Positions 1 through 62,299 of a DNA stretch of 62,299 nt are shown in pieces. The translations under genes were made by a program, and so were the position numbers. This DNA comes from Spirochaetes bacterium ADurb.Bin215 (GTDB lineage Bacteria; Spirochaetota; Spirochaetia; Treponematales; Treponemataceae). Positions within the stretch are counted from its first letter, which is position 1, and each line of letters opens with the position of its first letter. The stretch spans positions 1-62,299 of the forward strand of contig MWCL01000007.1 in NCBI GenBank assembly GCA_002070025.1, given 5' to 3'. The notes beneath the pieces were generated by a model. That model ran no database searches and was not told the DNA's origin. It saw only the letters and a program-made list of their open reading frames with translations.

Positions 1-379
1 TCTCTCGAAACCGGAGGTATCCGCCATACTCGATCTGCAGATTGCGGAACTCTCGGAACGTCTCGGAGAACAGGACCTCACGATTGAACTTAGTTCAACC
101 GCACGGAATTATCTTGTTGCTAACGGGTATGAACCGTCATTCGGAGCCCGTCCCATGCGCCGTTTGATACAACGGGAAATTGAAGATCCGCTTTCAATGC
201 TGATAATTACCGGCAAGGCAGGAAAGGGTAATACCATTCGGGTAGAAACACGCAAGGGTAAACTGTATGTTCGAACCGTCGGGGAAAAACTTCCGGCATT
301 GCCGGCCGGTACGGAAGAGCCGGAAACTCCATCCGGAGTTTCCGATTGTGAACCAAGCGAAGCCTGCACCAAGCGGTAA
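1..379 (+). CDS. clpB: ClpB-type chaperone ATPase, C-terminal end (partial)
   Basis: Only the last ~125 residues are present; the gene starts left of the window. The reading frame beginning at base 2 is open to the stop at 377-379. It shows the small C-terminal subdomain of the second AAA+ module of Clp/Hsp100 proteins, with the sensor-2 signature GYEPSFGARPMRRLIQREIE. The IQREIEDPL stretch resembles ClpB (protein disaggregation with DnaK) more than ClpC or ClpA, but the regions separating these (middle domain, N-domain) are outside the window. The polar Pro/Glu/Ser tail after the domain is not typical and probably disordered. It converges on glgC with only 15 bases between stop codons, and no strong terminator is visible there. 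Confidence 0.75.
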   Translation, partial: LSKPEVSAILDLQIAELSERLGEQDLTIELSSTARNYLVANGYEPSFGARPMRRLIQREIEDPLSMLIITGKAGKGNTIRVETRKGKLYVRTVGEKLPALPAGTEEPETPSGVSDCEPSEACTKR

Positions 380-394
380 GGCTCCAGCGGGTTG

Positions 395-1666
395 TTACAG
401 AACGCTTCCATCCGGAATGCAGGCATTTTTTGTGATTACGTACACACCGTCAACCACGTGAAATTCACCATAATCGCCGTCTTCGGGAATTGTCCCCTGT
501 CCGATTGAAACACCCCTTCCGATGCGGGCGTTCTTGTCGATGATCGCGCGTTTTATCCGGCAGTTTTCACCGATACCTATGTTGGGTACGCCCTGCGCGC
601 GGTTTTGTTCGCGTTCGGTCTCGGTTTCATAGCAGTCGGCTCCCATGCAAATCACATCCTCAAGTACCGAACCGCTTTCAATGATCGACCTGATACCGAT
701 GACCGAATGACGGATGGTCGCATTGGTGATGACGCAACCTTCACTGGTATTGGTACGGTCAAGCGACGCGTTATTGATTTTTGACGAGGGAAGATTCCGG
801 TTGTGGGTATAGATCGGAGCGTCTTCATCGTAAAAATTGAATTTTGGTTTGATGTTCGTAAGGTCCAGTGTGGCGTCGAAGAAACTTCGTATCGTTCCGA
901 TATCCTCCCAATACCCGTCGTACACATAGGCTGATACCTTGAAATTCTTGATAGCTTCGGGAATCACTTCCTTGCCGAAATCGGTAAGGGTGTTGTTCAG
1001 GGATTCTTCCATCGCCGCGGCGTTGAACAGGTAAATCCCCATGGACGCGAGATACTGTTTTTCAGGATCATCGGAATTGGCCATGGCCTGGGGAGGCACT
1101 TTCCATTCGTCGATATTCTTGTCGGGGGCCGGTTTTTCCATGAATTCGGTAATGCGCCCGCTCTTGTCGGTCTTGAGAATGCCGAAACCGGACGCGTCAC
1201 GACGGTTTACCAGGGTACAGGCGATAGAAATTTCCGCGCCGGACTCCTTGTGCTGACGCAAGAACTCGTCAAGATCCATCCGGTACAGCTGGTCTCCCGA
1301 GAGAATGAGGTAATGGGTCGGCTTCTGGGTCTTGAAGTGGAGAAAATTCTTCCGGACCGCGTCGGCCGTTCCTTCGTACCAGCCGGAATGTTCAAAGGTT
1401 TGTTCCGCGGCGAGAATTTCGACGAAACCGCCGGAAAAGGTGTCAAAATTGTATGCCTTGGCCACGTGCATGTGGAGCGAGGCTGAATTGAACTGGGTGA
1501 GAATGTATATCTGGTTAAACCCGGAATTGATACAGTTTGATATGGGAATATCGACGATCCGGTGTTTTCCTCCGAAGGGTACGGCCGGTTTTGACCGTTC
1601 TTTGGTGAGTGGATATAGACGCGTCCCTTTGCCGCCGCCAAGAACAATGGATAATACCTTGGACAC
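395..1666 (-). CDS. glgC: Glucose-1-phosphate adenylyltransferase
   Basis: ADP-glucose pyrophosphorylase makes ADP-glucose from ATP and glucose-1-phosphate, the donor for glycogen synthesis by GlgA (found near 56 kb here). The 423-residue protein has the full family layout: N-terminal nucleotide-binding loop GGGKGTRLYPLT with the following SKPAVPFGG, the GTADAVRKN substrate segment, and a C-terminal left-handed beta-helix of hexapeptide character. The start is a GTG at 1664-1666, preceded on the minus strand by AAGGAG six bases upstream, which decides it. It is divergent from mrfA, with about 100 bases between. No frameshift is seen. Confidence 0.95.
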   Translation of the reverse strand: MSKVLSIVLGGGKGTRLYPLTKERSKPAVPFGGKHRIVDIPISNCINSGFNQIYILTQFNSASLHMHVAKAYNFDTFSGGFVEILAAEQTFEHSGWYEGTADAVRKNFLHFKTQKPTHYLILSGDQLYRMDLDEFLRQHKESGAEISIACTLVNRRDASGFGILKTDKSGRITEFMEKPAPDKNIDEWKVPPQAMANSDDPEKQYLASMGIYLFNAAAMEESLNNTLTDFGKEVIPEAIKNFKVSAYVYDGYWEDIGTIRSFFDATLDLTNIKPKFNFYDEDAPIYTHNRNLPSSKINNASLDRTNTSEGCVITNATIRHSVIGIRSIIESGSVLEDVICMGADCYETETEREQNRAQGVPNIGIGENCRIKRAIIDKNARIGRGVSIGQGTIPEDGDYGEFHVVDGVYVITKNACIPDGSVL

Positions 1667-1698
1667 TTGATGCTCCTTATGTGATTTCGTTTGATTCC

Positions 1699-1704
1699 AG
1701 TATA
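1699..1704 (-). promoter_or_regulatory. Candidate -10 element of glgC
   Basis: Minus-strand TATACT lies 32 bases before the glgC GTG, leaving room for a leader with the AAGGAG site. No good -35 is seen at 17 bases. Evidence is the hexamer alone. Confidence 0.3.
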
Positions 1705-1752
1705 GTGCCCCTTTTATCGGTTTGCCAGTTTATTCTGCATGAATTTTCATGG

Positions 1753-1758
1753 TATACT
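1753..1758 (+). promoter_or_regulatory. Candidate -10 element of mrfA, possibly leaderless
   Basis: TATACT ends nine bases before the mrfA ATG at 1768, and no Shine-Dalgarno lies between. A start point 6-7 bases after the hexamer would leave a leader of about three bases. The -35 is poor, so this rests on the -10 and on the absence of an alternative ribosome site. Confidence 0.35.
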
Positions 1759-1767
1759 CACACTGAA

Positions 1768-4035
1768 ATGAAAATCCTTGACGACAGCCGGTTCACACCG
1801 CACATAGAAGGAATCACCGTGCTCCCGGAACGGGAAGCAGTTACCCGTCCGTTCCCTGACGGTATTGATGAACGCTTGCGGGAAGCCCTGTCCGCACGGG
1901 GCATCGGCGAACTGTATGAACACCAGGCCCTCGCGTATGAATCCGCCAGGGCCTGGAAACACACGGTGGTGGTAACGCCCACGGCATCGGGGAAAACCCT
2001 CTGCTACAACCTGCCGGTTATGCAGAGTTTGCTGGAAAATCCCGCAAGCGGAGCGCTCTACCTCTTTCCCACAAAGGCGCTCAGCCAGGATCAGCAAAGC
2101 GAGATAAACGAACTCGCCGAGCCGGCGGACGGCCGGGAGGGCATACCCCTCAGGGTCTGCATTTACGACGGGGATACACCCCAGTCAATTCGCGCGGATG
2201 CCCGGGAGCGGGGAAGGATCATCATCTCGAATCCTGACATGATCCATACCGGCATTTTGCCGAATCATCCCAAATGGATACGTTTTTTTTCCAACCTCTC
2301 CTACATCGTCGTGGATGAGATGCACACGTACCGCGGCATCTTCGGCAGCCACATGGCAAACGTGATCCGGCGTATTCGGCGTGTCGCGCGCTTTTACGGA
2401 TCCGATCCGGTATTCATCTTCTGTTCGGCGACCATCGGCAATCCGCAGGAACTCGCCGAGCGGCTCATCGGTGAGGAGGTCCACCTCATTGACAAAAACG
2501 GCGCTCCGTCCGGCAAGAAGACAATCGTGCTCTACAATCCGCCCCTCGTGGACGCGGTGCAGGGTATCCGCAAGAGCGTCATGACCGAAAGCCAGCAGTG
2601 GGCAATTGCCTTTCTCGAACAGGGGATAAAAACCATCCTCTTCGCGCGCTCCCGGGTTCGCACCGAGGTTATCGCTTCGTACATCAACGAATCCCTTGCC
2701 AACCGTTTTACGAACAATCACGGCATTACCGTGGTGCCCTACCGGGGCGGGCTGTTGCCCCTTGAACGGCGCAAAATAGAAAAGGGCCTCAGGGACGGCA
2801 GCATTCAGGGGGTTGTCTCGACGAACGCCCTGGAACTCGGAATCGATATCGGCGGGCTCGACGCAGCCGTGGTCGCCGGCTTTCCGGGCTCCTTTTCCTC
2901 CTTCTGGCAGCAGGCGGGCCGTGCGGGACGGCGTAAAACCGATTCCATCGCGGTATTCATCGCCTCATCGTCCCCGCTTGACCAGTACATCATCTCGCAC
3001 AAGGATTACTTTTTTACCCGGCCGGCGGAAACAGCCCAGATCGATCCGGACAATCCCTACGTGCTCACCGATCATGTGAAATGCGCGGCGTTTGAACTGC
3101 CTTTTATCGACGGCGAGCCGTCATTCTTTCCGGAAGACGCCGTTACCGACATTTTGTCATTTCTTGAGGAAGACGGCATTGTCCGGCACACCGGCGGCCG
3201 CTGGCACTGGTCCGATCGCTCGTACCCTTCGGAGGCTGTATCACTCCGTTCCGCTACGGCGGACAACGTGGTCATCGTGGACATGACGAAGGGCGCCAAC
3301 ACGGTGATCGGCGAGATGGACCGCCCGTCCGCGAAGGAACTCATTTTCCCGAACGCCATTTACATTCACCTCGGCAAACAGTTCGTGGTTACCGCCCTGG
3401 ACATTCCGAACCGGCGCGCGGAAGTTGCGGAAACGGACGTCAACTATTTCACCGATGCGGTGGTAAAGACCGACCTCAAGGTGCTTACCGAAGACGAGCG
3501 GCTACCCTTCATGCCGAACGGCGCCGATATGGTGCTGGGCGATCTTCTGGTACGCACGCAGGTGTCAAAGTTCAAGAAACTCCGCTTTCATACACACGAG
3601 AACATCGGGTTCGGCGAGATTTCGCTCGACGCGGAAGAAATGGAAACCCGCGCTCTTATGCTCCTTTTGCCGGAACTGCCGGACGAGCTTGACGAGACCG
3701 CGCTCGGTGAAGTGCTCACCGGTCTCGCTTCGATTGTCCGATCGGTCATTCCCTTTTTCCTCCTCTGCGACCGCCAGGATATCGGTGTTGTACCCATGGT
3801 TCGCGATACCCATTTCGGCTGCGCCGCGCTCTATGTATATGACCGCGCTCCCGGCGGTTCCGGGCTTTCCGAGGCGCTTTCGGTGAAACTGCGCGATGTA
3901 TTCGCCGCGGCGGCCGAGCGTGTCCGGGAATGTCCCTGCGAGACGGGGTGTCCGTCCTGCATCGGGGTGGACGCCACCCTTGCGGAAACCAAGGAACGGG
4001 CAATGACGCTGCTTGAGGTGCTCTCGGACCAATGA
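1768..4035 (+). CDS. mrfA: MrfA/YprA-type DExH-box DNA helicase
   Basis: Superfamily 2 helicase of 755 residues, of the family that in Bacillus subtilis (MrfA, formerly YprA) acts with the exonuclease MrfB in repair of mitomycin-C damage. Walker A is TPTASGKT (residues 70-77), motif II is DEMH (183-186), and a RecA2 domain carries a QQAGRAGR-like motif VI. The C-terminal DUF1998-type domain ends in a four-cysteine cluster (C722, C724, C728, C731) suited to bind zinc. The reading frame is open upstream to 1609, but that extension runs through the glgC start and has no family resemblance; ATG 1768 gives the expected N-terminus. The stop overlaps the next start by ATGA, so both genes form one operon. 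Confidence 0.88.
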   Translation: MKILDDSRFTPHIEGITVLPEREAVTRPFPDGIDERLREALSARGIGELYEHQALAYESARAWKHTVVVTPTASGKTLCYNLPVMQSLLENPASGALYLFPTKALSQDQQSEINELAEPADGREGIPLRVCIYDGDTPQSIRADARERGRIIISNPDMIHTGILPNHPKWIRFFSNLSYIVVDEMHTYRGIFGSHMANVIRRIRRVARFYGSDPVFIFCSATIGNPQELAERLIGEEVHLIDKNGAPSGKKTIVLYNPPLVDAVQGIRKSVMTESQQWAIAFLEQGIKTILFARSRVRTEVIASYINESLANRFTNNHGITVVPYRGGLLPLERRKIEKGLRDGSIQGVVSTNALELGIDIGGLDAAVVAGFPGSFSSFWQQAGRAGRRKTDSIAVFIASSSPLDQYIISHKDYFFTRPAETAQIDPDNPYVLTDHVKCAAFELPFIDGEPSFFPEDAVTDILSFLEEDGIVRHTGGRWHWSDRSYPSEAVSLRSATADNVVIVDMTKGANTVIGEMDRPSAKELIFPNAIYIHLGKQFVVTALDIPNRRAEVAETDVNYFTDAVVKTDLKVLTEDERLPFMPNGADMVLGDLLVRTQVSKFKKLRFHTHENIGFGEISLDAEEMETRALMLLLPELPDELDETALGEVLTGLASIVRSVIPFFLLCDRQDIGVVPMVRDTHFGCAALYVYDRAPGGSGLSEALSVKLRDVFAAAAERVRECPCETGCPSCIGVDATLAETKERAMTLLEVLSDQ

Positions 4036-5141
4036 GCAGGGGAAGTCTTTCCGGCCGCCTTTCACGAATCCGCCGCATGGAATCATCCCGCCCGGACCCG
4101 GCGCCCCCGGCCGGGGTGCTAACACCACCGGCCGATACCCCAACCGCGGACGGCGGACATTCTCTTGACGGCTGGACCGAAATCGCTCCCTGCGTGTTCG
4201 AACGGATCACCCGGTATCCTGCTGTACACCGGAGGGCCTTGTCGGCCCATCTGCCGTTGCTCTTTCCCCGCGAACGGGTTGCGCTCGAGAAGGCTTTTCC
4301 GCTTGACCCGTCGCGGTTTCGGTTTTTTGACCTGGAAACAACCGGGCTCTCGCGGGGCGCCGGAACCGTCGCCTTCATGGCCGGGGTCGGACAGTGCATG
4401 TCTGATGGCGAATTCCGCGTTACCCAGCTCCTGCTCGCCGACTATCCGGGGGAGGTCGCCCTTCTTGAACGGCTGGCGGCTCTCATGGGGCGGGGTACCA
4501 TTCTGGTATCCTTTAACGGCAAATGTTTCGATTCCCAGATTCTGATGAGCCGCTCGCTCATGAACGGACTCCGCCCGGCCTATCTTTCACCCGATACCCC
4601 GCACCTTGACCTGCTTTTTCCGTCGAGGCGGCTCTGGAAGCACCGGACGGAAAGCTGCCGCATGCAAGCGCTCGAACGGGAGATTCTTGGACTATATCGT
4701 GTAGACGACCTCCCCGGAAGCGAAGCGCCGGATGCCTGGTTCGAATATCTTCGCGGAGAGGGCTCTGAGCGCCTCCAGGCGGTGGGGAAACACAATTGTG
4801 ATGATGTGTACTCATTATTGCTGCTTCTGCACGCCCTGGACGCGGAATTGACCGAAGCGGCGGGGATGGCCGGCTTCATCCGGGCCCTCGCTCTCAGAAA
4901 AAGCGGTGAGTATCTGGCCGCGGCGGAACTGCTGGAACGGCTGGCAAGCGCCGGCGTGACCGGAGCGCAGCGACTCCTTGTCGTTGACTGTGAGCACCGC
5001 CTTGACCGGCTGGAGCGGGCGGCGGAGCTTGCCCGGCTCCTTGGCGATGAACACCGCCTCGCGCGAATCGAACGAAAACTGGCGCTTAAAGCGAGCCTGA
5101 TTCAAGCCGGACGCAGGGCACAAAACGCCGAACCGAATTGA
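4032..5141 (+). CDS. mrfB: MrfB/YprB-type DEDD exonuclease
   Basis: Ribonuclease-H-fold 3'-5' exonuclease of 369 residues. Acidic catalytic residues are visible: D100 and E102 in FDLETTGL, D167 in SFNGKCFD, and H254-x3-D258 in HNCDDV, fitting the DEDD superfamily. The C-terminal ~100 residues are leucine-rich and helical, like the TPR-like tail of YprB. The start ATG overlaps the mrfA stop (ATGA), so translation is probably coupled. The MrfA-MrfB pairing is the known arrangement in Bacillus, which supports a joint role in excision of DNA crosslinks or adducts. The last 56 bases overlap an antisense gene remnant. Confidence 0.85.
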   Translation: MSRGSLSGRLSRIRRMESSRPDPAPPAGVLTPPADTPTADGGHSLDGWTEIAPCVFERITRYPAVHRRALSAHLPLLFPRERVALEKAFPLDPSRFRFFDLETTGLSRGAGTVAFMAGVGQCMSDGEFRVTQLLLADYPGEVALLERLAALMGRGTILVSFNGKCFDSQILMSRSLMNGLRPAYLSPDTPHLDLLFPSRRLWKHRTESCRMQALEREILGLYRVDDLPGSEAPDAWFEYLRGEGSERLQAVGKHNCDDVYSLLLLLHALDAELTEAAGMAGFIRALALRKSGEYLAAAELLERLASAGVTGAQRLLVVDCEHRLDRLERAAELARLLGDEHRLARIERKLALKASLIQAGRRAQNAEPN

Positions 5142-5292
5142 TGATGTACACGGTGTCTGCCTTGTCGTAGTCGGCAGGATACAGCGCCCGCTCTTCGATT
5201 TCTCCCGCGGCAAGCAATTCCTCGCGGAATACCCCGAATAAAAGACTAAGTTCCACTGCCGGCATACCGATAATCAATACAAGGAGATTCAT
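5086..5292 (-). pseudogene. Remnant of a PabC-like aminodeoxychorismate lyase (C-terminal fragment)
   Basis: Read on the minus strand, the mrfB-flgF gap and the mrfB tail encode about 68 residues that look like the end of a class IV aminotransferase of the PabC or PabB-PabC type. The segment includes FGVFREELLAAGEIEER, then ALYPADYDKAD and YIINSVRRFVP, corresponding to the family's leucine-rich GVxRxxLL helix and NSVRG loop. Upstream in this frame the sequence is only the antisense of flgF, so the N-terminal ~200 residues, including the PLP lysine, are missing. The break falls just before the flgF ribosome site. It most likely marks an old deletion or inversion junction and is not expected to be functional. 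Confidence 0.6.
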
Positions 5293-5293
5293 C

Positions 5294-6109
5294 ATGGTAC
5301 GAGGTTGGTACACCGGAGCTAGCGGCATGAACGCCCAGCAGAAACGGCTCGACGCTATTTCGAATAATCTTGCAAATGTGGACACCACGAGCTACAAGCG
5401 GGATATCTCCGTGAGCAAGAACTTCCCGGAACTTCTTTTGCGCCGCATGGAAGATGACGGGGTGTATCGCAATCCGTTCGGTTCGGCAGATGCTGCGCCG
5501 ATCATCGGAAAAGTGGGGTTGGGTGTGGAATTGAATGAACTGTTTACCGACTTCCAGCAGGGCTCCTATAAACCGACCGGGAACGGTACCGACATGGCGC
5601 TTGAGGGCAAAGGATTTTTTGCCGTCGAGACTCCGTACGGCGAACGCTATACCCGGAACGGAAACTTTTCAATTGGTGTTGAAGGCTATCTTGAAACCAA
5701 AGAAGGGTACCCCGTGCTTGGTGAAAACGGCCGCCTCTTTCTTCAGGACATGAATTTTACCGTCAACAAAAACGGCGAAGTCTGGGTACATCCCATAACC
5801 GATCCCGATGCGGATCCCGTCCTCATCGACCGGCTCCGTGTATGTACCTTTGAAAACGATCGATATATTTCCAAGCAGGGATCCAGCCTGTACAAGGATA
5901 CTCCGGTATCGGGACCGGCAGTTCCTGCTGAAGGACCGGACCGTCCGGCGGTAACCCAGGGATTCATTGAAACGTCCAATGTTAATGTCGTAAATGAAAT
6001 GGTTCAGATGATCGAAGTAAACCGTGCCTATGAGGCAAATCAGAAGACAATTCAGGCCAGCGATACCATGATGAGCAAGTTGTGGGCTGAAGTGGTCCGG
6101 ATAAAATAA
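5294..6109 (+). CDS. flgF: Flagellar basal-body rod protein FlgF/FlgG-like
   Basis: Rod protein of the periplasmic flagellum, 271 residues. The N-terminal flagellar rod motif reads GASGMNAQQKRLDAISNNLA, and the C-terminal helix MVQMIEVNRAYEANQKTIQA is the conserved coiled-coil partner; a D1-type domain with GTDMALEGKGFFAV sits between. AAGGAG seven bases before ATG 5294 fixes the start. As the first of two tandem FlgG-like genes it corresponds to the proximal rod subunit FlgF. The next gene starts 12 bases after its stop. It has no visible own promoter; the region before it is the pabC remnant. Confidence 0.88.
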   Translation: MVRGWYTGASGMNAQQKRLDAISNNLANVDTTSYKRDISVSKNFPELLLRRMEDDGVYRNPFGSADAAPIIGKVGLGVELNELFTDFQQGSYKPTGNGTDMALEGKGFFAVETPYGERYTRNGNFSIGVEGYLETKEGYPVLGENGRLFLQDMNFTVNKNGEVWVHPITDPDADPVLIDRLRVCTFENDRYISKQGSSLYKDTPVSGPAVPAEGPDRPAVTQGFIETSNVNVVNEMVQMIEVNRAYEANQKTIQASDTMMSKLWAEVVRIK

Positions 6110-6121
6110 GGGAGATAACAA

Positions 6122-6916
6122 ATGGTACGGAGCTTGTGGACAGCAGCGACCGGCATGAACGGTCAGCAAACCAATATTGACACCATCGCGAACAACCTTT
6201 CCAACGTGAATACCACCGGGTTCAAGAAACAGCGAGCCGAGTTTGAGGATCTTCTCTATCAGACGATTAAAACCGCGGGTACTCCGGCGACCGAGGATAC
6301 CATTACTCCGGTCGGCGTACAGATGGGACACGGTGTCAAGGTTGCAGCAACCCTCCGCATGTTCGATCAGGGTTCCTTGCAGAATACCGGAAACATCAGC
6401 GATCTCGCCGTTCAGGGTGAAGGCTTTTTCCGGGTGCTCCAGTATGACGGTACCTATGCTTATACCCGCGACGGCGCCTTCAAGATTGACAGCGAACGGC
6501 AGCTCGTAACCAGCGGCGGCCTCAAGGTTCTTCCTGAAATCACCTTCCCCGAAGGCTATCGCCAGGAAACCCTTTCGATAAGCCAGGATGGTCGCGTCAC
6601 CGTAAAAGTCGGCGATCTCGATGATCCTGTTGATGTAGGACAGCTTGAACTGTACCGGTTCCATAATCCTGCCGGACTTTCCGCCACCGGAGACAACCTG
6701 TTCAAACAGACTCCCGCCTCGGGAAACTCAATTGCCGGACGTCCCGGTTTTGAAGGCTTCGGTAAAACAATCCACAAGTTTCTTGAAATGTCGAATGTTT
6801 CTACCGTAGCTGAAATGGTGAACATGATCGTTGCCCAGCGGGCCTACGAGTTCAATTCAAAAGCGATTCAGACCAGCGACAATATGCTGCAGACTGCGGC
6901 AAGTCTCAAGCGCTAA
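6122..6916 (+). CDS. flgG: Flagellar distal rod protein FlgG
   Basis: The 264-residue distal rod protein has the expected family length and layout: N-terminal SLWTAATGMNGQQTNIDTI with ANNLSNVNTTGFKK, the central GEGFFRVL, and the C-terminal helix MVNMIVAQRAYEFNSKAIQT. GGGAG lies seven bases before the ATG. In the spirochaete flagellum this forms the part of the rod next to the hook. It sits between flgF and the flgJ-like gene in one transcription unit. Confidence 0.93.
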   Translation: MVRSLWTAATGMNGQQTNIDTIANNLSNVNTTGFKKQRAEFEDLLYQTIKTAGTPATEDTITPVGVQMGHGVKVAATLRMFDQGSLQNTGNISDLAVQGEGFFRVLQYDGTYAYTRDGAFKIDSERQLVTSGGLKVLPEITFPEGYRQETLSISQDGRVTVKVGDLDDPVDVGQLELYRFHNPAGLSATGDNLFKQTPASGNSIAGRPGFEGFGKTIHKFLEMSNVSTVAEMVNMIVAQRAYEFNSKAIQTSDNMLQTAASLKR

Positions 6917-6938
6917 TAACGGGTAGGGGAGGAACGGT

Positions 6939-7463
6939 ATGACTATCGGACAGACAGCGGGATTTACCGCGAACCATGCACTTCTGGCCGGAAATCCCAA
7001 AGCCCGTGAAACGGAAAACCGTTTCCGTGCGCTCATTGACGGCATCGGCGCTGCGATGGGCGATCCGACGAAAGAACAGGAAACATTTTCCTCGTCGGAA
7101 CTGTTGTCCTCTCCCCAACGCCTTAACGGTGACTACATCAGCTCTCTTTTGGACGGAAACCCGACAGCGCTCAGCCGCAGTTCAAAACCGGTCGGAGCGG
7201 CCGCTAATTCGGGTCAGGACGGAACCATAGACCGCACCAGCAAACTCTATGAACAGGCGCTTGAACTTGAATCGTATATGGTCAAAATAATGCTCTCCAG
7301 CATGAAAAACACCGTACAGAAGAGTGAATTTTCCGGAAGCGACAACTTTGCCGGAAACATGTACGACGACATGCTCTACGACGAACTTTCCCGCACCGTA
7401 ACCCGTTCCGCCGGGTTCGGTCTTGCCGATCAGGTCTATCTGCAGCTTTCCGGCAAACGGTAA
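6939..7463 (+). CDS. FlgJ-like rod-binding protein (no muramidase domain)
   Basis: Small 174-residue protein whose C-terminal half (about residues 100-174) matches the rod-binding domain of FlgJ: LYEQALELESYMVKIMLSSM followed by a conserved YDDMLYDELSRTVTRSAGFGLADQV segment (spread over two turns of helix). The peptidoglycan hydrolase domain of enterobacterial FlgJ is absent, as is common outside gammaproteobacteria. The N-terminal half is polar and probably disordered. GGGAGG upstream of ATG 6939 supports the start. It probably acts in rod assembly with flgF and flgG just upstream. Confidence 0.78.
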   Translation: MTIGQTAGFTANHALLAGNPKARETENRFRALIDGIGAAMGDPTKEQETFSSSELLSSPQRLNGDYISSLLDGNPTALSRSSKPVGAAANSGQDGTIDRTSKLYEQALELESYMVKIMLSSMKNTVQKSEFSGSDNFAGNMYDDMLYDELSRTVTRSAGFGLADQVYLQLSGKR

Positions 7464-7494
7464 GCCCTGTTCTCTGGAACAATTACCGGACACA

Positions 7495-7503
7495 TGCTAT
7501 ACT
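7495..7503 (+). promoter_or_regulatory. Extended -10 promoter element of the hexokinase gene
   Basis: TGC-TATACT is an extended -10 that ends 34 bases before the hexokinase ATG. The -35 region (about 7475) is weak. A short inverted repeat, TGTTC-4-GAACA (7468-7481), covers the -35 position. Confidence 0.45.
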
Positions 7504-7537
7504 TCCTGTAACGTAAATTCGCTTCAAGAGGTATACC

Positions 7538-8866
7538 ATGAATCCGCAGAACGCAGTTAACGCCTTTCTGGGCAGATACAATTTCCAGTCTAACGGACCC
7601 GATGTAAACGCCGCGATAGCAGCCATGCTCTACGACATGGAAGAAGGTCTCAAGGCAGACCCCGTTAATCCCCCCGGTCAGGGCCCTGCGCTCGACATGA
7701 TCCCCACCTGGGCTGCACCGCCCGCAGAATCTCCCCGCAACACCAGTGTTATCGTTATAGACGCCGGCGGAACCAATTTCCGCTCCTGTCTCGTGTCCTT
7801 TGACGCAAACGGCAAGGCTGAAATAAGCGATATGCAAAAAACCCGCATGATCGCCATTGACCGCGAATACGGAAAAAAAGAATTTTTCGACACCATTGCT
7901 GCGAATATTGATTACCTTAAGAACAAGGCAACACGAATCGGGTTTTGTTTTTCATGGCCCATGACAATCCAGCCTAATGGAGACGGCCGTGTTACCGAGT
8001 TTTCAAAGGAAGTGAAAGCAAAGGAAGTGGTTGGTTCCCTCATCGGTGAAAACCTCGTGGCTTCGCTCAAGGATCGCGGCTGGAACCAGATTGATAAAAT
8101 CACACTCCTCAATGATACCACTGCAGCACTTCTCGCCGGAGCTTCTTCGGCAACCGACGGGAAAGCCTACGATTCCTATGTAGGATTCATTCTGGGAACC
8201 GGCATGAACGCCGCATACATCGAGTACGAATCCATAGCCAAAATTGCAGGCAAAGACAGTGGTTCAGCCCAGATTGTCGTGTGCGAATCCGGTAAATGCA
8301 ACAAGATACCGCAGAGCAAATTTGATGAAAAACTGGATGCGACAACGACGTCTCCGGGACTCTTCGGTTATGAAAAAAAATGCTCGGGTGCCTATCTTGG
8401 CCCGCTTGGACGCATAGCCCTCTCCCAGGCAGCGAACGACGGGCTTTTTTCCACTGCTGTTACCGCTCTATTGAAAGAACTTGACTCCCTGGAATTGAAA
8501 GACATGGATCAGCTTTTTTATACACCATACAGCACGGATACAAAACTCGGGGTAATTCTTGCAAAGGGAACGGAAGCCGACCGTGAAATTGCGTACCGGA
8601 TACTTGACGCCGTGGTGGAGCGCTCTGCACGCCTCGCCGCCGCCAATATTGCCGCAGCGATACTCAAGAGCGGAAAGGGTAACAATCCGGTCAAACCGGT
8701 TTGCGTTCTCTGTGAGGGTACAACCTTCCTTAAAACACATAACCTTAAAAACCGGGTAATCGGCTACCTCAACGAAGTTCTTACTGAACAGCGTGGAATC
8801 TGGTATGAACTCGTGAGCATGGACAACGCGGTTACACTCGGTTCTGCGGTTGCCGGACTGATTTGA
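7538..8866 (+). CDS. Eukaryote-type hexokinase
   Basis: ATP-dependent hexose kinase of 442 residues that would feed glucose into glycolysis or, via glucose-1-phosphate, into GlgC. The fold is that of the large eukaryotic hexokinase family rather than bacterial glucokinase: phosphate-1 loop IDAGGTNFRSCLV, a substrate segment FCFSWPM, the catalytic aspartate in LLNDTTAALLAG, and the phosphate-2 region GFILGTGMNAAYIE. Treponema pallidum has a homologue of this type. AAGAGG eight bases before ATG 7538 supports the start. It appears to be monocistronic with its own promoter. Confidence 0.9.
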   Translation: MNPQNAVNAFLGRYNFQSNGPDVNAAIAAMLYDMEEGLKADPVNPPGQGPALDMIPTWAAPPAESPRNTSVIVIDAGGTNFRSCLVSFDANGKAEISDMQKTRMIAIDREYGKKEFFDTIAANIDYLKNKATRIGFCFSWPMTIQPNGDGRVTEFSKEVKAKEVVGSLIGENLVASLKDRGWNQIDKITLLNDTTAALLAGASSATDGKAYDSYVGFILGTGMNAAYIEYESIAKIAGKDSGSAQIVVCESGKCNKIPQSKFDEKLDATTTSPGLFGYEKKCSGAYLGPLGRIALSQAANDGLFSTAVTALLKELDSLELKDMDQLFYTPYSTDTKLGVILAKGTEADREIAYRILDAVVERSARLAAANIAAAILKSGKGNNPVKPVCVLCEGTTFLKTHNLKNRVIGYLNEVLTEQRGIWYELVSMDNAVTLGSAVAGLI

Positions 8867-8876
8867 TATTCGGTAA

Positions 8877-8905
8877 TGGACTGGCTCAAATGCCTGTGAT
8901 ACAAT
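8877..8905 (+). promoter_or_regulatory. Promoter of the PilZ gene
   Basis: TGGACT and TACAAT are separated by 17 bases (4/6 and 5/6 to consensus). The -10 ends four bases before GTG 8910 and seven before ATG 8913, so any transcript would be nearly leaderless. Confidence 0.4.
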
Positions 8906-8909
8906 AACC

Positions 8910-10106
8910 GTGATGTACGTATTGTATGTTTTTCTAATAGTTATTCCCATTCTCGCCATTGTCGCGTTGATGATGACCGAGCGGGGACATGATATAAAGA
9001 AAACACTCCAGTTCATTATCTCCGGCCTGGATCTCGGTTTTAATCCGGGTGAAATCATGTTCTTGTGGAAAATCGCCCGTACAACAAAACTGGAAGATCC
9101 TACAGCGCTGTTCTGGTCGCTGCCGGTTCTTGATCAGTGTACGGCAGAAATCGTCCAACGGGCCCGCCAAACCGGTACCGACAACGAAGAGTCAACACAG
9201 CACCTGCTTTCCCGGATTTATGCCTATCGGACCCGGATGGAGCTGGAACACTCCAAAAAAAAGCTCGGTGTTGAATCGACCCGGGATATCCTTATCAATC
9301 AAAAAGTACGCATTTTACTCCGTGGTACCGGACTTTTTACCTCGCGTGTTGTTCGCAACACGTCCCGGGCCCTGGTGCTCGATTTTCCGGCCAATCCCTC
9401 AATTCCGGCGACATCGATACCCTGGTTGGGAAAAACAATTTCAGTGTATTTTTGGCGCCATGACGATGCGGGCTATGTTTTTGAAACGACAGTCATTCCC
9501 GATCCGATATCGGAAGGAAAAGCGGTAATCCATGTTTCGCATACGAATTCCCTTCTTCGTTCCCAGAAACGGAAATCAATACGGGCAAAATGCGCGATAA
9601 ACGCCCAGATGTACCTGGTAAAACCGGAAGAAACACTTGAATCGGCTCTTGAACCTGAACCCGGTATGAAATGCCGGATCGAAGACCTTTCAGAAGACGG
9701 CGCCATGGTACTCATTGGCGGGAAAGCGGTCAAAAACATGAAAATCAAGCTTCAGTTCATGGTTCATGACGTTCTCATCGTTATGGCCGGAAGCATACGG
9801 GCCGTCGAGTTTAATGAGTCCCTGAACCAGTCACGGATACATTTCGAGTGTGAAGAACTGAATCCCCGGATGAAAAATGCCGTATTGACCTTTGTGTATA
9901 ATGTTTTGCCCGAAGAAGAGAAACAGGAACTGGACGCAATTCGGTTAACTGAAGAAGACGGTCTTGCCGACGCAGAGCACCCTGATTTGTCCGAAGCGGA
10001 CGCATCCCGCGATAACAAGATCCCCACTGACCCGGACGAAGTATATGACGTTGATTCCATGCAGGAGTTGCCGGATTTGCCGGACTTCGCGAGCAGAAAA
10101 AGCTGA
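8910..10106 (+). CDS. Membrane-anchored PilZ-domain protein (c-di-GMP receptor)
   Basis: Protein of about 398 residues with one N-terminal membrane segment (residues 3-22), a middle region resembling the YcgR/PilZ N-terminal barrel (about 120-210) and a PilZ domain. Both c-di-GMP contacts are present: RSQKR (217-221, the RxxxR switch) and DLSEDG (259-264, DxSxxG). The C-terminal ~60 residues are acidic and probably disordered. In spirochaetes PilZ proteins affect motility and host interaction; a flagellar or surface target here is inference. The start may be GTG 8910 or ATG 8913. A HEAT-repeat gene follows 12 bases after the stop. Confidence 0.82.
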   Translation: MMYVLYVFLIVIPILAIVALMMTERGHDIKKTLQFIISGLDLGFNPGEIMFLWKIARTTKLEDPTALFWSLPVLDQCTAEIVQRARQTGTDNEESTQHLLSRIYAYRTRMELEHSKKKLGVESTRDILINQKVRILLRGTGLFTSRVVRNTSRALVLDFPANPSIPATSIPWLGKTISVYFWRHDDAGYVFETTVIPDPISEGKAVIHVSHTNSLLRSQKRKSIRAKCAINAQMYLVKPEETLESALEPEPGMKCRIEDLSEDGAMVLIGGKAVKNMKIKLQFMVHDVLIVMAGSIRAVEFNESLNQSRIHFECEELNPRMKNAVLTFVYNVLPEEEKQELDAIRLTEEDGLADAEHPDLSEADASRDNKIPTDPDEVYDVDSMQELPDLPDFASRKS

Positions 10107-10118
10107 CCGGAGGAGCTC

Positions 10119-11300
10119 ATGGTTAATAAAAGTTTGTTGATGATTGTATTTTTTTCCCTTACCGCGTTTCTTTTCGCGCAGACGGATGATCCCGTAATCA
10201 TTTCCTACAGGAGAAATTTCGTCCGTGCAAGCATCAGTACGAAAATTGAACTGGTTACGGACGCCTCGCGGATAACAACCGTCAATATGACGCCCCTGTA
10301 TCTTGATGCGGTTTCTTTTGTGCTTGCCAATTATCAACTTCTTGGAAATGATTCCCAGCTTATGGACATAGCCGCGGTTGCCGCGGATAAAACCGGTTTT
10401 TACTCAGATCCCGCGGCAATACCGTCGCTACAAAAACTCTTCGCGATGGTCACTGAACCGCGGGTCAGGATTGCAACCCTTAAATCTCTTGCCGAGCTGA
10501 CCAAACAGGCACGGAATGATGTATCTTTTCTCAACGACTGGTTTGATTCGGCAATAACGAGATCGCTCGAGAAAAAAGGCGAGGATGTACGGGTAATGAT
10601 TGCCTGTGCGCGATCGCTCGGCTCAATCGGCGCCGGTTCCTCCTTCCCCGTACTATTCCGCGCCGCGACCAGCAAGCTGGACAGCGGTATAGTCTCCGAA
10701 GCGGAAAAGTCATTAAATGCCATTTCAGACAATTATGCGGGCAATATTCTGGCCATAATCAGGGAAAAACCCCTATATGATGTATATGCCGCGTTTTCTT
10801 TTGCCATGAAACGCGAGAAACTTCCCGTAGTGGACAAAGGAGCCATTGCCGAAGCGGCGTTTACCCGGGCCGTTGCCCATGGACAAACCGAACAACGGGA
10901 CACACTGTACACGTCGCTGGTCAAGGAATCGCTCGATGTTCTCGGAAGTATCGGCTGGTCCCAGGCGTCTCCCGCGGTAGTACAATTTTTCTATCATGTA
11001 CAGAGCGATTACAAGACCGAGAAAGCCGATGTGGGTATGCTGACGTCTGTCATTACGTGCATGGGCGGTATGGGAACAACGGAAGCAGCGCAGGCCCTCT
11101 CAATTTTCCTGGGTTTGCTCAATTCCGAGACTGAACAGAAAAAGACCTATAATGAGCAGGTTCTGCTCTCCGTAATACAATCGTTGGGAGCGCTTGGTGA
11201 CAAATCCGCTTTCGACTATCTCTTGTATGTAGGTTATCTCGATTATCCAGAAACGGTAAAACAGGCTGCTCGCGACGCGCTCGCGAGGCTTGAATGGTAA
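10119..11300 (+). CDS. Exported HEAT-repeat protein
   Basis: A 393-residue protein beginning with a signal peptide (hydrophobic residues 5-19, likely cut after LFAQ). The rest is a series of helical HEAT-like repeats with alternating small and leucine residues, for example VRIATLKSLAELTKQ, VRVMIACARSLGSIG and VLLSVIQSLGALGDKSA. Such solenoids are scaffolds; no catalytic motif is visible. GGAGG before ATG 10119 supports the start. It lies between the PilZ gene and comEC, and its stop overlaps comEC by seven bases. Periplasmic location is inferred from the signal. The specific role is unknown. Confidence 0.75.
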   Translation: MVNKSLLMIVFFSLTAFLFAQTDDPVIISYRRNFVRASISTKIELVTDASRITTVNMTPLYLDAVSFVLANYQLLGNDSQLMDIAAVAADKTGFYSDPAAIPSLQKLFAMVTEPRVRIATLKSLAELTKQARNDVSFLNDWFDSAITRSLEKKGEDVRVMIACARSLGSIGAGSSFPVLFRAATSKLDSGIVSEAEKSLNAISDNYAGNILAIIREKPLYDVYAAFSFAMKREKLPVVDKGAIAEAAFTRAVAHGQTEQRDTLYTSLVKESLDVLGSIGWSQASPAVVQFFYHVQSDYKTEKADVGMLTSVITCMGGMGTTEAAQALSIFLGLLNSETEQKKTYNEQVLLSVIQSLGALGDKSAFDYLLYVGYLDYPETVKQAARDALARLEW

Positions 11301-12859
11301 GAGAAAAAAATCATCCTGTTCTCTTTTTGTCGGTTCCTCCGCTGGTAATTCTGTATGCCGGTCAGTTGTTTGACCGAAATGGTGCAGTTACGGCAGCAGT
11401 GGTTATTCTGGTTCTTTTTTCCCTGGTTCTTTCTGCAGAACGTTTTATTCCTGTAAGGTCTTTTCGCTTGGTCCGGTTTGTTTTTTTTGGCTTCCTGCTC
11501 GGATTCGGAATGCTCGTTGCTATTTATCATCAATCCCGCCCCCTGATTACGCTTGCTCCCCGAAACCGCATTGCCGTACTGACGTGCGAACTTGTTGCCG
11601 ATCCTGCTCCAGCCGGCCCGGATTACTACCGGAGCAGGGTACAAACACACGTTCTGCAAACAATTTCCGGAGACCGTTTTTCTGCAACAGGCAATGCCGA
11701 TGTTTTCTTTCCGGCGAATTTGGTTCGTCAGTCACTTCCCGGAGGTCTCGCCCACAGGCCCAACAGAGTACGCTTTCGGGACCAGGCACCCATGGCTGCA
11801 GGAAGTCAAATCATAGCCAAGGGCTCAATACTCACAATACCGGTCAATTATCAACCGGAAAATCCGGGATCAGTTGCCCGGTTTACCGTCATACCAGAGT
11901 CAATACCGGCAACCGGAGAACAGTGGGTGTCGCCCCTTGCCGGAATCCGTTCGCGGCTTCGCCTTTCGCTCATGCGTATGCTGTATGACTGGAAAGAAAG
12001 CGGCGGTTTTCTGCTTGCGCTTTTGAGCGGCAACCGCGACTATATTGAACCCGGTTTGGCCCTGGCGTTCCGCAATGCAGGACTTTCCCATGTATTGGCA
12101 TTGTCGGGTATGCATTTATCAATAATTGGCGGTATTGCCCTGGGATTTGGTATGGGTGCTGGCGGCCGGAAATTTTCCATTCGTTTTTCACTTCTGGTGC
12201 TGTGCCTTTTTGTCTGGTTCGCCGGAAACTCCCCCTCGCTTGACCGGGCGCTCATCATGGCACTTCTCGCGGCATTCCTGCGATCATCCGGAATACGGAC
12301 CGACATACTGTCCTTGTTGGCATGTTCCTGCCTCATACAGCTCTGTGCAAGCCCTGAACACGCTCATTCTCCCGCGTTCATGCTCTCCTATGCTGCGCTT
12401 CTCGGAATCATTCTCGCAGGGAAATGGATTACCGACATTCTTGAACCATGGATACCCGCCCGTGTGAGTACCGCGCTTTCAGCGTCGATCGGAGCCCAGT
12501 TGTTTACCGTACCCGTTGTTGCCGTAACCTTCGGGGTTTTGTCGCCGGCGGGTATAGTGGCGGCCTGTGTGGTCTCGCCATTTGTAACACTGTACCTTGC
12601 AGCGGGTCTCTTTCTTATCGGACTTGGAGGATTTTTCCCCCGGATCGCCGGACTGGTTCTTCCCGCATACAACAGCCTGTACCGGTTGATCTCGACCATT
12701 GTGTATCGTTTCGCGTCTTTTCCGCGTATTGTCCTGAAGGACTTGTCCGCCATGCTTGCCGCGGGTATACTGTGTTTCGCGGGCATTGTCCTGTTATACG
12801 TTCTCCATGAACGAACCTGCGCGAGGAGGGCACCCGATGCCTTGTTTACCGGATTATGA
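11294..12859 (+). CDS. comEC: ComEC/Rec2-type DNA uptake channel protein
   Basis: Polytopic membrane protein of 521 residues with the ComEC competence domain, including the segment ALSGMHLSIIGGIALGFG and numerous hydrophobic helices between 230 and 510. It would form the inner-membrane channel for single-stranded DNA. The usual C-terminal metallo-beta-lactamase-like nuclease domain of long ComEC proteins is missing; the protein ends just after the last helices. The N-terminal half carries a soluble OB-like domain between two initial helix groups. It overlaps the HEAT gene by seven bases and rsmA by 23 bases. No other competence gene is visible in the window. Confidence 0.85.
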   Translation: MVREKNHPVLFLSVPPLVILYAGQLFDRNGAVTAAVVILVLFSLVLSAERFIPVRSFRLVRFVFFGFLLGFGMLVAIYHQSRPLITLAPRNRIAVLTCELVADPAPAGPDYYRSRVQTHVLQTISGDRFSATGNADVFFPANLVRQSLPGGLAHRPNRVRFRDQAPMAAGSQIIAKGSILTIPVNYQPENPGSVARFTVIPESIPATGEQWVSPLAGIRSRLRLSLMRMLYDWKESGGFLLALLSGNRDYIEPGLALAFRNAGLSHVLALSGMHLSIIGGIALGFGMGAGGRKFSIRFSLLVLCLFVWFAGNSPSLDRALIMALLAAFLRSSGIRTDILSLLACSCLIQLCASPEHAHSPAFMLSYAALLGIILAGKWITDILEPWIPARVSTALSASIGAQLFTVPVVAVTFGVLSPAGIVAACVVSPFVTLYLAAGLFLIGLGGFFPRIAGLVLPAYNSLYRLISTIVYRFASFPRIVLKDLSAMLAAGILCFAGIVLLYVLHERTCARRAPDALFTGL

Positions 12860-13730
12860 TTCACCCGCGTCCCTGAAGGCGTTTCTCGAGGAAAACGGCA
12901 TGGCGATGCAAAAAAAATTCGGGCAGAACTTTCTGGTAAATGGTACCTGCAGGGAAAAGCTGGTTGCCGCATGTTCCGTTGACCGGACAAACACCGTTTG
13001 GGAAATTGGCCCGGGACTCGGTGCAATGACTGACCTGCTCCTCAAAACTGGTGCCGAGCTCACGGTTTTTGAAATAGATCATGGATTCGCGCGAGCTCTT
13101 GAACGATTTTTTTCCGCACACGAAAATTTTACCCTAGTAGAAGGAGATGTCCTGAAAACATGGCCTTCCGTACTGAAAAAAAACGGAATTCCCGACTGTC
13201 TTTTTGGAAATTTGCCCTATAATATCGCCGCTACCATGCTCGCGGACATGATCACGGCGAACGTTCTTTTTGATACCTGTGTGTTTACAGTACAAAAAGA
13301 GGTGGCCCTCCGCATGGCGGCGAAACCCGGGACGAAGGATTATTCGTCCTTCAGCGTACTCTGTCAGTATGGATATGAAGTTCAGACCGTAATGGACATT
13401 GCTCCCGGATCATTTTGGCCAAAGCCGAACGTAACGTCCCGGGCGGTTCTCCTCCGGAAAAAGAAGGTTCCCTCATCAGCAAGCAATCCTGCCCTGTTCT
13501 TTTCCCTGTTGCGGGCCCTATTCTCGTCACGAAGAAAAACCGTATCAAATAATCTGAAAAGCTGGCTGGCACTAAACAAGGTATCGGGGTACAATGGCGC
13601 ACAGGAAAACCTTGCCGCCGACATTTTTGAGCAGTCGGACATTCAACCTTCGGTACGGGCAGAAACATTGAGACTGGATGAATTTTTGAAAATAGCAGAA
13701 GTGATTAACCGTTATGAGCATACAAGATAA
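12837..13730 (+). CDS. rsmA: 16S rRNA (adenine1518-N6/adenine1519-N6)-dimethyltransferase
   Basis: RsmA (KsgA) dimethylates two adjacent adenines at the 3' end of 16S rRNA, a late ribosome assembly step. The 297-residue form has KKFGQNFLVN near the N-terminus, the SAM-binding WEIGPGLGAMT, and the catalytic NLPY at residues 125-128. AGGAGG seven bases before ATG 12837 selects this start over in-frame ATGs further up inside comEC. The C-terminal helical domain is complete. The last 17 bases overlap yggS, so the genes are co-transcribed. Confidence 0.93.
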   Translation: MPCLPDYDSPASLKAFLEENGMAMQKKFGQNFLVNGTCREKLVAACSVDRTNTVWEIGPGLGAMTDLLLKTGAELTVFEIDHGFARALERFFSAHENFTLVEGDVLKTWPSVLKKNGIPDCLFGNLPYNIAATMLADMITANVLFDTCVFTVQKEVALRMAAKPGTKDYSSFSVLCQYGYEVQTVMDIAPGSFWPKPNVTSRAVLLRKKKVPSSASNPALFFSLLRALFSSRRKTVSNNLKSWLALNKVSGYNGAQENLAADIFEQSDIQPSVRAETLRLDEFLKIAEVINRYEHTR

Positions 13731-14409
13731 TCTTTCCAGAGTACAAGAATCGATCGCGGATGCGACGCTCAGAACCGGACGGGCGGACGGATCTGTCCGG
13801 CTTGTAGCCGTGAGCAAGTTTCATCCCGCGGACGCCGTTCTGGAAGCGATACAGTCCGGACAGCGTCTGTTCGGGGAGAACCGGGTTCAGGAAGCGGAAG
13901 AGAAGTTTTCCGGCGTTCTTGTACATCATCCCGATGTTCAACTGCACATGATCGGATCCCTTCAGCGCAACAAGGTGGCAAAAATTCTTCCCGTTACATC
14001 GTGCGTACAATCGGTGGACCGGCGAGAGCTGCTTCTTGAAATTGAAAAACGCGCCGCGTTGCTCGGTAAAAGTGTAGACATCCTTTTCGAGATACATACC
14101 GGTGAGGAATCAAAAGCCGGTTTCGCATCCGAAAAAGATCTGTTTGAAGCGATTGATCTTCTCGCTGAATGCGGTCATACCCGTTGTTCGGGTCTTATGA
14201 CCATGGCTCCATTCACCTCCGACGAGACCAATATCCGTGCTTCGTTTCGAAAGCTTGTCAATCTTCAGTACCGATGTCAACAGGAATACCCCGCACTGGA
14301 TTTTTCGACCCTGTCCATGGGTATGTCCAATGACTACCGTATCGCCATTGAAGAAGGATCAACAATGGTTCGTATCGGAACCGCAATCTTCGGAGAACGC
14401 CCGGTATGA
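13714..14409 (+). CDS. YggS-family PLP homeostasis protein
   Basis: Single-domain TIM-barrel protein of 231 residues, the YggS/PROSC family that binds pyridoxal phosphate and buffers its level. K35 in LVAVSKFHP is the PLP lysine; FGENRVQEA and a C-terminal SMGMSNDYRIAIEEGSTMVR segment, which binds phosphate, are conserved. The start ATG lies inside the rsmA 3' end with no clear Shine-Dalgarno, suggesting coupling. The stop overlaps the next start by ATGA. Confidence 0.92.
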   Translation: MSIQDNLSRVQESIADATLRTGRADGSVRLVAVSKFHPADAVLEAIQSGQRLFGENRVQEAEEKFSGVLVHHPDVQLHMIGSLQRNKVAKILPVTSCVQSVDRRELLLEIEKRAALLGKSVDILFEIHTGEESKAGFASEKDLFEAIDLLAECGHTRCSGLMTMAPFTSDETNIRASFRKLVNLQYRCQQEYPALDFSTLSMGMSNDYRIAIEEGSTMVRIGTAIFGERPV

Positions 14410-14894
14410 AACGCGGTATCGCACTGGTGTTGACCTTTGTCCTCGTGACAGGATTCCTTCCTGCACAAACCACAACAACCAATGATTCCGGCACCGAACC
14501 GGTCCCCTATGAAAAAGACGAGTTCCCTTCCTGGCAAAGCGACATCCGACGGGCGGAAATAATCGCTTTCGGTTCTCTTCCCTTTGTTACGTTCATGACC
14601 TCGCTTACCTATGACATATACCGGTACATTGATCATGATCAGCAGGATGAGTATCTGCCCTGGCCGATGAAAGAAAAGGAAATTGCGGAGCCACTGTCGG
14701 AAGATGATCAAAAGAAGATACTCCTCATTTCAGTCGGAGTTGCAATCGGCGTTGCGTTGTTCGATTACGGCTTCCGGGCCATACGGCGGCATATTCGACA
14801 AAGCAGGCAAGAGCGCCGTAATCGTGAAGCCCAGCCGGTTATCATCATTGAAGAGATAGACGACGCCCTTCCCGCTGTTCCGGAAGAACTCTGA
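14406..14894 (+). CDS. Hypothetical exported/membrane protein
   Basis: A 162-residue protein with an N-terminal signal-like segment (MKRGIALVLTFVLVTGFLPAQ) and one further membrane helix near residues 100-118 (ILLISVGVAIGVALFDYGF). It is followed by a strongly basic stretch and an acidic tail. The region FVTFMTSLTYDIYRYIDHDQ is distinctive but I do not recognise a named family. Overlaps by ATGA with yggS and by TGATG with the downstream pseudouridine synthase gene show it is part of the same operon. Probably a spirochaete-specific envelope protein. Confidence 0.65.
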   Translation: MKRGIALVLTFVLVTGFLPAQTTTTNDSGTEPVPYEKDEFPSWQSDIRRAEIIAFGSLPFVTFMTSLTYDIYRYIDHDQQDEYLPWPMKEKEIAEPLSEDDQKKILLISVGVAIGVALFDYGFRAIRRHIRQSRQERRNREAQPVIIIEEIDDALPAVPEEL

Positions 14895-15817
14895 TGCCTG
14901 AAATAACGCTTACAGTAGACCAGAGCGCCGGAAGCGGTGTTCGTCTTGACCGGTACTGTACAATGAACAATCAGGAACTGACACGGTCCCGTCTGAAAAA
15001 CGGTATACAAGAGGTAACCGTAAACGGGTCAGTGGTAAAACTTTCCCGCATTGTCCGGCCCGGGGACCGCATTGTGATTCACTGGGAAGATCCTGTTCCG
15101 GAAAATATCGAAGGCGAAAACATTCCCCTGTCCATCATCTATGAAAACGATCATGTAACGGTTGTAAACAAGCGACAGGGGATGGTAACCCATCCTGCAG
15201 CGGGAAACTGGACAGGAACGCTTGTAAACGCCCTCCTGTGGCACTGGAAGCAACTTCCCGATCCGGGGAACCTCCGGGCCGGCATTGTTCATCGTCTCGA
15301 CAAGGATACTTCCGGGGTAATCATTACCGCACGGGACCGTGAAACGGAAAGCCTTCTGCAAAAGCGGTTCAAACAGCGCGCGGTTCGTAAAACCTACATC
15401 GCCATACTCTGCGGTGTTCCCCGACCGAGAAAAGGAATCATTGAAACACGGATAGTCCGGGATCCCGTAAACCGCAAACGGTTTACCTGTACCGATATCC
15501 CGGACAAGGGAAAATACGCGAAAACTTCCTACCGCATTGTCCGCGTTCTGGGAAACTACTCCCTTTGCGTTTTTACCCTTCATACGGGACGCACGCACCA
15601 GATTCGTGTCCATGCCCGGTATCTGGGGACACCCATTCTGGGAGATCCGGTATACGGGAAAAAGGACAAACTGTTTCCGGACGCGACGCTCATGCTTCAT
15701 GCCCGAAGATTGCGTATCAGAATACCGGACGAGAAAGGTATCATGACTTTTACCGCACCTGTTCCGGTCCGGTTCCGCAGAGTTATCCGGGCATTGACCG
15801 GAGGTACTGCACGATGA
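14894..15817 (+). CDS. rluD: RluD-type 23S rRNA pseudouridine synthase
   Basis: RluA-family pseudouridine synthase, 307 residues, with an N-terminal S4-like RNA-binding domain (about 15-75) and the catalytic domain. D136 in GIVHRLDKDTSG is the nucleophile; the C-terminal HTGRTHQIRVH motif is also present. RluD modifies helix 69 of 23S rRNA; target assignment is from overall similarity and may be another uridine. It is followed by a second, shorter family member that overlaps its stop by ATGA. Confidence 0.87.
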   Translation: MPEITLTVDQSAGSGVRLDRYCTMNNQELTRSRLKNGIQEVTVNGSVVKLSRIVRPGDRIVIHWEDPVPENIEGENIPLSIIYENDHVTVVNKRQGMVTHPAAGNWTGTLVNALLWHWKQLPDPGNLRAGIVHRLDKDTSGVIITARDRETESLLQKRFKQRAVRKTYIAILCGVPRPRKGIIETRIVRDPVNRKRFTCTDIPDKGKYAKTSYRIVRVLGNYSLCVFTLHTGRTHQIRVHARYLGTPILGDPVYGKKDKLFPDATLMLHARRLRIRIPDEKGIMTFTAPVPVRFRRVIRALTGGTAR

Positions 15818-16539
15818 ATGATCCGGTCATTCACGCCGAAACTGACGAATGGGCACTGGTGGTAAAACCTCATGGTATGCCAACCGCACCCGTTTCTGAC
15901 GGTGAAGAGGGAACGCTCCTCGCCTGGTTTTTGAACCGATATCCCCGGGCTGCCGAAGTTTCCGGCCGTAAGCGTATTGAATGTGGCCTTGTTCACCGGC
16001 TTGATACGGCAACTGCCGGGCTGGTCCTGATCGCAAAAACACAGCGGGCCATGGACTATTTCCGGGTACTGCAGGAGAGGGACGGCATAGAAAAAAGATA
16101 CACCTCCTATTGTGCGGGAAAACCATCATTTATCGCCGAAAACCCGCCTGAATCGTACAGAACCCTTCCTGGACGTGTTTCCAGCCAGTTCAGAGCCTGG
16201 GGGCCGGGCAGGCGGGAAGTACGTCCGGTTTTTCCCGAAGACAGACGATACCGGACGGACGGGACCGAGTACACAACAACAATTCTGTCTTCTGAAGAGG
16301 GCAGTATTGATACTCACCCGTGTTCGGTGTTCGAATGTTCCCTGACGCGTGGATTCCGTCACCAGGTACGGGCACATCTTTGCGCACTGGGTCATCCCAT
16401 TATCGGAGATACGCTCTACAACCGGGATTTCACAACCGGTCCGATGCACCTGTATGCAACCGGAATCAGTTTTTCAGATCCTGAAAGTCGCGTTCAAGAA
16501 TCTTTTTTGCTTCCGCAACCAGATAAAACGATCCGGTAA
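15814..16539 (+). CDS. Second RluA-family pseudouridine synthase
   Basis: Shorter (241 residues) pseudouridine synthase without an S4 domain. The nucleophile is D64 in CGLVHRLDTATAG, and the C-terminal motif is RGFRHQVRAH. The ATG at 15814 with GGAGG upstream overlaps the rluD stop; the longer open frame to 15565 lies inside rluD and is rejected. Substrate unknown (RluA/TruC-like). Its last 74 bases overlap the 3' end of folC on the opposite strand. Confidence 0.82.
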   Translation: MNDPVIHAETDEWALVVKPHGMPTAPVSDGEEGTLLAWFLNRYPRAAEVSGRKRIECGLVHRLDTATAGLVLIAKTQRAMDYFRVLQERDGIEKRYTSYCAGKPSFIAENPPESYRTLPGRVSSQFRAWGPGRREVRPVFPEDRRYRTDGTEYTTTILSSEEGSIDTHPCSVFECSLTRGFRHQVRAHLCALGHPIIGDTLYNRDFTTGPMHLYATGISFSDPESRVQESFLLPQPDKTIR

Positions 16540-17839
16540 CAAGCAGTGGTTTTCGGGTGCTCCGTGCCCGTCCAAACGCACCGGACAATACATCATAAAA
16601 ATCCGGATTCGCTTCAAGTTCAACATCGGTACAGCCCTTGAGGGTTCTCTGAAAGGCCTGTGCTGTATGACCGATATCGCTTTTTTTTATGTCGCCCGGT
16701 CGGGTAACGGTTATTTTTGAAAACCGCTTACCGAATTCTCCCGCTATTACATCGACCCGTTTATCTGCCGCGCAGGCAAAAACAAGTTCACCCGTGTCAT
16801 GAACGAGGGAGTCGAAGGTTTTGATCGTTTGACAAATGCTGTCAACCGTGTGGGCACCGTCAAGAACGACAAGGGGATCCGTGGCAATTACCTCAAAGCG
16901 TCCCGGAAGCCAGGAGCTGAACAGTCCGGCAGCAAGTACATCATGAGCGGAATCCGGAAAGAGATAGCGGAATACATACACAGCCAGCGCCGCGTTTTGC
17001 CCCTGTATGCGGTTTAACATTGAAAGACGTGCGCGAAACGGCTCATGAAAAACCGGCCCTTGCGGAAGCGTGTTGTACGTCACTTCGATGCTCTGGCCCG
17101 TAACCGACAGGGAGGATTCTATTGACGCAACCGCGTCTTCCATGGAGAAAAACGGACAGGAAAGTTCTTTTGCGCGTTTTTCCAGAATGATCCGTACTTC
17201 CGGATGCTGTCTGGATGTAAACACCGGCACCCCCGGTTTCATGATACCGGCCTTTTCCGCGGCAATTTTTTCCAGTGTATCGCCAAGATATTCGGTATGT
17301 TCCAGTTCAATAGGGGTAAATACGGTTGCTTCAGGTATAATGACATTTGTCGCGTCCAGTCTGCCGCCCAAACCGGTTTCAATTACCGTCCACTGCATGC
17401 TGGCCGTATCAAAAACCATGAAGGCAAAAAGAGTTACCAGTTCAAACCAGGTTGGTTCCCGCTTGCCCGGTACGTTTTCCGGAATCATGGATTCGATACG
17501 GGGAACCATACGATCAGCCGCATTTCCGTATACTTCATCAGGGAAGGGTGTCCCCGCACGGGTTATCCGTTCGGTAAAATCCAGAATATGGGGTGAAAGA
17601 TAGAGTCCGGAACGTAAGCCGGAACGCGTGAGCAGCTGTGAAAGCATCATGGAAACGGAACCCTTTCCCTTGGAACCGGCAACATGAATGGATTTCACGG
17701 CATTCTGGGGGTTTTCCAACCTGTTAACCATATAACGCATGGTATCCAGCGTAAAACCCTCACGGTTGGGAATTCGTTCATAATTGAGATAATTTTCAAG
17801 CCAGTCGCAGAACAATTCCGTCTGGCGTTTCGGATTCAT
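16466..17839 (-). CDS. folC: Folylpolyglutamate synthase / dihydrofolate synthase
   Basis: ATP-dependent Mur-ligase-family enzyme that adds glutamate to folates. From ATG 17839 it has 457 residues, with the P-loop GSKGKGSVSMMLSQ, SPHILDFTERI, and the C-terminal ligase domain DGAHTVDS. The frame is open to 17950 but the extra 37 residues do not look like family sequence and run into the murC start. No Shine-Dalgarno precedes ATG 17839; a -10-like element ends six bases upstream, so the mRNA may be leaderless. Divergent from murC. Confidence 0.88.
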   Translation of the reverse strand: MNPKRQTELFCDWLENYLNYERIPNREGFTLDTMRYMVNRLENPQNAVKSIHVAGSKGKGSVSMMLSQLLTRSGLRSGLYLSPHILDFTERITRAGTPFPDEVYGNAADRMVPRIESMIPENVPGKREPTWFELVTLFAFMVFDTASMQWTVIETGLGGRLDATNVIIPEATVFTPIELEHTEYLGDTLEKIAAEKAGIMKPGVPVFTSRQHPEVRIILEKRAKELSCPFFSMEDAVASIESSLSVTGQSIEVTYNTLPQGPVFHEPFRARLSMLNRIQGQNAALAVYVFRYLFPDSAHDVLAAGLFSSWLPGRFEVIATDPLVVLDGAHTVDSICQTIKTFDSLVHDTGELVFACAADKRVDVIAGEFGKRFSKITVTRPGDIKKSDIGHTAQAFQRTLKGCTDVELEANPDFYDVLSGAFGRARSTRKPLLVTGSFYLVAEAKKILERDFQDLKN

Positions 17840-17845
17840 GGACAA

Positions 17846-17874
17846 AGTATGCCGTAAAAACATCTTGCGGTAAA
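17846..17874 (-). promoter_or_regulatory. Promoter of folC
   Basis: On the minus strand TTTACC (17874-17869), 17 bases, CATACT (17851-17846), then six bases to the folC ATG. Its -35 overlaps the -35 of the murC promoter on the other strand. Confidence 0.45.
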
Positions 17875-17893
17875 GTACCCGTTTGAGTATTAT
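17865..17893 (+). promoter_or_regulatory. Promoter of murC
   Basis: TTGCGG (17865-17870), 17 bases, TATTAT (17888-17893), then nine bases to the murC ATG with no Shine-Dalgarno. The -35 shares two bases with the divergent folC -35, so both promoters may compete for polymerase. Confidence 0.45.
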
Positions 17894-17902
17894 GCTTGAA
17901 GT

Positions 17903-19345
17903 ATGGGCCATTACACCTTGCCGGATAACCTGAAAAACTACCGTATTCACATGATTGGCATCAAGGGAACCGGAATGGCAGCCCTTACCGAGCTGCTTGT
18001 TTCCCGTGGCGCACTCGTTACCGGCAGTGACGTTCCTGAAGAATTCTATACCGACACCATCTTGAACGCTATCGGTATACGGCCCATGACTCCGTTTTCA
18101 CGGGACAACCTTCCCCGCGACACCCAACTGGTCATCCATTCCTCGGCCTATTCACGAAAAAACAATCCGGAACTCATTGCAGCGGATGAGCGGAAACTCC
18201 CCGTTCTCGAGTATACCGAAGCGCTCGGTCTTTTTTCACGAACCAGCAAATCTACCGGTATTTCCGGTGTTCACGGAAAAACAACCACGACCGCCATGGC
18301 CGGAACCATTCTCAAGGCACTCAAATTTCCCTGTTCGGTGCTTGCTGGAAGTGCGGTTTCGGCTTTCAACGATCGTTCAACCATGATCAACGGTACACGG
18401 TATTTTGTCGCCGAAACCTGCGAGTACCGCCGGCATTTCCTGCATTTCTCTCCGGAGAAAATAATCCTGACCAGCATTGAATCCGACCACCAGGATTACT
18501 ATCCAACCTATGAGTCCATCGTGTCCGCATTCATGCAGTACATCAATTCCCTGCCGCAGTTCGGTGAACTCATCTATTGCGCTGATGATCCCGGAGCCTG
18601 TGAGGCGGCCCGCATGGTGTTCGCAAGCCGCCCTGATATTGTGTATACACCCTATGGAGAGCGTGCTTCTGGAGACTATCGGGTAACATTCAAGGGAATA
18701 CAAAAGGAACGCCAGGTATTCACCCTGGGCGGTTTTTCAGGACAATTCCGCCTTTCGGTTCCCGGAAGACACAACGTACTGAACGCCGTCGCCTCTATTG
18801 CTCTTGCCGTAAGTCTGCTCAAGGAAGAGGGGCATGAACTGACCGTACACGACATTTCCCGCATACGATCGTCCCTTGAATCATTCAGGGGTTCCCGCAG
18901 AAGATGCGAGATTCTCGGCGAGGCACGCGGAGTCCTGTTCATGGACGACTATGCCCATCATCCTACCGCCATACGAAAAACCCTGGCCGGATTGCGTGAG
19001 TTTTATCCGGACCGGCGGCTCGTGGTGGATTTCATGTCCCATACCAGTTCCCGTACCGCAGCTCTTCTCAAAGAGTTCGCCAAAGCGTTCAAGGATGCCG
19101 ACGAACTCATCCTCCACAAGATTTATCCCTCCGCACGTGATGATTACTCGGGGGATGTTACCGGGGAAACTCTTTTTGAGGAAACACGGAAAAAACACAA
19201 ACGGGTGAAATACTTCGAAAATGTTTTCGATGCACGGGATCATCTGGAGAAATTTCTTCATCGTGGCGATCTCTTTCTGACTATGGGCGCCGGAGACAAC
19301 TGGCAGCTGGGCAGGGAAATTTACAAAACCTGGAGTGGTAAATGA
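17903..19345 (+). CDS. murC: UDP-N-acetylmuramate--L-alanine ligase
   Basis: First amino-acid-adding Mur ligase of peptidoglycan synthesis, 480 residues. The N-terminal UDP-binding domain shows GIKGTGMAALTELL, the ATP site is GVHGKTTTT (K126), and the C-terminal domain starts around DDYAHHPTA. The length and motifs match MurC; a Mpl-type recycling ligase is less likely. No Shine-Dalgarno precedes the ATG. The stop overlaps yicC by ATGA, beginning a four-gene run with cmk-like and mutY genes, an order also known in treponemes. Confidence 0.88.
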   Translation: MGHYTLPDNLKNYRIHMIGIKGTGMAALTELLVSRGALVTGSDVPEEFYTDTILNAIGIRPMTPFSRDNLPRDTQLVIHSSAYSRKNNPELIAADERKLPVLEYTEALGLFSRTSKSTGISGVHGKTTTTAMAGTILKALKFPCSVLAGSAVSAFNDRSTMINGTRYFVAETCEYRRHFLHFSPEKIILTSIESDHQDYYPTYESIVSAFMQYINSLPQFGELIYCADDPGACEAARMVFASRPDIVYTPYGERASGDYRVTFKGIQKERQVFTLGGFSGQFRLSVPGRHNVLNAVASIALAVSLLKEEGHELTVHDISRIRSSLESFRGSRRRCEILGEARGVLFMDDYAHHPTAIRKTLAGLREFYPDRRLVVDFMSHTSSRTAALLKEFAKAFKDADELILHKIYPSARDDYSGDVTGETLFEETRKKHKRVKYFENVFDARDHLEKFLHRGDLFLTMGAGDNWQLGREIYKTWSGK

Positions 19346-20208
19346 AAAGCATGACCGGATACGCGTATACGGAACAAACCATTGATCAGACAACGGTTTG
19401 TGTCGAACTGAAAAGCTACAATTCTCGATACCTTGACCTTTCCATTCATTTACCGTCTTGGCTTGGCAGAATTGAACCAAAAATCCGGGAAATGATTTCC
19501 GAAACCATACTCCGGGGAAAAGTTGAAGTATCGCTCCGTATCCGTGAGCAATCTTCAAGTCTTGTCATTTCTTCCGATCCCGGCGCGGCAAAATCCTATG
19601 CACATGCCATACGGGAAGTTGCGGATTCCATCGGTATTCCCGGAATGATTCCCCTCCAGCTTGTCGTTGCACAGGAAGGGGTCCTGTCATCTGAACGAGT
19701 TGTGGATATGGACCGGTACTGGACCCTGGTTGAACCGGTTATGCAGGATGCTCTCGGCGAATTCGAAGCATTCAGGGCCCGGGAAGGGGAAAAGATGGCT
19801 GCAGATATTGAGGCAATGATCGGTAGAATCACCGATGCGGTGGCCCTCATAACCGGTCATGTCCCGCAAATGGAGGAACGATTTCGAGAGAATATCCGGA
19901 CACGCTTCAAGGAAGTGTTGGGTAACGAAATCGACGAGCAACGTATTTTGCAGGAAACCGCGTCACTATTGGTCAAATACACCATAAATGAGGAACTCGT
20001 TCGTCTGAATGCGCATCTTGAGGCTCTGCGGGATGAAGTTCGAAACAATCCCGCACCCGGAAGAAAATGCGACTTTATCTGTCAGGAAATTAACCGTGAA
20101 ATAAACACCATCGGTTCAAAGAACCAGATTCTGGAAGTAGGGCAAGCGGTTATTTCCGCTAAAGATGCCCTTGAAAACATCAGGGAACAGACAAGAAACA
20201 TAGAATAA
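19342..20208 (+). CDS. yicC: YicC-family endoribonuclease
   Basis: A 288-residue member of the YicC family, RNases linked to stationary-phase growth and small-RNA decay in E. coli. The N-terminal MKSMTGYA signature and the C-terminal GRKCDFICQEINREINTIGSK (two adjacent stretches) are diagnostic. GGAG six bases before ATG 19342, which overlaps the murC stop. A cytidylate kinase-like gene follows 14 bases downstream, as YicC is often next to a nucleotide kinase. Confidence 0.9.
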   Translation: MKSMTGYAYTEQTIDQTTVCVELKSYNSRYLDLSIHLPSWLGRIEPKIREMISETILRGKVEVSLRIREQSSSLVISSDPGAAKSYAHAIREVADSIGIPGMIPLQLVVAQEGVLSSERVVDMDRYWTLVEPVMQDALGEFEAFRAREGEKMAADIEAMIGRITDAVALITGHVPQMEERFRENIRTRFKEVLGNEIDEQRILQETASLLVKYTINEELVRLNAHLEALRDEVRNNPAPGRKCDFICQEINREINTIGSKNQILEVGQAVISAKDALENIREQTRNIE

Positions 20209-20222
20209 CTCCGGGAGGATTC

Positions 20223-20795
20223 ATGAGCGACATTCACTATACAATTCCGGAAGGCAGGGAAGTTCGCATAGCCATTTCAGGACGTTCCGGATGCGGTAAC
20301 ACTACCGTATCCAGAATACTCGCGGAAACACTCGATATTGCCTTTATCAACTACACATTCAGGGCGCTAGCGTCAGAAATGCGCCTACCTCTTGAAGAAA
20401 TCATCGAAAAAGCCAAAACCGATTTTACCTATGACCGCCTTGTCGACGAAAGACAAGTTGAGATAGCCAGACGATCCTCATGCGTCCTTGGTTCACGGCT
20501 TGCAATCTGGATGCTTCCCGAAGCTGACCTCAAAATTTATCTTGAAGCTTCCGCTGAGACCAGAGCCCGCCGTATCGTAAACCGCGAAGGGGGAAGCCTG
20601 GAAGATATCATGGAATTTACGGCCATGCGCGACCGGGAGGACACCAGAAGATACCGGGAGCTGTACAATATCGACAATACAGACTACACACACGCGGACC
20701 TTGTTATAGATACTGAAAAGTCCATGCCCGAAGCCATTGTTGCAGCAATTATCGGAGAACTGGAAAAACGGGAGCTCATTGTTCGTGAGAACTGA
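20223..20795 (+). CDS. Cytidylate kinase-like P-loop protein with variant Walker A
   Basis: A 190-residue protein of the archaeal-type cytidylate kinase-like family (AAA_18/COG1102 style). The P-loop reads GRSGCGNTT (residues 20-28), with asparagine N26 where nearly all P-loop kinases have lysine. The NYTFR segment, DERQVEIARR and the lid-like RARRIVNREGG are as in the family. GGGAGG precedes the ATG. It lies between yicC and mutY. Nucleotide kinase activity is uncertain because of N26; the substitution may be a subfamily trait. Confidence 0.7.
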   Translation: MSDIHYTIPEGREVRIAISGRSGCGNTTVSRILAETLDIAFINYTFRALASEMRLPLEEIIEKAKTDFTYDRLVDERQVEIARRSSCVLGSRLAIWMLPEADLKIYLEASAETRARRIVNREGGSLEDIMEFTAMRDREDTRRYRELYNIDNTDYTHADLVIDTEKSMPEAIVAAIIGELEKRELIVREN

Positions 20796-21603
20796 AATAA
20801 CCATTCCTGAATTTCAGTCTGCGATACGGGACTATTACCACTCGTATGGAAGGTCCTTTCCCTGGAGAGAAACCCGGGATCCCTACAGGGTTCTCGTTTC
20901 AGAAGTAATGCTGCAGCAAACCCAGACAGACCGGGTGGTACCGCGCTATGTTTCATGGCTTTCATCTTTTCCCGATGTACAGAGTCTTGCTCAGGCTTCT
21001 TTCGATACGGTTCTTTCAAACTGGGTTGGTCTCGGCTATAACCGGCGGGCAAAATACCTCCATGAAACTGCCAGGACCATCGCCGGAGAATTCGACGGTG
21101 TTTTTCCCGAGGATCCGCAAGCCCTTCAGAAACTTCCCGGAGTGGGACATTATACCGCCAACGCGGTATCCACTTTTTCGTTCAACCGTCCGAATGTGTT
21201 CATAGAAACAAACATACGTTCGGTGTATCTCTTCTTTTTTTTCAGTGACCGCGAAAAAGTGCCCGAACCCGAAATCATGCGACGTATTGAAGATACGCTG
21301 GACCATGAAGACCCCCGAACCTGGTATTATGCGCTTATGGATTACGGTGCCGACCTTAAAAAGCGTGTTCCTAATCCCAACCGCCAGGCAGCGTCCTATA
21401 CCCGTCAATCACGCTTTGAAGGATCAGCAAGACAGGCAAGAGGGTGTATTCTCCGCTATCTTGCCCGGGAAAAGAACGGCACCGCGACCGCTATCGCTAA
21501 CCACGAGGGAATAGCGGTTGAACGCATTCTGGGAGTCATTCCGGACCTCGTACGCGAGGGAATGGTTCATGAACGGGACGGTTTTTATTCTGTGGGATAT
21601 TGA
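20785..21603 (+). CDS. MutY-like DNA glycosylase (HhH-GPD), lacking the Fe-S cluster
   Basis: A 272-residue helix-hairpin-helix glycosylase resembling MutY: FPWRETRDPYRVLVSEVM, LQQTQTDRV, the hairpin LPGVGHYTANAVSTF, then FIETNIRSVYLFF. Two differences from E. coli MutY: the catalytic DGN position reads ETN, and the four-cysteine iron-sulfur motif is replaced by RQAASYTRQSRFEGSARQ. The NUDIX-like C-terminal domain is absent too. Start is a GTG (20785) or TTG (20779), both overlapping the cmk-like 3' end. Removal of adenine opposite 8-oxoguanine is therefore not certain. Confidence 0.78.
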   Translation: MRTEITIPEFQSAIRDYYHSYGRSFPWRETRDPYRVLVSEVMLQQTQTDRVVPRYVSWLSSFPDVQSLAQASFDTVLSNWVGLGYNRRAKYLHETARTIAGEFDGVFPEDPQALQKLPGVGHYTANAVSTFSFNRPNVFIETNIRSVYLFFFFSDREKVPEPEIMRRIEDTLDHEDPRTWYYALMDYGADLKKRVPNPNRQAASYTRQSRFEGSARQARGCILRYLAREKNGTATAIANHEGIAVERILGVIPDLVREGMVHERDGFYSVGY

Positions 21604-21629
21604 CATGCACCGCCTTTTTTTGGTATAAA
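21600..21629 (+). promoter_or_regulatory. Promoter of tRNA-Gly
   Basis: TTGACA (21600-21605, overlapping the mutY stop codon), 18 bases, TATAAA (21624-21629) with TGG before it as an extended -10. Near consensus. The predicted start is about 21636-21637, just where the leader stem begins. Confidence 0.75.
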
Positions 21630-21650
21630 AACTTATCAAGCCCCGAGAGA

Positions 21651-21722
21651 GCGGATGTCGTATAACGGCTATTACCCCAGCCTTCCAAGCTGGAGACGTG
21701 GGTTCGACTCCCATCATCCGCT
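21651..21722 (+). tRNA. tRNA-Gly (anticodon UCC)
   Basis: The 72-base gene folds as a cloverleaf: acceptor GCGGATG pairs with CATCCGC, D-arm region GTATAACGGCTATTAC, anticodon loop CTTCCAA with TCC, T-arm GGTTCGACTCC. It closely resembles E. coli glyT. CCA is not encoded, so it must be added. The acceptor helix continues outward: bases 21638-21650 pair with 21722-21734 with a single G-G mismatch, which embeds the tRNA as the loop of a terminator hairpin. Confidence 0.97.
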
Positions 21723-21738
21723 CTGTCGGGGCTTTTTT
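21722..21738 (+). terminator. Intrinsic terminator whose stem is shared with the tRNA leader
   Basis: TCGGGGCTT followed by six T. The complementary arm AAGCCCCGA is at 21638-21646, before the tRNA, so the terminator stem closes around the whole tRNA. No shorter local hairpin is visible. Confidence 0.65.
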
Positions 21739-21755
21739 GCGCCCACCTGCCTTCG

Positions 21756-21784
21756 TTGACAACCCCATACCGTGATGCTATTAT
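21756..21784 (+). promoter_or_regulatory. Promoter of the hybrid histidine kinase gene
   Basis: TTGACA (21756-21761), 17 bases, TATTAT (21779-21784), with TGC directly before the -10. Close to consensus. The start codon follows at 21822 with AGGTGG five bases upstream of it. Confidence 0.7.
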
Positions 21785-21821
21785 TAATTCTGTACAATTC
21801 AATCAACCGCAGGTGGTAAAT

Positions 21822-23327
21822 ATGTCGGATGCTTTTCTGATCGGATCGATTCTTGATACTTCCGCAAACTATATTTGCGTTCTGGACAGCAAAGGCACGG
21901 TTCTCACAGCAAGTGAGGGCTTTTCCCGCATAGTTAACGGGCGCGGCCGCGAGACACTTACCGGATTGAATCTTTCAAGTGCCGTTCTGGACAGCACGGA
22001 ACTGAAAGAGTTTTTTTCATCAATACTCGCAAAAACGGACGGATCTTACCTTCATACCGTGCATCGCAACGGTCAAAATCCTGTATCCATCCAGTTTTCA
22101 AAATCGACTGTATCGTCCCCGGAATATGGGCCTTGTGTGTATCTGAGCGGTCTTGAAGTTACCGAGCTTTACGAATCGGGGAAAGCGCTTGAAACGAAAT
22201 TGCGTGAACAAACCAATTTTCTCATTCGAATGGGTCATGAACTCAAGACACCGCTTAACACGGTTCTTGGCTATGCCCAGCTGTTATCCGGACTCGAAAA
22301 CCTGCCGGTTGCCGCACAGGACTACATTGCAACCATACAGACCCAGGAAACAAATCTCCTGTATTTGCTCAATGATGTCCTTGAATATTCAAAATATGAA
22401 ACAGGACAAACAGTCGCCGTTCTTTCGGAGACAAGTGTTCGAAAACTGGTGGAGGACGTAACCCGTTCCTTCATAGACAGCTTTTCCCGTAAAATGCTTT
22501 CACTTACCGTTGAATACAAGAACGATATCCCCGAGGCAATTCTTTCCGATCCCGGAAAAATAGCCCAGGTACTGTCAAACCTTCTCGGAAACGCGCTCAA
22601 GTATACCCGAAAAGGGGGAGTAACCGTTACCGTCTCCTGCGACAAATTGATTACCATCGACATTGAGGATACCGGTGTCGGTATTCCTGACGATGAAAAA
22701 GACGGTTTATTCGAAGTATTCTCGAAATCAGGTGCGGGTCCCGAACATCACGGAAATGTAGGTATCGGTCTTGCGGTAGCTCGCATATTTGCCCGAATGC
22801 TTGGCGGCGATGTTGTTCTCATACGCTCAAGCAGCGGAAACGGATCCCTGTTCAGATGTACGTTTGAAGCCAATCCGGCAGAAAGCTCAAAAAAACAAAC
22901 ACAGCAGATAATTGATTACTCGTCAATAAAGGGTATTTCCCGGCCCTGCAAGATACTTCTCGTGGATGACGTGGATATCAATCTCGCAATGCTTGAAATC
23001 TTCCTCGCTCCGGCGGGTTTCGACATAAGTATCGCTTCAAACGGGAAAGAAGCGGTCAGAATATTCAACGAATTCAAACCCGATATTGTTTTCATGGACC
23101 TGATCATGCCGGACATGGATGGATTCGAGGCAACACGTCAGATAAAGTCCATTGACGCAGCAATTCCGGTAATCGCACTGACGGCGAGCATTGTGGACAG
23201 TGTGAAATCCCAGGCGCTCGAAGCGGGTGTCAATGATTTTATGTACAAACCCTTCATTCCCGAGCGTTTCTTCGAGGTTATTTCGGAATATACCGGGATA
23301 GTCTATTCCATGGAACAGGATCAGTAA
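21822..23327 (+). CDS. Hybrid sensor histidine kinase/response regulator
   Basis: A 501-residue soluble hybrid kinase. Domains in order: PAS-like sensor (about 8-115), dimerisation and phosphoacceptor domain with H139 in MGHELKTPLN, ATPase domain with N-box SNLLGNALKY, G1 DTGVGIPDD and G2 GIGLAVA, and a C-terminal receiver with phosphoacceptor D426 in FMDLIMPDMDG. There is no membrane segment, so it senses a cytoplasmic signal. No HPt domain or separate output regulator is nearby. The frame opens upstream at 21756, but AGGTGG before ATG 21822 and the promoter position select that start. Its 3' end overlaps the convergent Omp85-like gene by seven bases. Confidence 0.88.
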   Translation: MSDAFLIGSILDTSANYICVLDSKGTVLTASEGFSRIVNGRGRETLTGLNLSSAVLDSTELKEFFSSILAKTDGSYLHTVHRNGQNPVSIQFSKSTVSSPEYGPCVYLSGLEVTELYESGKALETKLREQTNFLIRMGHELKTPLNTVLGYAQLLSGLENLPVAAQDYIATIQTQETNLLYLLNDVLEYSKYETGQTVAVLSETSVRKLVEDVTRSFIDSFSRKMLSLTVEYKNDIPEAILSDPGKIAQVLSNLLGNALKYTRKGGVTVTVSCDKLITIDIEDTGVGIPDDEKDGLFEVFSKSGAGPEHHGNVGIGLAVARIFARMLGGDVVLIRSSSGNGSLFRCTFEANPAESSKKQTQQIIDYSSIKGISRPCKILLVDDVDINLAMLEIFLAPAGFDISIASNGKEAVRIFNEFKPDIVFMDLIMPDMDGFEATRQIKSIDAAIPVIALTASIVDSVKSQALEAGVNDFMYKPFIPERFFEVISEYTGIVYSMEQDQ

Positions 23328-24814
23328 TATACTCCGATTCCGATAAAAAGTTCCCTGATTGACTCGCCGTCCCGTTCCGCATCTCCGCCAAGGGAACCGC
23401 TTTCTAGAACTTCCGCAAGATCGAATCCGACACTTGCACGGGCATAAATACTGCGCATTTTGAGGGGATATACGATAATCTCGAGACCGCCCGCATACCA
23501 GCCGTCCTTGAAAGAATACTGTGTATCATTCATGAGATCGTGTGTCAGGGCCATGTCAAAGAACGGAGAAACGTGCATTTCAAAACCGATGTATCTGGTC
23601 CATGAAACCCCGGTAATTTCTTCAAAGTTCACCCGCATGATTCGTACCGGAATGTCTATATTGATAAAAATACCCGAATCTGTATTTATGCGTTTGTCCA
23701 GAATACCCCGGAGCTTGTCTCCCTGCTTTTCGGAAATATACTCATACAGGTTGTAAAACCCTGAAAGCCGGGAGGAAAACCCTATCCGGTCAAAGAAACT
23801 GTAATGACCCTGGAGCGATCCGGTAAACTTGATTTCTGTGTCCTTGTCTTCGTGAAAATTGAATGTATAGGTATTTCCCAAAGAAGAAGCGTATCCCTCA
23901 CGAAAATTGCCAGTCCAGTTTATACGTCCTGCAGAAAGGGAATGGCCCAGTACTATTTCGGGACCTTTGAGATCATCGTTACGAATTCCGTCGAAATCCC
24001 AGTTTGTTTCAAACGACACTTCCGGTTTCCATACAATCTCTCCGGTTGTGCCGTAACGGGCAAGAGTAATAGGTACGTTGGTATAAAATTTTTCCGTGAA
24101 GTACAGTTCATCGCCGTCATAAAAAACTTTGTCATCGTCGCGATCGTTGATCGCCATGCTCTGGACAATACCAAAATGAACTTCAAAAAATGATACCGGA
24201 ATTTCCAGATCAAGTCCGGTCGACACATCAAACATAACCGGATGGCCGAAGGGTATTGTCACTTCGCTTTTAATATCCCAGGCAAACGAGTATCCCCATG
24301 CCTCGAACGGAATTGAAAATGACACACCGCCGGAAATACTGTGATTTCCGTCTTCATCCAGTTCGTAGTTCACATCTGAATCAAGTTCCTGCATCGATCC
24401 GAAAAAATTATAGTTCTTCAATTTAAGCTTCAATTCAAAACCGGTATTGGAATCAAATCCGGGTTTTGGAAGTGCTATGATATTCAGTGTGTCTTTTGTT
24501 GTAATAGTCAGATGCACCGGTATGATACCCGCCGCATCCGGTTGTCCGTACGTCGGTTCAACAGACGAAGATTCAAGGACACGAAGATTATAAAACTGGA
24601 AACGGAGGTCTTGGAGGTATTGTTCGAAAAGCGTTTTGTCCTCAAATATGCGGGTTTTGTCAATTTTAACCGCTTTTCGGAGCGGATGCTCCCTGGTTGC
24701 TCCTGTTATGGAGTATTCAATCGATTCAATACGGAACTGCTCTCCAGTCTGGGAGAAAATCCGGGGTAGTAAAAGAACAAGAAAAAAAAGCAAAACAGCG
24801 GATTTTTTTGTCAA
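23321..24814 (-). CDS. Omp85-like outer-membrane beta-barrel protein
   Basis: About 497 residues: signal peptide (TKKSAVLLFFLVLLLPRIFSQ), one POTRA-like segment (about 30-110, FRIESIEYSITG to the FYNLRVLE strand), then alternating amphipathic strands ending in aromatic GVYY, as in BamA/TamA-like or two-partner-secretion barrels. The likely start is TTG 24814, with GAGG seven bases upstream; a further TTG at 24829 has no ribosome site. It is the last gene of a minus-strand run with a glycosyltransferase, sugar transferase and unknown exported protein, so it may export or anchor a glycan or a protein. Function is inferred. Confidence 0.62.
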   Translation of the reverse strand: MTKKSAVLLFFLVLLLPRIFSQTGEQFRIESIEYSITGATREHPLRKAVKIDKTRIFEDKTLFEQYLQDLRFQFYNLRVLESSSVEPTYGQPDAAGIIPVHLTITTKDTLNIIALPKPGFDSNTGFELKLKLKNYNFFGSMQELDSDVNYELDEDGNHSISGGVSFSIPFEAWGYSFAWDIKSEVTIPFGHPVMFDVSTGLDLEIPVSFFEVHFGIVQSMAINDRDDDKVFYDGDELYFTEKFYTNVPITLARYGTTGEIVWKPEVSFETNWDFDGIRNDDLKGPEIVLGHSLSAGRINWTGNFREGYASSLGNTYTFNFHEDKDTEIKFTGSLQGHYSFFDRIGFSSRLSGFYNLYEYISEKQGDKLRGILDKRINTDSGIFINIDIPVRIMRVNFEEITGVSWTRYIGFEMHVSPFFDMALTHDLMNDTQYSFKDGWYAGGLEIIVYPLKMRSIYARASVGFDLAEVLESGSLGGDAERDGESIRELFIGIGVYY

Positions 24815-24832
24815 AGCGAAACCTCGCAAGAA

Positions 24833-25492
24833 TTATTTGAGTGTCACGACATCCAGGTTCCAGCGCTTGGGACGAAACATGTTTTTCACATGTATTGCGC
24901 CTTTCCCCGGGGAAAACAGTTCCAGTTTTACCAAAGGAGCCTTGAAGAACAGCTTTTGAACGGTTATCCCGTATGCGTTGTCAAAAAGAAGCGGGGAAAG
25001 GGTTTCGAAACCGAATTGGGACTCGTAGTGAGCTGTTCCAATTTCTATATAGGTTTCCCGCGGCCCTTCAAGGTACGCATCCATAGCCCTTTGGTCTTTT
25101 AGAAGTATCGCGCCAAATTCAATATATCGTAATGTATCTATGGCCAAAATGGCAAGTATCCGTTCACCTCCAAGATCATATTTTCCCTGTGTTTTTCTGA
25201 TGTGTTCACCCTGGATGGTGAAACGGATATTTCTTGGAGCGGCAAACCGGTACATGGTGTCGATGAGCTCGAAAACATTGATCTTCTCGCGTTCGGCGAG
25301 AGCGATCAGGTTATAGGCATCTCTTTCGGAGCAAAAATAGTGTACCCCGGAAACAAGATTCAAACCGGAGAGGAAAGACGCCACTCCAGGTTCAGCATGA
25401 TCAGCTCCGAGTCTTTTGGGGGATGCGAAAAGACTTGTTGTACAAATGGCACAAACCATTAAACAAAGCAGTTTTTTTAAGAAAATAATCAT
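24833..25492 (-). CDS. Unknown exported protein
   Basis: A 219-residue protein with a clear signal peptide (MIIFLKKLLCLMVCAICTTS, cut near LFAS). I do not recognise the mature part. It is mixed helix and strand, with a conserved-looking centre (GERILAILAIDTLRYIEFGA) and a C-terminal half rich in strands. AAGGGAG before ATG 25492 fixes the start, which overlaps the sugar transferase stop (ATGA). An 18-base gap separates it from the Omp85-like gene. The pairing suggests a periplasmic partner of that barrel. Confidence 0.6.
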   Translation of the reverse strand: MIIFLKKLLCLMVCAICTTSLFASPKRLGADHAEPGVASFLSGLNLVSGVHYFCSERDAYNLIALAEREKINVFELIDTMYRFAAPRNIRFTIQGEHIRKTQGKYDLGGERILAILAIDTLRYIEFGAILLKDQRAMDAYLEGPRETYIEIGTAHYESQFGFETLSPLLFDNAYGITVQKLFFKAPLVKLELFSPGKGAIHVKNMFRPKRWNLDVVTLK

Positions 25493-26934
25493 CGTGCTCC
25501 CTTCCCGGTAAGTACAACACCAATAGTTTTGAAGATGAGCCACAGATCAAGCCAGATTGACCAGTTTTGAATGTAATAGGAGTCAAACGCGACCCGTTCC
25601 GCATAATCCGTATCGGATCTTCCCGAAACCTGCCACATTCCGGACAGACCCGGCTTGACCGAAAAAATGTAGTTGAAGTTCTCCCCGTATTTTCCGGTTT
25701 CCGCGTCGGTAACTGGCCGGGGTCCGATAAAACTCATATCACCGAGAATGACATTGAAGAGCTGGGGCAGTTCGTCGAGACTGGATTTTCGCAAGAATTT
25801 TCCAATTCGCGTTACCCGTGGATCGTTGGACAGTTTGTGGCTCTGTTCCCATTCCTTCCGGTATTCTGGATTATCTTCCAGAACAGCGTTCAGGATCTCG
25901 TCGGCATTTGTTATCATTGAACGGAATTTCCATACCCGTATACGCTTCCCGTTCCGGCCTATTCGTTCGTGGCAGTAAAACACCGGTCCCGGCGAACTCA
26001 ATTTTACGAGAAGCGAAATTACCGCAAAAAGAGGGACAAGAAACCCGCTTGCGGCAAGAAGCAACAGATAATCAAGGAATGTTTTTACCGCCATGTTATA
26101 CCATTTGCGGAGGTTATGCGTCGTTGCAAGTCCGAGTGTCCCGTTAATATCCTTGATGGATAAGGAAATGGTATTTAAAAGATTCATCTTCGGAATGATG
26201 ATGTTGTACCGGAAATTGGAAAGGGTAGTAATGAGCAGGTGTTGGCTGCTTCGAGAAATTTCGTCTTCCGGTACGATAATTGCCATTTTGATATGCAATT
26301 CCGTGTTAAGGCGTTTACTGTCCTCAACCGAATCAAGGACGGGAATCCCTCTATAGTCATTATCAACATGATTTTTTTCATCAACCAGTGCTACAGGAAT
26401 ATACCCGAGGCTCGGATTATCCAGAAGATCATCAAGGATGGATTTTGACTCGGATATTTTGCCATAGATAACCGCAGGAATTCCCCACCACTTGAACCGG
26501 GAATATACATATTTTCGTGCGATTACCCTGCTGAGGGGGAGCGAAAAAGTTGAAAAGACAAAAGCAACCAAAAACGCTATGGCAATATATTCCCTACGAT
26601 CTGTTTCAACAACAATTGAGAGGGCTATACCGCCGAACATGAATGCATTCGCCAGGGTAAAACTGCGTAACTGTTCGCTGGGAACAAGAAGTATTCCTGG
26701 GTAGAGCTTGAAGATGTGATACACGATGAAAAATATGGGCAGATAGGTCCAGTAGTGAACGAAGGACTTGAAGTTGATGAGATGAACATCAACAGCATTG
26801 ACAACAAAAAAGCCTGCGCCGATACAGAGCATGATGGTAACACAATCCGATAAAACAAAGGCCGAGGCGGTCAGAAGAGAGCTAGTACGTTTATATCGGG
26901 TTTTAAACCAGGGTATGTATTGGTCAATATTCAT
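25489..26934 (-). CDS. Polyprenyl-phosphate sugar phosphotransferase (WbaP-like)
   Basis: A 481-residue initiating glycosyltransferase of the bacterial sugar transferase family. It has several membrane helices in the first ~150 residues, a CoA-binding-like middle domain, another helix near 285-310, and the catalytic C-terminal domain with FKFRSM-type VWKFRSM, DELPQLFNVILGDMSFIGPRP and KPGLSGMWQVSGR. It would attach the first sugar-1-phosphate of a repeat unit to undecaprenyl phosphate on the cytoplasmic face. Sugar specificity (Glc, Gal or other) cannot be read. ATGA overlaps at both ends put it in an operon with a GT4 and an exported protein. Confidence 0.88.
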   Translation of the reverse strand: MNIDQYIPWFKTRYKRTSSLLTASAFVLSDCVTIMLCIGAGFFVVNAVDVHLINFKSFVHYWTYLPIFFIVYHIFKLYPGILLVPSEQLRSFTLANAFMFGGIALSIVVETDRREYIAIAFLVAFVFSTFSLPLSRVIARKYVYSRFKWWGIPAVIYGKISESKSILDDLLDNPSLGYIPVALVDEKNHVDNDYRGIPVLDSVEDSKRLNTELHIKMAIIVPEDEISRSSQHLLITTLSNFRYNIIIPKMNLLNTISLSIKDINGTLGLATTHNLRKWYNMAVKTFLDYLLLLAASGFLVPLFAVISLLVKLSSPGPVFYCHERIGRNGKRIRVWKFRSMITNADEILNAVLEDNPEYRKEWEQSHKLSNDPRVTRIGKFLRKSSLDELPQLFNVILGDMSFIGPRPVTDAETGKYGENFNYIFSVKPGLSGMWQVSGRSDTDYAERVAFDSYYIQNWSIWLDLWLIFKTIGVVLTGKGAR

Positions 26935-28115
26935 GCATCATCCTTCTCAGTTGATCTACCTGTTAATGCTTCAATGGTTGAAGTATACCTACCTATAACA
27001 ACTGAATCGGCAAAATGTTCCACCGCAATTCGCCGGGATTCCGCTCCAAAACGCTTTTTTTCTTCAGGCAGGAGCTCGATAAAGCGTATCATGGCATCTT
27101 TTAATGCGTCAATGTCCGCGGGAGGAACAAGATATCCGTTCTTTTCATGGGATACGGGTTCCCGTGTGCCGACACTGTTTGCCGCGATCAGGGGTTTCCC
27201 CATGGCCGCTGCTTCAAGAAGCGCCCGGGGAACTCCTTCCCGGTATCGTGAAGGCAACACAACACAGTCGGCCATAGCAACTTCAGGTATAACGTTATCA
27301 ACCGTACCGCGATACACAACCGTACCTTGTTCAATTGCCTGTACGAGTGTTGCATTATCAATAAAAATCGGGTTTTCCGTATCGTGCTCGCCCAGAATTA
27401 TAAAAGTGCTCCGGGGATATACTGTTTTAACTTTTCGTGCGGCTTCGATAAAATCTTCGATTCCTTTGGAAACAAGAAGTCTGCCATTGTACAGAAAACA
27501 GGTTTCCTCTGGCGGGGAACAATCCTTTCCGGAGGGGGCGAAACGCTCCGTGTCCACGCCGGAACCTGGAATTACGGTTGTTTTATCCGGAGCGACCAGA
27601 CGATTGTCGAGGAAAAACTTGCGGTCATCATTATTCTGGAAAAAAACACGGGCGTTCTTCGATGAAAAAGCACTCCGGTACAGGGCATACACCAATACTT
27701 TCATTATGCCTGATTTTTCCGCGACAATGCCAAGACCGGTGATATTTGAAATGGACGGGATTCCGAGCATATTCGCCGCAAGCGTTCCGTAAATATTGGG
27801 TTTATTGTTGATATGCAACACTATTGCGGGGCGGTATTTCCGGTACAGCGATAGAAATTTCAAGAAAAGCCGGAAATCTTGAATAATGCTTGTGCTGTCG
27901 CTTTCCATGGGAAGGGAAATGAACGGCAGGGACAATTCAGTAGTAATCCTGTCAGAAAAGGTGTCAGCCGCGGCCATGGTTGTTACGTCCCATCCTGCTC
28001 CTGAAAGCGTAATGAGCAAACGTTTACGTGAAAACACATTCCATGCCGTATTACAGGAAAGCATGATGACCCTGTTCGTTCGGGATTCGTTGCCTGTCAA
28101 TTTCTGATTGCTCAT
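26931..28115 (-). CDS. GT4-family glycosyltransferase
   Basis: A 394-residue GT-B enzyme of glycosyltransferase family 4: N-terminal acceptor domain with LHINNKPNIYGTLAA, then donor domain with VIPGSGVDTERF, FLYNGRLLVSKGIEDFIEAA, and the nucleotide-sugar site PSRYREGVPRALLEAAAMGKPLI. It resembles PglA/WbnH-type enzymes that add the second sugar. It starts the minus-strand run ending at 23.3 kb, and its ATG lies 28 bases from the divergent gene at 28144. No Shine-Dalgarno. Confidence 0.85.
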   Translation of the reverse strand: MSNQKLTGNESRTNRVIMLSCNTAWNVFSRKRLLITLSGAGWDVTTMAAADTFSDRITTELSLPFISLPMESDSTSIIQDFRLFLKFLSLYRKYRPAIVLHINNKPNIYGTLAANMLGIPSISNITGLGIVAEKSGIMKVLVYALYRSAFSSKNARVFFQNNDDRKFFLDNRLVAPDKTTVIPGSGVDTERFAPSGKDCSPPEETCFLYNGRLLVSKGIEDFIEAARKVKTVYPRSTFIILGEHDTENPIFIDNATLVQAIEQGTVVYRGTVDNVIPEVAMADCVVLPSRYREGVPRALLEAAAMGKPLIAANSVGTREPVSHEKNGYLVPPADIDALKDAMIRFIELLPEEKKRFGAESRRIAVEHFADSVVIGRYTSTIEALTGRSTEKDDA

Positions 28116-28136
28116 CGGGTCATTTTACTATACGAT
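28108..28136 (+). promoter_or_regulatory. Promoter of the glycerophosphotransferase-like gene
   Basis: TTGCTC (28108-28113), 17 bases, TACGAT (28131-28136), seven bases before ATG 28144. The -35 overlaps the start codon of the divergent glycosyltransferase gene. Confidence 0.4.
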
Positions 28137-28150
28137 ATTGGTCATGTACA
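28122..28150 (-). promoter_or_regulatory. Promoter of the divergent GT4 gene
   Basis: On the minus strand TGTACA (28150-28145), 17 bases, TAAAAT (28127-28122), six bases before ATG 28115. It interleaves fully with the opposite promoter, and its -35 covers the ATG of the plus-strand gene. Confidence 0.4.
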
Positions 28151-29370
28151 GCGCCCTGTTTCTCTACATTGATCCCGGTACGGGAAGCATGCTTTTTTCC
28201 ATAATCATTGGTCTCGCAGCCGCTCTCTATTTTATCGCCAGAACGACACTGGTCCGTTTCAAGGGACTTTTTACCGGTTCCACACGACATACTTCCGATG
28301 CATCTGATTCCATCGTACTCTATTCTGAAGGGAATCATTATTGGAATGTGTTTTCCCCTGTTCTGGAGGAATTCGAGCGGCGGAATATTCCGGTAAGGTA
28401 TCTTACCTCGAGTGAAAACGACCAGGTCTTTTCACGGTCCTGGAATTCTGTGCGCACGGAATATATCGGCAGCGGGAATCGCGCCTATGCACGGCTCAAT
28501 TTTCTTGTTGCAGATGTCTGCCTCATGACAACACCCGCTCTTGACGTCTATCAGCTCAAGCGTTCCCGTGGGGTGAAACACTATACACACGTTCTTCATG
28601 CCGTGGACGACGCAACAAGTTACCGTCTGTTCGGTCTTGATTACTTTGATTCGGTTCTTCTTTCCGGTGAGTATCAAAAAGCGGGTATTCGTGAACTTGA
28701 AAAAAAACGCGGACTGCCGCAAAAGGATCTGGTTGTAGTCGGCTGTCCCTATCTTGATGTTCTTCAACTACGGGAGAACAGCAATGAACCGCATGATAAT
28801 TTTACGGTGCTTGTTTCGCCGTCATGGGGACCCGACGGACTTTTACGGCGCTATGGAGAACAGCTTCTTGAACCGCTCGTACAAACGCAGTGGTCCATTA
28901 TTGTGCGTCCGCATCCGCAATCACTCAAATCCGAAAAAGAGAGTATCGATCGGCTTCGTATGCAATTTCCGGAATCACCATCATTTTCCTGGGATTTTTC
29001 ACCGGACAATCATGATGCGCTCCGTAAATCCGATGTCATGATTTCGGATTTCTCCAGTATCATGTTTGATTTCTGTTTTCTTTTTAACCGACCGTTCCTG
29101 TATGCAAATACCGGGTTCAACGACGAAATTTATGATTCAAGTGATTGCGATGAAACACCCTGGAAGTTCCGTATTCTACCGGAAATAGGTATGAAACTGG
29201 ATCCGTCCGCTTTTTCAGATATCAAGAAAACTATTGAAACCCTCTGTACGGATGAGGTGCGCGCGGAAAACCGTATTGCAGCAAGAGACACCGCATGGCA
29301 ATACCGTGGAGAAAGCGGTGTCCGTATTGTTGATTATCTTGTGAAAAAACAACGGGAGCTATCATGTTGA
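28144..29370 (+). CDS. CDP-glycerol glycerophosphotransferase-like enzyme 1
   Basis: A 408-residue protein with an N-terminal membrane segment (LYIDPGTGSMLFSIIIGLAA), then a GT-B fold of the TagB/TagF (Glyphos_transf) type: LLSGEYQKAGIRELEKKRGL, VVGCPYLD, SPSWGPDGLL, IVRPHPQS, SDVMISDFSSIMFDFCFL. Such enzymes transfer glycerol-phosphate (or ribitol-phosphate) from the CDP-activated form in teichoic acid synthesis. TagD, which makes CDP-glycerol, is encoded at 45.7 kb. The open frame begins at TTG 28108, but ATG 28144 fits the conserved N-terminus. It overlaps the next gene by seven bases. Confidence 0.72.
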   Translation: MYSALFLYIDPGTGSMLFSIIIGLAAALYFIARTTLVRFKGLFTGSTRHTSDASDSIVLYSEGNHYWNVFSPVLEEFERRNIPVRYLTSSENDQVFSRSWNSVRTEYIGSGNRAYARLNFLVADVCLMTTPALDVYQLKRSRGVKHYTHVLHAVDDATSYRLFGLDYFDSVLLSGEYQKAGIRELEKKRGLPQKDLVVVGCPYLDVLQLRENSNEPHDNFTVLVSPSWGPDGLLRRYGEQLLEPLVQTQWSIIVRPHPQSLKSEKESIDRLRMQFPESPSFSWDFSPDNHDALRKSDVMISDFSSIMFDFCFLFNRPFLYANTGFNDEIYDSSDCDETPWKFRILPEIGMKLDPSAFSDIKKTIETLCTDEVRAENRIAARDTAWQYRGESGVRIVDYLVKKQRELSC

Positions 29371-32084
29371 CAATACTGTATCAGGCAATCGTTCAACCGC
29401 TCGTATATGTTACAGAATTGGTGTACATGCTTCTTGACTGGATTTTCAAGGGCAATACCGGAATAGCCATTACCGGTGTAAGTGTAATTGTGTCCCTTTT
29501 CAGTCTGCCATTATACATCAAGGCAGAGGAAACGCAAAAAGCTGAACGGGTTATTCAGGAAAAAATGCGTAAAAGGGTAACAAGCATCAGGAAAAACTTC
29601 TCTGGTGATGAAAAATACATGATCCTGTCAACGTACTATCGGCAAAACGGCTATCATCCGCTGTTTGCCCTGCGCAGTTCGGTTGGATTACTTGTTCAGG
29701 TTCCTTTTTTCATCGCGGCTTATAATTTTCTTTCCGGATTGGACGCCCTTAACGGTCAATCGTTTATGGGCATTCCGGATCTCGGTCAACCCGACCGTCT
29801 TGTTTCAGCAGGCGGATTTGAACTAAACGTGCTTCCGGTTCTCATGACCGCAATCAATGTTGTATCCGGATTTATTTACACACGCGGCCTACCCGTAAAA
29901 GAGAAAATTCAACTGAATGTCGTAGCAATTGCTTTTCTTGTATTGCTGTATAATTCACCCTCGGCGCTGGTTTTATACTGGACGCTGAACAATCTTTTTT
30001 CACTGATAAAGAATGTTTTTCTCCGGCTCAAGAATCCCCGTAAAGCGCTCTATATCACACTGTGCATATTTCTTTCAGTGTTCTGTTTTTATGTCTTCTT
30101 TGTACGACACCACAGCCGGAGCTACCGTCTGCGCAATTACGGTCTTACCGCCATTCTTACTGCTGTTCTGGCGGCTATCCCCCTGTACATTCGGGGTATT
30201 CATTGTATCGGAAAGAAATGGTTTACCGGTCTCATTGCAGACGGAAGACACCAATTCATTCTTGCCGTTCTCAACCTCCTGGTTCTGTTTCTTCTCATTG
30301 GAGTGTATGTACCATTTTCAGTGGTCTCGTCATCACCCTTTGAATTTTCCTTTCTGGGTTCTGCCGAAAGTCCATTTGATTTGCTGATATATCCGGTAAC
30401 CCAGGCCTTCGGTTTTTTCCTGTTGTGGCCGCTATTCCTGTACCTTCTTTTCTCGAAACGTTTCCGCGCAATTCTTGTTGTTGCCGGCGGTATCTCCCTG
30501 ATTATAGCTCTGGTCAATGTTTTTCTGTTTCCGGTTGGCACAGGTGAAATTTCCCGTACCCTTCAATTCACTGATGGCGCTCATTTTTCACAATCTCTGT
30601 CGGTATCCCTGATTCACTGGTGTACCATCGCAGGACTCATTACGGTATTCCTTGTACTGATATCCCGCAGGCAATATCGTTTTGTAGTTCCATTTCTGGG
30701 AATTCTGGTTGCAGGTATTATTGTTTTCTCCGGCATACGTGCATTCACCATTCACAATGGGTACACAAAACTGGCGGCAATCATGGAACAGGAAACAGAA
30801 CTCACGGATACTGATCTCAATCCCGTACTCTCGCTATCCAAAAACGGGACCAATGTTGTTCTTATCATGCTCGACAAAGCTGTCGGGGCCTATCTTCCGC
30901 TTGTTCTGGAAGAAAAGCCGGATCTGATCCAGTCCCTGGACGGTTTCGTTTTTTATCCGAATGCGCTCTCTTTCGGTGAAAAAACCATAATGGGAGCTCC
31001 GCCTCTTTTTGGAGGCTATGAGTACACACCGGCGGGAATGAATGAAAGACCGGAAATCCCGATGGTTGAAAAACACAATGAGGCGCTTCTGGTTTTACCG
31101 GAGCTTTTTCGCCGAGCAGGATATGAGACGCTGATTACCGATGCTCCGTTTGTAAATTATGAATGGGTCGCTGATCCTTCATTTTTCAGGTCTCGCGGAT
31201 TTACTGCAGAAAATTTGAAGGGAAAATACACCTCCCGTTATCTTGAGGAATATCTCCCGGAACTCGACATCAGTGAACCGGACCAGATTGTGCGACGGAA
31301 CATGATTTTCTTTTCATTACTGACCGCATCGCCGTCATTATTCAGGGGTGCCGTTTACAATGACGGCCGTTACTGGAATTCTTCTCTGCTATCTGTTGAA
31401 ATCAAGTCTCTGGACAGTTATGCGGTACTGCATTATCTGGACCGTATTACCGGTACCAATGCACGTGGAAACACGTTTACCGTTATGGTTAATGACCTTC
31501 CCCATGACCCGGCGCTTCTTTCCGGTCCGGAATACAAATTTGCCGTTGGTCTTGAAAATCCGGAGACCGGAGTGCTCGGCAAATCTGATGATTATGACCG
31601 GTATCACTCAAACGCGGCATCCATAGTTATGCTCGCCAGGTGGTTTGAGTACCTCAAGAAAAATGATGTATATGACAACACACGGATCATACTAACTTCT
31701 GATCATGGATCAAAAACCGATCATCCGAATCTCGATAGTTTCGGCCGGAATGTTTTTCTTCGCTATAATCCACTGTTACTGGTCAAGGATTTTTCCCGAC
31801 GAGGTTCGATGGAGACAGATACCAGGTTCATGACCAATGCAGATGTTCCGACACTCGCACTTGAATCCATTATTGAACATCCGTTGAATCCATTTACCGG
31901 GAACGCGATTGATTCATCCAGCAAAGATAATGGAATCATCATTCCCGTTGATGTAACCATTCATCAGGGATTTACTCCGGATCTCAAGACACGTACCACC
32001 TGTTTTGATGCGGGGGCAAGAATATACCGGGTACATGCAGATGAAACCGGGGCTCTTGTCTGGGAATCCGACAGTGCAGATTAA
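29364..32084 (+). CDS. YidC/Oxa1-like domain fused to LTA-synthase-like sulfatase domain
   Basis: A 906-residue membrane protein with an unusual layout. Residues 1-230 resemble YidC/Oxa1 insertases: a helix, NTGIAITGVSVIVSLFSLPL, a charged loop, QVPFFIAAYNFLSGL, and LNNLFSLIKNVF. More membrane helices follow to about 470. The C-terminal part is an alkaline-phosphatase/sulfatase fold as in lipoteichoic acid synthase and phosphoethanolamine transferases: metal ligand D504 (VVLIMLDKA), probable nucleophile T541 (FGEKTIMGAP), and metal ligands D780-H781 (LTSDHGS). CGGGAG before ATG 29364. It is coupled to a glycerophosphotransferase-like gene. Likely transfers a phospho-alcohol or polymer outside the membrane; inferred. 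Confidence 0.75.
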   Translation: MLTILYQAIVQPLVYVTELVYMLLDWIFKGNTGIAITGVSVIVSLFSLPLYIKAEETQKAERVIQEKMRKRVTSIRKNFSGDEKYMILSTYYRQNGYHPLFALRSSVGLLVQVPFFIAAYNFLSGLDALNGQSFMGIPDLGQPDRLVSAGGFELNVLPVLMTAINVVSGFIYTRGLPVKEKIQLNVVAIAFLVLLYNSPSALVLYWTLNNLFSLIKNVFLRLKNPRKALYITLCIFLSVFCFYVFFVRHHSRSYRLRNYGLTAILTAVLAAIPLYIRGIHCIGKKWFTGLIADGRHQFILAVLNLLVLFLLIGVYVPFSVVSSSPFEFSFLGSAESPFDLLIYPVTQAFGFFLLWPLFLYLLFSKRFRAILVVAGGISLIIALVNVFLFPVGTGEISRTLQFTDGAHFSQSLSVSLIHWCTIAGLITVFLVLISRRQYRFVVPFLGILVAGIIVFSGIRAFTIHNGYTKLAAIMEQETELTDTDLNPVLSLSKNGTNVVLIMLDKAVGAYLPLVLEEKPDLIQSLDGFVFYPNALSFGEKTIMGAPPLFGGYEYTPAGMNERPEIPMVEKHNEALLVLPELFRRAGYETLITDAPFVNYEWVADPSFFRSRGFTAENLKGKYTSRYLEEYLPELDISEPDQIVRRNMIFFSLLTASPSLFRGAVYNDGRYWNSSLLSVEIKSLDSYAVLHYLDRITGTNARGNTFTVMVNDLPHDPALLSGPEYKFAVGLENPETGVLGKSDDYDRYHSNAASIVMLARWFEYLKKNDVYDNTRIILTSDHGSKTDHPNLDSFGRNVFLRYNPLLLVKDFSRRGSMETDTRFMTNADVPTLALESIIEHPLNPFTGNAIDSSSKDNGIIIPVDVTIHQGFTPDLKTRTTCFDAGARIYRVHADETGALVWESDSAD

Positions 32085-32092
32085 TGTGATAG

Positions 32093-33335
32093 TTAAATTT
32101 CGCTTGTTACAATGTGCAGGATTCTTTCAGCGGCGGTTTGTGGAAAGAGGAAATGTTCTGCGGCACGCTGCCGTTCTGTTTTCTTGGAATCCTGCCCGCA
32201 TATCGCTACAGAGCTGATCAGATCGGTCAATTCTTTCAGGGTATGGGCTTTGTAATATGAATCGGTGATGATTGTTCCCAGTTCATTATACCCGACTGAA
32301 CGGGGGTTCACCGGAAGAATAACCGGATTCCCCGACGGCAGGTATTCACCGAGAAATGAAATGCAATCGGTAATCATGAGTGTCGATTCTACAAACAGGC
32401 CGAAGTAGTTTCCCTGTTCATAGACCGATGCATTGGGAATGCTCCTCCATGCGTCATAGTACTCGTCGGCTTCCGCCATGGTCATGATTCCATGTTGGAC
32501 AAGCTCATACTTGAGGCGGGGATGCGGCTTGAACACCCAGGCCGTGTCGGGGTGTTCTTCGGCAAATTTGAGCAATTCACGTCCGTTCCAGTCAAAGGTA
32601 GCAAAGGTAGCCCGGTCGAAGCTGTGATGGGGCGCATAGATTATTCTCGGTTTTGTTTCTGAACCGGCGGGAAAGAATTCAAGTGCATTGTTTGTCCGTA
32701 TGCGGCGGTATTCGTCAAGTTTTGGATACCCCGCAACCCGGCAATTCCTGCCGCGGTTATCCATGGTCGCCTGGAGCAATTCGGCATTCAAATGAGAAGG
32801 TACCATGAAGCGCCACACATAGTTCATGAATGGAGTATTCTTGTGAGGCTCATAGTCGGCAACCTGCATGGCGTACGGAATATAGCAGGTCAGGGCTCTC
32901 CGCGATAGTGTATGAATGTCCGTTATTCCCTTGATCGTTCCCCAGGGTTGAATGTAGAAAACAATGTCGGGGTTGAAACGGAGCGGTGAAATATCCTTGC
33001 CGGAGGCGGCATCATACCCGTGTATGAACGGAATGTTCCGTTCCTCAAAAAACGCTATATCGTCGGCATAACCGTTTCTCGTTTTTGATTCAAGCTGATT
33101 TTGTGGTTCACGACACACAAAAATATAAGGATCGAACAGGGCGGAGTCCTGCATCGCGGTAAAAACGGAATGAGCGTTCCATTTCGTATTGTTGTTTACC
33201 AGAAATAATACCCGTATGCGGTAACCGGGTTGTTTCAGCATTGTTCGCGCAAGCCGGCGTACCCTGTGGGAATATCGCCGTTCATAGTACGGAATACGAA
33301 ACAGAACGATTCTTCTTTTGAGAGACCTCAATACC

Positions 33336-33364
<29 letters not shown>
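32093..33364 (-). CDS. CDP-glycerol glycerophosphotransferase-like enzyme 2
   Basis: A 423-residue GT-B protein with a very basic N-terminus (about residues 1-40, membrane-surface contact). Conserved stretches include VFYIQPWGTIKGI, VAGYPKLDEY, IIYAPHHSF, WVFKPHPRLKYEL and MITDCISFLGEYLPSGNPV, which correspond to the nucleotide-binding domain of TagF-like polymerases. It overlaps the preceding GT4 by 29 bases and is the last gene of the minus run that includes the phosphonate genes. It converges with the YidC-sulfatase gene with eight bases between stops. Polyol-phosphate transfer is family knowledge; the acceptor is unknown. Confidence 0.72.
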
Positions 33365-37538
<4,174 letters not shown>

Positions 37539-37550
37539 GGAATCAGCTCC

Positions 37551-38849
37551 TTATTTTGTTCCGGGGATAAGTTCAAGAATCTGTTTGATCGGCATGCACA
37601 GGGGATCCGCTTCAAGAGATCGTTCATGCTCAAGAATGGTTTTCGCGACCGTAACCATGGCCGGATACGAAGCGCGGAGCATGTGGTTGGCGTAAATGAT
37701 GATGTTTGCGCCCCAGGCGTGGAGTTCGGCTTCCGTAAACCGGTTGTAGGTGGTTGGAACCAGAACGATGGGAACGTTGGAGTATTCTTTCCTGAATCCC
37801 TCACAGAATTCCCTGATATCCTCTCCGGTTTTTTCCTTGCTGTGAATCATTACACCGTCGGCACCGGCTTTTACGTAGGCAAAGGCACGTTCAAGCGCGT
37901 CGGATACCGGATAGCCGGCAATAAGACTTTCCAGCCGTGCAATGATCATGAAATCCTTGGTAACCTGGGCTTTTTTGCCGGCGCTTATCTTTTCCGAGAA
38001 CTCTTCTATCGTGGCGAGTTCCTGCCGGACGTCGGTTCCAAAGAGGGAGTTTTTCTTCAGCCCGACTTTGTCTTCTATAATGACGGCTGAAACGCCGTTC
38101 CGTTCAAGCGTACGTACGGTAAAGACGAAATGCTCGGTCTTTCCGCCGGTGTCACCATCAAAAATGATCGGTTTGGTGGTACATTCCAGAATATTGGTGA
38201 GATCCTGGAGACGGGTAGTGAGATCCACCGCCTCTATATCGGGTTTCCCCTTGCAGGTTGAATCCGTGAGGCTCGACGACCACATGCCGTCGTAACTGTG
38301 GACTCCGTCGTCCTTTTTGACTTCCAGGTTTTCAATGATGAGCCCGGATAGTCCCGAATGCGCTTCCATGATCCGCACAACGGGTTTTGCCTGAATGAGC
38401 CGGCGAAGCGTTTTCATGCGGATTTCCGGGGTCGTACCGAGTGATTTTTGAGCCTCGTTGAGCGCTGTCGAATTGATTCCCTTGGTGTAGGGCACCTCGA
38501 CAACCTCGCCGCCGAGTTCTTTCATAACGGCATAGACATCTTCGCGGATCCTGCTCAGGGGACCGGTTTTCCAATCATCACCATGAATGATGTAGTCAGG
38601 TTTATACTTTTTCAGGTTTGGAACATAACTCCAGTCTTCCTGGGGAACGACCCGGGATACGCCCTTCATGTTTTCCACAACCTGTCTGCGTTGTTCATAG
38701 GATAAAAAGGGAAGGCGTTTGTGCATCGCTATGGCCGAATCAGTTAACAGGCCAATGATAACTTCTCCGAGCTTTTCCGCTTCGTTGAGAATGTTGATAA
38801 TGCCGGGGTGAATTATATCGCCGGTCATGCCCAGATATACAGTTTTCAT
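37551..38849 (-). CDS. pepM: Phosphoenolpyruvate phosphomutase with N-terminal nucleotidyltransferase-like domain
   Basis: A 432-residue two-domain protein. The C-terminal part (about 148-432) is PEP mutase, forming the carbon-phosphorus bond; the diagnostic EDKVGLKKNS is at 259-268, which separates it from isocitrate lyase relatives. The N-terminal 140 residues resemble a cytidylyltransferase of the TagD fold, but the HxGH motif reads HPGI, so its second histidine is lost; a GINST motif remains. ATG 38849 with GAGG five bases upstream is preferred over the open frame to 38882. First gene of the AEP set. Confidence 0.93.
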   Translation of the reverse strand: MKTVYLGMTGDIIHPGIINILNEAEKLGEVIIGLLTDSAIAMHKRLPFLSYEQRRQVVENMKGVSRVVPQEDWSYVPNLKKYKPDYIIHGDDWKTGPLSRIREDVYAVMKELGGEVVEVPYTKGINSTALNEAQKSLGTTPEIRMKTLRRLIQAKPVVRIMEAHSGLSGLIIENLEVKKDDGVHSYDGMWSSSLTDSTCKGKPDIEAVDLTTRLQDLTNILECTTKPIIFDGDTGGKTEHFVFTVRTLERNGVSAVIIEDKVGLKKNSLFGTDVRQELATIEEFSEKISAGKKAQVTKDFMIIARLESLIAGYPVSDALERAFAYVKAGADGVMIHSKEKTGEDIREFCEGFRKEYSNVPIVLVPTTYNRFTEAELHAWGANIIIYANHMLRASYPAMVTVAKTILEHERSLEADPLCMPIKQILELIPGTK

Positions 38850-38880
38850 GCGAACCTCGGAAATGATATTTTGTAGTGCC

Positions 38881-38910
38881 ATTCTACCGTGTAACCCGCT
38901 TGCCTAGCAA
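38881..38910 (-). promoter_or_regulatory. Candidate internal promoter of pepM
   Basis: Minus strand TTGCTA (38910-38905), 18 bases, TAGAAT (38886-38881), about 31 bases before the pepM ATG. It could drive the phosphonate genes separately from the upstream epimerase. Confidence 0.4.
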
Positions 38911-38920
38911 TAGCGGGGTT
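38893..38920 (-). other. Hairpin between the DUF115-like gene and pepM
   Basis: AACCCGCT (38893-38900) and AGCGGGGTT (38912-38920) are complementary with one bulged G and an 11-base loop. It begins four bases after the stop of the upstream gene. There is no T-run on either side, so it is not a classical terminator; it may protect mRNA ends. Confidence 0.4.
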
Positions 38921-38923
38921 CTC

Positions 38924-39772
38924 TCAGCGCCAGCTGTGAAAGAGCAGGGTGACCGGTCGTTTGATGAAAAAGCGATACAATCGCCGGTACAGAGGAAACG
39001 TTCGCCGTGCCTTTATGCGCATCTCGTCAAGAAACTGGTCAGATACAGTAATTTCCCTGTCCATTTCCGGGGTGTACCGTTCATGCCAGTAAAAGGGGAT
39101 TCCGCTCTTTTCGCAGGATTTTTTCAGGGCAAGAGTTTGCATGATAACGGGATAGGCAATTTTAGCATCAGTAAAGGTATCCCCGACCCGCATAGTCTGA
39201 TGAATACCGTCCGCTGCCGCAAAATGATCCGCGGCCTCCCCGGAAACGAGCGAGTGTCCTGATCCGATAACATGGATGGCGGTGGCTCCCAGGTACAGGG
39301 CGGCGAATATACAGGTATGCAGACAAGACCCATGACTTCCCCAAACATGTGATTTTCCCGCAATCGTACGAGCCACTTTCCAGTTTGTGAATGATTGGCT
39401 TACTTCTTCCCGGACACCGGTAGGCAGATAATTCACCATGGGGTGAAAAACCACGGAAGAACCCCGGGCCATGAGCTCCCGGGTTTCCTTTTTTGTTTTA
39501 CCATAGTGCGGTAAGGAAGAAATAATGGGTGCTGTTCCATAGTCGTCCCGCGTGGAAAAAAGGAATGTGGAACGGTCATACTCACTGGTGTAGCGGAACG
39601 TTGCCCGGGGGAATTTCAAATGAGCCAAATGCAGGGTAATGGCTGTCTTGTCATCCAGGAACGTATCAGGATACCCGTCCAGAGTAGGATCTGATCCGAC
39701 AATCCAGACTTCTTTCCCGGAAAAAACCGGCTCAATCCCGGTAATCATCGCAGCACCAGTATCCATGTTCAT
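38924..39772 (-). CDS. Glycan-locus protein, MptE/DUF115-like
   Basis: About 282 residues. The N-terminal VWIVGSDPTLDGYPDTFLDD resembles the GxGPSLD motif of MptE-like (DUF115) proteins that occur in glycan loci, and the later stretch LYLGATAIHVIGSGHSLVSG also fits that Rossmann-like fold. I am not sure of the family; a small glycosyl- or sialyltransferase-like role is possible. The start is probably ATG 39772, in a TGATATG overlap with the UDP-xylose synthase stop; ATG 39766 is an alternative. The reading frame upstream (to 39847) lies in the previous gene. Confidence 0.55.
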   Translation of the reverse strand: MNMDTGAAMITGIEPVFSGKEVWIVGSDPTLDGYPDTFLDDKTAITLHLAHLKFPRATFRYTSEYDRSTFLFSTRDDYGTAPIISSLPHYGKTKKETRELMARGSSVVFHPMVNYLPTGVREEVSQSFTNWKVARTIAGKSHVWGSHGSCLHTCIFAALYLGATAIHVIGSGHSLVSGEAADHFAAADGIHQTMRVGDTFTDAKIAYPVIMQTLALKKSCEKSGIPFYWHERYTPEMDREITVSDQFLDEMRIKARRTFPLYRRLYRFFIKRPVTLLFHSWR

Positions 39773-39773
39773 A

Positions 39774-40739
39774 TCAAACAAACTCGCGGAAGTATTCGAT
39801 TGTACGCTTGAGTCCCGACTCGAGATCCACCTTGGGCTCCCAGCCAAACGTTTTTTTCGCGAGGGAGATATCTGGCTTGCGCTGTTTCGGATCGTCCGAG
39901 GGAAGCGGTTCGTACCGGATGCCCGATTTGCCGCCTACCAGTGATACGACCTTTTCCGCAAGTTCCAGCATGGTAAACTCGCCGGGGTTTCCGATATTCA
40001 CCGGGCCGGTAACATCGGCAGGGGTATTCATCATGGCGATCATGGCGTCTACAAGATCGTCAACATAACAGAACGAACGGGTCTGGAGTCCGTCACCGTA
40101 AATAGTGATATCCTCGCCCCGCAACGCCTGCATGATGAAATTGCTGACGACACGGCCGTCGTTCGGGTGCATTCGCGGTCCATACGTATTGAATATCCTT
40201 ACCACCTTTATTTCCACGTTGTTTTGCCGGTAGTAATCAAAGAACAGTGTTTCCGCGCATCGTTTACCTTCATCGTAACAGGAACGTAAACCGATGGGAT
40301 TAACATTTCCCCAATAGGCTTCAACCTGCGGATGAACCGAAGGGTCCCCGTACACTTCGCTGGTTGAAGCCTGCAGTATCCGGGCACGGGTTCGTTTCGC
40401 AAGACCCAGCATGTTGATTGCTCCGTGAACACTGGTTTTTGTGGTCTGAACCGGATCATGCTGGTAGTGCGGCGGACTGGCGGGGCAGGCAAGGTTGTAA
40501 ATACGGTCAACCTCGACATAATAAGGGAAGGTCACATCGTGTCGAACCAGTTCAAAATAGGGGTTACCGACCAGATGCGCCACATTCCGCTTTTGACCGG
40601 TAAAAAAGTTGTCGAGACAAATCACGTCATGCTTTTCCGCGATAAGCCGGTCGCAAAGATGGCTTCCGATGAAACCGGCGCCGCCGGTTACCAGGGCACG
40701 GGTATTGAGTGCATATCCCTGTTTTTTATCATTTCCCAT
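39774..40739 (-). CDS. UDP-glucuronate decarboxylase (UDP-xylose synthase)
   Basis: Short-chain dehydrogenase/reductase of 321 residues. The N-terminal NAD site is [15 protein letters not shown]; the catalytic region has [10 protein letters not shown] and [11 protein letters not shown] (YxxxK), and [11 protein letters not shown] follows. The YDEGKR signature marks UDP-xylose synthases, which decarboxylate UDP-glucuronate. The substrate would come from Ugd at 50.3-51.7 kb. GGGAG seven bases before ATG 40739 selects that start over ATG 40763. First gene of the minus run containing the phosphonate genes. Confidence 0.88.
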
Positions 40740-40813
40740 TGGGTATCTCCCGAAGTAAACCATGTATTGACCGGTATTCTTTTTTTCCCGGCTCTATGTT
40801 ATCCTGAGTCTCA

Positions 40814-41488
40814 ATGATTCACATCGAGTTTTCCGGAGTTCCCGGTTCAGGCAAGACATATTTGTGTACCAGTATAGCAGAAAAACTCCGTTTGGAGGGA
40901 TTTTCCGTACATACCGGGTCCGCGAACCTTGCATCAGCTCCGCTCGCGGTCCGGTTGTTCCGCAAGACCGGACCAGTTGCAATTCAGACCGTGTTTCACC
41001 CGGTCCGGACCATACGCATACTGTATACCATACTTTCAACCCGTCAGTCGAGCTTCCGTGGTTTTCTGCGGTCATATACGACCATTGTGCAGCACCTGTC
41101 CCTGACCGGGAAATTCACGAAAACAAACACCATCCTTCTGCTGGATCAGGGAAGTGTTCAAGCCCTGTTTACGCTTCTCTACGCAGCACGCTCTGCACCC
41201 CGGACAAGAATTGAATCATTTCTCCCGGTTCCGGACATACTGGTTGAAACCGACGGGCCTGATGAACTCCTTGTACGCCGCCTGAAATCCCGTCCGGTTG
41301 CACAAAGCCGGGTTGAAGCCGATCCCGTTGCCGGAATCCGCCGCTCCCGTACCGTTCTCGCGGAAATCAAAAAGGGAACCTTCTATTCGCAAATTCCCGT
41401 TATACTGCCGGTTCTTCCGGAGAGAACTGATGAAACTGTCGATATGATTATGAAAACCATAACCGAAAGGACTACTCATGACCAATGA
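40814..41488 (+). CDS. P-loop kinase-like protein of the glycan locus
   Basis: A 224-residue protein starting with MIHIEFSGVPGSGKTYLCTS, a Walker A motif (GVPGSGKT, residues 8-15). The LLLDQGSVQALFTLL segment is placed like the Walker B of thymidylate-kinase-like folds, and DELLVRRLKSRP is like a lid. I do not recognise the substrate; a sugar or nucleotide kinase in glycan synthesis is plausible. No Shine-Dalgarno precedes the ATG. It overlaps the following GT4 by 11 bases. These two genes form a plus-strand pair inside an otherwise minus-strand region. Confidence 0.6.
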   Translation: MIHIEFSGVPGSGKTYLCTSIAEKLRLEGFSVHTGSANLASAPLAVRLFRKTGPVAIQTVFHPVRTIRILYTILSTRQSSFRGFLRSYTTIVQHLSLTGKFTKTNTILLLDQGSVQALFTLLYAARSAPRTRIESFLPVPDILVETDGPDELLVRRLKSRPVAQSRVEADPVAGIRRSRTVLAEIKKGTFYSQIPVILPVLPERTDETVDMIMKTITERTTHDQ

Positions 41489-42605
41489 CAAACGCGCGAG
41501 AATAGGCATATTTACCCGTCCGATAGACAAGGGGACGAGCGGGAGCGGTCACCATCTTCATGAAATGGTTCGTACCATTCTCAGAACAAATCGTGAACAG
41601 AACAAATTTGAATTCTTTTTGATACACTATGTCAAAACTGACCGGGATGTGTACCGCCAGGCGGAGGAAATCATCATTCCCCGCAATCCGCTCGCGGCGG
41701 CACGGGTCCTGAGAAAGTATAATTTTGACCTCTTGCACCACAGCCCGCTCACCATCTTCTCGCCGCTTGCCGGTTTGACTGTGAAACGGGTAGCCACGAT
41801 ACACAGCGCGGAACCGAACATCATCCCGCAGTATTACAACCTTGCCGAACGTGCCCATGCGCGATACATAAAGCCGGTTTATGCACGGAAAATGGATCAT
41901 ATTTTTACTGTAAGTGAAACGAGCAAACGGTATTTTACCGAACAGTGGGGAGTTGATCCTCAAAAGGTATCGGTTTGTTACAATGCGGTTTCCCCGCTGT
42001 ACCGCAAACTCGATAATCCGGTAACCGCGCCTCTGAAATACGGTATTACCGGCCGGTATATTTTTCATATAAGCAAGTATTCGCAGAGAAAGAATCCCTG
42101 GGGGCTGCTCCGCGGTTTTTCATCGCTTGTGTCCCGTACGGGCTTCGACGATCTTTCCCTGATTATTGCGGGAAGCGGATGGGAGAATCCTGAAATAGTG
42201 ACGTACCTTGAACAGGAAGGTCTTGCCGGCAAAGTGGTGTTTACCGGATTTACCCCCGACGAGCAGGTGGTGGAACTGTATAATGGCGCCTGCTGTTTTG
42301 TTTTCCCGTCCCGTGCGGAAGGATTCGGCATGCCGAATGTGGAAGCAATGGCCTGCGGCTGTCCGGTTATCACGACCAATTCCTTTGCGATACCCGAGAT
42401 TGTTGCGGATGCAGCAATCGTTTTGCCCGATCCTGACGATTATACGGCACTTGCAGATTCCATGGAAATGCTTCTCACGGATGATTCACTGAGAACGCGG
42501 CTAATTACCCGCGGATTTGAGCGTGCTGCAGAATTTTCATGGGAGAAAAGTGCTCGAACTGTTCTTAACATGTATGAAAAATTGACCGGCATCACCGGGG
42601 AATGA
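41478..42605 (+). CDS. GT4-family glycosyltransferase
   Basis: A 375-residue family-4 enzyme: acceptor half with HHLHEMVRTILR and VATIHSAEPNIIPQYY, donor half with YIFHISKYSQRKNPWGLL, VFTGFTPDEQVVELYNGA, VFPSRAEGFGMPNVEAMACG. The last motif is typical of mannosyltransferase-like GT4 proteins, which agrees with ManC in the same locus, but specificity is not proven. AAAGGA six bases before the ATG. The 3' end overlaps the convergent gene by 14 bases. Confidence 0.88.
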   Translation: MTNDKRARIGIFTRPIDKGTSGSGHHLHEMVRTILRTNREQNKFEFFLIHYVKTDRDVYRQAEEIIIPRNPLAAARVLRKYNFDLLHHSPLTIFSPLAGLTVKRVATIHSAEPNIIPQYYNLAERAHARYIKPVYARKMDHIFTVSETSKRYFTEQWGVDPQKVSVCYNAVSPLYRKLDNPVTAPLKYGITGRYIFHISKYSQRKNPWGLLRGFSSLVSRTGFDDLSLIIAGSGWENPEIVTYLEQEGLAGKVVFTGFTPDEQVVELYNGACCFVFPSRAEGFGMPNVEAMACGCPVITTNSFAIPEIVADAAIVLPDPDDYTALADSMEMLLTDDSLRTRLITRGFERAAEFSWEKSARTVLNMYEKLTGITGE

Positions 42606-43653
42606 GCGAAAGTATTTCGTCGAGCCGCCCGGAAATTTTCGCAGCTTCTGAAGTGAACTGTTCAAACGCGTTCCGTGCAATACGAAGCCGTTCTTTTTCA
42701 TCTTCAAGAAACATGCGGCCCTTTTCGACTAGATCGCTTCCATCCCAGGCAAAGGGAACATAGGTTTCATTCGGGATGAATATGTCGGGCCAGGTTTCCA
42801 GATGCCCCATGTCGGGCTTGAGTAAAAGACTACCGTTCAGTACTGCCTCAAAATCTCGAAAACACACTTCGCCCCAGCCGAACGGACTCAAGGTGATCCT
42901 GCTGCTTTTTATTTCACGATTATACTGATTCTGGGGAACCTTACCGGTAAGAAATGATGAATCTCCGTTTATCTTTTCAAGGAGACGGGTACGGTGAAAG
43001 AGCAGAGTGGGCCGCTTCGGACCTCCCCAGCGCGCGTGAACCGGATATTCACCGCTGTTTTTTGGAAAAGTTCCCGGAAGAATGACCGACTTGTGAAACG
43101 GTTTTGCCGCTCTCGCACCTAGAACGCGCGCAAGGGCAACAGCAGTCCGTTGCGGATAAGTCCGTTTGGGGAAGTCGCCGATGCCGATATTCCAACCGAC
43201 ACGAAGCTTGTCAAGCTGCGCCGGATCGTCAACAACCTGGCGGGTACGGGGTTCGGGATCATTGATTCCGTTTTCCCGGTGAATCATGTCGGTAAACAGT
43301 TCATCGCCATACAGCTGTTTGTGGTACAGGCTCCGATCCTTGAACAGGCTTTTATTAAAGAACAAATCTACGTACGGCAATACCTCGGGCCTGAGTATTC
43401 CTCCTCCCGCATTACCGTTAAAAAAGAAAATGGTCTGATACTTGTCCCGAAGCTTTTTTAGCAATTCCAGATCAACATGATCCGGTTTGAGAAACCAGCG
43501 GTCCAAAAAAAGAACCCGGTTTTTATCCCGATACAGACAATAATCCGGGTCTCTCGTAAAATCGAACAGTCCTTTGTGCCAGCTGAAAAGAAACGGCTTG
43601 AGGCTGTGAAAGAGGCTTATTCGGTCATAGAACGCGAGTACCGTTATTTTCAT
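42592..43653 (-). CDS. Putative glycosyltransferase (GT1-like C-terminal domain)
   Basis: A 353-residue protein whose C-terminal half has a pattern seen in exostosin-like or family-1-like transferases: NREIKSSRITLSPFGWGEVC then FRDFEAVLNGSLLLKPDM, followed by a segment about the bound nucleotide. The N-terminal half (LFFNKSLFKDRSLYHKQLYG) is unfamiliar. It overlaps the GT4 before it by ATGA and is the last gene of the 11-gene minus operon. Substrate unknown. Confidence 0.65.
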   Translation of the reverse strand: MKITVLAFYDRISLFHSLKPFLFSWHKGLFDFTRDPDYCLYRDKNRVLFLDRWFLKPDHVDLELLKKLRDKYQTIFFFNGNAGGGILRPEVLPYVDLFFNKSLFKDRSLYHKQLYGDELFTDMIHRENGINDPEPRTRQVVDDPAQLDKLRVGWNIGIGDFPKRTYPQRTAVALARVLGARAAKPFHKSVILPGTFPKNSGEYPVHARWGGPKRPTLLFHRTRLLEKINGDSSFLTGKVPQNQYNREIKSSRITLSPFGWGEVCFRDFEAVLNGSLLLKPDMGHLETWPDIFIPNETYVPFAWDGSDLVEKGRMFLEDEKERLRIARNAFEQFTSEAAKISGRLDEILSLIPR

Positions 43654-44789
43654 TGCATCTCCGCTTCGAACCGCTCAACCCAGTCAAAGGTCAATTCCGG
43701 AACGCGGGATGCGCACAAATTTCTGAGCTGCTGATAGTATTCCGGATCCGTTATCGCGCGTTCTACCATGTCGGCCATTTGCGTAACATTCCCCGATTCA
43801 AAAAGCAGCTCGGGGTATTTGAGAAGATCGGGAAGCCCGCCTACCGCGGACGCAATGGCAGGACAACCGGTATACATTGCTTCCAGAACGGCATCTGGCC
43901 ACGCGTCATAGAGTGTTGGATACACCATAAGATCACAATCCGCAAAGTAAGGAAAAGGATTTACATAGCCGGTAAAGATAAACATGCTGTCAAGATTTCG
44001 CTTCTTTATTTCCCGGAATACTTCGGACTTGTTATTTGTCCTCCCCAGTACATACATGGAAATACCAGTACGACCCATTTTTTTCAATGTTTCCATCAAC
44101 TCAACAACATATCTGAATCCCTTTGATGTTGACAACGGACCAACATATACAAGTTTTTTTACAGTTTGTGAGTTATTCTTGTTCTTCCATTCCGGCGCGA
44201 ACCGTTTTGATCCGATATTTCCGGGGATTATCACGGTTTTTGATATACTGCATCCGGTTCTTGAAAGAAAAAGATTTCGGTCTTGTTCATTCTGAATGGT
44301 TATCCGTTCCGCGTGACGGGCAATTTTCTTTTCGCGGCTTTTCTTTTTTTGAATGTATACAAGCGAAGCGATTTTTTCGGGTACTGAATACCCGCCCTGT
44401 TTCATGAGAATCCGCGCACGGGTGATATCGTTGCAGCGAACAGCGTAGAAGAGCTTCGCTTTTGTTCGTTTTTTAAGATACAACGCGGCCAACAGGTTCA
44501 TGTCGCTGTGAATATGTATCCATTCGGTACCGGCGACTTTTTTGAGTATCTCCCGTTTCATTGCCCTGAGCTTGAAGAACAACAGCAGCGAAGCCGGAGG
44601 AAATTTTTTACGGGTGTAATCGACCGGTATCGCTATTCGCTCAAAATGCACCGGTTTGTAATCCAGATGGGTATTCATGAGGACCCGGACCGTATTCCCC
44701 CGTTCAGCAAGACCTTCCATGAGTTCAAGGTACCTTCGATTCGCGCCGGTGCGGATTTCATTGTTGATAAATATGCCGAGAATCGTCAT
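43650..44789 (-). CDS. GT4-family glycosyltransferase
   Basis: A 379-residue family-4 enzyme. Visible: IHIHSDMNLLAALYLKKRT in the acceptor domain, VIIPGNIGSKRFAP, LVYVGPLSTSKGFRYVVELM, FIFTGYVNPFPYFADCDLM, and YPTLYDAWPDAVLEAMYTGC in the donor site. A lysine/arginine-rich stretch near residues 150-165 (KKKSREKKIARHAER) could touch the membrane. ATGA overlaps connect it on both sides within the operon. Donor unknown. Confidence 0.85.
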   Translation of the reverse strand: MTILGIFINNEIRTGANRRYLELMEGLAERGNTVRVLMNTHLDYKPVHFERIAIPVDYTRKKFPPASLLLFFKLRAMKREILKKVAGTEWIHIHSDMNLLAALYLKKRTKAKLFYAVRCNDITRARILMKQGGYSVPEKIASLVYIQKKKSREKKIARHAERITIQNEQDRNLFLSRTGCSISKTVIIPGNIGSKRFAPEWKNKNNSQTVKKLVYVGPLSTSKGFRYVVELMETLKKMGRTGISMYVLGRTNNKSEVFREIKKRNLDSMFIFTGYVNPFPYFADCDLMVYPTLYDAWPDAVLEAMYTGCPAIASAVGGLPDLLKYPELLFESGNVTQMADMVERAITDPEYYQQLRNLCASRVPELTFDWVERFEAEMQ

Positions 44790-45676
44790 GCTTCAGTTCC
44801 TTGCTTTTTTCGTCCCCACCGGGGATCGAAGAATCGTTTCTTTATGTCGCGGAAAACGTACGGTCCGCAGGTATTCCAGGTATGGGTGCATACTGCTTTG
44901 AGGTGTCTTTCAGGACAAATTGTTTTAATGGACTGCTCATGATACTCATTCCGTGAAAGGACTTCAACACGGTTGAGTACAACACGTTGCCCATAGTCAT
45001 TCTTGCTGTATTGAGCGGGGCGAACGAGAAGACCATTCTCGTCCCGGTACATTTTCCCCGCCATCCGGCTTCTTGTTCTTCCGGTTATCACCGGGTTTCC
45101 CGGCAAGGGTTTCCAGTCGGAAGAAGGAAAGTCCGGACTGTGAAACACAAAAAGGGAATCGTTCATTCCATGTACGCCATCCTGAAGTGACGTAAGAAGA
45201 AACCAGGTACTGCCGTCATGAAATAGTTCCGGATCGGCCGCACGTACTCCGGTCATCAGCGTGGAATCATGAACCCACTCAAAAGGAAATCGTGTAGCCC
45301 GATAACATTCGATAGAACCGGCCCGGTTCGATTCAGGAATCATGTACCATTCTGTCTTGCCCTTTTTTTCTACCGGGAATACATTGGGCCATGACAGGTG
45401 ATAGGGAAGCGTCAGAACCGGGATAACGGGTCCGTGTGTAAGGTCCTCATGTATTTCCATACAGCCGAGTATCCCTTTCCCGCCGACAACCTGTTCTTCG
45501 AGAAAAAGATATACGCGCCCGTCATGACAGACCGGGAAGGGGTCTGCCCAAATCCGGTCGGACGGCGGGATGATTTCTTTCAGGGAAGTACCATTCTGAT
45601 CACATAGGAGAATTGACCATTGTTCCCTGAATAAGAATCGAATGACCTTCCGCTTAAGTTTTCTGACCGGCTTCAT
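44786..45676 (-). CDS. Five-bladed propeller protein of glycan loci (GIPC-transferase N-domain-like)
   Basis: A 296-residue protein matching the propeller domain annotated in glucosamine inositolphosphorylceramide transferase family proteins and other glycan-locus proteins. Diagnostic segments: RIWADPFPVCHDGRVYLFLE, a GILGCMEIHED blade, PYHLSWPNVFPVEKKG, WYMIPES, AADPELFHDGSTWFLLTS. The fold resembles GH43-like propellers. No transferase domain is attached. Enzymatic or binding role is unknown. It overlaps tagD by 23 bases and the next GT4 by ATGA. Confidence 0.65.
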   Translation of the reverse strand: MKPVRKLKRKVIRFLFREQWSILLCDQNGTSLKEIIPPSDRIWADPFPVCHDGRVYLFLEEQVVGGKGILGCMEIHEDLTHGPVIPVLTLPYHLSWPNVFPVEKKGKTEWYMIPESNRAGSIECYRATRFPFEWVHDSTLMTGVRAADPELFHDGSTWFLLTSLQDGVHGMNDSLFVFHSPDFPSSDWKPLPGNPVITGRTRSRMAGKMYRDENGLLVRPAQYSKNDYGQRVVLNRVEVLSRNEYHEQSIKTICPERHLKAVCTHTWNTCGPYVFRDIKKRFFDPRWGRKKQGTEA

Positions 45677-46049
45677 TTTTTATCTGTGTTGTTGATATTT
45701 CCGGAGTACGGGGAAGATACACTACCGTACACAATTCATTGAGAAAATCGAATTTTCCTTCCCAGTCATCGCCAATAACGAAGGTATCCACATGATATTT
45801 CCGTATGTCGGTTTTTTTTTGTTCCCAGGACTCTTCCGGGATTACGAGATCAACATAGCGAATCGCCTCGAGCATTGATTTTCGCTGTTCATAGGTGAAA
45901 TAGGATTTTTTTCCCTTTTCCACGAGATTGAACTCGTCGGTGGAGAGCGCAACAATGAGATAATCACCCAGCTCTTTCGCACGTTTTAAAAGATTGATGT
46001 GCCCGTAATGCAAAAGATCGTAGGTTCCATAGGTTAATACTCGTTTCAT
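45654..46049 (-). CDS. tagD: Glycerol-3-phosphate cytidylyltransferase
   Basis: A 131-residue enzyme making CDP-glycerol from CTP and glycerol-3-phosphate. It matches TagD over its whole length: the HxGH motif H14-YGH17 in TYGTYDLLHYGHINLL, the middle YVDLVIPEESWEQK, GDDWEGKFDFL, and the terminal EISTTQIK. Confidence in TagD rather than another small cytidylyltransferase is high because WEGKFDFL and YLPRT are TagD features. In Gram-positive bacteria it feeds teichoic acid synthesis; here the likely users are the glycerophosphotransferase-like proteins at 28.1 and 32.1 kb. ATGA overlap with licD. Confidence 0.92.
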   Translation of the reverse strand: MKRVLTYGTYDLLHYGHINLLKRAKELGDYLIVALSTDEFNLVEKGKKSYFTYEQRKSMLEAIRYVDLVIPEESWEQKKTDIRKYHVDTFVIGDDWEGKFDFLNELCTVVYLPRTPEISTTQIKNEAGQKT

Positions 46050-46882
46050 GCTGTCCCTTTTCTCCAGTACACACGATAATCATGCCGTGCGACCTGTTTA
46101 TCTGCCGGCGGCAACGCACGGTAATCCCCGTACATTGTTTTCAAGTACTCATCATATCCCGCGGGAATGGGAAATTCATACCCTTCGAAACGCATGGGAA
46201 TTGTTTTATCCACGTACTTTTTTTGTATCCGTTCGCGTCCGCTTCCATATCCCCAGACAGTGAGACCGACATACTCGCTTGTTTCGTACTCGTGCCGGGT
46301 TGCTATACGGGTGATCTTGCGGATAAAGAACGCGCAACCAGTCAATTTTGCAAGTCCTACCATACAAAGACGGGGCAGGGTAAAGAGGGGATTATCGCTG
46401 AAATAGATTCCGGTCCCCGCATACATGTTCCACCGTCTCCAAAAACGGATTTTCCGGTGTTCCCTTTCATATTCATCGTAATCGGCAGGGGTACCATCTA
46501 CAGGAAAAACATCTATTGATAGACCGTTCTCTGTAATGGTTTTGCTCCGGGTTTCCTTGCAAAAAGTCCGTTCGTCGCACACCTTCGCAAAGGGGTACAT
46601 ATGCGCCCGATTGTATTCTGTACACAAGACAGTATAGCCCGGAGCTACACGACCTCCGGTGAGCGTTATGAATTTATCATAATCCGGACGCGGCATACGT
46701 ATATCGATGTCATCATCCCAGGGTATGAACCCGCCGTGCCGGACGGCCCCAAGACAGGTTCCGCTTGCCAGATGATAAAAAATCCCGTTCTCTTTACAAA
46801 AACTGTCCACCGCAAGCAGTATTCCCAGAAGAAGCGTCTTTATTTCCGCGTCGTCGGTGATTTCAATCATGTCAGTTTTCAT
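46046..46882 (-). CDS. LicD-family phosphotransferase
   Basis: A nucleotidyltransferase-fold protein of about 278 residues with the LicD core: LASGTCLGAVRHGGFIPWDD continuing to DIDI (metal-binding D56, D58, D60 by the start at 46882), and later LSIDVFPVDG. LicD proteins move phosphocholine from CDP-choline to glycans. No choline kinase or choline cytidylyltransferase is present; CMP-AEP from PntC is chemically similar to CDP-ethanolamine and is a plausible donor (inference). The start may be ATG 46900 or 46882; 46882 has a distant GAGG and lies in the ABC gene's stop region. Confidence 0.85.
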   Translation of the reverse strand: MKTDMIEITDDAEIKTLLLGILLAVDSFCKENGIFYHLASGTCLGAVRHGGFIPWDDDIDIRMPRPDYDKFITLTGGRVAPGYTVLCTEYNRAHMYPFAKVCDERTFCKETRSKTITENGLSIDVFPVDGTPADYDEYEREHRKIRFWRRWNMYAGTGIYFSDNPLFTLPRLCMVGLAKLTGCAFFIRKITRIATRHEYETSEYVGLTVWGYGSGRERIQKKYVDKTIPMRFEGYEFPIPAGYDEYLKTMYGDYRALPPADKQVARHDYRVYWRKGTA

Positions 46883-48647
46883 CGGCAAAGAGTTCCTCAT
46901 AGGTACCGCGGCGGGTTATTACCCCTTTCTCCAGATAAAAAATCTGATCGCACTTTTTTAGCGTACTAAGTCTGTGGGCAATGAGAATGATGGTCTTTTT
47001 TCCTGAAAGCCCGTCTATGGCCGCCATGACGTCCTTTTCAGTCTGGTTATCCAGAGCGGATGTCGCTTCGTCCATGACGAGAACAGACGGATTCCGGTAC
47101 AACGCGCGGGCAATACCGATACGTTGCCGCTGTCCGCCGGAAAGGCGAATTCCCCGCTCGCCAATTTTTGTTTCATACTGCTCGGGAAGTTCGTTCATGA
47201 TGAAGTCGTCTATCTGCGCCATCTTTGCCGCGTCACGGACTGCCTTGAAATCAATGGTATCGCCGGTGTGACCGAACGCAATGTTGGACGCAATGGTATC
47301 GTTTGAAAGATAAATGCTCTGCGGAACATAGCCGAGATTCTGCTGCCAGTTCCGTATATTTGCGGAGGTTACCGGCGTTCCGTCTATCAGGATCGACCCT
47401 TCCTGTGGAATGAGCAATCCGAGAATGATATCCACGAGTGTCGTTTTTCCTGATCCTGTTTTTCCGGCGAAGCCGACCAGGGTGTTTACCGGAATGGTCA
47501 AATTGATGTCTTTCAGAACACTGGTTGTGGTACCTGCGTAGGTAAACGTAACGGTATTCAACCCGATTTCCCGTGAGAAATCCATCCGGGGAACCGCGTC
47601 TTCAATGAGATCCCGCTCCGCAAAACGGTTTTGAAACTCCTGGACAATTTTTGTCGCTGCCGGCATGCTGTACTTGAACTTGCTGAAAGCGCGGAACAGG
47701 CTTTGAACCGAAGGCATGAGACGATAACCGGCATAGGCATATACGCTTATTGAAGAAATGACCTGGGTAAAATCTTCCGATTTGATTATGGTCACCATGA
47801 TAAAAAGCAGGATGGAACTGAACGCGACAATTTCAAGGATGTATTTCGGAATAACACCGATTACTTCTTCTTTTGTATAGTTTTTCGACAATTGTTTCGA
47901 CGGTTCCGTAAATGAACTGACAAAGGACTTTTCGCATCCGGTTATTTTCGTTTCCTTGATTCCCCAGAATGCCTCATTTACTACCCGCATCCTGAGTGTA
48001 TTCATGCGGTACCGCTCTTTCCCGAGTCGTCGTACTTCTTTTTTAATAACGAAAAAGATAAGACCATATACAAATACCAGCGCTGACGTTATGAGCAGCG
48101 TAGTAAAGGGATTGATGTAAAAGAGAAAGGCGCTTAACAGAATGATCTGGAATATGTACGTAATCAGGTTAACTATCTGCAGTATGGCGCCGTTTACCAT
48201 ATGGTCGATTTCATTTATGACATTTTTCACAAACTCATAACTGTTCTTGTTCAGGAAAAACGGATATTTCTGGGAAATGTATACCTTGAAGAGTTTCAGG
48301 GACAGCGAATGCCGCCTCATGCTGGTGAAACGGGTTTGCGCGTAATGAAAGAATCCGAGATAGGCATTACGGATAATAATGAATACAAGCATGAGCATTC
48401 CAAGCGCCACAAGAAAAGAACGATCGCTCGAAAAATTCAGCGCCGAATAGATTGCCGCCAGATATTCATTGGTTCTGATCAATTCCGGCTGAGAGGCCAC
48501 CGCAATGAAAGGCATGATGGAACTTACGCCGAGAACTTCAATAATGCCGAGCAGTATGGAACCGGCAATCAGAAACAACAGTTGTACTTTTTCTTTTCGT
48601 TCGAGAAGTGATAGTACGCTTTTTATCTGTCGCGGAAACGATGTCAT
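46872..48647 (-). CDS. PglK-like ABC transporter (lipid-linked glycan flippase)
   Basis: A 591-residue half-transporter with a membrane domain (about 1-330, six helices) and an ATPase domain (about 350-585). The latter has Walker A GKTGSGKTTLVD, the ABC signature LSGGQRQRIGIARAL, Walker B VLVMDEATSALD and the H-loop IAHRLSTL. The overall similarity is to MsbA and PglK, which flip lipid A or lipid-linked oligosaccharides. In this locus it is the only flippase candidate; no Wzx, Wzm-Wzt or polymerase is seen. It follows the Wzi-like gene by 15 bases. Confidence 0.87.
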   Translation of the reverse strand: MTSFPRQIKSVLSLLERKEKVQLLFLIAGSILLGIIEVLGVSSIMPFIAVASQPELIRTNEYLAAIYSALNFSSDRSFLVALGMLMLVFIIIRNAYLGFFHYAQTRFTSMRRHSLSLKLFKVYISQKYPFFLNKNSYEFVKNVINEIDHMVNGAILQIVNLITYIFQIILLSAFLFYINPFTTLLITSALVFVYGLIFFVIKKEVRRLGKERYRMNTLRMRVVNEAFWGIKETKITGCEKSFVSSFTEPSKQLSKNYTKEEVIGVIPKYILEIVAFSSILLFIMVTIIKSEDFTQVISSISVYAYAGYRLMPSVQSLFRAFSKFKYSMPAATKIVQEFQNRFAERDLIEDAVPRMDFSREIGLNTVTFTYAGTTTSVLKDINLTIPVNTLVGFAGKTGSGKTTLVDIILGLLIPQEGSILIDGTPVTSANIRNWQQNLGYVPQSIYLSNDTIASNIAFGHTGDTIDFKAVRDAAKMAQIDDFIMNELPEQYETKIGERGIRLSGGQRQRIGIARALYRNPSVLVMDEATSALDNQTEKDVMAAIDGLSGKKTIILIAHRLSTLKKCDQIFYLEKGVITRRGTYEELFADEN

Positions 48648-48662
48648 TGTTTTACCATGTCC

Positions 48663-50342
48663 TTATAATTGATACGAAAACCCGAGCGCCACACGGAAGT
48701 TGTGCCATTTTGGACCATCGTTGTAGTTGTCGTTTTCATACGTCGGGTTGAGCAACAGGTTGTATGCCGTTTCGGCGGATACCGAAAACCCGTTCCAGAC
48801 CCGGTACATGCCGGTAACACCGAACACCAGGGAAGTCTTGAACTGATACCAGGAGGAGTCCGCACGTCCCGGATCGGGACTAATGCCGGCATCGGTTGTT
48901 TTTACCGCGCGTGCAAACAGAACATCATTGTCCGGATTGATCCTTTGCACATGAACTCCGACCGATCCGCGGGAGTGGTACACGGTAAAGCCCGCGTATT
49001 GCGAGTTTCCGCCTGTTCCCATACCGGCACCAATCCATTGTCCGCAATTGGTATACCCCTGTGTTATAATGTGATGGGCATAAAAAGTCGATGGCCAGGA
49101 AAACTGGAAGTCCTGACTCATTTCAACGCTGGTAACTTCCAGAACAAGTTCTCCGCGCAAATCGCTCCGCCACAGCGGAATGGATTTTCTTCCGCCGATG
49201 GTAAACGCATGTGCATGGAAAGGATAACGGAGCAGGGATTCAAGGTTCGTGCTGTAATCGTTTTTTGCCCATTCGGTGTACAGCTCAAGTCCGACGGAGG
49301 GAATGAGATAATCAACCGTAATTGACGCACGCTGATCACGCTCATCAAATCCGGCTGAACTCTCCATAAACGGCCATAACAGGTCGAAAATCGCGCTGGT
49401 ATCCCGGTCGCTCCATTTGGACAACATGGTTCGGTGAAAACCGATGACAAGTTGATGCGAAACGGGAGGAGAATAGGAAACACTCAACCCGGTCAGGAGA
49501 TTTTCGTCATTGGTGTCGTCGGAGTCAAAATAGTCGGACTCGCTGAGCATTCCCCAGAAGGCCCGAGCTTCAAAGGTTCCGAAATCTTTACCAAAAAGCA
49601 GGATCCGGGTTGGCCGCGCGCCGATATCAAACTTAGGATACGGTGGGGCGTTGTTTGAATGTATGAGCGGATTTATACGTGCGGGGCCAAGCCAGATGGA
49701 CTGCGTTCCAAAACCTGCAGTGAGCGTTTTCCATGAATAGCGTATTTCGGAGTCGCCCCAGGACCAGTCATACACGGCATCATCGCCGAAGCGTTGGGGC
49801 GCGTCTATATAGGCAACACCGGGATATCCCCAGACGCCAGCCTTGTCGGTGTAGGGTTGGTTGGCGTAGGCTGCGGCGGGGGATGCAAGATCAAAGGCGG
49901 CATTCTGTGAACAGGCAACAACCGGTTTCAGGGTTGCTTCAAAGCCGTACCCCTCGAACCGTACTCCCGCGGACAGGGACATGTTTGCGCCCCGACCTTG
50001 CCAGAGAAGTCCGTCATTCTGGCCAAGGGGTGCGTTCGAATTGTAGGATGCAAAGAGATCCGGTCCGTAAATTCTGGCATCGATAGCGCCGATGGAGTAG
50101 TGTTCCGCTTTCTTCACACCGGTCCATGGTCCGGTGTCGCCCTCCGGAAGAACGGGTCGGGAATCCGAGAGGGTCCGGAATGAAAGATACGAACGTTCCG
50201 CATTTCCGGTAAGCGCAAGAGTATCATAATACGCTTCCTGATCGGAAAGAAGTACTTCTTGTCCCGTTACGGCAACTGCGGTGAAAAAGAAAACAATGGT
50301 ATAAATGACGCGGATACCGCCCGATGCCGATAGCTTCATCAC
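48663..50342 (-). CDS. Wzi-like outer-membrane capsule assembly protein
   Basis: A 559-residue protein with a signal peptide (IRVIYTIVFFFTAVAVTGQ) and amphipathic strands through the C-terminus (NFRVALGFSYQL), predicted beta barrel. Segments such as IWLGPARINPLIHSNNAPPY, GLELYTEWAKND and the tail region resemble the Wzi family, a surface lectin that anchors capsule polysaccharide. ATGA overlap with ugd. Its presence in an operon with sugar-nucleotide and flippase genes supports surface attachment of the glycan. Confidence 0.72.
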   Translation of the reverse strand: MMKLSASGGIRVIYTIVFFFTAVAVTGQEVLLSDQEAYYDTLALTGNAERSYLSFRTLSDSRPVLPEGDTGPWTGVKKAEHYSIGAIDARIYGPDLFASYNSNAPLGQNDGLLWQGRGANMSLSAGVRFEGYGFEATLKPVVACSQNAAFDLASPAAAYANQPYTDKAGVWGYPGVAYIDAPQRFGDDAVYDWSWGDSEIRYSWKTLTAGFGTQSIWLGPARINPLIHSNNAPPYPKFDIGARPTRILLFGKDFGTFEARAFWGMLSESDYFDSDDTNDENLLTGLSVSYSPPVSHQLVIGFHRTMLSKWSDRDTSAIFDLLWPFMESSAGFDERDQRASITVDYLIPSVGLELYTEWAKNDYSTNLESLLRYPFHAHAFTIGGRKSIPLWRSDLRGELVLEVTSVEMSQDFQFSWPSTFYAHHIITQGYTNCGQWIGAGMGTGGNSQYAGFTVYHSRGSVGVHVQRINPDNDVLFARAVKTTDAGISPDPGRADSSWYQFKTSLVFGVTGMYRVWNGFSVSAETAYNLLLNPTYENDNYNDGPKWHNFRVALGFSYQL

Positions 50343-51676
50343 TGGCCGACTCCGAAGAAGGTAAAGCCTTTTTGTTCAAGGTCTTTTCGTTTGTATACGT
50401 TCCGGAGATCAAAAAAGACCGGTTTGGCGAGAAGTGAGCGCACCCGGTCCAGATCAAGATTCCGGTACTGATTCCATTCAGTCATGAGTACCAGTGCGTC
50501 GGCGTTCTTCATGGTATCATATTCATTTTCGCACCAATGGAGCGAATCCTGTATTGACTCAAGACGCCAGGACGCTTCTTCCCGGGATGCGGGATCGCAG
50601 ACACGGAGGGTTGCGCCCCGGGCAACAAGTTCGGGAAGAATTGAGAGTGCCGGCGCTTCGCGCATGTCGTCGGTATTCGGTTTGAACGCGAGCCCGAGAA
50701 CGGCGATGGTTTTTCCCGTAAGGCTTCCTTTCCCGCCAAGTCCGTTTTCTATCTTTGTCACCATGCGTTCTTTTTGCCGTTCGTTGGCTTCGATCGTTGT
50801 TTCAACGATGGAAAGTGGTTCGGACGCGTCCCGGCCGATCTGGGCCATGGCCCGGGTATCCTTGGGGAAACAGCTTCCGCCGTAACCGGGACCGGGATGC
50901 AGGAATTTTCCGCCGATTCGTCCGTCGCGGCCCATGGCCTTTGCGACATCGAGCACGTTCGCGCCCACTTTCTCGCAAAGATTCGCCACTTCGTTGATAA
51001 AGGTAATCTTTACGGCGAGAAAGGAATTCGATGCGTATTTGATCATCTCGGCGGTCTCGACATTGGTTTCGATAAAGGGAGTTTCATTGATGTACAGGGA
51101 GCGGTATACATCTTTCATGACCGTGCCGGCCTTTTCGGATTCACAGCCGATTACCACACGATCCGGATGCATAAAGTCCTGAACCGCAGAACCTTCCCGC
51201 AAAAACTCGGGATTGGAAACAACATCGAAGGAATGGTCCTGTTTGTCCGCCCGGCGGGCGAGCTCGTCCTGCATCCAGGCACGTACCCGTTTGCCGGTAC
51301 CGATCGGCACGGTACTCTTGTCCACCACTACCTTGTATCCATTCATGGTACGGGCAATTTCCCGGGCTACGGCTTCAACATAGGTAAGGTCGGCGCTGCC
51401 GTCATCGGCGGGTGGAGTTCCCACCGCGATAAAAACGACTTCGCTTGAACGCACGGCAGATGCCATGTCGACGGTAAAGGAAAGACGGCCGGAGGCGACA
51501 TTACGTTTCACAACATCGTCGAGACCGGGCTCATAAATGGGTATCATTCCTTTATTCAGGTTGTCGATTTTTTTCTGGTTGTTGTCCACACAGATAACGG
51601 TATTGCCAAAATCCGCAAGGCACGCACCCGAGACGAGGCCCACATATCCGGTTCCTGCTACTGCTATTGTTGCCAT
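50339..51676 (-). CDS. ugd: UDP-glucose 6-dehydrogenase
   Basis: NAD-dependent oxidation of UDP-glucose to UDP-glucuronate, 445 residues. The N-terminal GTGYVGLVSG, the middle YVEAVAREIARTM and the active-site cysteine in GPGYGGSCFPKDTRA are present, and the C-terminal NAD domain (GLAFKPNTDDMREAPA) is complete. AAGGAG eight bases before ATG 51676, inside the epimerase 3' end (13-base overlap). Supplies the UDP-xylose synthase and UDP-GlcA epimerase of this locus. Confidence 0.95.
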   Translation of the reverse strand: MATIAVAGTGYVGLVSGACLADFGNTVICVDNNQKKIDNLNKGMIPIYEPGLDDVVKRNVASGRLSFTVDMASAVRSSEVVFIAVGTPPADDGSADLTYVEAVAREIARTMNGYKVVVDKSTVPIGTGKRVRAWMQDELARRADKQDHSFDVVSNPEFLREGSAVQDFMHPDRVVIGCESEKAGTVMKDVYRSLYINETPFIETNVETAEMIKYASNSFLAVKITFINEVANLCEKVGANVLDVAKAMGRDGRIGGKFLHPGPGYGGSCFPKDTRAMAQIGRDASEPLSIVETTIEANERQKERMVTKIENGLGGKGSLTGKTIAVLGLAFKPNTDDMREAPALSILPELVARGATLRVCDPASREEASWRLESIQDSLHWCENEYDTMKNADALVLMTEWNQYRNLDLDRVRSLLAKPVFFDLRNVYKRKDLEQKGFTFFGVGQ

Positions 51677-52695
51677 GGTTTTTTCTCCTTGTACCAGTCA
51701 ATAAAGCGCTTGAGACCGGTCTCAAGCGGGGTGTCCGGTTTCCATCCAAAAGCCCGTTCAAGGGCTTCGGTGTCCGCCGAAGTCATGTATACGTCACCGT
51801 CCTGCATGGGAAGGTAATTCTTTTTAGCCGTTTTGCCCAGATACTCCTCGATGAGACTGATAAACCGTTCAAGGCGTTCCGGATGGGCGTTACCGATATT
51901 GTAGACCCTGAAAGGCGCGGCGGAACGATCGGGGAGGGGTGTCCTGGGGGAAAAATCCGGATCCGGAGCAGCGGGCTTGTCTGCTATGAGCACGATCGCC
52001 CGTACTACATCGTCGATATAGGTAAAATCGCGCAGAAGATCGCCGTTATTGTACACATCAATCGGACGATCCTGCATGATGGCGTTCGCAAATTTGAAAT
52101 ACGCCATATCGGGACGGCCGAGCGGTCCGTACACGGTAAAAAATCGAAGCCCGGTTACCGGCAAATTATAAAGATGGCTGTAGGTATGGGCCATGAGTTC
52201 ATTGGAGCGTTTTGTGGCGGCGTACATGCTCACCGGATGGTCACAGCGGTCCTGTTCGCTGAACGCATCCGAACGGTTAAGACCGTAAACCGAGGAACTG
52301 GACGCGTACACCAGATGGGACGGCGGATGGTTCCTGCAGGCCTCAAGTATCGAAAGAAACCCGGCTATGTTGCTCGAAATATAGGCGCCCGGATTTTCAA
52401 TGCTGTACCGGACACCGGCCTGTGCTGCCAGATGAATGACGATATCGAACTGCTTCCGGGCAAAAAGGGAGTCTACAAGAGCAGTATCCTCAAGTTCTCC
52501 CCGGATGAATTCCCATCGCGACGCGGAATTTTCAGCGGCGGTCTTTTCAACAAGCGCCAGACGTTCTTCTTTCAAATCAGTGGGGTAGTAGTCGTTTACC
52601 GAATCAAGACCGGTAACCGTGTGACCCGCACGCAACAACTCGCACGCGGTAAAGCAACCGATAAAACCGGCGCAGCCGGTAACCAGATAGTTCAC
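51664..52695 (-). CDS. UDP-glucuronate 4-epimerase
   Basis: SDR-family epimerase of 343 residues: NAD site TGCAGFIGCF, LAAQAGVRYSIENP, and catalytic SMYAATKRSNE (YxxxK). The PGAYISSNIAGFLSILEACR and FTVYGPLGRPDMAYFKF stretches are characteristic of the epimerases that make UDP-galacturonate from UDP-glucuronate. Next to ugd, it would give a galacturonate donor in addition to xylose. ATGA overlap with manC. Confidence 0.88.
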   Translation of the reverse strand: MNYLVTGCAGFIGCFTACELLRAGHTVTGLDSVNDYYPTDLKEERLALVEKTAAENSASRWEFIRGELEDTALVDSLFARKQFDIVIHLAAQAGVRYSIENPGAYISSNIAGFLSILEACRNHPPSHLVYASSSSVYGLNRSDAFSEQDRCDHPVSMYAATKRSNELMAHTYSHLYNLPVTGLRFFTVYGPLGRPDMAYFKFANAIMQDRPIDVYNNGDLLRDFTYIDDVVRAIVLIADKPAAPDPDFSPRTPLPDRSAAPFRVYNIGNAHPERLERFISLIEEYLGKTAKKNYLPMQDGDVYMTSADTEALERAFGWKPDTPLETGLKRFIDWYKEKKPWQQ

Positions 52696-53801
52696 AGTGC
52701 ATCCTTGTCGCGCAACCCGGCAAGTGCTTCTTTAACGAGTTCCGTTTGACCTTTCCTGGCGATAAACGCCTTGCCGTCGCGGATTATCACGACAAGGTCA
52801 TCCGTGCCGCAGAGGGCGACCGGAATGTCGGATTTGACGTAACACCCCGGCGCGTTCACCAGGGAAGCGTTGCCGGCTTCAGGTTCAAGGTAGTTGATCA
52901 GCGAGTCCCAGGAGCCGACATCGTCCCAGTCAAAACGCGCGAGAACCGATACGGACCGTTCGCATTTTTCGCTTACTGCGTAGTCAATGGATACGGAGGG
53001 TGTCGCCTCGTAGGCGGCAAGCACGCCATCATGGGGTTCCATTACCCTGACACCCTGTACCGTACGGTATTCGGGCGTTATCGGACGGGAAAACGCACTG
53101 GCGATGCCAGGCGCGTGTTTTTCAAGTTCTTCGAGCAGAAAATCGCAGCGGAATGCGTAGAGACCGGAGTTCCAGTACGCGTTGCCCTCCTCGATATAGC
53201 GGCGGGCGGTCTGTTCATCGGGTTTTTCACGGAAGGCCGCGGCTTCAAAAACAGTGGCGCCGTTGCCGGACGGTCCTTCGAGCGAGCGTCCAGCCGTTAT
53301 ATACCCGTACCCGGTTGAAGGGTATCGTGGCTCAATCGCAAACGATACAAGATTTCGCCGGGCGGTGAACCATGAGGCGGCTTCAACATCCCGGATAAAG
53401 ATTTCGGTATTTCCGATTACATGATCACTGGCCATGAGGAGCAAGGAAGTTTCACCGCCGGGAGACTGCGTTTCAAGCATCCGTGAAAGCCATGCAGCGG
53501 CGGGAGCCGTATTTTTCCCGAAGGGTTCTCCCATGACAACCGTCTTGCCCGGAAGATCCGGAAGGTTGTTCCGTTCGGCAAGATCGACAATATCTTCGAG
53601 AACAAGATCTGACCAGGTACTTCGGGTAATGATATAAATGTTTCCGGGAACGTTCAGTGACCAGGCTCGTTCAAGCGCACTCTGCAGGAAACTCTTGTTC
53701 CCGGCAACACGCAGGAACTGTTTGGGACGGGATTCGGTAGAAAACGGCCACAGACGTTCACCGACTCCCCCGGCGAGAATGAGTACATCGGTACACATCA
53801 T
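52692..53801 (-). CDS. manC: Mannose-1-phosphate guanylyltransferase
   Basis: GDP-mannose synthesis, 369 residues. The nucleotide site LAGGVGERLWPFS with SRPKQFL, FGKNTAPAAAWL and YPSTGYGYI are typical. It lacks the C-terminal phosphomannose isomerase (cupin) domain of bifunctional ManC, so isomerase must come from elsewhere. Overlaps by ATGA with the regulator gene upstream and the epimerase gene downstream. Provides mannose (or a deoxyhexose derived from it) for the glycan. Confidence 0.92.
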   Translation of the reverse strand: MMCTDVLILAGGVGERLWPFSTESRPKQFLRVAGNKSFLQSALERAWSLNVPGNIYIITRSTWSDLVLEDIVDLAERNNLPDLPGKTVVMGEPFGKNTAPAAAWLSRMLETQSPGGETSLLLMASDHVIGNTEIFIRDVEAASWFTARRNLVSFAIEPRYPSTGYGYITAGRSLEGPSGNGATVFEAAAFREKPDEQTARRYIEEGNAYWNSGLYAFRCDFLLEELEKHAPGIASAFSRPITPEYRTVQGVRVMEPHDGVLAAYEATPSVSIDYAVSEKCERSVSVLARFDWDDVGSWDSLINYLEPEAGNASLVNAPGCYVKSDIPVALCGTDDLVVIIRDGKAFIARKGQTELVKEALAGLRDKDAL

Positions 53802-54334
53802 GCATCCTCCCTGAAAAGATTCCGTATGTACACACAGCGGGACTCGGGCAGCGCATTCAGGTTTTCGGATATTGCTTCTGATACAAACACAAAACTCTCC
53901 TCGGGAATATCGGCGGTGAGGGTTACAAGATGAAAATCCATGCCAAACCGGCCCGCGGCATATTCAACAATAAACGAGATATCGCTTTCTCCCAGCATGA
54001 CCAGTGCGGTGTACCCGCATCCTGACGCTTTTTCCGCAAGCGACAACACCGCTTCCTTGTACACAACAACCTGCTTCATGGTTCGTTTCAAATAGCGGTA
54101 TGTACGTTTCGCCAGCTCATTCATGCCGTCCGGAGTCAGAACATAGGTAACGTTCCGCGCTGAAACCTTCTTCATGACGATAAGCCCCTTGTGCGTTAAG
54201 CGCTTTACGAGAACATTCGTCATGCCAAGGGACATATCTATAGCCCGGGACAAGTCGCGTTGACTGATTTCCTTTTTTTGTCCGGCGTATTCGTGGATGG
54301 TATTAAGTAACAGCAATTCAGAATCATGTTCCAT
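53798..54334 (-). CDS. Winged-helix regulator of the glycan operon
   Basis: A 178-residue protein with an N-terminal winged helix-turn-helix (residues 5-80: KEISQRDLSRAIDMSLGMTN as the recognition segment, then a basic wing), like MarR-type EPS-associated regulators. The C-terminal half (about 85-178) has alternating strands and helices and may bind an effector. It is the first gene of the 11-gene operon, and a perfect 19-base palindrome lies directly before its ATG, so it probably regulates its own operon. No Shine-Dalgarno is seen. Confidence 0.75.
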   Translation of the reverse strand: MEHDSELLLLNTIHEYAGQKKEISQRDLSRAIDMSLGMTNVLVKRLTHKGLIVMKKVSARNVTYVLTPDGMNELAKRTYRYLKRTMKQVVVYKEAVLSLAEKASGCGYTALVMLGESDISFIVEYAAGRFGMDFHLVTLTADIPEESFVFVSEAISENLNALPESRCVYIRNLFREDA

Positions 54335-54336
54335 GT

Positions 54337-54355
54337 CTGTTCAACGTATGAACAG
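54337..54355. promoter_or_regulatory. Palindromic operator candidate
   Basis: CTGTTCAACGTATGAACAG: arms CTGTTCA and TGAACAG are perfectly complementary, spaced by five bases. It begins two bases upstream of the start codon of the minus-strand regulator gene. At this place a bound repressor would block initiation of the operon. As RNA it could instead form a hairpin at the ribosome site. Confidence 0.55.
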
Positions 54356-54391
54356 AGTACCATAGCTATCCGGTTATTACAATAGAAATGG

Positions 54392-54420
54392 TTACAAAAG
54401 CTCGGGCGATGTGTTATGCT
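54392..54420 (+). promoter_or_regulatory. Promoter of the aminotransferase gene
   Basis: TTACAA (54392-54397), 17 bases, TATGCT (54415-54420) with TGT before it (extended -10). Leader of about 25 bases to ATG 54452, with AAGGAG six bases upstream of it. Confidence 0.45.
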
Positions 54421-54451
54421 TGAGGTATACAAATTTATCAAGGAGCATTCC

Positions 54452-55654
54452 ATGCCAGTTGCACCACACATCAGTGATTTCATGGCTTCTTCATCGTTTA
54501 TACGCAAAATGTTCGAGGAAGGCATGCAGCTCAAACAACAGTACGGCGCCGACAAGGTGTTCGATTTCAGCATTGGTAATCCGGATCTCGAGCCCCCGGC
54601 AAAAATTAACGAAATGCTCCGCGAACTCGGCGAATCACACGAAAGCCGTCTGCACGCCTACATGCCCAACGCCGGCTATCCTGAAACCAGGAAGGCCATG
54701 GCGGAAAAGGTTTCAGGGGAACAGGGCGTTGAAATTCCTTTTACCCACATCGTCATGGGCTGCGGAGCCGCCGGTGCGATGAACTCGGTGCTCAAGGCCA
54801 TTCTTTCTCCGGGAGACGAGGTTCTGGTAAGCGCTCCCTATTTTGTTGAATACGGGCAGTATGTGCGCAATCACGGGGGCACTCTGGTTACCGTTCCTGC
54901 CCGGGAAGACTTCTCTCTCGATATTGCGGCAATTGGAGCAGCGTTGAACGGTAAAACCGCCGCAATTATCATCAACTCACCGAATAACCCTACCGGAAAA
55001 ATATACTCGTCCGACGAAATGGAACAACTTGGCAAGACGCTGGAAGCGCACCGCGCAACTTGCGGCAGAACGGTCATGATCATCTCGGATGAGCCCTACC
55101 GTGAAATAACGTATAACGGAAAAACCGTATCTCCCATCTTTCCCTGGTGGAAGGACACGGTTGTCGTCAGTTCTTTCGCAAAAAATCTCAGCCTCCCGGG
55201 AGAACGGATCGGATATACGGCAATTTGCCCTGACGCGGAGAACTCGCTTGAACTTGCGGAGGCAGTTGCCTATACCACAAGAATTCTCGGCTTTGTAAAT
55301 GCACCGGCTACCTTCCAGCGAATTGTCGCCGCCTGCTGGAAAGAATCGGTTGATTACAGCGTATATGAAAAGCGTCGTGAAATCCTCATGGAAATCCTTG
55401 ATGCCGCGGGAATTCCCTTTTTAACCCCTGAAGGCGCCTTCTATCTTTTTTGCCGCGTTCCTGAAAGAAAGCACACGACAGGCGAGGCAGGAGATGATGC
55501 CGCATTCTGTGATCACCTGAAAAAGTACCGGATTCTTGCCGTCCCCGGACGGGGTTTCGGGAAAGCCGGATGGATCCGGCTCGCATACTGTATTTCCGAA
55601 CGGAGTATAGCCCTTTCACGGGATGCTTTTATCCAGGCCGGATCCGCCTGGTAA
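54452..55654 (+). CDS. Class I pyridoxal-phosphate aminotransferase (AspB-like)
   Basis: A 400-residue fold-type-I aminotransferase. Seen: SIGNPDLEPPAKI, YMPNAGYPETRKAMAEKV, MGCGAAGAMNSVLKAIL (cofactor binding), NSPNNPTGKIYS, SDEPYREITYN, and the PLP lysine in SSFAKNLSLPGERIGY. AAGGAG before ATG 54452 sets the start; the upstream 12 codons are rejected. Probably aspartate or aromatic amino acid transamination; exact substrate cannot be told. glgA follows with a 16-base gap. Confidence 0.85.
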   Translation: MPVAPHISDFMASSSFIRKMFEEGMQLKQQYGADKVFDFSIGNPDLEPPAKINEMLRELGESHESRLHAYMPNAGYPETRKAMAEKVSGEQGVEIPFTHIVMGCGAAGAMNSVLKAILSPGDEVLVSAPYFVEYGQYVRNHGGTLVTVPAREDFSLDIAAIGAALNGKTAAIIINSPNNPTGKIYSSDEMEQLGKTLEAHRATCGRTVMIISDEPYREITYNGKTVSPIFPWWKDTVVVSSFAKNLSLPGERIGYTAICPDAENSLELAEAVAYTTRILGFVNAPATFQRIVAACWKESVDYSVYEKRREILMEILDAAGIPFLTPEGAFYLFCRVPERKHTTGEAGDDAAFCDHLKKYRILAVPGRGFGKAGWIRLAYCISERSIALSRDAFIQAGSAW

Positions 55655-55670
55655 GCCAAGGAGGCTTTCG

Positions 55671-57140
55671 TTGAATATTCTTATGGTTACAAGCGAAGCA
55701 GTCCCTTTTGCGAAAACCGGCGGTCTCGCCGACGCCGTTTCCGCGTTGTCTGTCGCGCTTTCAAAACTCGGACATGATGTCCGTGTTGTGTTGCCGAGAT
55801 ATTACCGGATTGACCGGAACAAACTTGAACACGTGAGCGGTCCTATGGGCGTACACTGCGGATATCAGGAAATATGGACCGGTGTGTATTCTGCCGTATT
55901 ACCCGATTCCACCGTTCCGGTGTATTTCATCGACCATGAACAAAGCTATGGCCGCGACGGCATTTACGGCATTCCCGAGGAACCGGATTTTAACGACAAC
56001 CCCCAGCGTTTTTCTCTACTGGGCCACGCGGCGCTGCAGCTCTGCCGTAAAATCGGCTGGATGCCGGACATCGTTCATGCCCATGACTGGGCGGCCGCGC
56101 TTGCGCCCATCCTGCTCAAATTTCATGAGGCATACAGCGATTTTTCCGCTACTGCCAGTGTTTTTACCATACATAACATCGGCTATCAGGGCATATACGG
56201 AAAACACCTGTATCCGCACACGGCATTGAGCTGGGACAATTTTTACGCCGCGGGATTTGAGGACTGGGACCGCATGAATTTTCTCAAAGCGGCGCTTGTA
56301 TCCTCGGACAAACTGACAACCGTTTCACCAACCTATGCGAAGGAAATACAACGTCCCGAATACGGTTTCCGCATGGACGGCATTCTCCGCTATCGTAGTT
56401 CCGATCTCACCGGTATTCTCAACGGGGTAGATACCGGGACATGGAATCCCGGAAAAGACAAACTCATTCCCGTAAAATACACCGCAAAAACCATTGAAAA
56501 GAAAGCCGAGAACAAGAAAGCGCTCCAAAAACGTATGGGACTTCCACAAAACCCCGATGTTCCCCTCATTGGTATGGTTACCCGTCTTGCTGACCAGAAG
56601 GGGGTATCGGAACTCTTCGGACCATCCTACGGGTCGGCTCACCGGATTTGTACTGAAATTGACTTGCAAATGGTAGTACTCGGTTCGGGAGAACCCTGGT
56701 GCGAACAAGAACTTTCAACACTGAATCACACGCTCCCCAATTTCAGCGCATACATCGGCTATGACGATTCGCTGAGCCATCTAATAGAAGCGGGCGCCGA
56801 TTTCTTTCTCATGCCCTCGCGGTATGAACCTTGCGGATTGAACCAGATGTACTCGCTGATGTACGGAACCATACCGATTGTGCGGAAAACCGGTGGCCTT
56901 GTTGATACCGTGGAAAATTACAACGAACAGACAGGCGAGGGAACCGGCTTCATTCTTGATCATCTTACACCGCAGAGTATCTATGATACTGTTGGATGGG
57001 CTGCATACGCCTGGTACAACAAGCGGGATCATGTGCGCGAAATGCAGATTCGTGGAATGAACAAGAAGTTTGGATGGGACGTATCCGCGAAGCAGTATGA
57101 AGATGTATATAAAAATGCACTACTAGACAAGAAAAGATAA
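55671..57140 (+). CDS. glgA: Glycogen synthase (ADP-glucose type)
   Basis: GT5-family synthase of 489 residues that elongates glycogen from ADP-glucose, the product of GlgC. The N-terminal ILMVTSEAVPFAKTGGLADAV has the KTGGL donor motif; IVHAHDWAAAL, YDDSLSHLIEAGADFFLMPS, RYEPCGLNQMYSLMYGTIPI and KTGGLVDTV are in the C-terminal domain. The start is TTG 55671, with AAGGAGG six bases upstream; the frame opens earlier at 55623 inside the aminotransferase gene. A DUF2062-like gene follows. Confidence 0.93.
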   Translation: MNILMVTSEAVPFAKTGGLADAVSALSVALSKLGHDVRVVLPRYYRIDRNKLEHVSGPMGVHCGYQEIWTGVYSAVLPDSTVPVYFIDHEQSYGRDGIYGIPEEPDFNDNPQRFSLLGHAALQLCRKIGWMPDIVHAHDWAAALAPILLKFHEAYSDFSATASVFTIHNIGYQGIYGKHLYPHTALSWDNFYAAGFEDWDRMNFLKAALVSSDKLTTVSPTYAKEIQRPEYGFRMDGILRYRSSDLTGILNGVDTGTWNPGKDKLIPVKYTAKTIEKKAENKKALQKRMGLPQNPDVPLIGMVTRLADQKGVSELFGPSYGSAHRICTEIDLQMVVLGSGEPWCEQELSTLNHTLPNFSAYIGYDDSLSHLIEAGADFFLMPSRYEPCGLNQMYSLMYGTIPIVRKTGGLVDTVENYNEQTGEGTGFILDHLTPQSIYDTVGWAAYAWYNKRDHVREMQIRGMNKKFGWDVSAKQYEDVYKNALLDKKR

Positions 57141-57152
57141 TGGAGGTTTGAG

Positions 57153-57677
57153 ATGTTCAAGTATCTGATGCGGTTTATCAAGGCTCTTAACGCCAATTCC
57201 CATCCGGGAGATATCGCACACGCGGTTGCCCTCGGACTGTTACTGGCGCTGGTACCCAAAGGGAACCTATTATGGCCATTCCTGTTCATACTCGCCATGT
57301 TTATCCGCATGAACAAGGGTGCTTTTTTTCTTTCTTTCATTCTTTTCTCGTTCATTGTACCGTTCGCCGACGTACCGGTGGAACGGTTCGGAAATCTGGT
57401 TCTCTCGCTTCCGCCGCTCCAGCCGGTTTTCACCCAACTGTACCAGACACCCTTTATCGGTTTGACCCGGTTCAACAATACCATGGTTGCCGGATCATTT
57501 ACCGCGGGAGTTCTTGCCTACCTTCCCGTCTATCTGCTGGTGAGAATTCTGTTGTCTGTATACCGCAAAAAACTGCAGCCGCTCATAACCAACAGCAAGC
57601 TGTATAAACTGTTTACACGGATTCCCCTTATCAAAAAAATCACCGACATGTCGGGAATCGGAGGAATGCATTTATGA
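57153..57677 (+). CDS. TIGR03546-family membrane protein (DUF2062-like)
   Basis: Small 174-residue membrane protein with several hydrophobic segments (about 24-45, 45-75, 118-142). HPGDIAHAVALGLLLALVPKGNL resembles DUF2062-type proteins, and the pair with the next gene matches the TIGR03546/TIGR03545 association described for spirochaetes and some gammaproteobacteria. Function unknown. GGAGG six bases before the ATG; ATGA overlap with the next gene. Confidence 0.75.
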   Translation: MFKYLMRFIKALNANSHPGDIAHAVALGLLLALVPKGNLLWPFLFILAMFIRMNKGAFFLSFILFSFIVPFADVPVERFGNLVLSLPPLQPVFTQLYQTPFIGLTRFNNTMVAGSFTAGVLAYLPVYLLVRILLSVYRKKLQPLITNSKLYKLFTRIPLIKKITDMSGIGGMHL

Positions 57678-59935
57678 AAAAAGTGAAAAAAATCAAACTT
57701 CCGGGACTATTTAAAAAGAAGTATACCGCCAAAAAATATCAGAAAAAAATACTGAAGAAACTGTTCATTCCGGCGGACCGCGCCCTCGTTGAATCGCTTG
57801 CCGTTGAATCAAAGGACAAAAAAGGCAAGCCGGTCTATACATTCGATGCCGCGAAAGTACAAGATTCTGCGCAGGCTAAAAAGCTGAAAAAAATAGCGAA
57901 AGAAATCAAGAAGCAGAAGAGCAGACTCAAGGTTTTGGACATTATCGTAGCCGCTGCCTGTGTCGCTGTTCTTCTTTTCGGTATAACACTTTTCAGAAAC
58001 GTTATAGCACACCGCCTGATAACCGGAGCATTTGAAGGTACCTTCGGCGCCAAATGCGATATTGGTCTCGTGGATTTTAATCTGTTTGACACCCGGTTCA
58101 CCATGGAAAATCTTGCCCAGGCAAACCGCTCGAAACCCATGACCAATCTTTTTGAAGTCGCGCGTCTCGATGTGTATTTCAATCTTCTTGAACTTACCCG
58201 TGGAAAACTCGTGAGCGAAAACCTTGAGATAACCGGAATACGCTGGGGAACCGACCGTACCGAATCAGGAACGCTGCCCCCAAAACAGGAAAAGAAATAC
58301 CAGAAGAAAAAGGAACAGGAAGATTCCAAACCCAATCCGGTGGTTGCAGCCCTTTCAAGTGAAGTGAAAAAAATTCAGAGCGGTATTTCTCTGGACAGCG
58401 GCATCTCCGCCATTCAGGACAAACTGGATCCGGTCGCATTTTTGGAACGCGAAAAGGATTCGCTTCTTTCTCCGAAGATTGTCGAAGAAATTACCGGATC
58501 GGTACCGGCAATGATTGATTCATGGAAAGACAGCAGCGAAAATGCCGAAAAGCAAGTGACTACCATGGTAGCGACTGCGAAGAATATTTCCAAAATCGAC
58601 CCCAGGAACATCAAAACGGTAGAAGAGATTAAACGGACCATTACCGAACTTGACGCGGCAAAAAAGACCATGGAAAGCACCGTCAGCATGGCAAAAGATC
58701 TATCCACGAAAATCGAAAGCGACCGGAAACAGGTGCTTGATCTCTCATCCCGTGCCCGTGAAGCAGTCGCCGCCGATTCAAAGCGTTTGACCGGACTGGT
58801 GAATGAAATCAAGACCATCAATCTTGATACGGGGAAGGGTATTGTCGGCGACATATTCCGGACCTTTATCGTCAATACCCTGGGAGAATACTATCCCTAT
58901 CTGGACCGCGGACTCGCCATGTTGGGAGAAATGCAGGCTTCACAGAAAAAAGAGAAAAAACCAACCCTTAAACAAAAGGCATCGGTAGTCGACCGCCTGC
59001 CGGGACGGAACATTTCCTTCGGTGACGACTCGTTGCCCTCGCTGGTATTCCGCAATATCGCCCTTTCAGCGGAAGACGTAAAAACGGGATTTACCATAGG
59101 GGGGAGCGTACAGAACCTCACGAATGATGCAGACCGCCTTGACAAGGCGGTTACCGCCTCGCTCGGAACAACTCACGGAGCAATGTCCGAAGCTTTGGAG
59201 GCAGTGATAGACCTTCGTACCGGTGCATCGGATATCCTCGATTCGGATATAACCGCCGGGGGATACACGGTGTCCATTCCATCCGCGGGTGTTCAGGGAG
59301 TCCCGGACGTTGCCGGCGTTCTCTCGACGGAAGGTGAACTGCGCATTGCCGCGGACCGGGCGCTTTCGATACAAACCGCGATGACCCTGGGTTCCGCGCA
59401 GCTTACCGTTGCACCGTTCAAACCCGCGTTTATCCACACCACGTACCGGAATGTACTTTCCCGGGTCAATACAATCGATTTCGACGTTAGCGTACATATT
59501 TCTTCATCGGGATCCTTTGATGTAGACGTATCCACGGGCATCGACGAGGTCCTCTACGAGGCGCTTCAAGACGAGATAGACCGCCAGATAGCGCTTCTCA
59601 AAGAAGATATCCGCAAGGAAGTGGAAAAATTCATCAACGAGCAGAAACAGAAATACACCAGTGAAATTACTCAGTTCACTGCCATTTATGACCGGGTCAA
59701 GAACGCCGATAAAGAAATCCGCAAGTATGAGAATGTGATTGACCAGAAGAAGGCCGAACTGGAAAACCGTATAAAAGACATGGCACAAGAACAGATTGAT
59801 AAGGTAAAGCAAGAGGCACAAGAACAAGCTGAAAAGGCAAAAAAAGAGGCTGAGGAACAAGCTAAAAAAGAAATAGAAAAAAAAGCCGCGCCCTTGAAAA
59901 AGGACGCGGAAGACAGACTCAAAAAACTCTTTTAG
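57674..59935 (+). CDS. TIGR03545-family membrane-anchored protein
   Basis: A 753-residue protein. The first ~90 residues are strongly basic (lysine-rich), followed by one membrane helix (about 95-115, VLDIIVAAACVAVLLFGITLF). The extracytoplasmic part has an AsmA-like beginning (GAKCDIGLVDFNLFDTRFTM), long coiled-coil stretches (about 285-400) and a C-terminal coiled coil of Glu, Lys, Ala repeats ending in KKLF. It always pairs with TIGR03546 where I know the family. Envelope function unknown. Its stop is five bases from that of the convergent p83/100-like gene. Confidence 0.75.
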   Translation: MKKVKKIKLPGLFKKKYTAKKYQKKILKKLFIPADRALVESLAVESKDKKGKPVYTFDAAKVQDSAQAKKLKKIAKEIKKQKSRLKVLDIIVAAACVAVLLFGITLFRNVIAHRLITGAFEGTFGAKCDIGLVDFNLFDTRFTMENLAQANRSKPMTNLFEVARLDVYFNLLELTRGKLVSENLEITGIRWGTDRTESGTLPPKQEKKYQKKKEQEDSKPNPVVAALSSEVKKIQSGISLDSGISAIQDKLDPVAFLEREKDSLLSPKIVEEITGSVPAMIDSWKDSSENAEKQVTTMVATAKNISKIDPRNIKTVEEIKRTITELDAAKKTMESTVSMAKDLSTKIESDRKQVLDLSSRAREAVAADSKRLTGLVNEIKTINLDTGKGIVGDIFRTFIVNTLGEYYPYLDRGLAMLGEMQASQKKEKKPTLKQKASVVDRLPGRNISFGDDSLPSLVFRNIALSAEDVKTGFTIGGSVQNLTNDADRLDKAVTASLGTTHGAMSEALEAVIDLRTGASDILDSDITAGGYTVSIPSAGVQGVPDVAGVLSTEGELRIAADRALSIQTAMTLGSAQLTVAPFKPAFIHTTYRNVLSRVNTIDFDVSVHISSSGSFDVDVSTGIDEVLYEALQDEIDRQIALLKEDIRKEVEKFINEQKQKYTSEITQFTAIYDRVKNADKEIRKYENVIDQKKAELENRIKDMAQEQIDKVKQEAQEQAEKAKKEAEEQAKKEIEKKAAPLKKDAEDRLKKLF

Positions 59936-59940
59936 GTTTT

Positions 59941-61560
59941 TTAGTCTTCTGTCTGGTCGGCAAGGTCGGTGGCGCGGAGAAGACGGATCTTCGCGTTGTC
60001 GTCCTGCACCAGAATTCCCCGGGGCGTTACCGTTATCGCTGTTTCAGCAAGAACAGCGATTGCGGACGACGCTTTCAATTCAAGCGTACCATCAAAACGC
60101 CCTATCGCGTATTCCCCCGAATCGTTTTCGATAACCGCGTAGTAATCATTTCCGCTTTTTACCAGCATGCTTTCCTCGGAAAGCGAATCTGTTCCCGACT
60201 TGGTCATTTCAAGCGTTGCCGGGTCAATGAGTACGAGCGTAACATCGCCGCTGCCGCCTTTCTTTCCTGCCACGGCCATCAACTGTCCGCCGGCATCTAC
60301 AATAATGCGGTTCCGGATGGAATTGAGCGGTGAGGTTTTAATGGTGGAACCGGTCGCGAGATTCACGAGTACCAGTTCGGAAAGGAGGGTCGTCTTGTCG
60401 ATTACCCGGAGCGCATAGCCCGGAACAACCGCCGCGAAGGCTTCTTCCGCCGCCGCTTTAGCTTCCTCCGCTTCCCGGTCAATGACCTTCTGGGTGTCGG
60501 AAGCGATTTCCTTGCGCTCCTGCTGGGCTTCCTGTTGTTTGGTATCGGCAAAAGTCTGCTCAACGGCCGCTTCTTCTTCTTTCTCGGCCGCTTGCTGTTC
60601 GGTTTCGGCTACTTCAGCTTCTTTTTTTTCAGCCTCTGCGGCCTTTTCTATGGCTTCCTGTTCGGCCACCGCTGCTTCACGCTGAGCGGCGGAATCTTCA
60701 GGGTTCTTTTCCGCTTCGGCACGGGCCTTTTCGGCTTCCTTTTCTGCTTTTTCAGCCTCACGGCGGGCGTCCGCGGCTTCGGCACGTTTTTCCGCCGTTT
60801 CCGCTTTCGCTTCCGCAGCTTCCTTCTGGGCGGATTCCGCACGTTCCGCCGCTTCGTCGCTCTCCCGTTCCTTGAGATCGACCATGTCTTTCCGTACATC
60901 GAGCGCGGCATCGTCTTCTTCACGGATCTTTTCCGTAACATCGGAATCCGAGATTGCTGATGTGTCTATCGTGCTTACCGTACCGGCAAGACGAGCGTCG
61001 CTGAGCGGAATCACCATGCGTGTTTTTCCCGGCCACTGGTCCCATCGTGTAGCGATACCCGCGGTATCTTTCGACAAATGCGTGGTTACCACGTCTTTGT
61101 AGCGGGTAGTAAACATGTCCATATTGCCGCGGTATACCGCGTTGTACACGGTCACAAAAAACGCAAGGGTAGTGGCGTCGCGCTCCGAGTAGCCGTACGC
61201 GGAGGAAAGATAGGCAGCGAGTACCCGCCGGATATTGTCTATGTGGTCAACGGTCGCACCCGAACCGATTATCAGAATGTCCGCGTCAAACTTGCCGGTA
61301 ACCGCCGGATCAACCGCGTGGATAATCTGATAGCGGTCAGCGGAGCCCGCCGTTTCCGCTCCCTGTATATCCCGTCCCAGCTGCGTACCGATTCCGCGGA
61401 TTTCTTCCGCGGTGTTTACGATGGTGTGCGGTCCCACGTAGTTGACAAATTTTATTACCGCTTCCCCTGTTTCATCCTGAAGTTCCTTGCGGTCAACTTC
61501 GAGAGAAAAGAGCAGGGCAACGGCAAAAAACGAGACGAGACAGGCAACGGCCTTTTTCAT
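59941..61560 (-). CDS. P83/100-family spirochaete antigen
   Basis: A 539-residue exported protein of the Borrelia p83/100 family: signal peptide (MKKAVACLVSFFAVALLFS), conserved N-terminal domain (about 25-210; FVNYVGPHTIVNTAEEIRGI and RWDQWPGKTRMVIPLSDARL), a long Ala/Glu/Lys coiled coil (about 215-380), and a C-terminal beta-rich domain that looks like a propeller or beta-sandwich. Typical of spirochaetes only. GGAGG before the ATG. Preceded by a HEAT-repeat gene on the same strand (12-base gap), so co-transcribed. Confidence 0.88.
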   Translation of the reverse strand: MKKAVACLVSFFAVALLFSLEVDRKELQDETGEAVIKFVNYVGPHTIVNTAEEIRGIGTQLGRDIQGAETAGSADRYQIIHAVDPAVTGKFDADILIIGSGATVDHIDNIRRVLAAYLSSAYGYSERDATTLAFFVTVYNAVYRGNMDMFTTRYKDVVTTHLSKDTAGIATRWDQWPGKTRMVIPLSDARLAGTVSTIDTSAISDSDVTEKIREEDDAALDVRKDMVDLKERESDEAAERAESAQKEAAEAKAETAEKRAEAADARREAEKAEKEAEKARAEAEKNPEDSAAQREAAVAEQEAIEKAAEAEKKEAEVAETEQQAAEKEEEAAVEQTFADTKQQEAQQERKEIASDTQKVIDREAEEAKAAAEEAFAAVVPGYALRVIDKTTLLSELVLVNLATGSTIKTSPLNSIRNRIIVDAGGQLMAVAGKKGGSGDVTLVLIDPATLEMTKSGTDSLSEESMLVKSGNDYYAVIENDSGEYAIGRFDGTLELKASSAIAVLAETAITVTPRGILVQDDNAKIRLLRATDLADQTED

Positions 61561-61572
61561 GGTATCCTCCGG

Positions 61573-62299
61573 TTATTGGTGCAGTAGTGTTTCAAGCGCT
61601 TTGTGCGCGTACTTTTGTACTTGTTCGGTCCAGGGATCGGCGGAAAACGAAACAATGGCGCGAACGGCCCTGTCCCGTACGTCTCCCGAAGAAAACCGTG
61701 CCAGCGAAAGCAGGGCATCGCAGGCGGCATAATGAACCGCGGGCCGACCAACCCCGGATCTTTTAGCAAGAGACGTAACCGCGTCCACGGATTCACCGTC
61801 GGGATCGCAACCGAGGCCGGAAAGTCCATGAATCACACCGATGGCAAGCGACTCGTCGAAGGGTCCGTTTGCCGCGGCAAGAAGAAGCGGACGGTACTCT
61901 TCAGAGCCGAGTCTGCCCAGAAGGCTCGCGGCGCGTCCGCGGGCGGTACTGTCCGGTTTTTTTTCGGAAAACGGATCAGTAAAACTACCCTCAATAATAT
62001 CGACGAGCCAACGAGCAAAAAGGGGTTCCGAGTCGCCAACCCGTCCTTCAACGTGTGCGGTATCTACCCGGTTCAAAAACGAATAGAGCTGGTCAGCGGT
62101 ATTCATGTACGCATACGCGGGGAAGGACAATTCCAGTATACCGTAGGATCGGTTTTTTTTCGAATCTTTTCTTGACAGAATCCTTGCTTCAGCCCGCCAT
62201 GCCGCAAGGGACCAACCCGACCCGGCGCCATAGACCATTCCATCCAGTCCGGGCGTTCCGGTTCCCGCAAGCGGGGAGAATTCATGCCGCCACAGGCGG
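61573..62299 (-). CDS. HEAT-repeat protein (partial, N-terminus beyond the window)
   Basis: The frame is open to the right edge, so the gene begins outside the window; ATG 62238 is likely internal. About 240 residues are visible: a segment with GAGSGWSLAAWRAEARIL, LSFPAYAYMN, then HEAT-like helical pairs (GRAASLLGRLGSEEYRPLL, IGVIHGLSGLGC, VHYAACDALLSLARF, VRDRAVRAIVSF). The visible part resembles the HEAT protein at 10.1 kb in style but not in sequence. Probably an envelope scaffold co-expressed with the P83/100 protein. Confidence 0.7.
   Translation of the reverse strand, partial: RLWRHEFSPLAGTGTPGLDGMVYGAGSGWSLAAWRAEARILSRKDSKKNRSYGILELSFPAYAYMNTADQLYSFLNRVDTAHVEGRVGDSEPLFARWLVDIIEGSFTDPFSEKKPDSTARGRAASLLGRLGSEEYRPLLLAAANGPFDESLAIGVIHGLSGLGCDPDGESVDAVTSLAKRSGVGRPAVHYAACDALLSLARFSSGDVRDRAVRAIVSFSADPWTEQVQKYAHKALETLLHQ

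Follow-up and report, generated by a model that had tools for sequence, protein, structure and literature searches.

Proteins of the YidC/Oxa1 fold act as protein insertases in all domains of life. The locus described here lies in a window of 62,299 nucleotides of DNA from Spirochaetes bacterium ADurb.Bin215 (contig MWCL01000007.1) and encodes a fusion protein with the same predicted five-helix fold and C1 region as the YidC/Oxa1/Alb3 insertases (PF02096, TIGR03592). It has P49, Y97, Q112, P158, Y205 and W206 in common with the YidC of its own host but, unlike the insertases, it has a groove without positive charge, about 680 extra residues that include a predicted periplasmic enzyme, and a linkage to glycan and phosphonate genes. 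In LtaS/LtaP, EptA/EptC/MCR, OpgB and YejM/PbgA, as in the fusion, a periplasmic alkaline-phosphatase-superfamily domain with an Asp-Thr-Asp-His site lies behind transmembrane helices; however, the identity of the fusion to these proteins is 9-13%, its enzyme domain is preceded by a YidC fold and an unmatched seven-helix region, and it differs from LtaS/EptA-type transferases in co-occurring with a partner that resembles CDP-glycerol transferases. This partner shares its C-terminal catalytic half with the TagF/TarL teichoic-acid CDP-glycerol/ribitol transferases (PF04464), whereas its N-terminal hydrophobic YIDPGTGS segment sets it apart from them, and few partner members reach the named models, even weakly.

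Two described pathways can also be compared with the locus. In the PepM/Ppd/AEPT/PntC pathway of phosphonyl tailoring what follows PntC, once the C-P bond has been formed, is described as enigmatic (Rice 2019, PMC6697681); the main text of that paper mentions neither YidC nor sulfatase, and PepM is common to the pathway, the window and 11 of the 77 loci of the fusion family, against 0.06 expected. In the three-component transmembrane glycosylation systems (PMC8035078, PMC11127046) lipid loading falls to a cytoplasmic enzyme, movement of the lipid to a membrane protein and the transfer to an outer-face enzyme. The resemblance is one of logic only. The proteins are unrelated, and a single polypeptide would here both move and transfer a phosph(on)o-alcohol. 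No published description of the fusion was found among open PMC papers.

Results

The initial annotation described a YidC-like region and a sulfatase-fold domain in one 906-residue frame with no stop at the join, and the reading frame, Pfam, AlphaFold2 and Foldseek all agree with this. The frame starts with ATG, contains no internal stop and is preceded at a spacing of 5 nt by a GGGAG ribosome-binding site (Table 1); its start overlaps the stop codon of the partner gene upstream, the two genes sharing 7 nt in the window. Pfam 60KD_IMP (YidC, PF02096) matched residues 33-220 (E = 4.4e-21, 76 bits, cut-off 35) and Pfam Sulfatase residues 497-787 (E = 1.3e-8, 35 bits, cut-off 25), and the TIGR03592 score (81.1) was slightly below its cut-off (84.3). 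In the AlphaFold2 model (pLDDT 90.6, pTM 0.89) the YidC fold, for which structure prediction had been proposed as the check, was confidently predicted: Foldseek aligned it to Bacillus halodurans YidC (3wo6) with a TM score of 0.76 on the target and an rmsd of 2.9 over 210 columns at 23% identity, and residues 1-31 form a helix at the position of the periplasmic EH1 of YidC. The middle membrane region, with its seven helices, was folded alone and gave no confident PDB match, the five-helix membrane domain of LtaS and the membrane domain of PbgA included, to which a relationship is possible. From the charge distribution the sulfatase domain is predicted to be external and the C1 loop cytoplasmic. 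No match was found in plasmids.

Table 1. Features of the fusion locus and of candidate donor genes in the window
Feature	Position	Strand	Basis or remark
Partner: N-terminal hydrophobic YIDPGTGS segment and CDP-glycerol glycerophosphotransferase-like (GT-B) domain	28108..29370 (start codon approximate)	+	PF04464
GGGAG ribosome-binding site of fusion gene	29354..29358	+	within end of partner gene
Fusion gene, 906 aa	29364..32084	+	YidC-like, 7-helix membrane region, sulfatase-superfamily domain
YidC-like core, residues 32-222	29457..30029	+	Pfam 60KD_IMP; Foldseek; most conserved region
Codon of S44, the YidC groove Arg/Lys position (E. coli R366)	29493..29495	+	family alignment
Middle membrane region, residues 223-494, seven predicted TM helices	30030..30845	+	structure model
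Sulfatase-superfamily (LtaS/EptA/PMH-type) domain, residues 495-906, predicted periplasmic	30846..32081	+	Pfam and structure matches
D504, predicted metal ligand	30873..30875	+	117/117 aligned residues
T541, predicted nucleophile, replaces sulfatase Cys/Ser	30984..30986	+	117/117 aligned residues
H714, invariant active-site histidine	31503..31505	+	117/117 aligned residues
D780-H781, predicted metal ligands	31701..31706	+	115/115 aligned residues
PntC-AEPT, cytidylyltransferase fused to 2-aminoethylphosphonate transaminase, expected product CMP-AEP	34559..36403	-
Phosphonopyruvate decarboxylase (Ppd)	36417..37538	-	TIGR03297, 525 bits (cut-off 312.5)
PEP mutase (PepM) with N-terminal cytidylyltransferase-like domain	37551..38882	-	TIGR02320, 413.5 bits (cut-off 319.55)
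Glycerol-3-phosphate cytidylyltransferase (TagD type), second possible CDP-donor gene	45654..46049	-	TIGR01518, 206.9 bits (cut-off 165.4)
LicD-family phosphotransferase	46046..46900	-	PF04991, 151.8 bits

The fusion belongs to a large family that has no name. A survey for the same arrangement recovered 99 full-length fused copies in 77 loci, 97 of them mutually less than 85% identical, from Treponema-like spirochaetes, Clostridia MAGs and one Fusobacterium MAG, and this number of diverse copies shows that the join did not arise by chance. A frameshift or assembly artefact is likewise ruled out by about 100 independent fused copies. The fusion-bearing spirochaetes and clostridia are gut- and animal-associated. 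Homologues are overwhelmingly fused, so that the components are not always separate genes; split or broken copies are few (L034, L035, L037), and the unfused form occurs in two other spirochaete lineages, in which a YidC-like protein, the partner and a separate sulfatase-type protein are encoded beside phosphonate genes. In one of these (L126) the order, all in one direction, is pepM, ppd, pntC/AEPT, solo YidC-like gene, partner and sulfatase-type gene; the other (L127) has the same set with the phosphonate genes divergent next door. Profile comparison of these sulfatase-type proteins with the domain of the fusion gave a weak, remote similarity, and the tree gave low support on whether the unfused form is ancestral.

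The position of the groove Arg/Lys of YidC is occupied by Ser in 48, Thr in 39, Asn in 20 and Phe in one of the 108 aligned family members, and never by Arg or Lys, which were found in all seven canonical YidC proteins of relatives; the charge is lost in the solo YidC-like forms as well. Mean pairwise column identity of the YidC core was 0.60, compared to 0.375 and 0.26 for the other regions of the protein, which argues that the YidC part is not a mere membrane anchor. A passive form of the lipid or polymer scaffold suggested earlier fits badly with this conservation. A canonical YidC is encoded separately in the same genome, ruling out the fusion as the sole YidC of the cell.

Structural matches of the C-terminal domain were LtaP, LtaS, EptC, YejM and phosphonate monoester hydrolases at Z 19-21 (LtaP 20.4, LtaS 19.7). 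The placing of D504, T541 and D780-H781 as predicted metal ligands and nucleophile was upheld, with H714 as an addition, and all five residues are invariant in an alignment of 117 relatives and the window's fusion protein, where counts refer to sequences with a residue at the column. This is the alkaline-phosphatase-superfamily site found in LtaS (acidic residue, Thr, Asp-His and second His), the acidic residue being Glu in LtaS and Asp in the fusion. The S1 sulfatase signature C/S-x-P-x-R, which contains the formylglycine precursor, is absent from the fusion, in which T541 is followed by I-M-G-A. The curated LtaS model NF053595 weakly matched 2 of 46 members (best E = 4e-4), the window's fusion protein not among them. 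The earlier label "LTA-synthase-like" is valid, on the predicted structure, at the level of fold and active site only; the surrounding genes favour transfer of a phosph(on)o-alcohol over synthesis of lipoteichoic acid proper.

The partner scored 36.6 bits with PF04464 (gathering cut-off 22.1), and its catalytic half matched Cps3D (E = 6e-7) and TarL (E = 0.005); H161, H164, the RPHPQ motif, D309, D314 and S316 are invariant. Of 59 relatives, 24 had fusion and partner together and the other 35 had neither. Among 198 genomes of the phylum, 38 carried the fusion, 37 the partner and 35 both (Fisher p = 6e-33, uncorrected for relatedness); the three fusion-only genomes are 85-91% complete, and in the two partner-only genomes a solo YidC-like gene adjoins the partner. 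The genes were adjacent in 51 of 103 runs, co-directional every time and commonly with a 4 bp overlap. Frequently a genome has a single partner and several fusions (four in one case), consistent with a common donor. Of 299 Bacillota genomes sampled, just 2 have the partner. These gene distributions link the fusion to its neighbouring partner.

The donor in the window is ambiguous, because TagD and LicD genes are present besides the phosphonate genes; the LicD-family protein weakly matched the diacylglycerol cholinephosphotransferase Mf1. In 34 of 77 loci the neighbourhood of the fusion includes genes for the production of CMP-aminoethylphosphonate or CDP-amino-alcohols. Since no amino-alcohol or phosphonate activation gene was found in the other 43 within the locus DNA examined, and PepM occurs in only 8 of 24 fusion-bearing relatives, a phosphonate is not the universal donor, and the latter count rules out any single one. 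One genome (G011) has PepM and no fusion, and the cytidylyltransferase + CobD/HisC-like gene occurs also outside fusion-bearing genomes. LicD was rejected as an equally tight companion, since 12 of the 24 genomes with the fusion and 8 of the 35 without it have the gene.

Discussion

With a probability of about 0.45, we propose that several components together decorate the cell surface and that the fusion completes the process as their extracytoplasmic enzyme; its YidC fold would be re-used to help attach small phosphorus-containing groups there. Sequence and structure prediction establish which domains are present, that the catalytic residues are invariant, that the groove charge is lost, that the parts are linked and that unfused sets exist; from these findings we infer substrate, carrier, direction of transfer and any flipping. 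Neighbouring enzymes would supply a CMP- or CDP-activated small alcohol or phosphonate, in the window probably CMP-2-aminoethylphosphonate (PepM, Ppd, PntC-AEPT) and possibly CDP-glycerol (TagD). The membrane-anchored partner would move the phosph(on)o group to a membrane carrier at the cytoplasmic face, and the YidC-like domain, no longer mainly a protein insertase, may receive and present, perhaps flip, the carrier or head group in its polar but uncharged groove; we know of no precedent for flipping by a YidC fold. The periplasmic sulfatase-fold domain would then take the group onto Thr541 with its bound metal and pass it to a glycan of the cell surface, much as LtaS and EptA transfer groups taken from phospholipids.

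The fold and active site would also suit an LTA-synthase- or OpgB-type phosphoglycerol transferase using phosphatidylglycerol directly, with the YidC part as an extra anchor or folding aid and the partner, encoded in the same glycan locus, responsible for a glycerol-phosphate linkage that has nothing to do with it. We consider this unlikely in spite of the TagD gene within the locus and the weak LtaS-model match of two members, since an anchor is not expected to be the most conserved region, the partner co-occurs near-perfectly across both genome sets, and unfused YidC-like protein and partner are kept together beside phosphonate genes with a different sulfatase-type protein. It seems very improbable that the sulfatase domain is a hydrolase removing sulfate or phosphate from surface polymers and the remainder a membrane anchor: the Pfam match and the close structural resemblance to sulfatases and phosphonate monoester hydrolases agree with this, whereas the invariant Thr in place of the Cys/Ser nucleophile, the LtaS/EptA-like membrane tether, the biosynthetic neighbours and the partner do not.

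The true YidC fold, the conserved C1 region, Q112, Y205 and W206, and the obligate link to a membrane-anchored partner could mean that the YidC domain still works as an insertase or chaperone, with the partner or further membrane proteins of glycan synthesis as its dedicated clients, and was fused for co-location. With an aromatic residue at position 517, E. coli YidC remains functional when the groove Arg is lost (PMC8920935), and the matching position of the fusion holds W; in S. mutans YidC2, however, which also has W there, the groove Arg is essential (PMC8920935). A canonical YidC in the genome, a branch of 2.1 substitutions per site between the fusion family and canonical YidC, and the family-wide polar T162, N165, N209 and Y172, which differ from all seven canonical proteins compared, also make a dedicated insertase an improbable reading. 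Loss of groove charge, the separate canonical YidC and the linkage to the partner and to glycan and phosphonate genes support, though the E. coli precedent keeps them from proving, the earlier suggestion that the YidC part has ceased to be an ordinary insertase.

Conclusions

The linkage of fusion and partner, the phosphonate/amino-alcohol gene context, how widely the family is spread and the occurrence of unfused gene sets are new here. Members of the family match "membrane protein insertase YidC" models and are therefore likely misnamed by automatic annotation. A further-reaching view, which we hold as rather doubtful, is that a YidC-fold clade was re-purposed from protein insertion to moving a phosph(on)o-alcohol lipid or head group across the membrane, and forms with the partner and the sulfatase-fold transferase an undescribed glycan-decorating system that includes the missing steps after CMP-aminoethylphosphonate. 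If true, this widespread clade without groove charge, joined to a glycan-modifying enzyme, would be a clear case of the YidC/Oxa1 fold acting on a non-protein. The fusion system also offers a concrete and testable candidate for the steps after CMP-AEP called enigmatic in PMC6697681.

Structure of the fusion protein

The 906-residue fusion is read from an ATG that follows GGGAG by 5 nt, and its start overlaps the upstream gene's stop codon. Pfam placed 60KD_IMP (YidC) at residues 33-220 and Sulfatase at residues 497-787, both above cut-off. The AlphaFold2 model, built with 98 aligned family members, reached pLDDT 90.6 and pTM 0.89; its YidC part matched the solved Bacillus halodurans YidC 3wo6 in Foldseek (TMt 0.76, rmsd 2.9 over 210 columns), and its C-terminal 412 residues resembled LtaP, LtaS, EptC, YejM and phosphonate monoester hydrolases in structure comparison (Z 19-21). 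These results confirm the initial annotation of one frame joining YidC-like and sulfatase-fold parts. Its proposed site (D504, T541, D780-H781) also held, these residues and H714 being kept in every aligned sequence (117 relatives and the window's protein). Five YidC helices, seven more and then a periplasmic domain are predicted; taken with the K/R distribution, this order leaves C1 on the inner side of the membrane and has the N-terminal helix and sulfatase domain face outward. The seven-helix middle region, folded alone, gave pLDDT 91.4 and no clear match in a PDB structure search. The host genome also encodes a separate canonical YidC, and a Sulfatase-family search of it found only the fusion.

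A family of fusions

The fusion is a member of a family, not an oddity. One genome per species was scanned, giving at least 77 loci; in the 77 listed, 99 fusions are full-length, and 97 of these are less than 85% identical to one another. Hosts were Treponema and other spirochaete MAGs, Clostridia/Lachnospiraceae MAGs, several of these Clostridia assignments resting on record titles that are MAG labels, and one Fusobacterium MAG. Seven Clostridia-labelled copies formed one clade (support 0.99), and whole-genome searches of ten Clostridia-labelled genomes gave 1-9 matching stretches in each. All 46 members scanned matched PF02096; none of the Pfam or NCBIfam models covered the fusion. The folds are known, but we found no description of the fusion, or of this combination and setting, in the open literature searched.

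Two copies are divided near the membrane/sulfatase junction and may be natural splits or recent frameshifts. Broken extra copies beside intact ones suggest ongoing duplication and decay. Three shortened fusions (L072, L106, L116) are missing roughly 50 residues that would follow the YidC part, at about positions 223-275.

Conservation of the YidC part

Mean pairwise column identity was highest in the YidC part (0.60), against 0.375 in the sulfatase domain and 0.26 in the middle region. The groove arginine (E. coli R366), described as strictly conserved in YidC (PMC8920935), is S44 in the fusion and S48/T39/N20/F1 across the family, whereas the canonical YidC of seven relatives has R or K. Y51, T162, N165, Y172 and N209 are fixed in the family and differ in canonical YidC. 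W206 aligns with E. coli Y517; an aromatic residue there makes the arginine dispensable in E. coli, whereas S. mutans YidC2 has W at that position and nevertheless requires the arginine (PMC8920935). Because these two proteins disagree, the family-wide loss of groove charge suggests, but does not prove, the loss of insertase function that had been proposed.

In two other spirochaete families (loci L126 and L127) the parts are separate genes: a solo YidC-like protein (238 and 286 aa, with N in place of the groove arginine), the CDP-glycerol-transferase-like partner (in L126, 39% identity with that of the window) and a membrane sulfatase-type protein that profile comparison makes a remote relative of the fusion's domain at most. 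The constant pair is therefore YidC-like protein plus partner, with an exchangeable sulfatase-fold enzyme, and this is the strongest argument for the YidC fold being a working part. In L126 the unfused parts come after pepM, ppd and pntC/AEPT, with all these genes pointing the same way; in L127 they adjoin divergent phosphonate genes.

Partner gene and locus context

The partner is encoded by the gene upstream of the fusion. Fusion and partner were both present in 24 of 59 relatives and both absent from 35; three of the 24 (G001, G007 and G010) are divergent, and two of these three are truncated at contig ends. Since the window's own genus has four genomes with both and eight with neither, this agreement does not amount to one ancient event. 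Among 198 genomes of the phylum, 38 had the fusion, 37 the partner and 35 both. Adjacent pairs were co-directional without exception, commonly with 4-bp overlaps. LicD and PepM, unlike the partner, tracked the fusion loosely.

The surroundings are surface-glycan loci. PepM occurred in 11 of the 77 loci listed against 0.06 expected by chance placement, which is not a strict null as glycan genes cluster anyway. Cytidylyltransferases joined to an AEP transaminase, a CobD/HisC-like PLP enzyme or a choline-kinase-like domain recur, and a gene of this sort was found in 34 of the 77. In the window, pepM, ppd and pntC/AEPT lie 2.5-7 kb from the fusion on the opposite strand, and TagD and LicD are present. 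PntC from phosphonate clusters has been characterised, later phosphonyl tailoring being called enigmatic (Rice et al. 2019, PMC6697681). Some of the multidomain activation enzymes adjoining fusions may make CDP-ethanolamine or related donors. The genome of G011, in the window's genus, has a PEP mutase and neither fusion nor partner, so its AEP route to the surface must differ.

Coordinates of the fusion, its neighbours and related loci (L, loci from other genomes; G, relatives' genomes)
Feature	Location	Strand	Evidence or remark
Fusion gene, 906 residues, ATG start	29364-32084	+	open reading frame
Partner: N-terminal hydrophobic YIDPGTGS segment, PF04464 CDP-glycerol-transferase-like domain	28108-29370	+	Pfam, invariant motifs
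423-aa frame between fusion and phosphonate genes	32093-33364	-	no Pfam/NCBIfam match; looks by eye like a GT-B transferase
Split copy, 490+409 aa	L034:1627-4328		1-bp contact
Split copy, 423+423 aa	L035:4397-7059		119-bp gap
Broken extra copies	L037:8363-11057; G223:C1:2070708-2073403		beside intact copies
Four fusion paralogues in 13 kb	L033 (G048:C1:1813793-1826802)		one common partner gene
Two- or three-domain activation enzymes	L046:10729-12705; L065:4939-6768; L119:6082-7920; L107:2221-4230		cytidylyltransferase with CobD/HisC-like PLP enzyme, choline-kinase-like domain or PEP mutase; adjoin fusion
PEP mutase	G011:C60:19559-20410		genome without fusion or partner

Proposed mechanism

Membrane transferases of the sulfatase fold, such as LtaS and EptA, act at the outer face with lipid donors. 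The partner would act on the cytoplasmic side because CMP/CDP donors are located there, and a link between the faces would be needed, with the conserved YidC-like part sitting between. Alongside the observed linkage, conservation and predicted structure we infer a division of labour: an inside partner, an outside transferase, the YidC-like part between them and the sharing of the partner lead us to propose carrier loading, then presentation or flipping, then transfer, a scheme to which we give slightly less than even odds (about 0.45). Flipping by the YidC-like part is given distinctly lower odds than the scheme as a whole. Several fusions per partner, as with the four in G048, fit one donor serving many acceptors.
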